The notes under the pieces are model-generated. The model saw only the letters and a program-made list of their open reading frames with translations. It had not been told where the DNA came from and ran no database searches. This document shows positions 1 to 34,276 of a stretch of DNA of 34,276 nucleotides, in pieces. Position numbers and translations under genes: made by a program. Location of the stretch: positions 80,185 to 114,460 of the forward strand of contig JACOYO010000003.1 in assembly GCA_016181845.1 (NCBI GenBank), given 5' to 3'. Each line of letters opens with the position of its first letter. Position 1 is the first letter of the stretch. The stretch comes from Parcubacteria group bacterium. Its GTDB lineage: Bacteria > Patescibacteriota > Minisyncoccia > Phycocordibacterales > 21-14-all-47-15.

Positions 1-396
1 AATCTCCTGCGCCAATTTTGGATTTTTCATGAGCGCAGCACCCGCTCCTTGTTTTTCTATCGTCCTATCGGGACAGCCCATGTTGATATCAACGCCGTCA
101 AAACCAAGCTCGCAGACAAGCGCCGCGGCTTCACGAATAGTTTTTGGATTTGCGCCGAAAATCTGCGCTACAATCGGACGCTCTTTTTTTGAATACTTAA
201 AATCAATGAGGAGTTTCTCCCTCGCTTTAGGATGCGCCAAACCATCAGCAGACACGAATTCAGTCCACAGCACATCAGGCTTGCCGTATTTCGCTATGAT
301 TTCACGAAACGCAAAATCAGTAACATCCGCCATTGGCGCCAGGGCGAAAAACGGTTTTGGCAATTTTTTCCAAAATCCTCTAGACATACCGTGCAT
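1..396 (-). CDS. dus: tRNA-dihydrouridine synthase, C-terminal part cut by window edge
   Basis: This enzyme family reduces specific uridines in the tRNA D-loop to dihydrouridine using FMN and NADPH. The first 132 residues are visible and the reading frame is still open at base 1. Seen: the FMN-barrel start LAPMADVTDFAFRE, then TEFVSADGL, the strand RPIVAQIFGANP, and the signature GFDGVDINMGCPDRTIEKQG with the conserved catalytic-loop start (GCP). The catalytic cysteine lies just around the point where the window ends or is in this GCP segment. ATG at 396 is chosen; a second in-frame ATG is at 387, and an AAGGCGG stretch lies about 13 bases upstream of the first. It lies 42 bases downstream of the ftsQ-like gene, so it is probably the last gene of a serS-ftsQ-dus transcript. 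The subfamily (DusA, B or C) cannot be decided from this half. Confidence 0.9.
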   Translation of the reverse strand, partial: MHGMSRGFWKKLPKPFFALAPMADVTDFAFREIIAKYGKPDVLWTEFVSADGLAHPKAREKLLIDFKYSKKERPIVAQIFGANPKTIREAAALVCELGFDGVDINMGCPDRTIEKQGAGAALMKNPKLAQEI

Positions 397-438
397 ACTA
401 CAATAGATGCCGCCTTTTCTAAAGAGCCTAAATATTTG

Positions 439-1314
439 CTATTTCACCAATTTATAAAACACTTTATTGCCGAAACGGAGGTCAATGTATTGAAGAAAGG
501 CGCCGTCAAGCGCTTTGGATAAATCGCTCACGCGGAGCGCCGCGCTCAAATTTTCAAGCACAGTGTCAAAATTTTGTTTGCCGTTAAAAATAATTTTCCC
601 GCCGTTTTTTATGCGCAATTCGTAATCATCGCCCGGCAGTACACGAAGCGCGATTGTTTCAATGCCGGCGACAGAAAGACGGTCTTTGAAAACCACTATC
701 TTTTTTAACGCTTCTTCAGGAAGAATAAAATTACCGACCGGGTTGCCAGCGCGCGGTGAACCAAACTCATTGACCAGAGGGCTTTCTACTTCAAAAAAAA
801 CAGGGTTGGAAAAAGAGGGAGCACGGTCAAAAATATAACCGGAGTCGTCGGCAAAATAACAGGTCGGTGTTTCCGCGATTTCCTTTGCCACAGTCGGATG
901 ATTACACCAAACATATTCCGGTTTTCTCTCGGTTAAAGAAAGTACTATGGTGTCAAAATTTTGAGTTTTTATGTCGGCGGTTTTAATACGCGGATAGGCG
1001 GATAATATGCTTGCGACCATCGCCTCGCGCGGATAAAAAAGCACGGTGTCTTTCGGCACGAGAAATGCATACGTTCCCGCTATTGATTCCGTCATCATCG
1101 CCGTAAGTGTCGTGCTCGCAATAGCCACATTCCCCTGCACTGTCACCACATGTACCCGCACCGAGTCCTGATGCAATCCCCATATCGCAAGCCCGCCGAC
1201 AAGAAGCGCAAAAGCCGCCATGCCGGTAATTCTAAAAAGCATCCGTTGACGTTCTCTTTTTAACAACGGGGAACTCTTTCTTGAGAGAGCTATCATTTCA
1301 CGTCGCGATTTCAT
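439..1314 (-). CDS. ftsQ: FtsQ/DivIB-like cell-division protein
   Basis: FtsQ-type proteins are single-pass membrane proteins of the divisome that link early and late division factors outside the membrane. The 291-residue product has a basic cytoplasmic N-terminus (residues 1-25, rich in Arg and Lys), one membrane segment at about 28-47, then a POTRA-like stretch (VRVHVVTVQGN, followed by the Tyr/Pro-rich YPRIKTADIKTQNFDTIVLSLTERKP), which fits the usual FtsQ order. The C-terminal end, with YIDLRFGNKVFYK, is the typical last strand of FtsQ/DivIB. Two cysteines at about 137 and 152 are unusual and could form a disulfide. It starts 26 bases after serS ends and is probably co-transcribed. No clear ribosome-binding site is seen. 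Sequence conservation in this family is low, so the name rests on topology and the two motifs. Confidence 0.72.
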   Translation of the reverse strand: MKSRREMIALSRKSSPLLKRERQRMLFRITGMAAFALLVGGLAIWGLHQDSVRVHVVTVQGNVAIASTTLTAMMTESIAGTYAFLVPKDTVLFYPREAMVASILSAYPRIKTADIKTQNFDTIVLSLTERKPEYVWCNHPTVAKEIAETPTCYFADDSGYIFDRAPSFSNPVFFEVESPLVNEFGSPRAGNPVGNFILPEEALKKIVVFKDRLSVAGIETIALRVLPGDDYELRIKNGGKIIFNGKQNFDTVLENLSAALRVSDLSKALDGAFLQYIDLRFGNKVFYKLVK

Positions 1315-1340
1315 TTTTTGCTTGTTAGGTTGTTAGGAAT

Positions 1341-2603
1341 TTATGACAACATATCCGTGCCGACATATTTTTGCAAAGCTTCCGGAATCTTGATAGAGCC
1401 GTCTGCCTGCTGGTGGTTTTCAATAAGTGAAATGAGAATACGCGGAGTCGCGATGGCTGTATTGTTGAGCGAATGCGCAAATCGAAGCGTACCGCTCGCA
1501 TCGCGGTATTTGATATTGAGCCGCCGCGTCTGAAAATCATGAAAATATGACGACGAGTGCGTTTCGCGATACGTGTTTTCAGACGGCACCCACGCTTCAA
1601 TATCATATTTCTTCACCTGCCCCAATCCCAAATCACCGCCGCAATTGAGCACCACCCGATACGGGATTTCAAGTTTTTGCATAAACGCTTCCGCATTTAG
1701 GGTAAGCTCTTCGTGGTGCTCTACCGAGATTTCGTGATTGGCTTCACATAGAACAACCTGCTCAAGCTTGAAAAATTCATGCACACGCATCAGCCCTTTG
1801 GTGTCCTTACCGTGACTCCCAGCTTCTCGGCGGAAACACGGAGAAAATGAAACGAATTTTTTCGGCAGAGCTTCCATTGGGATGACCTCATCCATGTGAT
1901 ACGCCATCGTCGGCACTTCTGCCGTGCCTGAAAGAAAATCGCCGTCTTGTGTTTTATATAAATCTTCTTCTCCCTGCGGCAAATACCCCGTGCCCAAAAA
2001 TGCTTCGCGACGCACGAGCGATGGCGCAATCATCGGTGTAAAACCTTTCGCAGTCAATTCATCTAGTATCAGCCGCCAAACGGCGAACGATAAAATCGCA
2101 CCATATCCTTTCAAAAAGTACCCGCGGAAGCCGGCTACTTTTGCACCGCGCGCGAAATCCGCCATATCAAACGCCTCCATCAGCTCAATGTGACTTTTCA
2201 CAGAAAAAGAAAATTCCGGCGGCGCGCCCCACTTTCGCACTTCTTTATTTTGAGCGTCGCTCTCACCCTCCGGCACTGACATATCGGGAATGTTTGGCAC
2301 GGCAAGCATCAGAATCTGCCACTCTTTCATAACGTCTTTTAATTGTGTTTCAAAACGGCCGAGCTCGTCTTTCACAGCTTTCATATCGCCTATCAGACTT
2401 TGGCGGACTGTTGCATCTTTTACCACACTGATATCTTTGCTCGCTTTGTTTTGCCTAGCGCGCATTTCTTCCACTTTGGCGAGTATTTCAAGCCGCCGCG
2501 TATCAACAGCAAGCAATGCTTCCACATCAAAATTGATATGCTTTTTTCGAGCCGCTTCAGCCACTAAGTCTTTATTGTCACGAATGAATTTAATGTCGAG
2601 CAT
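1341..2603 (-). CDS. serS: Seryl-tRNA synthetase
   Basis: Class II aminoacyl-tRNA synthetase that charges tRNA-Ser in the cytoplasm. The 420 residues match the usual length. The N-terminal half (about 1-105) is the long antiparallel coiled-coil arm that grips the long variable arm of tRNA-Ser (MLDIKFIRDNKDLV start, then a heptad-rich RRLEILAKVEEMRARQNKASKD region). The catalytic part has the TAEVPTMAYH serine-binding loop, motif 2 (FRREAGSHGKDTKGLMRVHEFFK) read as FRREAGSHGKDTKG then RVHEFFKLEQ, and motif 3 (NTAIATPRILISLIENHQ). The C-terminus IKIPEALQKYVG is the family's usual ending. It is the first gene of the minus-strand block with ftsQ and dus, divergent from dprA across 91 bases. Confidence 0.97.
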   Translation of the reverse strand: MLDIKFIRDNKDLVAEAARKKHINFDVEALLAVDTRRLEILAKVEEMRARQNKASKDISVVKDATVRQSLIGDMKAVKDELGRFETQLKDVMKEWQILMLAVPNIPDMSVPEGESDAQNKEVRKWGAPPEFSFSVKSHIELMEAFDMADFARGAKVAGFRGYFLKGYGAILSFAVWRLILDELTAKGFTPMIAPSLVRREAFLGTGYLPQGEEDLYKTQDGDFLSGTAEVPTMAYHMDEVIPMEALPKKFVSFSPCFRREAGSHGKDTKGLMRVHEFFKLEQVVLCEANHEISVEHHEELTLNAEAFMQKLEIPYRVVLNCGGDLGLGQVKKYDIEAWVPSENTYRETHSSSYFHDFQTRRLNIKYRDASGTLRFAHSLNNTAIATPRILISLIENHQQADGSIKIPEALQKYVGTDMLS

Positions 2604-2657
2604 ATATATTTAGCTGCTTAGCTTATTAGAAAAATTAGCTTTTAGCTATGTTGCATG

Positions 2658-2685
2658 TTTCCATATTATCAAAAATTGTTACAAT
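2658..2685 (+). promoter_or_regulatory. Putative dprA promoter, nearly leaderless
   Basis: A TTTCCA box at 2658-2663 and a TACAAT box at 2680-2685 are separated by 16 bases. Only nine bases lie between the -10 box and the dprA start codon at 2695, so the predicted transcript has a leader of about three bases. There is no Shine-Dalgarno site in this space. Confidence 0.45.
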
Positions 2686-2694
2686 AAGCGAACA

Positions 2695-3549
2695 ATGAGC
2701 GAAATAAGAAAACTTAATCTTAGAGAATTTCCGCCTGCTCTTATGGAAATCCCAGAGCCGCCCAAAACACTCTATCTTGCAGGCACCCTTCCTCCTGAAG
2801 ACGCCATTCTCCTCACCGTTGTCGGTTCTCGAAAATATACATCATACGGAAAAATGGCGTGTGAAAAAATAATCGCCGGACTTTCGGGATATCCGATTGC
2901 TATTGTTTCCGGGCTTGCATTGGGTATTGATACCATCGCTCATCGCGCCGCTATGGAAGCTGGGCTCAAGACAATCGCCGTGCCTGGTTCTGGTCTTGGC
3001 GAGCAAGTCCTCTATCCCTCTTCCAACAAAACACTTGCCAAAGAAATTATCGCGCATGGCGGAGCGCTACTTTCAGAATTCCCTTCTGATTTTCGCGCAA
3101 CGCAATGGAGCTTCCCCCAGCGCAATCGCATCATGGCAGGACTTTCGCGAGGCGTACTCATTATTGAAGCAAGCGAACAATCTGGCACACTCATCACCGC
3201 GCGACTTGCGCTTGATTACAATCGTGATGTGTATGTCATTCCGGGTTCCATTTTTTCAGACGGAACACGCGGCTCAAACGCGCTCATAAAAGGCGGGGCA
3301 ACGCCAATCACCTCAAGCTCCGATATGCTTGTTGCGCTCGGGTTTGAAACAGCACAAGAACATCCGTCCGTTAAAGAGAACGCGAACCACGAAGAGAGAG
3401 CGGTGCTTGAACTGCTTCTAGAACCACTGCCGCGCGATGCAATCATTCAAGCGTTAAACCGACCGACGCATGAAGTTAATATGCTTCTGTCCGTCATGGA
3501 ATTGAAAGGACTTATAAAAGAAAGACTCGGCTCTATTTATAAAACATAA
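2695..3549 (+). CDS. dprA: DNA-processing protein DprA (Smf family)
   Basis: DprA binds incoming single-stranded DNA during natural transformation and loads RecA on it. The 284-residue product has the Rossmann-like core: VVGSRKYTSYG near residue 43, then IVSGLALGIDTIAHRAAMEAG, PGSGLGEQVLYPSSN, LLSEFP, FPQRNRIMAGLS and the SGTLITARLALDYNRDVYVIPG region, followed by GSNALIKGGATP. These are the standard ssDNA-binding motifs. A C-terminal winged-helix-like segment (about 222-284: ERAVLELLLEPLPRDAII...) is present. The N-terminal SAM-like domain found in many DprA proteins is mostly missing, so this is a short form. It stands alone, divergent from serS, and is followed by a perfect palindrome. CPR bacteria often keep competence genes, which may serve nucleotide or gene uptake; that role is inference here. 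Confidence 0.95.
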   Translation: MSEIRKLNLREFPPALMEIPEPPKTLYLAGTLPPEDAILLTVVGSRKYTSYGKMACEKIIAGLSGYPIAIVSGLALGIDTIAHRAAMEAGLKTIAVPGSGLGEQVLYPSSNKTLAKEIIAHGGALLSEFPSDFRATQWSFPQRNRIMAGLSRGVLIIEASEQSGTLITARLALDYNRDVYVIPGSIFSDGTRGSNALIKGGATPITSSSDMLVALGFETAQEHPSVKENANHEERAVLELLLEPLPRDAIIQALNRPTHEVNMLLSVMELKGLIKERLGSIYKT

Positions 3550-3556
3550 AATTCAA

Positions 3557-3584
3557 AAAACCTTTCGATATATCGAAAGGTTTT
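3557..3584. repeat. Perfect 28-bp palindrome with CGATATATCG centre after dprA
   Basis: Bases 3557-3584 read the same on both strands; the arms carry AAAACCTTTCGATA. It begins eight bases after the dprA stop and can form a hairpin ending in a short T-run, so it could act as a terminator on either strand. The centre CGATATATCG (3566-3575) recurs in palindromes at 3608 and 9545. Confidence 0.8.
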
Positions 3585-3607
3585 GTATTGAATCTTTATA
3601 CTTCTCT

Positions 3608-3631
3608 TTTCATACGATATATCGTATGAAA
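3608..3631. repeat. Perfect 24-bp palindrome with CGATATATCG centre upstream of topA
   Basis: The core arms read TTTCATACGATA, centred at 3619/3620. The inner 20 bases TCATACGATATATCGTATGA differ from the palindrome at 9546-9565 only at one symmetric base pair. There is no T-run, so a terminator function is less likely than an operator-like site about 85 bases before topA. Confidence 0.8.
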
Positions 3632-3714
3632 TAGAAAGTTGATACAGTTACGCAGTTAAGAAACTATTCCTGTATATTTGCATAAAAAAATAATATATAG
3701 TATCAATACACACC

Positions 3715-5934
3715 ATGCACACAAAAGAAGGAAAAAAACTTTTGATTGTTGAATCGCCGTCAAAAGCAAAAACAATTTCAAAATATGTCGGAGACGCGTA
3801 TGTCGTCCGCGCATCTGTTGGACACATTCGCGACCTTCCAAAAAATAATAAAAAAGCGATTGATATTGAGCGCGACTTCACGCCTCATTATGAAATCCCG
3901 AAAGAGAAACAAAAAATCGTAGATGAGCTCGCGAGCATAGCTGAAACTTCTGACGAAATCATTTTGGCAACCGACCCCGACCGAGAAGGTGAAGCAATCG
4001 CCTGGCATATCTCTCTAGCCCTGGATATCCCCAAGAAAGAGACCAACCGCGTGGTATTTCATGAAATCACGCAAAATGCCGTGCTGGAAGCGCTCAAACA
4101 TCCACGAAAAATAGACCAGAATCTCCGCAAAGCGCAGGAGGCACGGCGCGTGCTTGACCGCCTTGTCGGCTACGACCTATCGGGTCTGATATGGAAAAAA
4201 GTACGGTACGGTCTTTCTGCCGGCCGCGTCCAATCACCTGCGCTCCGCATCATTATGGAGCGCGAGCGTGAGATTCGCGCCTTTATACCAGAAGCATACT
4301 GGACCATCACCGCTATCCTTTCTGATGAGGCAAACAAAAAAGCGTCGGGGCTTCTTTCCACTTGTGTTGATGAGCCGAAGACCAAAACGGAAGCAGAGCG
4401 TATTGTCGCCAACGGAAAAAATGGGAGATGGAATATCACCGACATAAAAGAATCCGAGATGAAGCGCTCGCCAAAAGCGCCTTTCACTACTTCTACCCTC
4501 CAACAAGCGGCAAGCTCTCGGCTTGGCTTCTCTCCCTCGCGCACCATGGGCATCGCGCAAAAACTCTACGAAGCAGGCCACATCACTTACATGCGCACCG
4601 ACAGTACCACCTTGAGCAAAGAAGCGGAAGGCGCCATTGTTAAGGTCATCAATTCGGAATACGGAAATAAGTACGCAATGCCGCGGCATTATCAAACAAA
4701 AAGCAAAAACGCGCAGGAAGCGCACGAGGCCATTCGCCCGACAAACATGTCGCGCGCTTCGCTTGGCACAAATCCCGAGCAAAAAAATCTCTATGACCTC
4801 ATCTGGCGGCGAACCATTGCTTCTCAAATGGCCGATGCGATTCTCATGAAGACACGGATTACCGCGAATGTTATCGCGAAGTCTCATGATGGAACGATAC
4901 CTGATTTTACTCTCAATGGTTCTCGCGTGCTCTTTGATGGGTGGCTTCTTGCCGACCACGCGGCGCGCGGCGAAGATGTGCTGGTACCTGAAATAAATCC
5001 GGGGAATTCGCTCACGCTCCAAGAAATTAACGCGGAGCGCAAAGAAACAGCCCCTCCATCGCGGTATACGGAAGCAGGGCTCGTGAAAGAGCTCGAGAAA
5101 CGCGGCATCGGCAGACCGAGCACCTACGCGTCAATCATGAAAACGCTCGCCGACCGTGGCTATGTGACCAAAGAAGGACGAACTCTTTTCCCCACGGACA
5201 CCGGAGACGTCGTGAGCACTTTTTTGGAAACGCAATTCCCAACATATATCAGCGATTCGTTTACCGCCGAGATGGAAGAGGAGCTCGATGACATCGCGGA
5301 AGGCAAGCGCGAATATGCAAAAACACTTTCCGACTTTTATAAGCCGTTCCACAAAGAAGTTCTGTCAAAAGAAGACATAGAAAAATTGACCACGCTCGGC
5401 GATGCGCCGAAAGGAGTCCTCTGCCCAGTCTGCGCAAGCAATATGATTATCAAATTGGGGAAAAATGGAAAATTTTTAAGCTGTTCGCGATTTCCCGATT
5501 GCGCCGGCGCTCGTACGATTGACGGAAAAGAAATTGAACCGCCAAAAGACATCGGCGAACACTGCCCGAAATGCAAAGAAGGAAAATTGATGGAGCGCGA
5601 GGGACGGTTCGGCCGTTTTGTTGCCTGCTCAAGGTATCCAAAATGCAAGTATGTAAAAAAAGATGCCGCGACGGAAGCCAAAAATGACACTGGCATCCCG
5701 TGCCCCGTTTGCGGCAAAGGCAACATGACAGAGCGCCGCGGCAGATTCGGCATTTTCTTCAGCTGTTCAAACTATCCTGAATGCAAGCACGCGATTAAAG
5801 CGCGCCCGACCGGCGACCACTGCAAGCTCTGCGGAGCACTCATGATGGAAGGCACGAAAACTATTCCGGTACGTTGTAGTAATAAAGCGTGTCCCAACCA
5901 CAACCCGCACAAAATCAAAAAAGAGGAAAAATAG
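3715..5934 (+). CDS. topA: DNA topoisomerase I with four C-terminal zinc ribbons
   Basis: Type IA topoisomerase that relaxes negatively supercoiled DNA through a 5'-phosphotyrosine link. The 739 residues start with the TOPRIM domain (LLIVESPSKAKTISKYVG at 9-26; the DxD motif in ILATDPDREGEAIAWH near 83-98). The central toroid has LSAGRVQSPALRIIMERE and the active tyrosine in HITYMRTDST (Tyr292), followed by QEAHEAIRPT and GIGRPSTYASIM. The C-terminus from about residue 565 has four cysteine-rich ribbons (CPVC...CSRFPDC; CPKC...CSRYPKC; CPVC...CSNYPEC; CKLC...CSNKAC), which contact single-stranded DNA in homologues. It lies 165 bases after dprA with two palindromes in between. A weak TTGCAT/TATCAA promoter just before the ATG would give an almost leaderless mRNA. 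All catalytic motifs are intact. Confidence 0.97.
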   Translation: MHTKEGKKLLIVESPSKAKTISKYVGDAYVVRASVGHIRDLPKNNKKAIDIERDFTPHYEIPKEKQKIVDELASIAETSDEIILATDPDREGEAIAWHISLALDIPKKETNRVVFHEITQNAVLEALKHPRKIDQNLRKAQEARRVLDRLVGYDLSGLIWKKVRYGLSAGRVQSPALRIIMEREREIRAFIPEAYWTITAILSDEANKKASGLLSTCVDEPKTKTEAERIVANGKNGRWNITDIKESEMKRSPKAPFTTSTLQQAASSRLGFSPSRTMGIAQKLYEAGHITYMRTDSTTLSKEAEGAIVKVINSEYGNKYAMPRHYQTKSKNAQEAHEAIRPTNMSRASLGTNPEQKNLYDLIWRRTIASQMADAILMKTRITANVIAKSHDGTIPDFTLNGSRVLFDGWLLADHAARGEDVLVPEINPGNSLTLQEINAERKETAPPSRYTEAGLVKELEKRGIGRPSTYASIMKTLADRGYVTKEGRTLFPTDTGDVVSTFLETQFPTYISDSFTAEMEEELDDIAEGKREYAKTLSDFYKPFHKEVLSKEDIEKLTTLGDAPKGVLCPVCASNMIIKLGKNGKFLSCSRFPDCAGARTIDGKEIEPPKDIGEHCPKCKEGKLMEREGRFGRFVACSRYPKCKYVKKDAATEAKNDTGIPCPVCGKGNMTERRGRFGIFFSCSNYPECKHAIKARPTGDHCKLCGALMMEGTKTIPVRCSNKACPNHNPHKIKKEEK

Positions 5935-5944
5935 TTTCTCATAA

Positions 5945-5972
5945 TTCATAATTCTGTTTTTTTGTGTATGAT
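5945..5972 (+). promoter_or_regulatory. Putative rel promoter giving a leaderless transcript
   Basis: TTCATA at 5945-5950 and TATGAT at 5967-5972 are 16 bases apart. The ATG at 5979 begins six bases after the -10 box, exactly where transcription would be expected to start. This favours ATG 5979 over the upstream in-frame GTG at 5964, which lies inside the promoter. Confidence 0.5.
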
Positions 5973-5978
5973 ACTGAT

Positions 5979-7439
5979 ATGTCAGCACACATGAACGAAG
6001 AATCTCTTGAGGCGCTTCTTAAAATAAGCAAGCAGGAGAAAAGAGACGCTGAATTGCTCACCAAAGCGTACCATTTTTCAAAACAGGCGCATGTAGGGCA
6101 AAAACGATTTTCGGGCGAACCATATTTTAACCACGCCTTTGCAACCGCATATAAATTGGCCGAGCTCGGCATGGACACTGAAACCATAGCCGCGGGCTTG
6201 CTTCACGATACCATTGAAGACGGCGAGGCGACCGAAGAAATACTCAAAAAAGAATTTGGCGATGATATAGCGTTCTTGGTTGAGGGCGTGACCAAATTGG
6301 GAAAATTGCGCTACCAAGGCATTGAACGGCACACGGAGAGTCTCCGAAAATTATTTTTTGCCGTGGCAAAAGATATCCGTGTACTTATCATAAAACTGGC
6401 GGACCGATTTCACAATGTGCAAACGCTTGCGCATGTACGGGAAGAGAAACAAAATCGCATCGCGCTTGAGACGCTTGAAATATACGCGCCGTTCGCAAAC
6501 CGGCTAGGTATGGGCGAGCTGAAAGGAGCGCTTGAAGACGCCGCTTTCCCGTTTGCATACCCCGAACAATACAAAAATATCACAGAGCAACTGCGAGACC
6601 GAAAAAATATAAAACGAAAACATTTGGAAAAAATAAACCGCACGCTTCAAAAAGAGCTCGCGGCGCACGGCATCACCGATTTCAAAACCGATTATCGCAT
6701 CAAACACACATACAGCACCTACCAAAAATTGCTCAAAAAAGAAAAGGATATTGAAAAAATATACGATATCGCGGCCCTGCGGATTATCGTGGGGAGCGTA
6801 GAAGAATGTTACAAGACACTTGGTATTATTCACTCGCTTTGGCGGCCACTTCCTGGCAGAATCAAAGATTATATCGCCTTCCCAAAACCAAACGGCTACC
6901 AGAGCATCCACACCACCATTTTTACCGGCGATGGCGATATTGTTGAAATACAGATACGCACCGAGGTCATGCACCAGGAAGCGGAATACGGCATTGCCGC
7001 GCATTTCGCCTATAAAGAAGGAGACATCGCCGCTTCGGATGGCAACGCGCTAAACAAGCGATTGCGCTGGGTAAAACAATTATCGGAATGGCAAAAACAG
7101 GTGCACGAATCAAAAGAATTTTTGGAACACTTAAGAATGGATTTTTTCCAACATCGCGTCTTTGTGTTTACTCCTGAGGGAGATGTGATTGATTTGCCTG
7201 AAAATGCTTCGCCCATAGATTTTGCATACGCAATACATTCCGATATCGGCAATCACGCATCCGGCGCAAAAGTAAACGGAAAATTTACGTCGCTTGATAC
7301 GCAACTCAAAAACGGAGATATCGTGGAGATTATCGTGAAAAAATCAAGCATGCCGAACCAAAAGTGGCTTCAGTACGTGAAAACTACGCTTGCTCGCAAA
7401 CAAATACGCTCCGCGCTTGGGAAACATACGTCTCTATAA
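5979..7439 (+). CDS. rel: RelA/SpoT-family (p)ppGpp synthetase/hydrolase, no C-terminal ACT region
   Basis: Makes and degrades the stringent-response alarmone (p)ppGpp. About 486 residues from ATG 5979. Order: HD hydrolase domain (HFSKQAHVGQKRFSGEPYF, then LLHDTIED, then KLADRFHN), with the metal-binding HD pair intact; synthetase domain (DYRIKHTYSTYQKL, YDIAALRIIV, GRIKDYIAFPKPNGYQSIHT, EIQIRTEVMHQEAEYGIAAH); TGS domain (VFVFTPEGDVIDLPENASPIDFAYAIH). The protein stops soon after TGS, so the zinc-finger and ACT domains of full Rel proteins (700+ residues), which sense the ribosome and amino acids, are missing. Both catalytic halves look functional. Its stop codon abuts the convergent parB stop with no spacer. 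The GTG at 5964 is an alternative start. Confidence 0.95.
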   Translation: MSAHMNEESLEALLKISKQEKRDAELLTKAYHFSKQAHVGQKRFSGEPYFNHAFATAYKLAELGMDTETIAAGLLHDTIEDGEATEEILKKEFGDDIAFLVEGVTKLGKLRYQGIERHTESLRKLFFAVAKDIRVLIIKLADRFHNVQTLAHVREEKQNRIALETLEIYAPFANRLGMGELKGALEDAAFPFAYPEQYKNITEQLRDRKNIKRKHLEKINRTLQKELAAHGITDFKTDYRIKHTYSTYQKLLKKEKDIEKIYDIAALRIIVGSVEECYKTLGIIHSLWRPLPGRIKDYIAFPKPNGYQSIHTTIFTGDGDIVEIQIRTEVMHQEAEYGIAAHFAYKEGDIAASDGNALNKRLRWVKQLSEWQKQVHESKEFLEHLRMDFFQHRVFVFTPEGDVIDLPENASPIDFAYAIHSDIGNHASGAKVNGKFTSLDTQLKNGDIVEIIVKKSSMPNQKWLQYVKTTLARKQIRSALGKHTSL

Positions 7440-8507
7440 TGAAAAATTTTTGATGGAGTACAGGTCATCTTCATCTTCTGAAGCAGCCGGTGAGTTTTCG
7501 GTTGCTTGTTCTTCTTCAATGGTTTCCGGTTCTGTTTCGTCTGCTTGTAGCTCTTCTTGCAACGGCGTTTCTGTTTCCTGCGCTATGGACTCGGTGTTCT
7601 CTTGCGGCAAAGATTCATCGTCGCGAAGTGATTGCTCATACGCCTGCATCATTGCATGAGGAGAAGCGCCGCCGTTTTTTTCTGTTGTTTCAATCAGTGT
7701 CAGGATATTTCGCAAATCATCGTTTGAAAAAAAATCAATCATGACGCGGCCGCCGATGTCTTTGCGTTCAATCTGCACACGTGTGCCGAATTTTTCCGAC
7801 ATGCGCTCTTCAAGCTCAACTATTTCCGGATCAAATGCTCGCTCTTTCTTGCGCACTCGATCATACGCAATGCGCCGAGCAATCGCTTCAGCATCACGAA
7901 CCGTCAGTTTTTTGTAGAGCACCTCTTTAAACAATGTCATTTGTTCTTCTGGACGGTCCACCAACATGAGAATCGGACGCGTATGTCCGTCGGTAATCTG
8001 CCCGCTGGAGAGCGCCTCAAGTATCGGTTCGGGGAGGAGAAGCAGGCGGATAGTATTGGAAACATATTCGCGGCTTTTGCCGACTTTTTTTGCGATTTCG
8101 CCGTGCTTGAAACCGAATTCTTCCGCGAGTTGTTTGAACGCGCGCGCTTTTTCAACGGAATTCAAATCCTCGCGCTGAAGATTTTCAATAATCGCCAATT
8201 CAAGTTTTTCACGGTCGTTGTCTTCACCGATGCGAATGATGACCGGCACCTGCATAAGCCCGGCTTGCTTGGACGCGCGGAGACGCCGCTCTCCAGAGAT
8301 GAGCTCATACTCAACAGAGAGTCCGCCGTCTTCCCTTTCTATTTCATGGCGTGTTACCACGAGCGGCTGGAGCACACCATACTGTCTGATAGAATCGGCA
8401 AGTTCATTTAGCCGCGTCGGGTCAAATTCTTTTCTCGGCTGATACGGATTCGGATGGATTTTCCCAACCTCAACCCAAAATATGGAATTGCTGTATAATT
8501 CGGACAT
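7434..8507 (-). CDS. parB: ParB/Noc-family chromosome-partitioning protein
   Basis: ParB proteins bind parS sites near the origin, spread as CTP-dependent clamps and drive segregation with ParA. The 357-residue product shows the N-terminal signature: IHPNPYQPRKEF, LADSIRQYGVLQPLVV, the CTP-binding box ISGERRLRASKQAG (near 70-83), IENLQREDLNSVEKARAF and the helix-turn-helix HGEIAKKVGKSREYVSNTIR (about 134-153). After residue 280 there is a long acidic, low-complexity tail rich in Glu, Thr and Gln, in place of a compact dimerization domain, ending in DDLYSIKNFSL. No parA lies next to it. No match to the parS consensus was seen in the window. It converges with rel, whose stop codon directly follows the parB stop on the other strand. 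Confidence 0.93.
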   Translation of the reverse strand: MSELYSNSIFWVEVGKIHPNPYQPRKEFDPTRLNELADSIRQYGVLQPLVVTRHEIEREDGGLSVEYELISGERRLRASKQAGLMQVPVIIRIGEDNDREKLELAIIENLQREDLNSVEKARAFKQLAEEFGFKHGEIAKKVGKSREYVSNTIRLLLLPEPILEALSSGQITDGHTRPILMLVDRPEEQMTLFKEVLYKKLTVRDAEAIARRIAYDRVRKKERAFDPEIVELEERMSEKFGTRVQIERKDIGGRVMIDFFSNDDLRNILTLIETTEKNGGASPHAMMQAYEQSLRDDESLPQENTESIAQETETPLQEELQADETEPETIEEEQATENSPAASEDEDDLYSIKNFSL

Positions 8508-8531
8508 GTTTTTTAGATGATTGATGTATTG

Positions 8532-8559
8532 ATTATATCATACTACTGCTAGCAGACAA
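8532..8559 (-). promoter_or_regulatory. parB promoter with palindrome in the spacer
   Basis: On the minus strand TTGTCT (8554-8559) and a consensus TATAAT (8532-8537, with an extended TGA before it) are 16 bases apart. The predicted leader is about 17 bases and has no clear Shine-Dalgarno site. The 10-base palindrome CTGCTAGCAG (8546-8555) overlaps the edge of the -35 box and could be an operator. Confidence 0.65.
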
Positions 8560-8573
8560 CCATAATTTATAAT

Positions 8574-8601
8574 TTGATTTATACAAAAAATACGCTATGC
8601 T
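8574..8601 (+). promoter_or_regulatory. Promoter of tRNA-Leu(CAA)
   Basis: TTGATT at 8574-8579 and TATGCT at 8596-8601 with a 16-base spacer. The predicted start is about four bases before the mature tRNA 5' end. Confidence 0.6.
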
Positions 8602-8611
8602 TGACACACGG

Positions 8612-8697
8612 GCCGCGGTGGCGGAATGGCAGACGCGATGGACTCAAAATCCATTGATGGCAACATCGTGAGAGTTCGAGTCTCTCCCGCGGCACCA
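8612..8697 (+). tRNA. tRNA-Leu (anticodon CAA), CCA encoded
   Basis: Acceptor GCCGCGG pairs with CCGCGGC; the anticodon arm ATGGA-CTCAAAA-TCCAT gives CAA. A long variable arm (GATGGCAACATC) is as expected for leucine tRNAs. CCA is encoded at 8695-8697, unlike every other tRNA here. It has its own promoter and terminator and no downstream structured element. Confidence 0.96.
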
Positions 8698-8703
8698 CGA
8701 ATT

Positions 8704-8737
8704 AAAAATTGTCTCACTTCTCGTGAGACAATTTTTT
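8704..8737. terminator. Bidirectional terminator between tRNA-Leu(CAA) and peroxiredoxin
   Basis: AAAAATTGTCTCAC pairs perfectly with GTGAGACAATTTTT around the loop TTCTC, with a T-run following on the plus strand and an A-run before the stem that serves as a T-run on the minus strand. It can end the tRNA transcript, and possibly that of the convergent peroxiredoxin. Confidence 0.85.
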
Positions 8738-8778
8738 CTAAAAACTAATAAGCTAAGACCTAATAAACTGAATCCTTC

Positions 8779-9432
8779 TCATATCTTCCCCACCAGACCA
8801 AGCCCGGGGCGAAGCGTGTCGTCTCCAGGATTCCAGCTTGCCGGACACACTTGCCCGCCGTGTTCACGGACAAATTTTGCCGCCTGCAGTTTGCGGAGCA
8901 ATTCTTTTGCGCTTCTGCCGATGTTGTTGTCATGCACTTCCATCGCGCGCAGTATGCCATCAGGGTCAATAATGAAACTGCCGCGGAGCGCCACCCCTTC
9001 GTCTTCCAAGTAAACTCCCATCATGCGCGAAAGTTTCCCTGCCGGGTCGGCAAGCATCGGGAATTTTATTTTTTTCACCGCGTCTGAAGCATCGTGCCAT
9101 GCTTTGTGCACAAACACCGTATCGGTGCTCACCGACAAAATTTCAGTGTCCAATTTTTTAAACTGGTCATAGGCATCTGCCAATTCTTCAAGCTCGGTCG
9201 GGCAGATAAATGTAAAGTCGGCAGGATAGAAAAATAGCACCGTCCACTTGCCGCCTTTTTTCCCGCGATAATCCGAGAGTTTTATTTTTTTAATTTTATC
9301 TTGATGGTACGCCTCAAGCTCAATGTCGCGCACCATTTCTCCGACAGAACCGCATTCCAAAGATTCTTCGCATGAATAATCGCACGGACAATCGCCGCAT
9401 GCCCCGTTATTTTTTTCCATATCGTGATTCAT
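8779..9432 (-). CDS. Typical 2-Cys peroxiredoxin (AhpC/Prx1 type) with Cys-rich N-terminus
   Basis: Reduces hydrogen peroxide and organic peroxides through a peroxidatic cysteine. The 217-residue product has the peroxidatic site FYPADFTFICPTELEEL (Cys near residue 77), the conserved WHD segment (VHKAWHDAS), MLADPAGKLSRMMGVY, RGSFIIDPDG and the resolving cysteine in GGQVCPASWNPGDD near the C-terminus, so it is a full 2-Cys enzyme. Unusually, residues 1-30 hold five cysteines (CGDCPCDYSCEESLEC), a possible metal-binding or redox extension not part of the common fold. No reductase (AhpF or thioredoxin) is nearby. An alternative start at the second ATG would keep the Cys-rich part. It lies in a convergent arrangement with the tRNA-Leu gene. 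Confidence 0.94.
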   Translation of the reverse strand: MNHDMEKNNGACGDCPCDYSCEESLECGSVGEMVRDIELEAYHQDKIKKIKLSDYRGKKGGKWTVLFFYPADFTFICPTELEELADAYDQFKKLDTEILSVSTDTVFVHKAWHDASDAVKKIKFPMLADPAGKLSRMMGVYLEDEGVALRGSFIIDPDGILRAMEVHDNNIGRSAKELLRKLQAAKFVREHGGQVCPASWNPGDDTLRPGLGLVGKI

Positions 9433-9544
9433 ATATATATTTTGTTACATTAGTAATGTGAAAAATTATTTTGATATCTGCATGATAACATCGCGCCGTT
9501 TGTCTGTCTACGCCAGCCCGCCCAAATGATACAGAAAAAAGAAA

Positions 9545-9566
9545 ATCATTCGATATATCGAATGAT
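9545..9566. repeat. Perfect 22-bp palindrome with CGATATATCG centre
   Basis: The arms read ATCATTCGATA, centred at 9555/9556, in the 190-base divergent gap between peroxiredoxin and miaA. It is nearly identical to the palindrome at 3608-3631, with a symmetric A/T to T/A change that keeps the dyad. It is followed after two bases by another palindrome. Confidence 0.8.
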
Positions 9567-9568
9567 AG

Positions 9569-9588
9569 TATGCCAGTATACTGGCATA
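9569..9588. repeat. Perfect 20-bp palindrome upstream of miaA
   Basis: TATGCCAGTATACTGGCATA reads the same on both strands. It is unrelated in sequence to the adjacent CGATATATCG palindrome. The pair sits about 60-100 bases before the miaA start and could be paired operators or a processing or termination structure. Confidence 0.75.
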
Positions 9589-9645
9589 GCAAGAAGAAAA
9601 AGTTAGCCATAATAATTTTGACAAATGGCGAAAGAGGTGAAGAAT

Positions 9646-10569
9646 ATGATTGATATGCGTATAGCGCAAAAAAAGAAAATAAAGCCATTTATTACCGCCA
9701 TAATCGGACCGACATCGTCCGGAAAAAGCGATATCGCTGTGCTCTTGGCGGAAACATTCGGCGGAGAAGTCGTCTCTGCGGATTCACGGCAAGTGTATCG
9801 CGGGCTTGATATCGGCACTGGGAAAATTACCAAACAAGAAATGCGTGGCGTCCCACACCACTTGCTTGATATCGCGAGCGCTACTCGCCGCTTCACTGCT
9901 TCTCTCTATCAGAAAAAAGCCCGGCGCGCCGTGAGTCAAATCCTCAACCGCGGGAACATCCCCATTGTCTGCGGCGGCACCGGATTTTACGTAGACACAT
10001 TTTTGAAAGGTCTTTCGTTACCGGAAGTACCGCCAAATCGCCCATTGCGCCAGGCACTTGAAAAAAAATCGACACAAGAACTTTTTGAAATACTCTGTGC
10101 TCTTGACTCTCGTCGCGCCAAAACAATTGACCGAAAAAATCCAAGGCGTCTGGTGCGCGCGATAGAAATCGCTACCGCATTGGGAGAAGTGCCGCCGGTA
10201 ACGCACGCGCCTGCTGTGCCAGCACCAGTCCTCACTATCGGCATCGTCATTCCGGATAAGAAATTGAAAAAAAATATTCATGCGCGGTTGTTAAAACGAG
10301 TGAAATTAGGAATGATTTCTGAAGCGCGCCGCCTGCATAACAACGGCCTATCGTGGAAGCGGTTTGATGAGCTCGGATTGGAGTATAGATTCCTCGCGCG
10401 CTATTTGCAGAAAAAAATGCGCAAGCAAGAAATGCTCACGCAACTTGAAACTGCTATCAACCAATACGCCAAGCGGCAAAAACAATGGTTCAAACGCGAC
10501 CCTTCTATCGTATGGGTGAAAAATGCCAAAGAGGCAATGCGGACGGTCAAAAAATTTGTTGCTTGTTGA
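9646..10569 (+). CDS. miaA: tRNA dimethylallyltransferase
   Basis: Transfers a dimethylallyl group to N6 of A37 in tRNAs that read codons starting with U. From ATG 9646 the product has 307 residues, the normal length. Seen: P-loop GPTSSGKS near residue 16, the conserved SADSRQVYRGLDIGTGK substrate-binding segment, GVPHHLLDI, ATRRFTAS, CGGTGFYVD, and the RRLVRAIEIA signature. The end is QYAKRQKQWFKRD, the usual C-terminal tRNA-binding segment. An earlier in-frame ATG is at 9625, but the strong site AAAGAGGTGA (9631-9640) sits five bases before ATG 9646 and decides the start. The gene is divergent from the peroxiredoxin gene. miaB is not in the window. Confidence 0.96.
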   Translation: MIDMRIAQKKKIKPFITAIIGPTSSGKSDIAVLLAETFGGEVVSADSRQVYRGLDIGTGKITKQEMRGVPHHLLDIASATRRFTASLYQKKARRAVSQILNRGNIPIVCGGTGFYVDTFLKGLSLPEVPPNRPLRQALEKKSTQELFEILCALDSRRAKTIDRKNPRRLVRAIEIATALGEVPPVTHAPAVPAPVLTIGIVIPDKKLKKNIHARLLKRVKLGMISEARRLHNNGLSWKRFDELGLEYRFLARYLQKKMRKQEMLTQLETAINQYAKRQKQWFKRDPSIVWVKNAKEAMRTVKKFVAC

Positions 10570-10701
10570 TTTTTAAGCTGTTTAGGAATAGTTTGAAAAG
10601 AGAGATAAAAAGTCGCATTGCTATCGTGATATGCGTAGCTCGCAGATTGATAAAGAGCCATATCGCCATACAGTGAAACACCAATAAGCAACGGAGGGGT
10701 T

Positions 10702-11163
10702 ATGAAGAATATGCATCCGATACGCTTTGTGTTGATTGTTTTTTTCATCCATCTCTTGTTCGGTTTTTTGACACAATCTCTGGTGCGGGCGGCAAATAAT
10801 AAAATCACCGTTTTGGAAGAGACTGCGGACGGTAAAGTGATCGCCATCCCAACCATCGGCATCAAACGCGGTTTACTGCCTACGAACGAAGACGGGCTCA
10901 TCATTATAGAAGTGGATAAGCAAGGCCCATTGCGGTGGATGATGCGTGATACAAAATTGATGTCGGTAACATGGAACAGACAGGAGATTCCGATGAATGA
11001 ATGGGCTATTCCAGCATTGGACTTCATTACCAAACATCAAGAGATTTTTGTGCATTTTTTGCGCCCAGGGGACATTGACGAAAAAAAAATTGAAACTCGG
11101 AATGTAGATATTCTTTTTAGTATATACCTAACTCCAAACTACACCGATTATTCTTCAAAATAA
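10702..11163 (+). CDS. Hypothetical secreted or membrane-anchored small protein
   Basis: I do not recognise this 153-residue protein. It starts with a basic tip and a hydrophobic stretch (residues 7-26, RFVLIVFFIHLLFGFLTQSL) ending VRAANN, consistent with a signal peptide cleaved after VRA or with an N-terminal anchor. The rest is soluble, with no cysteines and no obvious catalytic motif; it contains GIKRGLLPTNEDGLIIIEVD and a Trp-rich middle (RWMMRD, TWNRQEIPMNEW). A very strong ribosome-binding site, GGAGGGG, lies five to six bases before the ATG, so it is probably well expressed. It follows miaA after 132 bases and ends in its own terminator. The function is unknown. Confidence 0.8.
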   Translation: MKNMHPIRFVLIVFFIHLLFGFLTQSLVRAANNKITVLEETADGKVIAIPTIGIKRGLLPTNEDGLIIIEVDKQGPLRWMMRDTKLMSVTWNRQEIPMNEWAIPALDFITKHQEIFVHFLRPGDIDEKKIETRNVDILFSIYLTPNYTDYSSK

Positions 11164-11175
11164 TAGGAGTTAAAT

Positions 11176-11206
11176 CGGATACGCGAAAAGCGCGTATCCG
11201 GTTTTT
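11176..11206 (+). terminator. Rho-independent terminator of the secreted-protein gene
   Basis: CGGATACGCG (11176-11185) pairs with CGCGTATCCG (11191-11200), loop AAAAG, followed by G and five T. It is a textbook plus-strand terminator 12 bases after the stop codon. Confidence 0.92.
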
Positions 11207-11228
11207 ATGTGGATAAAATGTGCTAGGG

Positions 11229-11376
11229 CGGGCCCACGAGGATTCTTTCCTTACAGGAACAGTACAGTTTTCGCATCGTGCTCGCTTCGCTCCGCGCGAT
11301 ATGCTCAAACTTTTCGAATCCTCACGCAAGCCAAATTGTTGGCTTGCTGTGGGCACTTCGTTCGCTTCGCTCTCTA
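11229..11376 (-). repeat. tRNA-tail element A, downstream of tRNA-Trp (type 1 core)
   Basis: Reading away from tRNA-Trp on the minus strand: a segment ending GCCCAC that complements the acceptor end; the 22-nt hairpin (11326-11347, stem GCAAGCCAA/TTGGCTTGC, loop of four); the inverted T-arm copy GAGGATTCGAA; the type 1 core AAAGTTTGAGCATAT...ATGCGAAAACTGTACTG; the small hairpin TTCCT-GTA-AGGAA; then a 17-base exact direct copy of the tRNA 3' end (CGGGCCCACGAGGATTC at 11229-11245, same as 11377-11393). The inverted and direct copies can close a stem around the core. Confidence 0.85.
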
Positions 11377-11447
11377 CGGGCCCACGAGGATTCGAACCTC
11401 GGTCAACGGTTTTGGAGACCGCTATTCTACCACTGAACTATAGGCCC
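11377..11447 (-). tRNA. tRNA-Trp (anticodon CCA)
   Basis: Acceptor GGGCCTA pairs with TGGGCCC; the anticodon arm GCGGT-CTCCAAA-ACCGT gives CCA; T-arm CGAGG-TTCGAAT-CCTCG. No CCA tail is encoded. It lies downstream of rpmG across a terminator, and element A follows it directly. A normal UGG-reading tRNA-Trp agrees with the standard code. Confidence 0.95.
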
Positions 11448-11492
11448 TTGTATTCACTCTTTTAAAAAACATATATATCATAGCGCAGAACA

Positions 11493-11520
11493 TAAAAACT
11501 CCCAAACGCGGGAGTTTTAT
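11493..11520 (-). terminator. Terminator after rpmG
   Basis: ATAAAACTCCC (11493-11503) and GGGAGTTTTAT (11510-11520) form an 11-bp stem with a six-base loop; on the minus strand the 3' side ends in a T-run. It lies 27 bases beyond the rpmG stop. Confidence 0.85.
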
Positions 11521-11546
11521 AGGTAACATAAAAATAGAGAGGTCTC

Positions 11547-11705
11547 CTATTTCTTCACCTCTTTGTGAGCGACGTGCTTTCGGCACCATCGGCAAAATTT
11601 CTTGAGCTCGATTTTTCGCTCAACCAATTTTTTATTTTTCCGGCTCCAATAATTGATGCGTTTGCATTTTGAGCAGGCAAGTTTTATCAATTGTTTCTGC
11701 GCCAT
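11547..11705 (-). CDS. rpmG: 50S ribosomal protein L33
   Basis: The 52-residue product is a zinc-ribbon ribosomal protein of the large subunit, near the E site. Seen: LACSKCKRINYWSRKNKK, then KKFCRWCRKHVAHKEVKK. Both CxxC pairs are present, so this is the zinc-binding (C+) form. ATG 11705 gives the normal length. It is transcribed toward tRNA-Trp and ends at a strong terminator. No clear Shine-Dalgarno site precedes it. It is below the usual 60-codon ORF cutoff and easily missed. Confidence 0.93.
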   Translation of the reverse strand: MAQKQLIKLACSKCKRINYWSRKNKKLVERKIELKKFCRWCRKHVAHKEVKK

Positions 11706-11740
11706 ATGTTTGAGTACTCTATCAAATATCAGGTAAAAAG

Positions 11741-11777
11741 AAAAGCCCCCAAGAATTACCGGTCTTGGTGGGCTTTT
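11741..11777. terminator. Terminator of the proline dehydrogenase gene
   Basis: AAAAGCCCCCAAGA and TCTTGGTGGGCTTTT pair with one bulge around an eight-base loop. T-runs lie on both sides, so it could work in either direction. The stop codon of the proline dehydrogenase gene lies within the structure, just upstream of rpmG. Confidence 0.85.
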
Positions 11778-12781
11778 TTGTCCATTGTTTTTAATGTTTT
11801 GAAAACTCTTTTGCGGATTTCCCCGTCAAAGAGCCCGCGCAGTACCCCGCGTATAACAAACCACACATTCGCTGGTCGTTCTGCCATGCGGCGCATAAAA
11901 TACGGAAACCAACGCGTCCCATACGGGACATAAATGCGCATCTTGTATCCTTCTTTCACCAGCCGATGCTGTTCTTGCACACACATGCCGTAGAGCATTT
12001 GAAATTCAAACGTGTTTTTGGGCAACGCCATCTGTTCAAGCACATGTTTGGCATGCTTAATCAGAATCTGGTCATGCGTGCCGATAGCAAGATGATTGCC
12101 CCGCGCACAGACATCCTCGCGGGCAAAATAGTTTATAAGCATAGCACACACGCCGCGGATACTCTCCATATGTTGATACGCAACGAGCGGAGATTCTTTA
12201 TACGCCCCTTTGACCAGTCTGATTGCCACTCCTTCTTCGGCAAGCTTTTCTATATCGCATTCATGCGTACGATGCAGATACGCCTGAAGAGCGAGCCGAA
12301 AAGAAACCATAGGATATTTTTTCAGCAACATTCTAAACACTTCAATCGTGTTTTCAGTGTCTTCGCTACCCTCCATGTCTATTTCAATGGCAATACCGTA
12401 TTGCTCGGCGGTCTCCGCAATACGGCAGATGTTGGCATCGCAACATGTTCTGCCGATAGACAACCCGACATGCGAGAGTTTGATGGAAATACTCGCGCGA
12501 AGCTTTTCATCATGAATGCGGCGAATGAGCGTTTGATATTCTGAAACAACCTCATCGATTTTTTCGGAAGCGATGACGCTCTCGCCCAAAATATCAATAG
12601 TCGCGGCGCACCCGTCTTTGTTGAGTTCTTTCACAACGTCAACCGCCTCATCCATTGTCTCGCCGGCGACAAAAGCCCGCGATATCGGATGGAGAATGTG
12701 GCAATGAACGGCAAACAAGTTCAATAGACGATTTTTTGAAAAACCAATAAATAGTTTTTTCATTACGTTCTCAAGAAACAT
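11756..12781 (-). CDS. Proline dehydrogenase (FAD-dependent, monofunctional)
   Basis: Oxidises proline to 1-pyrroline-5-carboxylate and passes electrons to FAD and the quinone pool. The 341-residue product is a single PRODH TIM barrel: SIKLSHVGLSIG, IEIDMEGSEDT, FRLALQAYLHRT, the flavin-site RLVKGAYKES, IGTHDQ, FEFQMLYGM and the substrate-binding RIYVPYGTRWFPYFMRRMAERPANV, whose two arginines bind proline carboxylate in homologues. No P5C dehydrogenase gene is next to it, so the second step of proline catabolism is missing or elsewhere; a lone PRODH could feed electrons or act in redox balance. Ribosome-binding candidates AAGGAGG and GAGG precede the ATG by 10 and 5 bases. In-frame ATG MKKLF, six codons on, is an alternative start. 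Confidence 0.92.
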   Translation of the reverse strand: MFLENVMKKLFIGFSKNRLLNLFAVHCHILHPISRAFVAGETMDEAVDVVKELNKDGCAATIDILGESVIASEKIDEVVSEYQTLIRRIHDEKLRASISIKLSHVGLSIGRTCCDANICRIAETAEQYGIAIEIDMEGSEDTENTIEVFRMLLKKYPMVSFRLALQAYLHRTHECDIEKLAEEGVAIRLVKGAYKESPLVAYQHMESIRGVCAMLINYFAREDVCARGNHLAIGTHDQILIKHAKHVLEQMALPKNTFEFQMLYGMCVQEQHRLVKEGYKMRIYVPYGTRWFPYFMRRMAERPANVWFVIRGVLRGLFDGEIRKRVFKTLKTMDKKAHQDR

Positions 12782-12902
12782 GGCTTCCTCGCCTCCTTTT
12801 TTTGATTTTTTCTTTTGCTATTTTACCATATTTAATTTATAAAGTAAAGATTTTATCATTCCAGCAAAGGCAGGGCCTTTGTTTCTCTTTGGCATATTTG
12901 CT

Positions 12903-12931
12903 CTGTTGTTGATTAAAAGGTATAGTATACT
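12903..12931 (+). promoter_or_regulatory. Putative promoter of tRNA-Tyr
   Basis: CTGTTG (12903-12908) and TATACT (12926-12931) are 17 bases apart. The predicted start is about 37 bases before the mature tRNA, leaving a short 5' leader for RNase P. A 10-base palindrome GTTAGCTAAC lies in that leader. Confidence 0.5.
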
Positions 12932-12974
12932 AGCGTTTTTGTGCGCGTTAGCTAACCTTACCAAAGAATACATT

Positions 12975-13058
12975 GCGTCGGTGGCGGAGTGGTCAATCGC
13001 AGCAGACTGTAAATCTGCCGGCCTTAGGCCTACGCAGGTTCGAATCCTGCCCGGCGCA
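12975..13058 (+). tRNA. tRNA-Tyr (anticodon GTA)
   Basis: Acceptor GCGTCGG pairs with CCGGCGC (one G-T pair); anticodon loop CTGTAAA gives GTA; a long variable arm (GGCCTTAGGCC region) as expected for tyrosine tRNA; T-arm GCAGG-TTCGAAT-CCTGC. No CCA is encoded. Element B follows directly. Confidence 0.96.
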
Positions 13059-13220
13059 TTCGGAGCGAAGCGGAGAATGAGACGGAGAAAGTCGCCTGCG
13101 CGACTTTCGTGCAGGATTCGAAAAGTTTGAGCATATCGCGCGGAGTCCAGTTCTCAAACCAGACGAGCACGATGCGAAAACTGTACCGTTCCTGTAAGGA
13201 AAGAATCCTGCCCGGCGCAT
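13059..13220 (+). repeat. tRNA-tail element B, downstream of tRNA-Tyr (type 1 core)
   Basis: Order: GGAGCGAAGCGGAG segment; 22-nt hairpin 13087-13108 (GAAAGTCGC/GCGACTTTC, loop CTGC); GT; inverted T-arm GCAGGATTCGAA (13111-13122); type 1 core AAAGTTTGAGCATATCGCG...GATGCGAAAACTGTACC with a longer central loop than element A; small hairpin TTCCT-GTA-AGGAA; 18-base exact copy of the tRNA 3' end, GAATCCTGCCCGGCGCAT, at 13203-13220 (original at 13042-13059). The AT-rich islet 13.3-14.4 kb begins just beyond this copy. Confidence 0.85.
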
Positions 13221-13324
13221 CATTTAAGAAATTGTTCGAAATTAAGAATATGAAGTGATTTTGCGGAAGGCAAAATCATAGTGTGCATAGACCTAGCATA
13301 TATATCTACATAATTTATAAATGT

Positions 13325-13495
13325 ATGAAAATATTTTTCAAAAATATAGGCATACTTTTTATCTTTTTCAGTATTGTACCAATTCTTCTAATGTTTGGTG
13401 ATGGATTTAAAATGGAAACTGCAATCATAAGTCTTTTTTCTTTTGCGCTAGGAATAACTTTATTAATAACTAATAAAGAAATTCTAAAAAAATAA
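13325..13495 (+). CDS. Hypothetical small membrane protein
   Basis: I do not recognise this protein of about 56 residues. It has two hydrophobic segments, NIGILFIFFSIVPILLMFG and AIISLFSFALGITLLIT, separated by a short loop (DGFKMET), and a Lys-rich C-terminus, so a two-pass protein with both ends in the cytoplasm is likely. The start at 13325 is preferred; a reading from 13283 would add 14 residues resembling translated spacer. The sequence is strongly AT-rich compared with neighbours. Its stop codon is one base before the start of the HNH gene, so the two are probably translated together. A pairing such as toxin and partner is possible but not shown. Confidence 0.6.
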   Translation: MKIFFKNIGILFIFFSIVPILLMFGDGFKMETAIISLFSFALGITLLITNKEILKK

Positions 13496-13496
13496 A

Positions 13497-13877
13497 ATGT
13501 TTCCATATTATAAATTTTTATTCCAACGAGCAAACTACCCAGAAAATTGGGACGGATTAAGAAAAGCGGTTTATCGTCGTGATAGATGGCAATGTCAAAA
13601 ATGTGGTATTAAAAATACTCAACTTCACGCGCACCATCAAACTCCATTGTCTATTGGCGGCTCAAACGATACGAGCAATCTCATTACTCTTTGCAAAAAT
13701 TGCCATATTGATTCCCACCCACACATGTGGCTAAAACGATGGAAAGAAAGCAATCCTCAAGCTGTGCTTGCGCTTCGTATTGTTACTCTTTCCACAGTAA
13801 TTTCATTACTCATAATATTTGGTTTTAGTTGGTGGAAAATTATAGCTTTAATTATTATATTCCAGTATTTATTCTGA
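13497..13877 (+). CDS. HNH-domain protein with C-terminal membrane tail
   Basis: The 126-residue product has a compact HNH nuclease domain at about 20-76: WDGLRKAVYRRDRWQC, CQKCGIKN (first CxxC), HAHHQTPLSIGG, DTSNLITLCKNCHIDSH (second CxxC and final His). The HH, N and H of the motif are all present, so it may be an active metal-dependent nuclease. Unlike common HNH proteins, residues 91-125 are hydrophobic (LRIVTLSTVISLLIIFGFSW...IIALIIIF), predicting one or two membrane passes. It lies one base after the small membrane protein gene, and both are AT-rich. A membrane-tethered nuclease could act on DNA being taken up or in defence; this is inference. It ends in TGA. Confidence 0.82.
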   Translation: MFPYYKFLFQRANYPENWDGLRKAVYRRDRWQCQKCGIKNTQLHAHHQTPLSIGGSNDTSNLITLCKNCHIDSHPHMWLKRWKESNPQAVLALRIVTLSTVISLLIIFGFSWWKIIALIIIFQYLF

Positions 13878-13920
13878 TTTAAGAGTTAATATACAGTCAA
13901 AGAAAAACTTAAATTGTATT

Positions 13921-14448
13921 ATGAAAAAATCTGTAAACAACGTCGCGTATATAGACGGAGCAAATCTACACCACGGCATAAAACAGCTTGATTGGAATTT
14001 TGATTACGGTCGTTTCCGCGTATGGCTTCAAGAAAAATATAGCGTCACACAGACATATTTATTTCTCGGGATGGTGCCTAGGTATAAAGACCTTTATACC
14101 CAACTACAGGAATTTGGGTACACCCTTGTTTTCAAAGAAGTAATTTTTGATGGGGAGGGTAAGGCAAAAGGTAATTGTGACGCTGATATTGTTGTATCTG
14201 CGATGCAAAACGCATACGAGAATAGATTTGATAAAGCAATTCTTGTTTCAAGCGACGGAGATTATACTCCGCTTGTAAAGTTTTTAATGAGTAAAAATAA
14301 AATGGCGACTATCATATCGCCATACGAAACAAAAAAATGCTCCGTTTTGTTGAAAAGAACCGGTGTAAAAATTGCTTATATCACTGAACAGCAAACGATT
14401 CTAGAAACCCAAAAAGAAAAAGCCCCCGATGCGGACGAAACCGCATAA
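13921..14448 (+). CDS. NYN-domain protein (LabA/DUF88-like PIN-fold ribonuclease)
   Basis: NYN domains have a PIN-like fold and usually cleave RNA with acidic residues and a metal. The 175 residues include the three acidic clusters: YIDGANLHHGIK at 10-21 (Asp12), KGNCDADIVVSAMQNAYE around 85-102, and KAILVSSDGDYTPLVKFLMS around 107-126. The remaining strands (ATIISPYETKKCSVLLK, IAYITEQQ) complete the fold. The last residues overlap the terminator hairpin. It lies 43 bases after the HNH gene in the same AT-rich islet next to tRNA-Tyr; two nuclease-type genes together are notable. The substrate is unknown. Confidence 0.88.
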   Translation: MKKSVNNVAYIDGANLHHGIKQLDWNFDYGRFRVWLQEKYSVTQTYLFLGMVPRYKDLYTQLQEFGYTLVFKEVIFDGEGKAKGNCDADIVVSAMQNAYENRFDKAILVSSDGDYTPLVKFLMSKNKMATIISPYETKKCSVLLKRTGVKIAYITEQQTILETQKEKAPDADETA

Positions 14449-14459
14449 GGGTCTTTTTC
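14416..14459 (+). terminator. Terminator overlapping the end of the NYN gene
   Basis: GAAAAAG and CTTTTTC, CCC and GGG, and ATGCGG and CCGCAT pair in order around ACGAAA, with the TAA stop inside the 3' arm. The T-run is part of the outer stem. Confidence 0.7.
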
Positions 14460-14503
14460 GTAAGGATATTATGTATATACCAGGTTTTTATAAAAAAAGC
14501 AAG

Positions 14504-14512
14504 TTATCCACA
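14504..14512 (+). promoter_or_regulatory. Single consensus DnaA box
   Basis: TTATCCACA matches the classical DnaA box exactly. It is alone in the 126-base convergent gap between the NYN gene and clpB. One site is not an origin; it may be chance or a titration or regulatory site. Confidence 0.3.
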
Positions 14513-14574
14513 GTAGAATGTAAATAATGCCTCTTCTAATGATCACTAAATTACTTCTAGTGATATTTTTATGT

Positions 14575-17289
14575 TTAAGCGCTCACCTTCTCTTTCTTGT
14601 CCTCCGAAGATTTTTCGCTAGCTTTTTTAGAGCCTCCCGCACCGGGCCCCAGCTTCTCAACACCAATAATGATGTCGTTATCTTTGACATCAATCAAAAG
14701 CGCGCCGCCTTTGAGCATGTTTTTGGAAATCATCAGGTTCGCAATCGGATTTAGAATCTTGTTTTGAATCAAACGCTTAAGCGGACGAGCGCCGTAGTGC
14801 GGGTCATACCCTTCTTTTGCCAAGTACGTCATCGCGCTGTCGGTAACCGTTATCGTGATTTCTTTTTCTGTCAGACGCTGTTTGACGAGCTCAATTTGTT
14901 TGCCGACAATTTCGCGCACAACAATTTCAGAAAGAATATCAAAAATGATAATGCCATCGAGCCGGTTCAAAAACTCCGGTCGGAAATGGTCTTTCAAGCT
15001 TGCCATCACCTTGCTCTTTGCTTCCGTGTAATCTTCTTTCGCGTTGGTATTGGTGAAGCCGATAGATTCCATTTTATCAATATGCTGGGCGCCGATGTTT
15101 GAGGTCATCACGATGATGGTGTTTTTGAAGTTCACAGTTCTGCCTTTCGCGTCCGTGAGTCGTCCGTTATCAAGCACCTGCAAGAGGATATTGAACACTT
15201 CAGGATGCGCTTTTTCTATTTCATCAAACAAAATGACCGAGTACGGGCGATGGCGGACTTTTTCGGTGAAATCACCTCCTTCTTCGTGGCCAACATATCC
15301 TGGCGGCGAACCGATGAGTTTTGATACCGAATGCTTTTCCATAAATTCCGACATGTCCACGCGGATGAGCGCCTTTTCATCATTAAACATAAATTCCGCG
15401 AGCGCTTTGGTGAGCTCGGTCTTGCCGACGCCCGTTGGTCCAAGGAAAATAAACGAGCCGATCGGGCGCTCCGGGTCTGAAATGCCGACGCGCGAACGCT
15501 TCACTGCATTGGCAATCTCCGTGATAGCGGCGTCTTGCCCCACCACCCGATGTCTAAGCGATTCTTCAATGCGGCTCAATTTTTGCACTTCTTCCTCAAG
15601 CATGCGTACCACAGGCACTCCGGTCCAGCGCGACACGATATCGGCAATATCGCTCTCTTCAATTTCTTCGCGCAAAATCCGGCGCGATTGCTGAAGTTTT
15701 TTCAAGCGGCCTGTCTTTTGCGAAAGTTCTTTTTCAAGCGATGGAATTTTCCCATAGCGGATTTCAGCCGCGGCAGAAAGGTCTACGCGAAGCTCGGCGT
15801 TTTCCGCTTCAACCCGTAATCGGTCGAGTTCTTTTTTTACATCGCGGATATTTGCCAAAATAGTTTTTTCATTTTTCCATTTCAATTCAAGCTCGCGGGT
15901 TTTTTCTTTGAGGTCTCCGATGTCTTTGTCTATTTTTTTGACGCGCGCTTTTGCTTTCTTTGCTTTGGCGCTCGCGGCATCTGCCGACTCTTTTTTGAGC
16001 GCTTCTTTTTCTATCTCAAGCCGCATAATCTTTCTGTGCGCGTCTTCAAGCTCTGCCGGTTTGTTTTCAAGCGCGATGCGAAGCGAGGAAGCCGCCTCGT
16101 CAATCAAATCAACAGCCTTGTCCGGCAAATAGCGTTCGGTAATGTAGCGACTGGAAAGCTGTACCGCCGCGACGATAGCATCATCGGTAATTTTGACACC
16201 ATGGTATAGCTCGTACTTATCTTTAACGCCACGCAAAATAGCGACCGCATCTTCAATAGACGGTTCAGAGACTTGCACCGGCTGAAAGCGCCGCGTCAGC
16301 GCAGGGTCTTTTTCAATATATTTTTGATACTCTTTGAGCGTAGTCGCACCGATGACTTTGAGCTCGCCTCGCGCAAGCGCGGGCTTCAGCATGTTTGAAG
16401 CGTCCATAGAGCCCTCCGCGGCTCCAGCGCCAACAATCGTGTGCAGTTCGTCAATAAAAAGAATAATCTGCCCTTCGGCGCGCGTAATTTCTTTCATAAT
16501 CGCTTTCAAGCGCTCTTCAAATTCGCCTCGGTATTTGGTGCCAGCGATAAGCGAGCCCAAGTCGAGAGATACCAATTGTTTGTCTTTGAGCGACTCGGGC
16601 ACTTCGCCTTTTGCCATGCGCACCGCAAGCCCTTCGACGATAGCCGTCTTGCCGACGCCTGCCTCTCCGATAAGCACCGGATTATTTTTTGTCCGCCGTG
16701 AAATGATTTGAATCACCCGACGTATTTCCTCGTCTCTGCCGATGACTGGGTCGAGCTTGTCTTCCGCGGCAAGTTTGGTGAGATTACGCGTGTATTTTTC
16801 AAGCGCCCGAAATTTTTTGGCCGCGGTCGCGTCACTCACATTGCCTTGCTTGATTTCCTCAAGCACGCGGACCACTTCTTCTTTGGTAATTCGAAACCGC
16901 GCCAATATTTCGCGCGCGTGCCCAGGAACGTCAATGACCGCGAGAAACAAATGCTCGGTTGATACAAATTCGTCTTTGAACGCCGCCGCGATTTTGCCAG
17001 CGCTATCAAGCACCCGCGCAAATTCAGGGGTCAAATACATTTGGTATGAAGGAGAAAGAATAGTGCCTGCTTCCGGCGCTTCAATCGCTTCAAGCAAAGT
17101 ATCGGAAAGAAGCATCGTGTCAATTTCCAATTTATCAAGAATGGAGAGCACCATGCTTTCTTCCTGCAAAATGAGCGCCGTCAAAAGGTGCACTGGATTC
17201 ACATGATTTTGCCCGCGTTCAATCGCAAGCTCGTGAGCCCGCTTCACCGCTTCTTTTGCTTTTGATGTGAAATTATTGAAAGGAAACAT
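14575..17289 (-). CDS. clpB: ATP-dependent disaggregase ClpB
   Basis: Hexameric AAA+ chaperone that threads aggregated proteins through its pore together with DnaK. The 904 residues contain: N domain with two Clp repeats (1-145); NBD1 with Walker A GEAGVGKT (208-215), Walker [10 protein letters not shown] and pore loop [12 protein letters not shown]; the coiled-coil middle domain (about 410-540, Lys/Glu heptads), the mark of ClpB rather than ClpA or ClpC; NBD2 with GPTGVGKTE, pore loop [24 protein letters not shown] and the sensor-2 motif [11 protein letters not shown]. The C-terminus ends in a charged, low-complexity tail ([17 protein letters not shown]), longer than usual. No CIRCE element or other heat-shock operator was seen upstream. 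It is separated by 72 AT-rich bases from the trypsin-like gene upstream. Confidence 0.97.
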
Positions 17290-17361
17290 ATATTATATAT
17301 TTAATATACTTATTGATTTTATAAGTAATATCTTGCCATATTTATATTGGCTAGTCAAGCA

Positions 17362-18303
17362 TCATGGTTTTGCTTGCGAAGACGGTGCAAGAGCGTTCAA
17401 CAACGAGGTAATCAGGTCAGATGGAACTGCAAACGCGCGATTCCCGCGTACAATGTTCATGCCCACTACTTCTCCTTCCGTGTTGATGAGAGGCCCTCCG
17501 GAGCTTTCGGACGAAAGCGCTATATTAGTATATATGGCACTGATACTCTGCGCGGTAGTATCTTTGACGCTATCTCCTTCTTCCGCTTTTTCAATCGTAC
17601 TGTTTTGTTCAATACGTGAAATAATGCCGGTTGATATCTCGTCGCCCATTTTACCGCCAAACGCGATAACGCTTTGCCCTAGTTTTATCGCCGACATACT
17701 GCCAAAAGAAACTGGAACAAATTGAGATTCAGCTTGAATCCCGACTGCTTGTTTTACAGAATCAATAATTTTTTGCCCGTCTGTTTTATTTTCAGCCGGT
17801 GCCTGCTCTGTTGCATGGAGACGCAAGAGTGTTATGAATTCGCTGGTTGTTGCAATATCAGCGTTAAATGATTTGCCGTCAGGAAAGCGCGCCTGGTATG
17901 ATGACACCCCAGCGCTTAGTATGCCGCTGTCAACCGCAACATATCCATCACTTGAGACAAGAAACCCGATTCCGCTTTTTGGAAGAGCAATATCCACCGC
18001 ATCAGTATTTTGCGTATTTGCAGACCCCGTGACCAGTGCAATATGCGGCACATTCTTATCCACGGCATTCACAATCAAATCTTCTTCTTTCACCACCACT
18101 TTCACTTCTTTAGTGATGACGCTTGCAGGCTGTATCACTCGCTCAATCGTCTTTTCAACAACACGATTGAGCGTCTGCGTGATTGCAGGCGGCGCTTGGT
18201 CCATGAGCGTTACGGTCGTGATACCGGTCGCGATGGAGGTGACAAAGCTCACAAAGAGCGTGAGCAAGACAATTTGTGTTTTATTTAGTTCTTCTATTTT
18301 CAT
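17362..18303 (-). CDS. Membrane-anchored trypsin-like (HtrA-family) protein lacking most of the catalytic triad
   Basis: The 313-residue protein has a short cytoplasmic N-terminus, one membrane segment (about 10-33, IVLLTLFVSFVTSIATGITTV) and an extracytoplasmic part resembling the trypsin-like domain of HtrA proteases. The usual His site (GYILTNNHV in active members) reads GYVAVDSGI, so the His is absent, and the Asp site (usually TDLAVLK) reads FITLLRL. The Ser region SSESSGGPLINTEGEVVGMN still resembles NSGGPL and keeps Ser. This is therefore probably a non-catalytic relative used for binding, or one with a different mechanism. No PDZ domain is seen. It lies upstream of clpB on the same strand and may be linked to envelope protein quality control. 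Confidence 0.8.
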   Translation of the reverse strand: MKIEELNKTQIVLLTLFVSFVTSIATGITTVTLMDQAPPAITQTLNRVVEKTIERVIQPASVITKEVKVVVKEEDLIVNAVDKNVPHIALVTGSANTQNTDAVDIALPKSGIGFLVSSDGYVAVDSGILSAGVSSYQARFPDGKSFNADIATTSEFITLLRLHATEQAPAENKTDGQKIIDSVKQAVGIQAESQFVPVSFGSMSAIKLGQSVIAFGGKMGDEISTGIISRIEQNSTIEKAEEGDSVKDTTAQSISAIYTNIALSSESSGGPLINTEGEVVGMNIVRGNRAFAVPSDLITSLLNALAPSSQAKP

Positions 18304-18364
18304 TGTTTTTTATTATAGAGAATAATAAAAGATTAGTCAAGCGGTTTGCAACTTTCTGCCGTAT

Positions 18365-18445
18365 AAGACGTCCGACCTCTGATGTGGTAATTATTTTATT
18401 TGCGGTCAATGCAGATGTTTTACCACTGCAGAGGTCGGACGTCTT
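18365..18445. repeat. Long inverted repeat between SOD and the trypsin-like gene
   Basis: AAGACGTCCGACCTCTG (18365-18381) and its exact complement (18429-18445) form a 17-bp stem; after a small internal loop GTGGTAA pairs with TTACCAC for 7 bp more, leaving a loop of about 29 bases. There is no T-run on either side, so it is not a standard terminator. It may belong to the same class as the palindromes near the cysteine desulfurase gene. Confidence 0.8.
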
Positions 18446-18460
18446 CATTCGGCGCGTATT

Positions 18461-19030
18461 TCAAGAAAATCGTTCTGATACCACGCTCCAATTGATCGCT
18501 TTCATAAACGCAACGATATAATCAGCTCGTTTCAATCCATAATCAAGCATAAAGGCGTGTTCAAAGACGTCCATGATGAGTATCGGTTCCGCTCCCGCCA
18601 AGTGGCCAACATCGTGTTCATTCACCCATGTATTAAAGAGCCGCCCACCTTTCCTGTCGTAAGAAAGCGCCGCCCAGCCGATGCCTCGCAGAGCCCCAGT
18701 GTTTTTGAAATCATTTTCCCACGCTTCGTATGAACCGAAATCAGAAACAATCTTTTTGTATAACGCGCTTTCTTGCGAGAGAGTTGCTCCAGCATCTTTT
18801 GTCATGTTTTCAAAATAGAGCTCGTGCAGTCGCATGCCGTTCCATTCCCATCCGAAGCGGCGTTTTTGTTCGGCATACTCGGGTGTCCCCGCTTGTGCTT
18901 GCGCGAGCTTCTCTGCGAGCGTATTTACATTCCCAACATATCCTTCGTAGAGCTTAAAATGATTTTCAAGCAGTGCGTCCGAAAAACCGGACGTGCCAAG
19001 CAGGTATTTGAAATCTTTTTTTTCGTACAT
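18461..19030 (-). CDS. Superoxide dismutase, Fe/Mn family
   Basis: Converts superoxide to oxygen and hydrogen peroxide. From ATG 19030 the product has 189 residues, near the family's 190-210. Seen: an N-terminal helical hairpin with a metal-ligand His (ENHFKLYEGYVGNVN), the second His (MRLHELYFENM), GIGWAALSYDRKGGRLFNTW, and the C-terminal ligands in LIMDVFEHAFMLDYGLKRADYI (Asp and His). All four ligand positions appear present. Several family residues differ (N-terminal HH reduced to one His), so Fe or Mn preference cannot be set. The frame is open up to 19195, but those 55 residues do not resemble the family; the AGG before ATG 19030 and a TATACT box (19075-19080) support the shorter start. 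Confidence 0.88.
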   Translation of the reverse strand: MYEKKDFKYLLGTSGFSDALLENHFKLYEGYVGNVNTLAEKLAQAQAGTPEYAEQKRRFGWEWNGMRLHELYFENMTKDAGATLSQESALYKKIVSDFGSYEAWENDFKNTGALRGIGWAALSYDRKGGRLFNTWVNEHDVGHLAGAEPILIMDVFEHAFMLDYGLKRADYIVAFMKAINWSVVSERFS

Positions 19031-19153
19031 AGTACCTAGTTGCATTATTTTTAATAAAGGGTAAATATACATATAGTATATCACATAACCCTTACGTGAA
19101 AACCTCCCGTATGCCGTTATTTGTTTCTTGACATTTTTTCGGAGGGCTGGCTC

Positions 19154-19753
19154 ATGGAAACACCGGAAGACAGTGTGATCAAACAATTGATGCAAAAGCT
19201 AAATAAGGCAGTTTCTTTAAGCAAGGGGGTCAGGTATGTCTGTCATAATATACACACAAAAGACCCTCTGCTTATAACAAAAATTGGAAAAATAAGCATC
19301 TCCTTTTGGAACATTGTTGACCAGGTAATCAATTATGCCGACAGAATGGAGAATGTAAAAAGTCAAATAAAAAACAAGCCAAAGGAAATTCAGATGCTTA
19401 TCATCGCTATTTTCAGCGCTATTATTACATCTTCTGAAGTGCAAAAATTCATGCGCGATGATGAAAATTGTAACCTACTCATTACAATCTTTGAAAATGA
19501 CAAGGAAATAAGTTACAGCATTGATGTGGAAGGATTGATTAATAACATGCTTGCTCTCGCAAACCCGCAACAATTACCAACGATGTCGCCACAACGAATA
19601 GACGGCATTCCGCTCACAAAAAAGGAAGAGAAGTTTGAGGAATACTATGCGGACAAATTTAATGAGGAAGATTGGTTAAAAAAAAATCAGCTAACATTTG
19701 AACCAAAGCCGGAAAAAAACGACAAAAAAAAGAAGAAAGACAAAAAAACGTAA
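19154..19753 (+). CDS. Hypothetical cytoplasmic protein with Lys-rich tail
   Basis: I do not recognise this 199-residue protein. It has no signal peptide; a moderately hydrophobic middle (IQMLIIAIFSAIITSSEVQKFM, about 80-100) is probably a buried helix rather than a membrane span, as charged residues flank it closely. The C-terminal third is acidic then strongly basic, ending in a Lys run (KKKKKDKKT). The start ATG 19154 is set by GGAGGG seven bases upstream; the frame is open from 19121. Its base composition is more AT-rich than the neighbouring pepF. It is divergent from the SOD gene and convergent with pepF, sharing a bidirectional terminator. Its function is unknown. Confidence 0.75.
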   Translation: METPEDSVIKQLMQKLNKAVSLSKGVRYVCHNIHTKDPLLITKIGKISISFWNIVDQVINYADRMENVKSQIKNKPKEIQMLIIAIFSAIITSSEVQKFMRDDENCNLLITIFENDKEISYSIDVEGLINNMLALANPQQLPTMSPQRIDGIPLTKKEEKFEEYYADKFNEEDWLKKNQLTFEPKPEKNDKKKKKDKKT

Positions 19754-19789
19754 AGCCCCTTTTGATGCGTCACGCGCGAAAGGGGCTTT
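19752..19789. terminator. Bidirectional terminator between the hypothetical gene and pepF
   Basis: AAAGCCCCTTT (19752-19762) pairs with AAAGGGGCTTT (19779-19789) around a 16-base loop; the A- and T-tracts give a U-run in both directions. It starts at the stop codon of the upstream gene and lies ten bases from the pepF stop. Confidence 0.88.
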
Positions 19790-19798
19790 TGCTTATCA

Positions 19799-21607
19799 TT
19801 ATATTTTCCCTAATTTCTTCGCGAGAGCTTTCGTCTCTTCTAGCAACCGGCTCACTTCACCAAGCCCAGTTTCCCAAAATGTCTCGTCGGTGATATCAAT
19901 GCCCATCTTGGCAAAAATATTTTTGGGAGAATCAGACGTGCCGGAAGACAAAAATTCTTTTACTTTGCCGATAAACGCCTTGTCTTTTCGCACCGCCGCC
20001 TGCATGGCTTTGGAAATGAGGAGCCCACTTGCGTATGAATAGACGTAGAAAAAATTGCGGATATGACTCCAGTAGACCCACCAATTTTCGGACCCAGGCG
20101 ATTGTTCCACGGCATCTCCCATGTAAGCGCTCATGTGTTTTTGAAAAAGCACGCCGATGTCATCTTTTGAAAAATATCCATTCTCGCGATATTCTGCGTG
20201 CAATTCCTGCTCAAACCGATATAGCGCGATTTGGCGAAAAATAGTAGACACGTCGTCGTTTAGTTTCGCGAGCATGAGCGAGAGCCGTAATTCATCTGTG
20301 GCGTCTTGCATCAGCCGTTCAAGCACAAAATCTTCCATAAAGGTGCTCGCCACTTCCGCGGTTGATACCGGTGTATCAAAATAGAGCGCATGCTGTTTTT
20401 TTCTCATCATTTCATTGTTGATACCATGCCCTGATTCATGCGCGAGTGTCAGCACATCGCGGAGCTTGTTTGTATGATTGAGCAGTATATAGGTTGGTTG
20501 AGACAAAAGAACATGCGCGCAAAACGCGCCCCCTGTTTTCCCTTTTTTAGGAAAGACGTCCGCTAAACCGCTCTCAATAAAATGTTTAAATATCAGACCA
20601 AATTCAGTGTCCAAATTTGAAAACACATCGTAGACAAGCTCTGACGCGTCTTCATACGTATACGTTTTTTCAATGGAACCATACGGCACACTGCGTTCGT
20701 GATACGCAAGCCGCGGCACTCCCATCAAGCGCGCTTTGAACGCGTAGTATTCTTTCGCGACAGAAAATTTTGACACAACCGCTTTTATCAGCGCATCAAT
20801 CACGTTCGTATCAATATCGTCGGCAACGTGACGGCTTTCATCTGGTCGTTTGATTCCGCGTAGCGCATTGCCCACTTTTTCTGTTTCAAGGATAGAATTT
20901 ATTTCTGCTTCGGCGACATCGGCATTGGCGCGCATAATGTCGTGGACATGCGCCACTGCTTCATCACGCACCTGTTTTTGTATGCTTGAAGTCAAACTCA
21001 ACAGTTCGTTGAAATTTTTTTGTGCTCGAGTGCCATCTTCGTCAAGTGTTTCCCGCTCTTCACGGTTTACAAACCGCGACGTCATGTCTACCCAATTACC
21101 ATAACTTGGTTTGCTGACCAAATTCAAAATCTTTTCTTCCGGTTCAGTCAACAAATATTTTGCGTTTGCAAACGCCCGTTCCAAATAGTGCCAGTATGAT
21201 GCGAGCGGCTGGTATTGCAGAAACTTTTTTTGTTCTGACGCTGGAATTTTTGCCACACGCATTCCAAAAAATTGAATGTCGTTGGCAATGGCAAGAGAAA
21301 AATCGTGAATTTTTGATTCGTACGCTTTGAGCGCGGTGTTGTCTTCATCTTGCGCGCCGCGAAGAGAGAAATAATACCCTTCATCGCCAGACACGCCATA
21401 ATTCCGTTCCAGCGCCTCATATTCGTCAAGCGCTTTTTTCAAAACTGACGGCTCTTTCAAATAATCATCTCTGTCTTTCCATTTATTGATAAACGCGTAA
21501 TTTGCCGCGCGAATTGCTTCGCGTTTTTCGGCAAATGTTTTATCATCATCGCCTTTGCCAAGCGGCGACAAATCCCATTCTGTTTTTGACGTGTTAAGTT
21601 TGGTCAT
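19799..21607 (-). CDS. pepF: Oligoendopeptidase F, M3 family metallopeptidase
   Basis: Cytoplasmic zinc peptidase that degrades peptides of about 7-17 residues. From ATG 21607 it has 602 residues, normal for PepF. The zinc motif LAHESGHGINN gives HESGH (family HExGH), with the downstream Glu in TAEVASTFMEDFVLE as third ligand. Other family segments are the start (TEWDLSPLGKGDDD), the central NYGVSGDEGYYFSLR region, FCAHVLLSQPTYILLNHTNKLRDVLTLAHE, and the late YVYSYASGLLISKAM and FLSSGTSDSPKNIFAKMGID. The frame is open to 21655, but the extra 16 residues (MAWIYRLMFRN...) do not fit the family. In a host-dependent CPR cell it would supply amino acids from imported peptides, which is inference. 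Confidence 0.95.
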   Translation of the reverse strand: MTKLNTSKTEWDLSPLGKGDDDKTFAEKREAIRAANYAFINKWKDRDDYLKEPSVLKKALDEYEALERNYGVSGDEGYYFSLRGAQDEDNTALKAYESKIHDFSLAIANDIQFFGMRVAKIPASEQKKFLQYQPLASYWHYLERAFANAKYLLTEPEEKILNLVSKPSYGNWVDMTSRFVNREERETLDEDGTRAQKNFNELLSLTSSIQKQVRDEAVAHVHDIMRANADVAEAEINSILETEKVGNALRGIKRPDESRHVADDIDTNVIDALIKAVVSKFSVAKEYYAFKARLMGVPRLAYHERSVPYGSIEKTYTYEDASELVYDVFSNLDTEFGLIFKHFIESGLADVFPKKGKTGGAFCAHVLLSQPTYILLNHTNKLRDVLTLAHESGHGINNEMMRKKQHALYFDTPVSTAEVASTFMEDFVLERLMQDATDELRLSLMLAKLNDDVSTIFRQIALYRFEQELHAEYRENGYFSKDDIGVLFQKHMSAYMGDAVEQSPGSENWWVYWSHIRNFFYVYSYASGLLISKAMQAAVRKDKAFIGKVKEFLSSGTSDSPKNIFAKMGIDITDETFWETGLGEVSRLLEETKALAKKLGKI

Positions 21608-21739
21608 TTTTATTATCTTTGAATTACGAAACATTAACCTGTAAATCCAAGCCATCTAATGGTAATAAATGAAACGAAAAACTAAAAATGAAAAAAGCAA
21701 AACAACAACTTAAAATTCAAAATATTTTACACTTTACGA

Positions 21740-21758
21740 TGTTGTTTTACGTTTTTCG
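21740..21758. repeat. Left copy of a 19-bp inverted repeat flanking the cysteine desulfurase gene
   Basis: TGTTGTTTTACGTTTTTCG here is the exact reverse complement of 23235-23253. Both copies sit in AT-rich spacers full of related words (GCGTTTTGCATTTTT at 21762 and CGTTTTGCATTTTT near 23293). The enclosed segment is about 1.5 kb and holds only the cysteine desulfurase gene. Confidence 0.7.
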
Positions 21759-21847
21759 ATTTGCGTTTTGCATTTTTGTAACTAATCGTTTGTAATTCAT
21801 TATATCATTATACATTACGATATTTTTGAACAATCTCCACAATACAC

Positions 21848-21874
21848 ATTGTTGGACATCGGATGTCCAACAAT
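21848..21874. repeat. 27-bp palindrome downstream of the cysteine desulfurase gene
   Basis: ATTGTTGGACATC and its complement flank a single central base (21861). It starts eight bases beyond the stop codon. The inner 23 bases recur, in opposite orientation, inside the gene at 22182-22204. Confidence 0.85.
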
Positions 21875-21881
21875 TTATGCC

Positions 21882-23153
21882 TTATTGTACAGGCCGGGCG
21901 TATTTTTTTAAAATGGCTGAAAGCGTCAATATCGTCTTGTCTATCTCTTTTTTTGTAGTTTCACGTCCCAAACTAAACCGCACCGAATTATCGGCGAGCC
22001 ACTTATGGCCGCCAAGCGCGGAAACCACATACGATGCGTCTTCGTCTTCACTTGAGCACGCGCTTTTTGCCGATACCGCGACGCCTTTTGCATCTAGTAA
22101 AATAACCATAAGCTGGCTTTCTATATTTGGAAAAGAAACATTTATATTATTTGGAAGCCGCGTAACACGTGATCCGTTAACTGTTGGACATCCGATGTCC
22201 AACAATTTTGTGATAAAGTAGTCGCGAAGTTTAGTTTGCCGTGCCGACTCTTTTTCAGCAACTGCGCGAGTTATTTCAATCGCTTTTGCCAAACCAACGA
22301 TAACCGGCACATTTTCCGTTCCGCTTCGCAATCCTTTCTCTTGCCCGCCGCCATAGAGCATCGGCACGAGTGGAACATTACGTTTTTTGTAGAGCACTCC
22401 GACTCCTTTCGGTCCATAGATTTTCGCGCCATTGAATGTGAGCAAATCAACGCCAAGCCGCTCAATATGCGCATCAAGATAATTCATCGCCTGGCACGCG
22501 TCAGTATGAAAATACGGATATCGGTTCAACTTGGACGTCGGGTTTCCAAGTTGACTTGGAAACCCGACGTCCAAGTTAGATTTTTCACTTAGTGGCTCAA
22601 CCACTAAGTGATTCTTTCTATGAAGGCGAATTATTTTTGCGATTTCGCGAATCGGCTGGATTGTTCCGATTTCATTGTTGGCATACATGATTGAAACAAG
22701 CACAGTTTCCGGACGAAACGCTTTTTTCAATTGGGCAAGATTTGCAATGCCTTCTTTATCTACGCCGAGGTAATCCACTTTCGCCTCGCCATTTTTTTCC
22801 AGCGCACGGCAGACATTAAGAACCGATGGGTGCTCAATCACGCTCGTAATGATGTGTGGCTTTTTTATTCCAAGCTCACGCGCCGCGCGAGCCACGCCGA
22901 AAATCGCCAGATTGTTTGCCTCCGTCCCGCCACTGGTAAAAATTATTTCATCTGGGTGTGCGAAAATTGCCCGCGCGATTTTCGCGCGTGAATCTCCTAT
23001 CGCCTTTTTTGCTTCCACACCTTTTTTATAAATCGCCGATGGATTCCCCTGCTCGCGAGAAAAATACGGCTTCATCGCGAGAAACACCCGCTTATCAAGC
23101 GGCGCGCCTCCGGCGTGGTCAAGATATATATTTTTTTTGGAAAACGAGCTCAT
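21882..23153 (-). CDS. Cysteine desulfurase (NifS/IscS-like) with in-frame palindromic insertions
   Basis: PLP enzyme that takes sulfur from cysteine for Fe-S clusters or thionucleosides. From ATG 23153 it has about 423 residues, some 30 more than typical. Seen: IYLDHAGGAPLDKRV start, IIFTSGGTEANNLAIFG, MYANNEIGTIQPI, the His motif YFHTDACQAMNYL, the PLP lysine in NGAKIYGPKGVGVLY, GGGQEKGLRSGTEN, and the active-site cysteine in SAKSACSSEDEDASYV. Just before the FHTDACQ motif, where family members have a short loop, the protein has about 28 extra residues (LVVEPLSEKSNLDVGFPSQL...) encoded by two perfect DNA palindromes at 22528-22611. A third palindrome encodes LDIGCPT before NGSR. An alternative start is ATG 23171. 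No IscU or ThiI gene is nearby. Confidence 0.93.
   Translation of the reverse strand: MSSFSKKNIYLDHAGGAPLDKRVFLAMKPYFSREQGNPSAIYKKGVEAKKAIGDSRAKIARAIFAHPDEIIFTSGGTEANNLAIFGVARAARELGIKKPHIITSVIEHPSVLNVCRALEKNGEAKVDYLGVDKEGIANLAQLKKAFRPETVLVSIMYANNEIGTIQPIREIAKIIRLHRKNHLVVEPLSEKSNLDVGFPSQLGNPTSKLNRYPYFHTDACQAMNYLDAHIERLGVDLLTFNGAKIYGPKGVGVLYKKRNVPLVPMLYGGGQEKGLRSGTENVPVIVGLAKAIEITRAVAEKESARQTKLRDYFITKLLDIGCPTVNGSRVTRLPNNINVSFPNIESQLMVILLDAKGVAVSAKSACSSEDEDASYVVSALGGHKWLADNSVRFSLGRETTKKEIDKTILTLSAILKKYARPVQ
22182..22204. repeat. 23-bp palindrome inside the cysteine desulfurase gene
   Basis: TGTTGGACATC, one central base (22193), then its complement. It is the reverse-orientation copy of the intergenic palindrome 21848-21874. 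Read in frame on the minus strand it encodes LDIGCPT, replacing the usual short turn before NGSR. Confidence 0.85.
22528..22577. repeat. Perfect 23-bp stem palindrome (TTGA loop) inside the cysteine desulfurase gene
   Basis: The left arm 22528-22550 (begins AACTTGGACGTCGGG) and the right arm 22555-22577 are exact complements around a four-base loop. It lies in frame and, together with the next palindrome, codes for about 28 residues that look inserted before the FHTDACQ motif. Confidence 0.9.
22585..22611. repeat. 11-bp stem palindrome adjoining the 23-bp one
   Basis: TCACTTAGTGG and CCACTAAGTGA flank CTCAA. It begins eight bases after the larger palindrome, within the same inserted segment of the reading frame. 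Confidence 0.8.
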
Positions 23154-23234
23154 CGTGTTTGAGCGTAACATTCTGTTTCGTTTTTTGCAAAATCTAAAAA
23201 AGTATTGTAAAATCAAGAAACGAAAAGCGTAAAG

Positions 23235-23253
23235 CGAAAAACGTAAAACAACA
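23235..23253. repeat. Right copy of a 19-bp inverted repeat flanking the cysteine desulfurase gene
   Basis: CGAAAAACGTAAAACAACA is the exact complement of 21740-21758. It lies in the 187-base spacer between the divergent cysteine desulfurase and infB genes, amid several GAAAA/CGTAAA repeats. Confidence 0.7.
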
Positions 23254-23339
23254 GCGTAAAACTTAAAGTTTTTTGTTTTTCGTTGTTAATTTTCGTTTTG
23301 CATTTTTCGTTTTTCGTTAAATATTCAAAATATCACAAA

Positions 23340-24863
23340 ATGGAAAAGAACGCGTCAAAACAAAATACAATCCCAAGACCACCGATAATAGTCGTCATGG
23401 GGCATATTGACCACGGCAAATCAACACTTTTGGATTATATACGAAAAACAAACATTGTTGAAAAAGAGGCGGGCGGTATTACCCAGCATATTTCCGCATA
23501 CGAAGTGGCGCACGGCGAACGAACTATCACTTTCCTTGACACTCCAGGGCATGAAGCATTTTCTTCCATGCGCGAGTGCGGAGTTTGTGCGGCAGATATT
23601 GCCGTCCTCGTGGTGTCCGCCGAAGACGGCGTAAAAGCGCAAACACTTGAAGCAGAGAAAACCATACGAACAAGCGGCATCCCCTACCTCGTCGCATTGA
23701 GCAAAATTGATAAACCGAACGCGAACATTGAAAAAGCAAAACAGAGTCTCGCTGAAAATAATATTTTTGTTGAAGGATACGGCGGAGATATTCCTATCGT
23801 CGCTCTCTCATCAAAAACAGGCGAAGGAATAGACGAACTTTTGGAAACAATTCTTTTGGTTGCAGACATGAATACATTAACCGGAGATCCCCAAAAAAAT
23901 GCCGAGGGCATCGTGCTTGAATCAAACGTAGACCCGAGAAAAGGCATTTCTGCCACGCTCATCATAAAGGACGGCGCCATTCGTACCGGCATGTTTGCCA
24001 TCGCGGGGGAAAGCATATCGCCGGTACGCATCATGGAAAATTTTTTGGGCAAATCGCTCAAAGAAGCGCGATTTTCTTCTCCTGTGCGTGTCATCGGGTG
24101 GGACACTCCACCGCCTGTGGGTGTTTTGTTTAAAACATTTGTAACAAAAAAAGAAGCCGAGGCATCCATTCGTATCGCCAAAGAATCAAGCGCCTCAAAC
24201 ACAAGCCGCCCACTGCATGAAACAGAAACAAAAAAACTGCGCCTGCCGATCATTGTCAAAACAGATGTGATGGGGACTGCATCGGCAATCAGAAAAGAAA
24301 TTGAAAAACTGGAAGGAGACGCGGTGCGTTTCCAAATATTAAACGAGGGTATAGGAGACATCTCTGAAAATGACGTGAAAAGCGCGCTTGGGTCCCGAGA
24401 CGCCGCCGATGGCGCGGGGCACCATGCTATTATTATCGGATTTCACGTTGGGATAGACAGCCGCGCGCATGCGATGGCGGAACGTTCCGGTGTAGTCATA
24501 AAAATCTTTACCGTTATTTATGAACTGACCAAATGGCTCGCGGAAGAAGCAGAAAATAGACGCCCGCGCGTTACCATTGAGGAAACGACCGGCGCGGCAA
24601 AAATCCTCCGTGTGTTCAGCCAGAACAAAAACAAGCAGGTGCTCGGAGGGCGTGTGTTGTCGGGTTCAATCTCGCAACAGAGCCAAATAAAAATCCTGCG
24701 GCGCGAACACGAAATCGGACGCGGAAAAATCATTGAGCTTCAACAAGCAAAAACGCCTGCAAGAGATGTATCCGAAGGAAATGAATTTGGCGTTATGGTT
24801 GAATCAAAAATAGAAATAGCTCCAAATGACGTGATTGAAAACTTCAAACTGGTAACAAAATAA
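23340..24863 (+). CDS. infB: Translation initiation factor IF-2, short form
   Basis: GTPase that brings initiator tRNA to the 30S subunit and promotes subunit joining. From ATG 23340 it has 507 residues. The G domain begins almost at once: G1 GHIDHGKST at about 21-29, switch I AGGITQHISAYEV, G3 DTPGHEAF, G4 SKIDKPNA (where NKID is usual) and G5 SSKTGEG. Domain II (GIVLESNVDPRKG), domain III (LPIIVKTDVMGTASAI...GIGDISENDV) and the C-terminal fMet-tRNA-binding domain (AAKILRVFSQNKNKQVLGGRVLSGSI) follow. The long N-terminal region of typical bacterial IF-2 is absent, as in some reduced genomes. The frame is open from 23283, but the extra residues lie in AT-rich spacer. rbfA follows two bases after the stop. 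Confidence 0.97.
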   Translation: MEKNASKQNTIPRPPIIVVMGHIDHGKSTLLDYIRKTNIVEKEAGGITQHISAYEVAHGERTITFLDTPGHEAFSSMRECGVCAADIAVLVVSAEDGVKAQTLEAEKTIRTSGIPYLVALSKIDKPNANIEKAKQSLAENNIFVEGYGGDIPIVALSSKTGEGIDELLETILLVADMNTLTGDPQKNAEGIVLESNVDPRKGISATLIIKDGAIRTGMFAIAGESISPVRIMENFLGKSLKEARFSSPVRVIGWDTPPPVGVLFKTFVTKKEAEASIRIAKESSASNTSRPLHETETKKLRLPIIVKTDVMGTASAIRKEIEKLEGDAVRFQILNEGIGDISENDVKSALGSRDAADGAGHHAIIIGFHVGIDSRAHAMAERSGVVIKIFTVIYELTKWLAEEAENRRPRVTIEETTGAAKILRVFSQNKNKQVLGGRVLSGSISQQSQIKILRREHEIGRGKIIELQQAKTPARDVSEGNEFGVMVESKIEIAPNDVIENFKLVTK

Positions 24864-24865
24864 AA

Positions 24866-25198
24866 ATGGGACGACGGCAAGAAAAAATAAGTGAACTGTT
24901 GACACAGCTTGCGGCGACTTTTTTTCGTGACCACGCGGGGTCTCACTCGCTTATCACCATAACCCGCGCGTCTGTTTCACCTGATTTAACTCGGGCAACC
25001 ATCTACCTCACTGTCTTACCGGAAACGGAAGAAGCGCGGGCGCTCTCCTTTGCAAAGCGCCAGCGGAGCGACCTGCGAGAATATATCAAGAAACATACTG
25101 ATTTCCGCCGCCTGCCGTTTGTAGACATTGAAATTGATTTGGGAGAAAAAAACCGCCAGCACATTGACGAGCTCGGTCGTGCAGATACAATTAAATGA
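24866..25198 (+). CDS. rbfA: Ribosome-binding factor A
   Basis: Assembly factor that binds the 30S subunit near the 5' helix of 16S rRNA and helps its late maturation. The 110 residues match the family: RRQEKISELLTQLAATFF start, the KH-like core LITITRASVSPDLTRATIYLTVLP, then LREYIKKHTDFRRLPFVDIEID and IDELGRAD at the end. It begins two bases after the infB stop, the usual infB-rbfA pairing, and is clearly in the same operon. It ends in TGA and is followed after 23 bases by the tRNA-Cys gene, so the tRNA cluster may be read in the same transcript; no terminator was seen between them. Confidence 0.94.
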   Translation: MGRRQEKISELLTQLAATFFRDHAGSHSLITITRASVSPDLTRATIYLTVLPETEEARALSFAKRQRSDLREYIKKHTDFRRLPFVDIEIDLGEKNRQHIDELGRADTIK

Positions 25199-25221
25199 CG
25201 CACAGGCCACGGTGAGTATAT

Positions 25222-25293
25222 GGCCACGTAGCCAAGTGGTAAGGCATTCCTCTGCAAAAGGAATATTCGGGAGTTCGATTCTCCCCGTGGCCT
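25222..25293 (+). tRNA. tRNA-Cys (anticodon GCA)
   Basis: Acceptor GGCCACG pairs with CGTGGCC; anticodon arm TTCCT-CTGCAAA-AGGAA gives GCA; T-arm GGGAG-TTCGATT-CTCCC. No CCA is encoded. It is the first tRNA of the cluster after rbfA. Confidence 0.96.
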
Positions 25294-25453
25294 CAAGGTA
25301 ACGGAGCAAAGCAACTGCTTGCTTTGCGTGGAGAATCGAAAGTCGGAGCGATGCCCCGCTCGCAAGCGGGGCCGCGAGACGGGCTCGCGAAAATTTTTCA
25401 TCAGAAAAATTATTCGTGAGCGATTCTCCCCGTGGCCTCAAGGTAACGGAGCA
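25294..25453 (+). repeat. tRNA-tail element D, downstream of tRNA-Cys (type 2 core)
   Basis: Order: GGTAACGGA; 22-nt hairpin 25306-25327 (GCAAAGCAA/TTGCTTTGC, loop CTGC); GT; exact inverted T-arm GGAGAATCGAA; type 2 core GTCGGAGCGATG with hairpins GCCCCGC/GCGGGGC and CGCGAG/CTCGCG and an AT hairpin AATTTTTC/GAAAAATT; then a 33-base exact direct copy of the tRNA 3' end plus 15 bases of its trailer (25421-25453, original 25276-25308). The next tRNA starts two bases later. Confidence 0.85.
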
Positions 25454-25454
25454 C

Positions 25455-25536
25455 GCCCGGATGGCGGAATTGGTATACGCGCACGACTTAAAATCGTGTC
25501 CCGAAAGGGTTGTGGGTTCGACTCCCACTCCGGGCA
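25455..25536 (+). tRNA. tRNA-Leu (anticodon TAA)
   Basis: Acceptor GCCCGGA pairs with TCCGGGC; anticodon arm CACGA-CTTAAAA-TCGTG gives TAA; variable arm TCCCGAAAGGGT. No CCA is encoded. Its 5' end is two bases after element D, and no tail element follows it. Confidence 0.96.
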
Positions 25537-25587
25537 TAAGCGAACGAGTGGAGTATAAGCAATGTTAGTTAAAATTAAATAATACAT

Positions 25588-25610
25588 CCGCCCATAGCTG
25601 TCTTGGTAGA
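25588..25610 (+). pseudogene. 5' fragment of a tRNA-Lys gene
   Basis: CCGCCCATAGCT and TTGGTAGA match the start of tRNA-Lys(CTT) at 25655, but the D-arm between them is altered and nothing after the D-arm resembles a tRNA. It lies 67 bases before the intact gene and looks like a truncated duplicate. Confidence 0.6.
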
Positions 25611-25654
25611 AATCAAAAAGTAGTGGTAACATTTCTTTAAATATAAAAACATAT

Positions 25655-25727
25655 CCGCCCATAGCTCAGTTGGTAGAGCAACTGCCTCTTAAGCAGAAGG
25701 TCGTAGGTTCGAGCCCTACTGGGCGGA
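25655..25727 (+). tRNA. tRNA-Lys (anticodon CTT)
   Basis: Acceptor CCGCCCA pairs with TGGGCGG; anticodon loop CTCTTAA gives CTT; T-arm GTAGG-TTCGAGC-CCTAC. The first base is C, unusual but plausible. No CCA is encoded. Elements C, E and F follow in series. Confidence 0.94.
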
Positions 25728-25868
25728 CACGGAGCAAAGCGGAGTGTTTGCCCAAGCGAGCAAACAATTTTGCTCGCGTGTAGGGCGAGAAAAGTTTGAG
25801 CATATCCGCCTATGGCGGATGCGAAAACTGTACTGAATCTGTAAGATTCGAGCCCTACTGGGCGGACA
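25728..25868 (+). repeat. tRNA-tail element C, first after tRNA-Lys (type 1 core)
   Basis: Order: CACGGAGCAAAGCGGAG; GCCCA, complementary to the acceptor TGGGC; 22-nt hairpin 25756-25777 (GCGAGCAAA/TTTGCTCGC, loop CAAT); inverted T-arm GTAGGGCGAGAA; type 1 core AAAGTTTGAGCATAT and ATGCGAAAACTGTACTG, here closed by a perfect ATCCGCC/GGCGGAT stem; small hairpin AATCT-GTA-AGATT; 22-base direct copy of the tRNA 3' end at 25847-25868 (original 25708-25729). Confidence 0.85.
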
Positions 25869-25921
25869 AGCACGAAGTGATTGGACGGCCAGAGCAAGAC
25901 AACGGCTTGTCTTGCGTTAGG
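25861..25921 (+). repeat. 61-bp exact direct repeat, copy 1
   Basis: Bases 25861-25921 are identical to 26046-26106, 185 bases apart. The unit runs from the end of a tRNA-Lys acceptor copy (GGCGGACA) through the 22-nt hairpin to GTTAGG, marking the repeating module on which elements E and F are built. Confidence 0.92.
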
Positions 25922-26053
25922 GCTCGAAAGCCGTAGCGATGTTTTTGTTTTGCGGAGCGAAGAAGCGGAGCAAAGGCAAAAACCGCGAGGCGGGGCTGAT
26001 AAAAATTTCCGTTAGGAAATTTATTAGTAGCCGAGCCCTGACTTTGGCGGACA
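25869..26053 (+). repeat. tRNA-tail element E, second after tRNA-Lys (type 2 core)
   Basis: Order: trailer AGCACGAAGTGATTGGACGG; 22-nt hairpin 25894-25915 (GCAAGACAA/TTGTCTTGC, loop CGGC); GT; exact inverted T-arm TAGGGCTCGAA; type 2 core GCCGTAGCGATG with a TTTTTG/CAAAAA stem, CCGCGAG and an AT hairpin AAATTTCC/GGAAATTT; then an altered direct copy CCGAGCCCTGAC...GGCGGACA. This region to 26233 is the longest gene-free stretch and consists only of these repeats. Confidence 0.8.
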
Positions 26054-26106
26054 AGCACGAAGTGATTGGACGGCCAGAGCAAGACAACGGCTTGTCTTGC
26101 GTTAGG
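26046..26106 (+). repeat. 61-bp exact direct repeat, copy 2
   Basis: Identical to 25861-25921. After GTTAGG the two copies diverge at once into different cores (type 2 in E, type 3 in F), showing a sharp boundary between constant module and exchangeable core. Confidence 0.92.
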
Positions 26107-26211
26107 TTGAAAAGCGAATACATGGAGCTTTTCAAAACCTTTTGATATAGATTGCGAGTTTACGAGGCAATATATCCAAAAGGTGTACTGTTCCTGTAAG
26201 GAATCGAAAAG
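26054..26211 (+). repeat. tRNA-tail element F, third after tRNA-Lys (type 3 core)
   Basis: After the shared module and hairpin (26079-26100) comes a type 3 core: TGAAAAGC/GCTTTTCA (26108-26115, 26127-26134) with an 11-base loop; ACCTTTTG/CAAAAGGT (26137-26144, 26177-26184) enclosing ATATA/TATAT and TTGC/GCAA stems; then GTGTACTG and TTCCT-GTA-AGGAA. No tRNA 3' copy follows, so this end looks terminal or decayed. tRNA-Leu(TAG) begins 22 bases later. Confidence 0.8.
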
Positions 26212-26233
26212 ATGACTTAATTAAAATTAACAC

Positions 26234-26315
26234 GCCGGGGTGGCGAAATTGGTAGACGCGCCAGTCTTAGGAACTGGTAGAGCAATCTGTGGAGGTTCGA
26301 GTCCTCTCCCCGGCA
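26234..26315 (+). tRNA. tRNA-Leu (anticodon TAG)
   Basis: Acceptor GCCGGGG pairs with CCCCGGC; anticodon arm CCAGT-CTTAGGA-ACTGG gives TAG; class II variable arm. No CCA is encoded. It is the last tRNA of the cluster, with no tail element. Confidence 0.96.
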
Positions 26316-26403
26316 CTAGAGAGAACAAGTTGCCGAAAGCAACGAGGTATGATAGTTTTGTCATAGAATATAGAATTTTTGAAACCAAACAAAGAGGTGG
26401 AAA

Positions 26404-27018
26404 ATGCATTCGTGCGCATTTTGCGACAAAAAAGTATTTGAGGAACAGCTCGTTGCCGAATATGAGCAATTTTATATTATCGCCACACTGGGCCAAATCA
26501 CCGATGGCGGCTATATATTAATTTTCCCAAAACGCCATGTGCCGTGCATGAGCGCATTGAACCATAAAGAAATGGTGCAATTGGTCATCATTCTAGGCGG
26601 AGCTGAACATATCATCACTGGGACGTATGGTCTTCCAGCCATATTTGAGCATGGTATTGTCGGACAAACGGTTCCGCATGCGCACTTGCATCTTGCCCCG
26701 GTAAGGTTTGATTTGACCGACACCATTGACCAAGATTTCCCACAAACACAGAAAAAATCATTTGATATTTTGCTTACAGGTATACCGCGTCAATCGCAGA
26801 ATGCGCTACAGCCATATTTATTGTGGCGTCCACCAAATGAAAACGCCATGGCAGAAATGTGGATGAACCCACAAAAAGTGCCAGTACAATATCTGCGAAC
26901 CTTACTCGCCGATGCCGCAGGAAGACCGGAAAGAGGAAATTGGAGAGAGATGGACTCGAAATTGGACAAGCGCCTTTGGTCAGAGACCGTGAAAAATTTG
27001 CGGGCACGTTTTTTATAA
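26404..27018 (+). CDS. HIT-family nucleotide-binding protein
   Basis: HIT proteins are nucleotide hydrolases or transferases acting on dinucleoside polyphosphates or nucleotide conjugates. In the 204-residue product the N-terminal half is a HIT domain: CAFCDKKV start with a CxxC pair, GGYILIFPKRHVPCMSAL, and the histidine triad in VPHAHLHLAPVRF (His-x-His-x-His). The preceding EHG matches the conserved Glu-His-Gly of the family. The C-terminal half (about 115-204) is not recognised and contains WRPPNENAMAEMWMNP. AGAGGTGG three bases before ATG 26404 sets the start. It stands alone between the tRNA cluster and a strong terminator. The exact substrate is unknown. Confidence 0.9.
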   Translation: MHSCAFCDKKVFEEQLVAEYEQFYIIATLGQITDGGYILIFPKRHVPCMSALNHKEMVQLVIILGGAEHIITGTYGLPAIFEHGIVGQTVPHAHLHLAPVRFDLTDTIDQDFPQTQKKSFDILLTGIPRQSQNALQPYLLWRPPNENAMAEMWMNPQKVPVQYLRTLLADAAGRPERGNWREMDSKLDKRLWSETVKNLRARFL

Positions 27019-27025
27019 AAGAAAA

Positions 27026-27053
27026 AACCACCCAAGCAAACGCTTGGGTGGTT
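27026..27053. terminator. Bidirectional terminator between the HIT gene and the epimerase gene
   Basis: AACCACCCAAGC and GCTTGGGTGGTT form a 12-bp stem with loop AAAC, flanked by an A-run before and a T-run after, so it can end both convergent genes. Confidence 0.93.
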
Positions 27054-27060
27054 ATTTTTT

Positions 27061-27975
27061 TTATGCACCAAACTCTTTTCTCAATTCTTCAATCCCATCT
27101 TCAAACGAAACGAGCGGTGTCCAGCCGAGCGTCTGTGTGACCTTGGTAATATCGGCAAGCGTATTGCGAGATTCAATTCGTGCCGAAATATATTCTTTTT
27201 TACCGCCAACCATATCGGCAATTGCATTGACGGAAAAATTGCGCCCGCCGCCGACATTAAAAAATTCTCCGGAAATATCTTTTTCGTGCTCCGCCGCCAT
27301 GATATTGAGCCGCGCCACATCAGACACGTGGACAAAATCGCGTGTCTGTTCCCCGTCGCCGGTAATTGTTAGCGGCCGTCCATCTTTTTTTTGTTTAAAA
27401 AATTTACAAACAACCTGCGCGTACGCGCCGTTTGGGTCCTGCCGTGTACCGAAGACGTTAAAATACCGAAGCGCGACCGTTGAGAGCCCGTACACCGAAT
27501 GCCACATTCTTGCATATTGTTCGCCAACATATTTCTGCAAACCATACGGACTTTTGGGGTTAATTGGCGCCGTTTCAGGCGTGGGCATGATGTCGGTATC
27601 TCCATAACAAGAACTTGACGCCGAATAAACGAGCCGCTTGACCATGCCTTCCTGCGCCGCTTTCAATACATTAACGGTGCCGCCAATATTCACCTTGTTA
27701 GTCTCTTGCGGAAAATCAATTGAATACTGCACGCGCGGCAATGCCGCGAGATGAAACACATACTGCGCGCCCGCGATAATAGGCGCAATCGCCTCATAAT
27801 CGCAAATATCAGCAACATGAAGTATTGCTTGCGGGTTCACGTTTTCTTTTTTTCCTCCAGACAGATTGTCTATCACACTCACTTCATACCCATGCTCTAT
27901 CAACGCGTCTACGAGATGCGACCCGATAAAGCCCGCACCGCCTGTGACTACTGCTTTTTTATTGTCTATTTTCAT
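27061..27975 (-). CDS. NAD-dependent sugar-nucleotide epimerase/dehydratase (extended SDR)
   Basis: Acts on a nucleotide sugar, most like UDP-glucose 4-epimerase-type enzymes. The 304 residues begin with the NAD-binding Rossmann fold (TGGAGFIGSHLVD, residues 11-23; DNLSGGKKENV), then FHLAALPRVQYSID, the catalytic segment YSASSSCYGD and YGLQKYVGEQYARMW (YxxxK), RYFNVFGTRQDP, and the substrate part ITGDGEQTRDFVHVSDVARLN. It lies 63 bases downstream of the sugar transferase gene on the same strand, so it probably supplies the sugar for the same polysaccharide. The exact sugar (galactose, galactosamine or uronic acid type) cannot be told from sequence alone. Confidence 0.92.
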   Translation of the reverse strand: MKIDNKKAVVTGGAGFIGSHLVDALIEHGYEVSVIDNLSGGKKENVNPQAILHVADICDYEAIAPIIAGAQYVFHLAALPRVQYSIDFPQETNKVNIGGTVNVLKAAQEGMVKRLVYSASSSCYGDTDIMPTPETAPINPKSPYGLQKYVGEQYARMWHSVYGLSTVALRYFNVFGTRQDPNGAYAQVVCKFFKQKKDGRPLTITGDGEQTRDFVHVSDVARLNIMAAEHEKDISGEFFNVGGGRNFSVNAIADMVGGKKEYISARIESRNTLADITKVTQTLGWTPLVSFEDGIEELRKEFGA

Positions 27976-28038
27976 AACGATATTTCCCTTTATTTGTGCG
28001 TCTATTTGTAAAATAACAATAATGCTAAAAAGAGTCTA

Positions 28039-29388
28039 TCAGATTCCCACCTGCGAAAGAAGCGTTTTTATCGTCTTTAGGGCAATCTTAATATCAAGCC
28101 ACACCGAGCGGTTTTTTATGTAATAGAGGTCATACGAGAGTTTTTCGCGCGTCTGTGTAATATCCACATCATGATGCGGCGCTTCTTTTTGATAAATCTG
28201 CGCCCAGCCGGAAAGACCGGGTTTGATAAGATAGCGTACGTTATAGTATGGAATTTGTTCCGCATACGCCTCCGCCGGTTCTCTGAATTCCGGGCGAGGG
28301 CCAATGAGAGAAATATCGCCCACTAGCACATTCCAAAGCTGCGGCAATTCATCAATCCGAGTTTTTCTCAAAAATCTGCCGACACGCGTCACTTCATTTT
28401 TTATCCCCTTGCTCCACTCCCCATGGTCGTTTGCGGTCATGGTGCGAAACTTTATCAGGCGAATATTTTTGTTATCCTGCCCGACACGATTTTGATAGGT
28501 AAAAATCGCGCCGTCGTCATCAAGTTTGACTGCAATCCAAACAAACGGATACAGTATGAGTGAAAGCGCTCCAAGAACAAGCGAAATTACAATGTCCATA
28601 AACCGTTTTATGGCATCGTAGATGAGGTGCGGTGCCTGCGAAATATTTTCCAAAAACCAACTGTCTCCCAAAAGCGAAAGCGGCTCGCGATCAAATACTT
28701 CTTCGTATATTTTATACTTATCCACAAAGCGCATTTTTGAGAAGATAAGATTGTACAGATGTGGGATGAGCGGCGTGACTTTGTCGTTTTGTAAGTCAAC
28801 AACAATTGTCGTGACTCCCTGCGCGTAAATAGTATTGATAATTTCATTCTTAAAATCAGTCTCGTTTACTTTTTCAACATCAATCACGCGCACAAAATTA
28901 ATATGGTAGCGAGGATTTTTGTTGACTTCATATTCTAATTCGCGCATTTCAGGGCCCGTGCCGATGAGAATCGCTTTTTCGCGCAGTGCCGACCCAGCAA
29001 GCGCGACGACCGACAAGCGCCACCCGAGGATAAACACAAACGACACCACAAGATAGATAAATAAATTTGTTTTCGGTGTAATTTGGAAAAGCGGAATGAA
29101 ATAAAAAAACAAAATAGCCATGACGCTGTTTAATACCTGCGTCTTTAAAATGAGAGACGGGAGCCGTTTACGCAGGAGAAGCGTATGTTTGTCGTAGAGC
29201 CCGGCAATAAAAAATGAAAGCGTCCATGCGATAAAAATGATTGAGAACGGAAGCAGGTGAGCATATATCGTCAAAGAATCCGGCAACTCAAAATAACGTA
29301 GCGTGAGAGAAACCCATAACGCTACATAAAAAAGCACAATATCTCCTAAAAAAAGGATTGTTGATTCCCAACGATTTTCAATCCCCAT
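28039..29388 (-). CDS. Polyprenyl-phosphate sugar-1-phosphate transferase (WbaP/exopolysaccharide type)
   Basis: Starts polysaccharide repeat units by moving a sugar phosphate from a nucleotide sugar to a polyprenyl phosphate in the inner membrane. The 449 residues have four predicted membrane spans in the first 130, a CoA-binding-like Rossmann middle (AILIGTGPEMRELEYEV...), one more membrane hairpin near 265-290 (IVISLVLGALSLILYPFVWI) and the catalytic domain: KFRTMTANDHGEWSKG, GRFLRKTRIDELPQLWNVLVG, DISLIGPRPEFREP, KPGLSGWAQI and the final YDLYYIKNRSVWLDIKI. All catalytic motifs look complete. It is divergent from the glycosyltransferase gene across an inverted-repeat promoter region and upstream of the epimerase. 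Confidence 0.95.
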   Translation of the reverse strand: MGIENRWESTILFLGDIVLFYVALWVSLTLRYFELPDSLTIYAHLLPFSIIFIAWTLSFFIAGLYDKHTLLLRKRLPSLILKTQVLNSVMAILFFYFIPLFQITPKTNLFIYLVVSFVFILGWRLSVVALAGSALREKAILIGTGPEMRELEYEVNKNPRYHINFVRVIDVEKVNETDFKNEIINTIYAQGVTTIVVDLQNDKVTPLIPHLYNLIFSKMRFVDKYKIYEEVFDREPLSLLGDSWFLENISQAPHLIYDAIKRFMDIVISLVLGALSLILYPFVWIAVKLDDDGAIFTYQNRVGQDNKNIRLIKFRTMTANDHGEWSKGIKNEVTRVGRFLRKTRIDELPQLWNVLVGDISLIGPRPEFREPAEAYAEQIPYYNVRYLIKPGLSGWAQIYQKEAPHHDVDITQTREKLSYDLYYIKNRSVWLDIKIALKTIKTLLSQVGI

Positions 29389-29407
29389 AATACAAATATA
29401 TTATATG

Positions 29408-29483
29408 AAAATGACCATAAAATCCACTGATTATGTAACGTAGATTCGCAAAAGAATGTTTCAAATAACGATAATGGTCATTT
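29408..29483. repeat. Spaced 10-bp inverted repeat in the divergent glycan-gene promoter
   Basis: AAATGACCAT (29408-29417) and ATGGTCATTT (29474-29483) are exact complements 56 bases apart, in the 129-base gap between the divergent sugar transferase and glycosyltransferase genes. The right arm touches the -35 box of the latter, so a looping repressor or shared operator is possible. Confidence 0.5.
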
Positions 29484-29510
29484 GCTTCATTACACAATAT
29501 CATATATACT
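29482..29510 (+). promoter_or_regulatory. Glycosyltransferase promoter giving a leaderless mRNA
   Basis: TTGCTT (29482-29487) and TATACT (29505-29510) with a 17-base spacer make a good promoter. ATG 29518 lies seven bases beyond the -10 box, so transcription would begin at or one base before the A of ATG. Confidence 0.65.
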
Positions 29511-29517
29511 ACTGTCA

Positions 29518-30666
29518 ATGTATCCGAAGAAAAAAATTTTATACCTTGTAACAAAATCAAATCAGGGCGGCGCGCAGAGAAATGTGTACGACTTGGCGAC
29601 CGATTTATCGCCAGCAAATTTTGACGTGTTGATATGCGCCGGCGGAGAGGGCTGGCTTTTAGACGAGCTCAACAAAAAAAATATCCGCGCCGAATCACTT
29701 CCCTTTCTTTCGCGTGATATAAATATACTTGCCGACCTGTCGGTCTTTTTCCGCCTCATTGCTCTTTTCAAAAAAGAACGTCCTGATGTCGTGCATCTGC
29801 ACAGCTCAAAAGTGGGCGGACTCGGGGCTTTTGCGGCGCGCGTCTCAGGCGTTCCAAAAATTATTTTCACCGCGCACGGCTGGGCATTCAATGAACCGCG
29901 CTTTTTTCTTTCGCGTGCAATGATATGGCTTGCTTCGTGTGTCACCGCGCTTCTTTCTCACCATCTTATTACCATCACTAAAAAAGATACGGCGCAAGCT
30001 CGAGCGATGCCCTTTGTTTCAAAATCAAAAATTAATTATATACCAAATGGAATCGGTGAAATAAAATTTTTACCTCGTGAAATGTCGCGCGAAACTCTTC
30101 TCTCCTCACTCGCAAAAAACCTGTCGCCAGAAACACTCTGGATTGGCGCTATATCAGAACTGACAAAAAATAAAGGGTTGTCATATGCGATTGACGCAAT
30201 CGCCAATCTTTTACGCCGCAAAGAAGGACCATTCGTAAAATTTGTTTTTGTCATTATCGGCGAAGGAGAAGAAAGAAAAGCGCTTGAAAAACAAATCGCG
30301 GACAATAATCTTTCTAATACGGTCTTTCTTGTCGGACACAAAAAAGATGCACGGATATTGTTAAAGGCATTTGATATATTCACGCTCACCTCACTCAAAG
30401 AGGGTCTGCCGTATGCGCTTCTTGAGGCCGGACTTGCTGGATTGCCAGTCGTCGCAAGCAATGTCGGCGGTATTCCTGATATTATTGACAACAATGCTGG
30501 AATTCTAGTCCCCACAAAAAATCCCGAGGCAATCGCTGAAGCATTACAAAAAATGATACAAGACGCTGGTTTGCGACATCATTGCGGAGCGCATAACGCA
30601 AAGAAAATAAGCAACACACATTCTCTGCGAAATATGCTCAACCAAACCACGGCTCTTTACAAATAA
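29518..30666 (+). CDS. Glycosyltransferase, GT4 (group 1) family
   Basis: Retaining GT-B transferase that adds a sugar to a growing lipid-linked glycan. From ATG 29518 it has 382 residues. The N-terminal Rossmann half begins ILYLVTKSNQGGAQRNVYDL, with DVVHLHSSKVGGLGAFAARV and FTAHGWAFNEPR (acceptor side). The C-terminal donor-binding half has IGAISELTKNKGLSYAIDA, FVIIGEGEERKALEKQI, VFLVGHKKDARILLKAFDIF and the EX7E-type motif SLKEGLPYALLEAGLAGLPVVA. The frame is open from 29482, but that start lies in the promoter. It is divergent from the sugar transferase gene and probably acts in the same pathway. The linkage formed is unknown. Confidence 0.93.
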   Translation: MYPKKKILYLVTKSNQGGAQRNVYDLATDLSPANFDVLICAGGEGWLLDELNKKNIRAESLPFLSRDINILADLSVFFRLIALFKKERPDVVHLHSSKVGGLGAFAARVSGVPKIIFTAHGWAFNEPRFFLSRAMIWLASCVTALLSHHLITITKKDTAQARAMPFVSKSKINYIPNGIGEIKFLPREMSRETLLSSLAKNLSPETLWIGAISELTKNKGLSYAIDAIANLLRRKEGPFVKFVFVIIGEGEERKALEKQIADNNLSNTVFLVGHKKDARILLKAFDIFTLTSLKEGLPYALLEAGLAGLPVVASNVGGIPDIIDNNAGILVPTKNPEAIAEALQKMIQDAGLRHHCGAHNAKKISNTHSLRNMLNQTTALYK

Positions 30667-30699
30667 AGGTTCCTCGGGGCTTTACCACGAGGAACCTTT
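30665..30699. terminator. Bidirectional terminator between the glycosyltransferase gene and rodA
   Basis: AAAGGTTCCTCG (30665-30676) and CGAGGAACCTTT (30688-30699) pair perfectly over 12 bp, with a T-run following. It starts within the glycosyltransferase stop codon and ends one base before the rodA stop. A related hairpin lies at 31897-31931. Confidence 0.9.
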
Positions 30700-31818
30700 T
30701 TATATCCCTAAAAATTCATTTTTCAGCGCGTCACGATGCGCGGGCCGTGCGTATTGACGCATACCCATAAGGATGCCCAGCCCGATAAATTCTGTCAGTA
30801 AATGAGAACCGCCATAACTTAAAAAAGGAACGGTTGTGCCGGTTACCGGCAATAAACCGATATTGATGCCAACATGAATTATGAAGTGACTCATAAAAAA
30901 AATCGCGAGTCCCATGCCATAGAGCATTTCAAAATTAGTGGCGCCCAAAAGAGCGTTTGCCAGTATGCGCCAAATGACCACCCCGAATAAAAAGAAGAGC
31001 ACCAGCGCGCCGATAAAACCCCACTCTTCCACGAACGCGGCAAAAATAAAATCAGTCCTATATTCCGGCAAAAATTTCAAGCGTGATTGTGTGCCATACC
31101 CGACACCCTTGCCAAAAAGCCCGCCGGAACCGACGGCGATAGTTGATTGGTAGGCGTTATAGCCGGCGCCGTGAATATCAGCGAGTGGATTTATAAATGT
31201 CATAACTCGCGCTTTTTGATACGACTCAAGCACTGAAACCCAAAGTCCTCCGAACACTATCGCCCCAAGAAGAAACACAAGAGCCAGATGTTTTTTTGAG
31301 ACGCCGGAAACAATAATCATGCCAAGCCATATACAAAAAATAATAATGGCAGAGCCAAAATCGGGCTGTAGAAATACCAGCACAAACGGAATCCCCGCAT
31401 ATAAACCTGACACTAAGATATGCCTGACATGCGCAATTTCAATGTGACGCCGGGAAAAATATTTCGCCAGCATTAAAATCACTACAAGTTTGAGAGGGTC
31501 GGACGGCTGAAAAGAAAACGCGCCAAAATCAAACCAGCTCCTCGCCCCCTTTATCGCGCTTCCCGCGAAAAGAAGCGTCGCGAGAAGAAAACAAAAGAAT
31601 AAAAATAACGAAACGACCACACCCGTTTGACGCAAAAATCTGAAATCAACCGCGCTTAGAGCAAAAAAAACTACAAGCGAAATCACAATCCACCACACTT
31701 GCTTATCAAAAAAAGAATTCTCACTCACAAACGAATCCATCGTCAAAAGACCCGCGGCAAGAAGCGGAATGATCGCCAAAAATAAAATCCAATCAATATT
31801 TTTTATATACGCACGCAT
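30700..31818 (-). CDS. rodA: Rod-shape SEDS peptidoglycan polymerase RodA
   Basis: SEDS glycosyltransferase that polymerises lipid II during cell elongation, working with a class B PBP in the membrane. From ATG 31818 it has 372 residues and about ten membrane spans. Family segments: KGARSWFDFGAFSFQPSDPLKL (near 95-116, with the conserved FQPSE/D), LQPDFGSAIII, GYNAYQSTIAVGSGGLFGKG, the conserved region LPEYRTDFIFAAFVEEWGFIG, and TTVPFLSYGGSHLLTEFIGLG at the end. These define RodA/FtsW; the overall match is closer to RodA. The frame is open to 31896, but the extra 26 residues are charged and unlike the family. No pbp2 or mreB is in the window. It lies downstream of the anchored hypothetical gene on the same strand. 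Confidence 0.93.
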   Translation of the reverse strand: MRAYIKNIDWILFLAIIPLLAAGLLTMDSFVSENSFFDKQVWWIVISLVVFFALSAVDFRFLRQTGVVVSLFLFFCFLLATLLFAGSAIKGARSWFDFGAFSFQPSDPLKLVVILMLAKYFSRRHIEIAHVRHILVSGLYAGIPFVLVFLQPDFGSAIIIFCIWLGMIIVSGVSKKHLALVFLLGAIVFGGLWVSVLESYQKARVMTFINPLADIHGAGYNAYQSTIAVGSGGLFGKGVGYGTQSRLKFLPEYRTDFIFAAFVEEWGFIGALVLFFLFGVVIWRILANALLGATNFEMLYGMGLAIFFMSHFIIHVGINIGLLPVTGTTVPFLSYGGSHLLTEFIGLGILMGMRQYARPAHRDALKNEFLGI

Positions 31819-31896
31819 ATTCCGGCAATGTCTTTGCCTTTCTTTGAAAAGTAATTTTACCGGTTCTTTTATTTCGTCCGAGCGAAGACGAAACAC

Positions 31897-31931
31897 AGGT
31901 TAATATCTCGTGGCTTTGCCACTAGGAACCT
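31897..31931 (-). terminator. Terminator-like hairpin between the anchored protein gene and rodA
   Basis: AGGTT/AACCT and GTGG/CCAC pair around a five-base loop with an unpaired segment between. The 3' part (plus strand CCACTAGGAACCTTTATAT) closely resembles the hairpin at 30665-30699, so rodA is bracketed by two related hairpins. Confidence 0.55.
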
Positions 31932-32696
31932 TTATATATCAAACACGTTAACCCGCGGCATAATTTCAATTTTTGCGGGTGCTCCATCAAATGCTTTGGG
32001 CCAGGTGAAAAAAACAGATTCTGATGTATCCGGCAAAATACGGTTGACAATGGTTTCACTCGCCGCAAAAACATTCCCGCTATTATCAAACAGGGCGGCC
32101 GTAACTATCACATTCTTTTGTGGAGAAAAAGAACGGTTGAGAATTGCCGCTTCTATAAGCGGATGGCTACCGGCAGTAAATTTCATATTCTGTAAAGCAA
32201 GCGGCGGCTTTTGTTCGGAAGACTGTCCCCACACCGGGTCCGTTTGAAACATAAGAAAAGCACGCGATGGAATGCGTGTCCCCGTGCGTATGCCGCCCGA
32301 AAAGACAATAAAGCGTTCATTTGGATTGATAAATGTTTTTCCAGACCGTTCCGCAACCAATAGATTTTCTTTGTCGTATAATTTGAACGTATAAGCAATT
32401 GCGGGAATCCCAGCATGTACGTTTGGATTTTCTATAAACCCGACTGCATCATACATTCCTTCTCCAGCGGGCAACACACGGCTCCACAAGGTAATGAGCG
32501 GGCGTACGTCCGATATGCAGGCGTTTGGACATACTCCACCGCAGTCAACGCCGGTTTCATTTTGATTTTGTTTGTTGTCGGTACAAGACGGCAGAGGATT
32601 GAGCGCTTTATATAATGAAAAACTACCAAGTAAAAGAAGCCCGCCGAACACGGCGCTTAAATAGAGTAATTGCCTTCTCGCCGACCAAGAAACCAT
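31932..32696 (-). CDS. Membrane-anchored hypothetical protein with a NETGVDCGG cysteine motif
   Basis: I know this type only as a recurrent CPR hypothetical. The 254 residues start with a basic tip and one membrane segment (about 10-30, LLYLSAVFGGLLLLGSFSLY), then a short cysteine cluster PSCTDNKQNQNETGVDCGG with two more cysteines in VCPNAC, probably two disulfides close to the membrane. The rest is rich in beta strands (AYTFKLYDKENLLVAERSGKTFINPNERFIVFSGG; ASETIVNRILPDTSESVFFTWP), suggesting two immunoglobulin-like domains facing outside. It lies 35 bases upstream of rodA, so a role at the cell envelope is likely. No enzymatic motif was seen. Confidence 0.8.
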   Translation of the reverse strand: MVSWSARRQLLYLSAVFGGLLLLGSFSLYKALNPLPSCTDNKQNQNETGVDCGGVCPNACISDVRPLITLWSRVLPAGEGMYDAVGFIENPNVHAGIPAIAYTFKLYDKENLLVAERSGKTFINPNERFIVFSGGIRTGTRIPSRAFLMFQTDPVWGQSSEQKPPLALQNMKFTAGSHPLIEAAILNRSFSPQKNVIVTAALFDNSGNVFAASETIVNRILPDTSESVFFTWPKAFDGAPAKIEIMPRVNVFDI

Positions 32697-32731
32697 AGTA
32701 CTTTACATAATAGCAAAATAGAGCGCGAGTG

Positions 32732-32777
32732 ACAAAACAAACCCCCACCGACGTTATGTCGTAGGGGTTTGTTTTGT
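32732..32777 (-). terminator. Terminator of the rRNA operon
   Basis: ACAAAACAAACCCC and GGGGTTTGTTTTGT form a 14-bp stem, with GAC/GTC extending it inside. It begins 20 bases beyond the 5S 3' end on the minus strand. Confidence 0.88.
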
Positions 32778-32796
32778 TTAAAATTATCCAGAACTT

Positions 32797-32910
32797 TGTT
32801 CCGGCGGCGACCTACTCTTCCCCCGAAGGAGTACCATCGGCGCTGGGAGGCTTAACTTCTGTGTTCGGAATGAGAACAGGTGTTGCCCTTCCGCTCATGC
32901 CACCAGAACA
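32797..32910 (-). rRNA. rrf: 5S ribosomal RNA
   Basis: The minus-strand sequence begins TGTTCTGGTGGCATGAGCGG and ends GCCGCCGGAACA, closing helix I. Family landmarks CCGAACACAGAAGTTAAGC and GAAGAGTAGGTCG are present. The length of about 114 nt is slightly short but normal. It is the last gene of the rRNA operon before a strong terminator. Confidence 0.95.
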
Positions 32911-32968
32911 AAATCCTTGATGATTTCGTTTGCGCGAAAAAACAAGGAAAAAATTATGCACAAATAAA

Positions 32969-33149
32969 ATTTGATACAGCCGGGGGGTTGAAATGCGAAC
33001 ACTTGGAGCATTTCAAGACCTTTTGAGAATTTTCATGAGTCTTGCGAAATGAAAAGTCCAAAAGGTGTACTGATTCTGTAAGAATTTGAACCCCACCAGT
33101 TCAGCGAAAGTGCCATCGGGCACTTTCTCGTCTGTACAAATACATTTGA
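32969..33149 (-). repeat. tRNA-tail element G in the 23S-5S spacer (type 3 core, inverted)
   Basis: It lies downstream of the tRNA-like gene on the minus strand. It has the 22-nt hairpin (33106-33127, GAAAGTGCC/GGCACTTTC, four-base loop), a T-arm-like piece, a type 3 core and a 15-base direct copy of the tRNA-like 3' end (ATTTGATACAGCCGG at 32969-32983 and 33144-33158). The core (TGAAATGC/GCATTTCA at 32989-33015; ACCTTTTG/CAAAAGGT at 33018-33066; GTGTACTGATTCTGTAAGAAT) matches element F but runs on the plus strand, opposite to the tRNA-like gene. Confidence 0.8.
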
Positions 33150-33222
33150 TACAGCCGGAGGGATTTGAACCCCCGTCTCCCAATCTTTTGGAAAAGGCGC
33201 TCTGCCATTGAGCTACGGCCGC
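33150..33222 (-). tRNA. tRNA-like gene with non-standard anticodon arm (possibly Gly)
   Basis: Acceptor GCGGCCG pairs with CGGCTGT (two G-T pairs), D-arm GCTC-AATGGCA-GAGC and T-arm GGGGG-TTCAAAT-CCCTC are good. The anticodon region GCCTTTTCCAAAAGATTGG does not form a normal 5-bp stem with a 7-base loop in any register I tried; CCAA-AAGA-TTGG could fold instead. TCC (Gly) or CCA (Trp) are the only plausible anticodons. No CCA is encoded. It may be a pseudogene or a processing signal within the rRNA operon. The position between 23S and 5S is uncommon. Confidence 0.55.
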
Positions 33223-33223
33223 A

Positions 33224-33375
33224 TCATATTTTTTTTCGAAAAGAACAAAAATAATAATTCACCGGCACAATACCTGGTATATGAAACCCGTTACCCCGCG
33301 TTTCATATCCCAAGCCTCGTGCGCGACGAGTTTGGTTTCCAAATTTCCATTTTGTGATTTCCACATTTCCTAATA
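33224..33375 (-). other. 23S to tRNA-like spacer
   Basis: This holds no gene. It contains an imperfect hairpin (ATATGAAAC...GTTTCATAT, 33279-33309) and a small GTGCGCGAC dyad, probably rRNA-processing structures. Confidence 0.4.

Positions 33376-34276
<901 letters not shown>

Follow-up and report, generated by a model that had tools for sequence, protein, structure and literature searches.

Structured elements behind tRNA genes in an order of Patescibacteria carry inverted and direct copies of the 3' end of their host tRNA

Across most of an order of Patescibacteria, short structured elements lie behind tRNA genes and enclose a shared core between an inverted and a direct copy of the 3' end of the very tRNA that they follow. 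That such elements form a real family, with cores held in common and ends that follow the host gene, was the original prediction from a single 34,276-nt stretch of DNA (hereafter the window), and it is borne out, on a far wider scale than first described, by the distribution and the covariation of the elements. We see about an even chance that they are miniature mobile structured repeats and that fold-back or template-switch DNA synthesis makes their ends from the target tRNA gene.

The window lies in contig C10 of a complete-looking 742-kb Patescibacteria MAG of the Parcubacteria group (G000), whose seryl-tRNA synthetase shares 60-69% identity with Parcubacteria-group MAGs such as Adlerbacteria, Kaiserbacteria and Nomurabacteria. 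The tRNA positions given earlier for the window were reproduced by ARAGORN and Rfam, and G000 itself was covered through its tRNA flanks and by searches. When its 44 tRNA 3' flanks were scanned for at least 11 nt of the tRNA 3' end within 300 nt, a direct copy was found in 18 and an inverted copy in 14, compared with 0.09% and 0.05%, respectively, of shuffled flanks. In all, roughly half of the tRNA genes of this genome have an element behind them. The hosts in G000 include Gly-tcc, Lys-ttt, Lys-ctt, Trp, Cys, Ile-gat, Ile-tat, Val-tac, four Arg, Glu-ttc, Pro-tgg, Gln-ttg, Tyr, Leu-gag, an intron-bearing tRNA-Asn and tmRNA. Tandem units are present at Leu-gag (two) and Ile-gat (at least two), and several contig ends fall inside elements, as expected from tandem arrays. 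By eye, two tRNA genes of G000 (L041, C9 near 1256-1358, and L014, C7 near 106337) carry apparent group I introns in the anticodon loop, and one of the two is then followed by an element.

The plan of an element is, in order, a 22-nt hairpin, an inverted copy of the T-arm, a core that forms a three-way junction (P1, P2) and, last, the 3' end of the tRNA in direct copy. A covariance model (R1) trained on 26 elements matches all seven elements that had been proposed in the window, after tRNA-Trp, tRNA-Tyr, tRNA-Cys, tRNA-Lys (three elements) and a tRNA-like gene; the Trp, Tyr and first Lys elements belong to the training set and the other four do not. The features of the window elements are:

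11377..11447, minus strand: host tRNA-Trp (cca) (ARAGORN, Rfam)
11238-11348, minus strand: Trp element, whole model match (R1, E=3.2e-32; training sequence)
11326..11347, minus strand: 22-nt hairpin of the Trp element, 9 bp (sequence and model match)
11349-11354, minus strand: acceptor complement GCCCAC of the Trp element (sequence)
11313..11323, minus strand: inverted copy of the tRNA-Trp T-arm 3' strand, GAGGATTCGAA (sequence)
11246..11312, minus strand: type-1 core of the Trp element, P1 with tandem GA/GA, GTACTG, P2 with GTA loop (R1)
11229..11245, minus strand: direct copy of the tRNA-Trp 3' end, exact, 17 nt (sequence)
13086..13210, plus strand: Tyr element, hairpin, inverted T-arm copy and type-1 core (R1, E=7.7e-32; training sequence)
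13203..13220, plus strand: direct copy of the tRNA-Tyr 3' end, exact, 18 nt (sequence)
25276..25308, plus strand: 33-nt repeat, copy 1, tRNA-Cys 3' end and 15-16 nt of trailer (sequence)
25305..25429, plus strand: Cys element, type-3 core (R1, E=5e-8; type-3 alignment A3)
25421..25453, plus strand: 33-nt repeat at Cys, copy 2, exact (sequence)
25755..25857, plus strand: Lys element 1, type-1 core (R1, E=7.5e-26; training sequence)
25847..25868, plus strand: direct copy of the tRNA-Lys 3' end in Lys element 1, exact, 22 nt (sequence)
25893..26040, plus strand: Lys element 2, type-3 core, right copy imperfect (R1, E=1.8e-7; A3)
26078..26206, plus strand: Lys element 3, hairpin with loop GAATACATGGA, then P1/P2 (R1, E=1.5e-8)
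33015..33086, plus strand: core of element G, in opposite orientation to the tRNA-like gene (R1, E=1.3e-7)
33148-33223, minus strand: tRNA-like gene hosting element G, between LSU and 5S rRNA

It can be seen that most of the proposed anatomy is present, with qualifications. The hairpin, of 9 bp with a 4-nt loop, does have a constant length in most elements. Exact direct copies were found as described at Trp (17 nt), Tyr (18 nt), Cys (33 nt) and the first Lys element (22 nt), but the right copy of Lys element 2 is imperfect, and on the right of Lys element 3 a copy of the tRNA end is lacking. The inverted T-arm copies, of 11-12 nt, are exact. Element G lies on the plus strand, opposite to its tRNA, so that what it has of the T-arm cannot be called an inverted copy in the ordinary way. 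The cores conform to one three-way-junction plan but fall into at least two classes rather than one: Trp, Tyr and Lys-1 are of type 1/2, as is the P1/P2 portion of Lys-3 and G, and Cys and Lys-2 are of type 3, and further hairpin modules accompany the core classes. A complement to the acceptor strand is indeed present before the hairpin, but it usually forms part of a palindrome that also takes in the 3' end and trailer of the tRNA itself.

The tRNA-like gene at 33148-33223 has no anticodon assigned, and its ortholog in the same-genus genome G001 (L179) also has an element behind it. Just behind the Tyr element lie an HNH-like ORF (window 13497-13877) and an NYN-like ORF (13921-14448), both named by eye. 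Degenerate copies of the 5' end of the same tRNA (12/14 nt) occur 47-76 nt upstream of Lys-ctt, Thr-ggt, Glu-ctc and, in G001, Val-tac (loci: window 25589-25654, L011, L030 and, in G001, L163); they are possibly a 5'-side counterpart of the process that makes the elements.

In an alignment of 26 elements (A1), which contains the constant 22-nt hairpin, the T-stem joining the inverted and direct copies, P1, a TAC linker and P2, 92.6% of cells are paired, and 173 are double-changed, against 50 after shuffling and 26-36 with the partner slid. For 68 matches from other loci, 96.5% of cells are paired and 591 are double-changed, against 159 shuffled and 40-95 slid, in an alignment that was fitted to the model, with a few loci overlapping the training set, and hence leans towards the structure. 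The 591 double changes stand beside approximately 35 one-sided ones, and the stems are almost purely Watson-Crick; G-U pairs are scarce in the elements, and likewise in the acceptor and T stems of the G000 tRNAs (19/540). Since the hairpin, P1 and P2 each covary, the signal is not confined to the tRNA-derived stem, which answers the concern, raised with the original prediction, that covariation might not go beyond the tRNA-derived parts.

Sequence conservation in the core is found outside the stems. In A1, P1 often has a GA/GA internal loop, the TAC linker is invariant and P2 has a GTA loop; the type-3 class (A3) has a GAAA start in common with the other class and usually ends in GTGACC. That such motifs (GAAA, GA/GA, GTAC, GTA loop) are conserved although unpaired implies that something recognises them specifically. 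Folding is slightly better on the tRNA strand than on its complement (32/46, p=0.004). Cores at different isotypes have a median similarity of approximately 0.62 within or between genomes, with no clear excess by genome or isotype, a comparison that best-match sampling may blur. The sequence GCGAAGC, which we take to be an ultra-stable mini-hairpin and which may hint at folding of single-stranded DNA, occurs in many trailers. P1/P2 modules were also seen away from tRNAs (L043, L044 and L045 in G000; L084; L091), often accompanied by a hairpin with GAATACWTGGA as its loop; the module at L044 lies behind the end of a protein gene, between two similar hairpins.

Searching related genomes with the covariance model recovered the family in 214 of the 297 genomes of the order, so that the worry that relatives would hold no further copies did not materialise. 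Matches extend to 126 of the 165 sampled genera, often with a dozen or more elements per genome. In the class sample 30 of 188 genomes match at 1e-5, six of these being from the order, and the phylum sample adds only four matching genomes from outside the class. In class and phylum matches outside the order the cores differ but the plan of tRNA, trailer, 22-nt hairpin, inverted T-arm, branched core and direct copy is kept, sometimes in tandem. Among 60 sampled matches from the order, 47 have an annotated tRNA on the same strand no more than 120 nt upstream and none has an upstream tRNA that is antisense only; some of the remaining 13 show, by eye, a visible T-arm, are tmRNA-like or start near a contig end.

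The original prediction called for occupied and empty sites to be compared between close relatives, and both kinds were found when G000 was set, tRNA by tRNA, against G001 (67% complete). G000 has an element behind Ile-gat, Lys-ctt, Cys, Tyr, Arg-tct and Gln-ttg, sites that are empty in G001, and the reverse is true of Gly-ccc and Leu-caa. Around tRNA-Cys the two genomes agree in gene order, and the next tRNA of G001 stands directly behind tRNA-Cys, the site being empty. Ser-gct and Ser-gga have full elements in G001 but scars in G000. Glu-ttc carries the same core in both genomes, and the cores at Ile-tat, Asn and Trp differ between them. Sites that are empty, or hold another core, in both directions within a genus indicate that sites turn over, and identical arrays inherited vertically at every tRNA, which would have spoken against movement, were not seen. 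On these sequence comparisons mobility, or at least rapid turnover, of the elements is supported; the turnover could also be differential loss from an ancestral set.

Within G000, the cores behind Pro and Ile-gat are 100% identical over 92 nt and that behind tmRNA is 96% identical, while the T-arm ends and the outer hairpin differ among the three elements, each fitting its own host. Two paralogous tRNA-Ser elements of G001 (L168 and L171) differ by a structured module of approximately 85 nt inserted in one of them, inside the type-3 core. Behind tRNA-Thr-tgt (L009, G000 C2:15781; L159 in G001) there is a much longer duplication, from the anticodon arm to the 3' end, with another hairpin module; it is conserved in both species.

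The predicted acceptor/T-arm minihelix of the host tRNA is not generally supported. At 45 relative loci we scored the positions at which the tRNA and the right copy of its element differ: the left strand is complementary to the tRNA in 31 cases, to the right copy in three and to neither in three, many of these cases coming from right copies with a 1-nt insertion or shift. As for the acceptor complement, 13 of 18 elements without a right acceptor copy retain it, and so do 16 of 28 with one. The inverted copy therefore goes with the tRNA gene and not with the right copy. Overall, the right acceptor copy is present in 28/46 elements, the complement in 29/46 and both in 16/46, with no correlation between them; the acceptor strands and T stem were not kept and paired across the 46 elements, and a closed minihelix is possible in only about a third. 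In addition, at 32 of 45 loci a terminator-like trailer, as judged by an A-run and T-run test only, separates the tRNA from the element. The direct copy usually ends at the mature tRNA 3' end, identity falling from 0.89 at the first base behind N73 to 0.61, 0.57 and background, and this stop favours a tRNA-end reading. Longer direct repeats that enter the trailer are found at Cys (33 nt), a Lys locus in G024 (36 nt) and a Trp locus in G040 (50 nt), where the right copies run approximately 15-33 nt past the mature end.

Direct, inverted and direct copies of one stretch are arranged in series in G000 and its relatives, and copying of the tRNA gene may account for them. The elements would lodge at tRNA (and tmRNA) 3' ends, with the folding core (P1, P2) and the 22-nt hairpin as the shared part. 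New DNA would copy the 3' part of the tRNA back on itself, through trailer, acceptor and T-stem to the T-loop, giving the inverted copy; synthesis would then switch to the core, and a second switch at the conserved T-loop would copy the tRNA 3' end forward, giving the direct copy. The product would be an inverted triplication of the tRNA 3' end enclosing the core, whose direct repeats would then permit tandem arrays and precise loss. Fold-back replication errors are known to yield direct/inverted/direct triplications, which form through fold-back of a 3' end or its switch to another template and are lost precisely in E. coli by slippage (PMC13334657), and template switching both makes and repairs perfect hairpins, with double changes that need no wobble intermediates (PMC8794818). 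The palindromic trailers, the breakpoints at the T-loop and the near-exclusively Watson-Crick stems fit template-switch copying. Copying of this kind leaves unexplained the hairpin that lies exactly at the acceptor/T junction, between two inverted parts, as well as the conserved unpaired motifs. The slightly better folding of the tRNA strand and the similarity of cores, which shows no clear excess within genomes, also speak against this reading, and plain target duplication does not predict that the direct copy stops at the mature tRNA end. We presume a core that moves in trans, with host functions sufficing in place of a dedicated enzyme.

A serious rival is that the element is a functional RNA. 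In such a model the pre-tRNA would read into the element, and the transcript would take up a predicted tRNA-like fold, with an acceptor/T stem, a 9-bp hairpin at the elbow and a three-way junction replacing the T-loop, to be processed or to act as a decoy or regulator. This we hold to be possible but rather unlikely. Strong covariation and conserved unpaired motifs over most of the order, a hairpin constant at 22 nt, a tRNA strand that folds slightly better, a direct copy ending at the mature tRNA 3' end, and same-strand tRNAs within 120 nt of 47/60 matches, with none antisense only, all speak for an RNA; however, 32 of 45 trailers resemble intrinsic terminators ahead of the element, and the acceptor complement is kept regardless of the right acceptor copy, which is missing in 18/46. 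An inverted copy that matches the tRNA could also misfold it, many tRNAs lack the element in one of the two same-genus species, and element G is inverted.

The other explanations invoke known mobilisers. Reverse transcription of a core RNA, with a template switch at the T-loop onto the mature tRNA 3' end and insertion of the cDNA, would account for a direct copy that spans T-loop to mature end. It does not predict the inverted copy or the long repeats that contain trailer, and it is already weakened by the reverse transcriptase domain PF00078, which is lacking from the element-rich G000, G005, G012, G040, G143 and G212 and present in several element-free genomes; we consider it improbable. Tyrosine-recombinase integration classically leaves tRNA 3' ends directly repeated, and since some of the present repeats reach into the trailer the elements might be remnants of tRNA-targeting integrative elements, att duplications with small inserts. 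Nearly every genome, element-rich or element-poor, has about one Xer-like PF00589 integrase, however, with no integrase set specific for each tRNA; the same core occurs at many isotypes with different ends, and neither the inverted copy nor a covarying core is an att feature, which leaves this origin very improbable. The elements are too short to hold an integrase gene. No more credence is due to REP/REPIN-type repeats moved by a RAYT (Y1) transposase: these too are small non-coding hairpin repeats, and RAYT genes are common in the group, with five matches in G000, but Y1_Tnp (PF01797) is without a match at E<=0.001 in the element-bearing G005, G010, G012 and G032, and the one RAYT inspected in G000 is flanked by another palindrome, TTACAAAGGTTCCTCCTTTGTAA. 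That RAYT-like Y1 gene is L107 (G000 C2:48804-49025), and its flanking palindrome is also found elsewhere in the genome. As candidate mobilisers, Y1 transposase, reverse transcriptase and tyrosine integrase were rejected, their presence not tracking that of the elements. In a narrow test for viral carriage, the exact pattern of one P2 variant had no match in viral contigs.

Returning to copying of the ends from the target gene, we give about even odds to the elements being a new class of bacterial repeat, whose conserved structured core would enlist the target tRNA gene as template for both ends. One core could then be fitted to whichever tRNA it meets, its inverted and direct copies made to measure, across most of an order of a candidate phylum. 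Patescibacteria genomes are very small, yet many hold a dozen or more elements beside essential genes. Were the ends copied from the target, the repeat could match any tRNA without a sequence-specific integrase, and one could use it as a natural system to ask whether perfect hairpins are built by template switching. If the elements act instead as RNA, they would be a widespread tRNA-linked RNA class without known function. Either reading explains the tandem arrays and the assembly breaks at tRNA genes in these genomes.

In agreement with the earlier remark that no described family has this design, no element matches Rfam 15: at gathering score the window gives only tRNA and rRNA, and at a relaxed threshold six element loci gave nothing credible. 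No description of these elements was found in the open-access full-text literature searched, and the novelty of the family is provisional. The distal repeats of E. coli tyrT (rtT RNA) are tandem units behind a tRNA, each with a copy of its 3' end, at one tRNA in one lineage; to our knowledge they have neither an inverted copy nor a shared core. Tandem units with a 3'-end copy behind a tRNA are common to those repeats and the present elements, in which there was no rtT match from Rfam. In tmRNA and viral tRNA-like structures an acceptor and T-arm helix is retained, with a working acceptor end, and other domains replace the rest, whereas both acceptor strands occur together in only 16/46 of the present elements.

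We know of no copying of ends from the target in the double-hairpin elements or GC clusters of fungal mitochondria. These (PMC4478555) resemble the present repeats in being short mobile DNA of small genomes whose mobilising agent is unclear, and differ in not being tied to tRNA 3' ends. REP sequences, BIMEs and REPINs with their RAYTs (PMC3116915, PMC2817692) are likewise miniature, non-autonomous and extragenic, with hairpins in single-stranded DNA or RNA; REPINs, however, are described as randomly distributed in extragenic space, whereas the present elements have tRNA 3' ends as their site and ends that copy the host gene, with no RAYT link found. The inverted triplications (PMC13334657) share with our elements the direct-inverted-direct order, the capacity to form hairpins and precise loss between direct repeats. 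Their copies average approximately 150 bp with a 30-bp spacer and have no shared core, whereas the present elements repeat approximately 18-36 nt of a tRNA gene, at a fixed position in that gene, and have a foreign conserved core and a hairpin inserted between the copies.

Follow-up and report, generated by a model that had tools for sequence, protein, structure and literature searches.

A recurrent hairpin behind tRNA genes of a Parcubacteria group bacterium is a module of a non-coding element with arms matched to the host tRNA

The hairpin that recurs in a 34,276-nt stretch of a Parcubacteria group genome (the window, that is, the whole stretch of DNA that was analysed) is one module, here called HP1, of a non-coding element of about 150 nt that lies downstream of tRNA genes. 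HP1 is taken, with confidence evenly balanced, to be the hairpin that branches off a small mobile DNA element, one that is non-autonomous and specialised in the 3' ends of tRNA genes and tmRNA genes. All seven hairpins listed by the initial annotation were confirmed in place, each with nine Watson-Crick pairs, a four-base loop with unpaired ends and no outer extension, and all of them lie inside units downstream of tRNA genes (Table 1). Perfect 9-4-9 hairpins number 12 in the window, compared with a mean of 0.27 and a maximum of 3 in dinucleotide-preserving shuffles. The observation that nearly all of them are followed by GT holds on the tRNA strand for six of the seven and fails for the hairpin at 33106, which is followed by GC. 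The geometry, described as invariant, proved to be only usual: nine pairs and a four-base loop were found in 65 of 79 model-found HP1 copies, the others having stems of 6–9 bp and loops of 3–8. Additionally, when 20 loci were picked by core sequence alone, with the hairpin not used and no alignment needed, a hairpin was found directly upstream in 20/20 (12 of them 9-4), compared with a perfect stem of at least 9 pairs in 0.025% of the control shuffles.

The modules follow one another in a regular order on the tRNA strand. Behind the tRNA stands a hairpin called HP0, followed by the acceptor 3' strand in reverse complement and then by A, HP1 and GT. Next come the 3' half of the T-arm, T-loop included, likewise in reverse complement, GAAA and an exchangeable core, and the unit closes with another copy of the T-arm 3' strand, this time in sense orientation and often extended by the acceptor. 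HP0 is either a short hairpin, often built around GCGAAGC, or a terminator-like hairpin. In core A, a TGTACTG-like linker joins HP2, whose variable stem contains an internal loop, to HP3, in which five variable pairs enclose GTA; core B is a different multi-hairpin block at the same place, found in the window in the second Lys unit and the Cys unit. Relative to the tRNA, HP1 falls at position 65/66, the boundary of T-stem and acceptor, with a one-base linker on its 5' side in 46 and a two-base linker on its 3' side in 48 of 64 elements. HP0, HP1 and the core are element-borne modules, and the complements of tRNA positions 66–72 and 54–65 match the individual host tRNA. These two blocks form one long inverted repeat with the 3' half of the tRNA, interrupted solely by A-HP1-GT; the T-arm block can also pair with the sense copy further downstream and so close a helix bearing HP2 and HP3. 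Most elements of the own genome lie between direct repeats that extend from the T-loop to the acceptor; several of the right tRNA copies measure only about 8 nt and some are without the acceptor. Elements stand behind many tRNAs, behind tmRNA and behind an intron-containing tRNA. Two tRNA genes (L036, on C7 near 106000, and L046) are apparently split by group I introns, and L046 also has an element.

Table 1. Elements behind tRNA genes in the window (window positions; R1 is the search that rests on core A).
Element	Span	Strand	tRNA	R1 match	HP1	Other parts	Right tRNA copy
Behind tRNA-Trp	11229-11376	-	11377-11447 (-)	11237-11347, 83 bits	11326-11347, then GT	HP0 and acceptor antisense 11348-11376; T-arm antisense; core A	direct repeat of tRNA 3' end, 11229-11245
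Behind tRNA-Tyr	13060-13219	+	12974-13059	13087-13211, 90 bits	13087-13108, then GT 13109-13110	HP0 and acceptor antisense 13060-13086; T-arm antisense 13111-13122; core A	direct repeat of tRNA 3' end, 13203-13219
Behind tRNA-Cys	25295-25453	+	25222-25294	weak (core B)	25306-25327 (+), GCAAAGCAA-CTGC-TTGCTTTGC, then GT	T-arm antisense 25330-25340; core B ~25341-25420	direct repeat of tRNA 3' end and trailer, 25421-25453
tRNA-Lys-CTT array, unit 1	25728-25866	+	25655-25728	25756-25858, 83 bits	25756-25777	core A	direct repeat of tRNA 3' end, 25847-25866
tRNA-Lys-CTT array, unit 2	25867-26052	+			25894-25915	T-arm antisense TTAGGGCTCGAA; core B	degenerate copy, 26033-26052
tRNA-Lys-CTT array, unit 3	26053-26208	+		26079-26207, 30 bits	26079-26100, same sequence as in unit 2	core A subtype	without intact copy
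Behind tRNA adjoining 5S rRNA	32980-33147	-	33148-33223 (-)		33106-33127, GAAAGTGCC stem	core A, reversed between its inverted arms	

The fit of the arms to the adjacent gene was measured in 64 elements for which a tRNA is annotated. The T-arm block agrees with the reverse complement of its own tRNA at a mean of 11.4 of 12 positions and the acceptor block at 5.6 of 7, compared with 9.0 and 3.6 for shuffled tRNAs, and no shuffle rose above 9.42 or 3.94 respectively. Of the 41 informative G.U sites of the tRNAs, 34 have an element base complementary to the 3' strand, none has a copy of the 5' strand and seven have another base, which shows the arms to be foldbacks and not remnants of a second tRNA gene; a tRNA pseudogene was rejected on the same ground, since the 5' strands of acceptor and T-stem are never copied. 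Recurrent tandem TC>GA changes are compatible with sheared G.A pairs. A different foldback element stands behind the tRNA at C2:15781 (L009) and behind the same tRNA in the congeneric genome G001; its arms copy the D-arm and anticodon region, not the T-arm, and it is kept in both genomes.

HP1 itself varies along another line. The 73 stems listed comprise 48 distinct sequences, with G at base 1 in 72 and A at base 4 in 67; the few fixed positions are the outer G-C, the fourth pair A-T and the flanking A and GT. Stem similarity tracks the genome (permutation p=0.0002) and not tRNA identity (p=0.15), in a list compiled by hand with some uncertain tRNA labels, a weakness that affects the test of tRNA identity more than that of genome. 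The suggestion that the stems resemble element-specific tags is therefore mostly wrong, and the tRNA-specific information resides in the flanking arms. On the other hand, the claim of a real recurrent hairpin with changed pairs is borne out, as both-sided changes were found at seven of the nine HP1 pairs in the first ten copies and one-sided changes at none. A first MAFFT alignment misaligned the stems, so the modules were aligned by hand with N padding; in the resulting alignment of ten core-A copies (A2), whose alignment to the structure makes its figures lean towards structure, 96.5% of 318 pair cells are paired, 22 of 32 pairs are changed on both sides (68 both-sided cells, no one-sided ones), and sliding the partners by 1–3 columns lowers pairing to 28–46%. 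Such covariation had been read as strong evidence for selected structure; care is needed in this inference because scarce G.U pairs, tRNA-copying arms and an inverted core are all also expected from template switching during replication (PMC8794818, PMC8604942), and part of the perfect pairing may be mutational and not selected.

The genome around the window, 742 kb in 11 contigs, has 26 R1 matches at E<=0.1, a search that rests on core A and hence undercounts core B and other units. Among 60 genomes of the order, 38 had R1 matches, between 1 and 31 apiece, and the same search detected no element in the other 22 relatives; a phylum-wide draw gave matches in 9 of 287 genomes, six of which, the own genome included, are of the same order. 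Named members of the Paceibacterota (Yonath-, Campbell-, Zambryski-, Taylor- and Nomurabacteria) have these cores as well, and the matches lie 6–60 nt behind a tRNA in nearly all of 64 measured cases. Presence and absence at orthologous sites, as in MITEs, was found between G000 and G001, a comparison of one congeneric pair in which G001 is 67% complete: the elements of Cys, Lys-CTT and Tyr are present in G000 and their sites are empty in G001, and the Gly tRNA at C5:46763 is empty in G000 and filled in G001. Trp and Ile tRNAs carry different units in the two genomes, the Glu tRNA has kept HP1 and core and differs in HP0, and the tRNA at 33.1 kb has kept the HP1 stem with a core of opposite orientation, the congeneric copy having the usual one. 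A unit with Val-tRNA arms follows an Arg-tRNA unit in G023, where a longer autonomous element was rejected because the right flanks run into ordinary genes. As judged from these sequence comparisons, units appear, disappear and replace one another at a given tRNA within the genus and cores can invert, and the family looks mobile, although neither a transposition event nor a product of excision or insertion was seen. Weaker relatives of core A (L061, L063, L065, L059) lie away from tRNAs within other long palindromes, that of L063 shortly upstream of an apparent EF-Tu gene. Several contig ends (C1, C2, C3, C4 and the start of C11) fall inside element arms or tandem units, where the palindromes probably break the assembly.

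As to the form in which the element folds, single-stranded DNA is favoured, with caution, owing to the scarcity of G.U pairs, the GTA loops, the stability of GCGAAGC and the terminator-like hairpins before the element. HP1 and HP3 together contain 11 G.U pairs and 13 mismatches in 1080 pairs, compared with 19 and 2 in 540 pairs of own-genome tRNA stems (p=0.002), a contrast that is approximate, as a single genome supplied the control and many genomes the element set. Every one of the 77 parsed copies has GTA as the HP3 loop. Among DNA hairpins, triloops of the GNA type with a sheared G.A pair form a class that extends from GAA to GTA. GCGAAGC, the frequent centre of HP0, is described as an extraordinarily stable DNA hairpin (PMC6582339, citing Hirao 1994). 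Caution is imposed by strand asymmetry under both DNA and RNA parameters, the tRNA strand folding better than its complement in 71 of 79 copies and, under RNA parameters, in 64 of the 75 copies that show a difference; tandem G.A pairs are also found in RNA, which counts against a DNA-specific reading. Even so, pair changes that are almost purely Watson-Crick and the invariant GTA triloops point to DNA folding and template-switch homogenisation rather than to RNA.

The strongest alternative is a transcribed regulatory or processing RNA, in which a tRNA-like 3' trailer with HP1 in place of the D and anticodon arms would compete with or assist tRNA folding, or would be handled by RNase P/Z, EF-Tu or a synthetase; it is considered unlikely. 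A tRNA-like RNA would be in keeping with the position of HP1, which lies at the branch point of a real tRNA and in most copies has linkers of one and two bases, and equally with the nested three-way junctions seen in RNA folds of the element, its location on the strand of the tRNA and the better RNA fold of that strand; moreover, elements that have no clear terminator may be co-transcribed with the tRNA. However, terminator-like hairpins separate tRNA or tmRNA from the element in many copies (for example at tmRNA), the pairs contain fewer G.U than tRNA stems do, and the T-arm antisense block pairs also with the T-loop, unlike in a tRNA. The uncopied 5' strand, the right copies that lack the acceptor and the 22 of 60 relatives in which the element was undetected also speak against this RNA.

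Under the preferred reading of a mobile DNA element, the functional fold would form on the single DNA strand of tRNA sense, exposed during replication or in a transfer intermediate, and units would be moved through their T-loop repeats by a host function in recombination or replication. Once a unit has arrived, its arms would be re-copied to the new tRNA by template switching across the imperfect inverted repeats, a step that would keep stems Watson-Crick perfect as their sequence changes, and the 9-4-9 hairpin would serve as a structure mark read by its shape and few fixed positions. Template switching in replication is known to produce reverse-complement copies and to perfect stems without G.U intermediates (PMC8794818), as well as to homogenise the arms of inverted repeats and invert spacers (PMC8604942). 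The same process acting alone at tRNA trailers, repeatedly making and perfecting inverted repeats without function or mobility, might explain the perfect pairing and leave the hairpins without function, and the perfect arms and the inverted core at 33 kb accord with it; it is nevertheless quite improbable as the whole account, as HP1 with its A and GT, the internal loop of HP2 and the GTA loop of HP3 recur behind unrelated tRNAs in dozens of families and local copying cannot place one core sequence at many separate loci. A mobile step would be needed to account for identical HP1 and core modules at many tRNAs, which template switching does not explain. The broader proposal, that these elements are a new class of mobile DNA that folds single-stranded, re-tailors its target-pairing arms to the occupied tRNA gene and can thereby colonise, as one family, a large part of a cell's tRNA genes without breaking them, with the 9-4-9 hairpin as structure mark, is tentative and somewhat doubtful.

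Candidates for the mobilising enzyme were sought among known families, and none was identified among RAYT, IS110 and reverse transcriptase. A RAYT/REP origin was rejected, as all five RAYT-like genes of the own genome are flanked by other palindromes; PF01797 (Y1) had no match in the element-rich genomes G005 (24 elements), G012 (14) and G032 (18), and its association with the element over 60 genomes is weak (p=0.05). An IS110 bridge-RNA element was rejected with PF01548 (DEDD transposase) absent from the own genome, G005, G012, G023 and G040 and found in 5 of 60 overall, and a retroelement or retron with PF00078 (reverse transcriptase) absent from the own genome, G005, G012, G023, G026 and G040, an absent Pfam match in a draft genome being no proof of absence. 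Their elimination leaves the ubiquitous Xer or another enzyme; at least one tyrosine recombinase is present in 58 of 60 genomes, which makes it uninformative as a marker. A recombination site that folds as a single strand, like integron attC or CTX-phage attP, used by host Xer or another recombinase with the T-loop repeats as exchange points, is very unlikely, for although direct repeats flank most own-genome elements, a Val-armed unit follows an Arg unit and element-rich genomes have such recombinases, Xer is equally present in element-free genomes, no gene cassette is seen and several right copies are only about 8 nt. An intrinsic terminator was rejected as well: HP1 is followed by GT and the T-arm copy, not by a U tract, and terminator-like hairpins stand instead between tRNA and element. 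Rfam 15 gave above its gathering score over the window solely tRNA, 5S and LSU rRNA, and nothing credible at seven loci at a relaxed threshold. Viral contigs had no exact core match, and blastn with one element each found no match in phages or plasmids.

The element shares features with several known systems. REP/BIME sequences with RAYT (Y1) are likewise short, dispersed, non-coding multi-copy palindromes thought to move as structured single strands, whereas the present elements are anchored at tRNA ends with tailored arms and RAYT was undetected in G005, G012 and G032. Integron attC and CTX-type attP also have a folded single strand, branch hairpins and a mirror repeat presenting a duplex recombination site; here there is neither integron integrase nor cassette genes, and the site has the sequence of the adjacent tRNA. 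Genomic islands and prophages at tRNA 3' ends show the direct repeat of the tRNA 3' end, the T-arm target and the intact tRNA, but the elements are without genes, hold inverted tRNA arms inside and use many tRNAs per genome. MITEs or PATEs of IS200/IS605 or other insertion sequences are equally small, non-autonomous, hairpin-bearing and patchy in copy number; no parental element was found, in a search that was not systematic, and the arms differ per locus and match the target. Template-switch quasipalindromes (PMC8794818, PMC8604942, PMC7202029) share perfect Watson-Crick arms, arm homogenisation and an inverted spacer, whereas in the tRNA elements conserved modules move with the palindrome. 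Small-genome Paceibacterota carry up to about thirty copies of a non-coding, tRNA-tied element for which no earlier description was found in the libraries and papers searched. Mobile elements normally have fixed ends, whereas here the recognition arms match each host gene, and the origin of such arms, by template switching or by guided insertion, is directly testable. Perfect compensatory covariation in metagenomic repeats may come from DNA replication and not from RNA selection alone, and the elements may explain assembly breaks at tRNA genes.

The five RAYT-like Y1 transposase genes of the own genome (L147–L151) have palindromes of their own, for example TTGGACATCGGATGTCCAA and TTCGGCTATCGCATAGCCGAA, and represent several separate REP/RAYT systems in one 742-kb genome. 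At 22528–22577 the window contains a long palindrome, GTTTCCAAG-TTGA-CTTGGAAAC, with 14 further outer pairs, that resembles the repeat flanking the RAYT gene of L150. Additionally, a decayed 5' piece of a tRNA-Lys gene lies at 25587–25613, between tRNA-Leu and tRNA-Lys. Three perfect hairpins, at 3560, 3609 and 9545, have the common centre CGATATATCG; two of them lie near each other upstream of a 739-aa ORF at 3715, and these hairpins are possibly operator sites.
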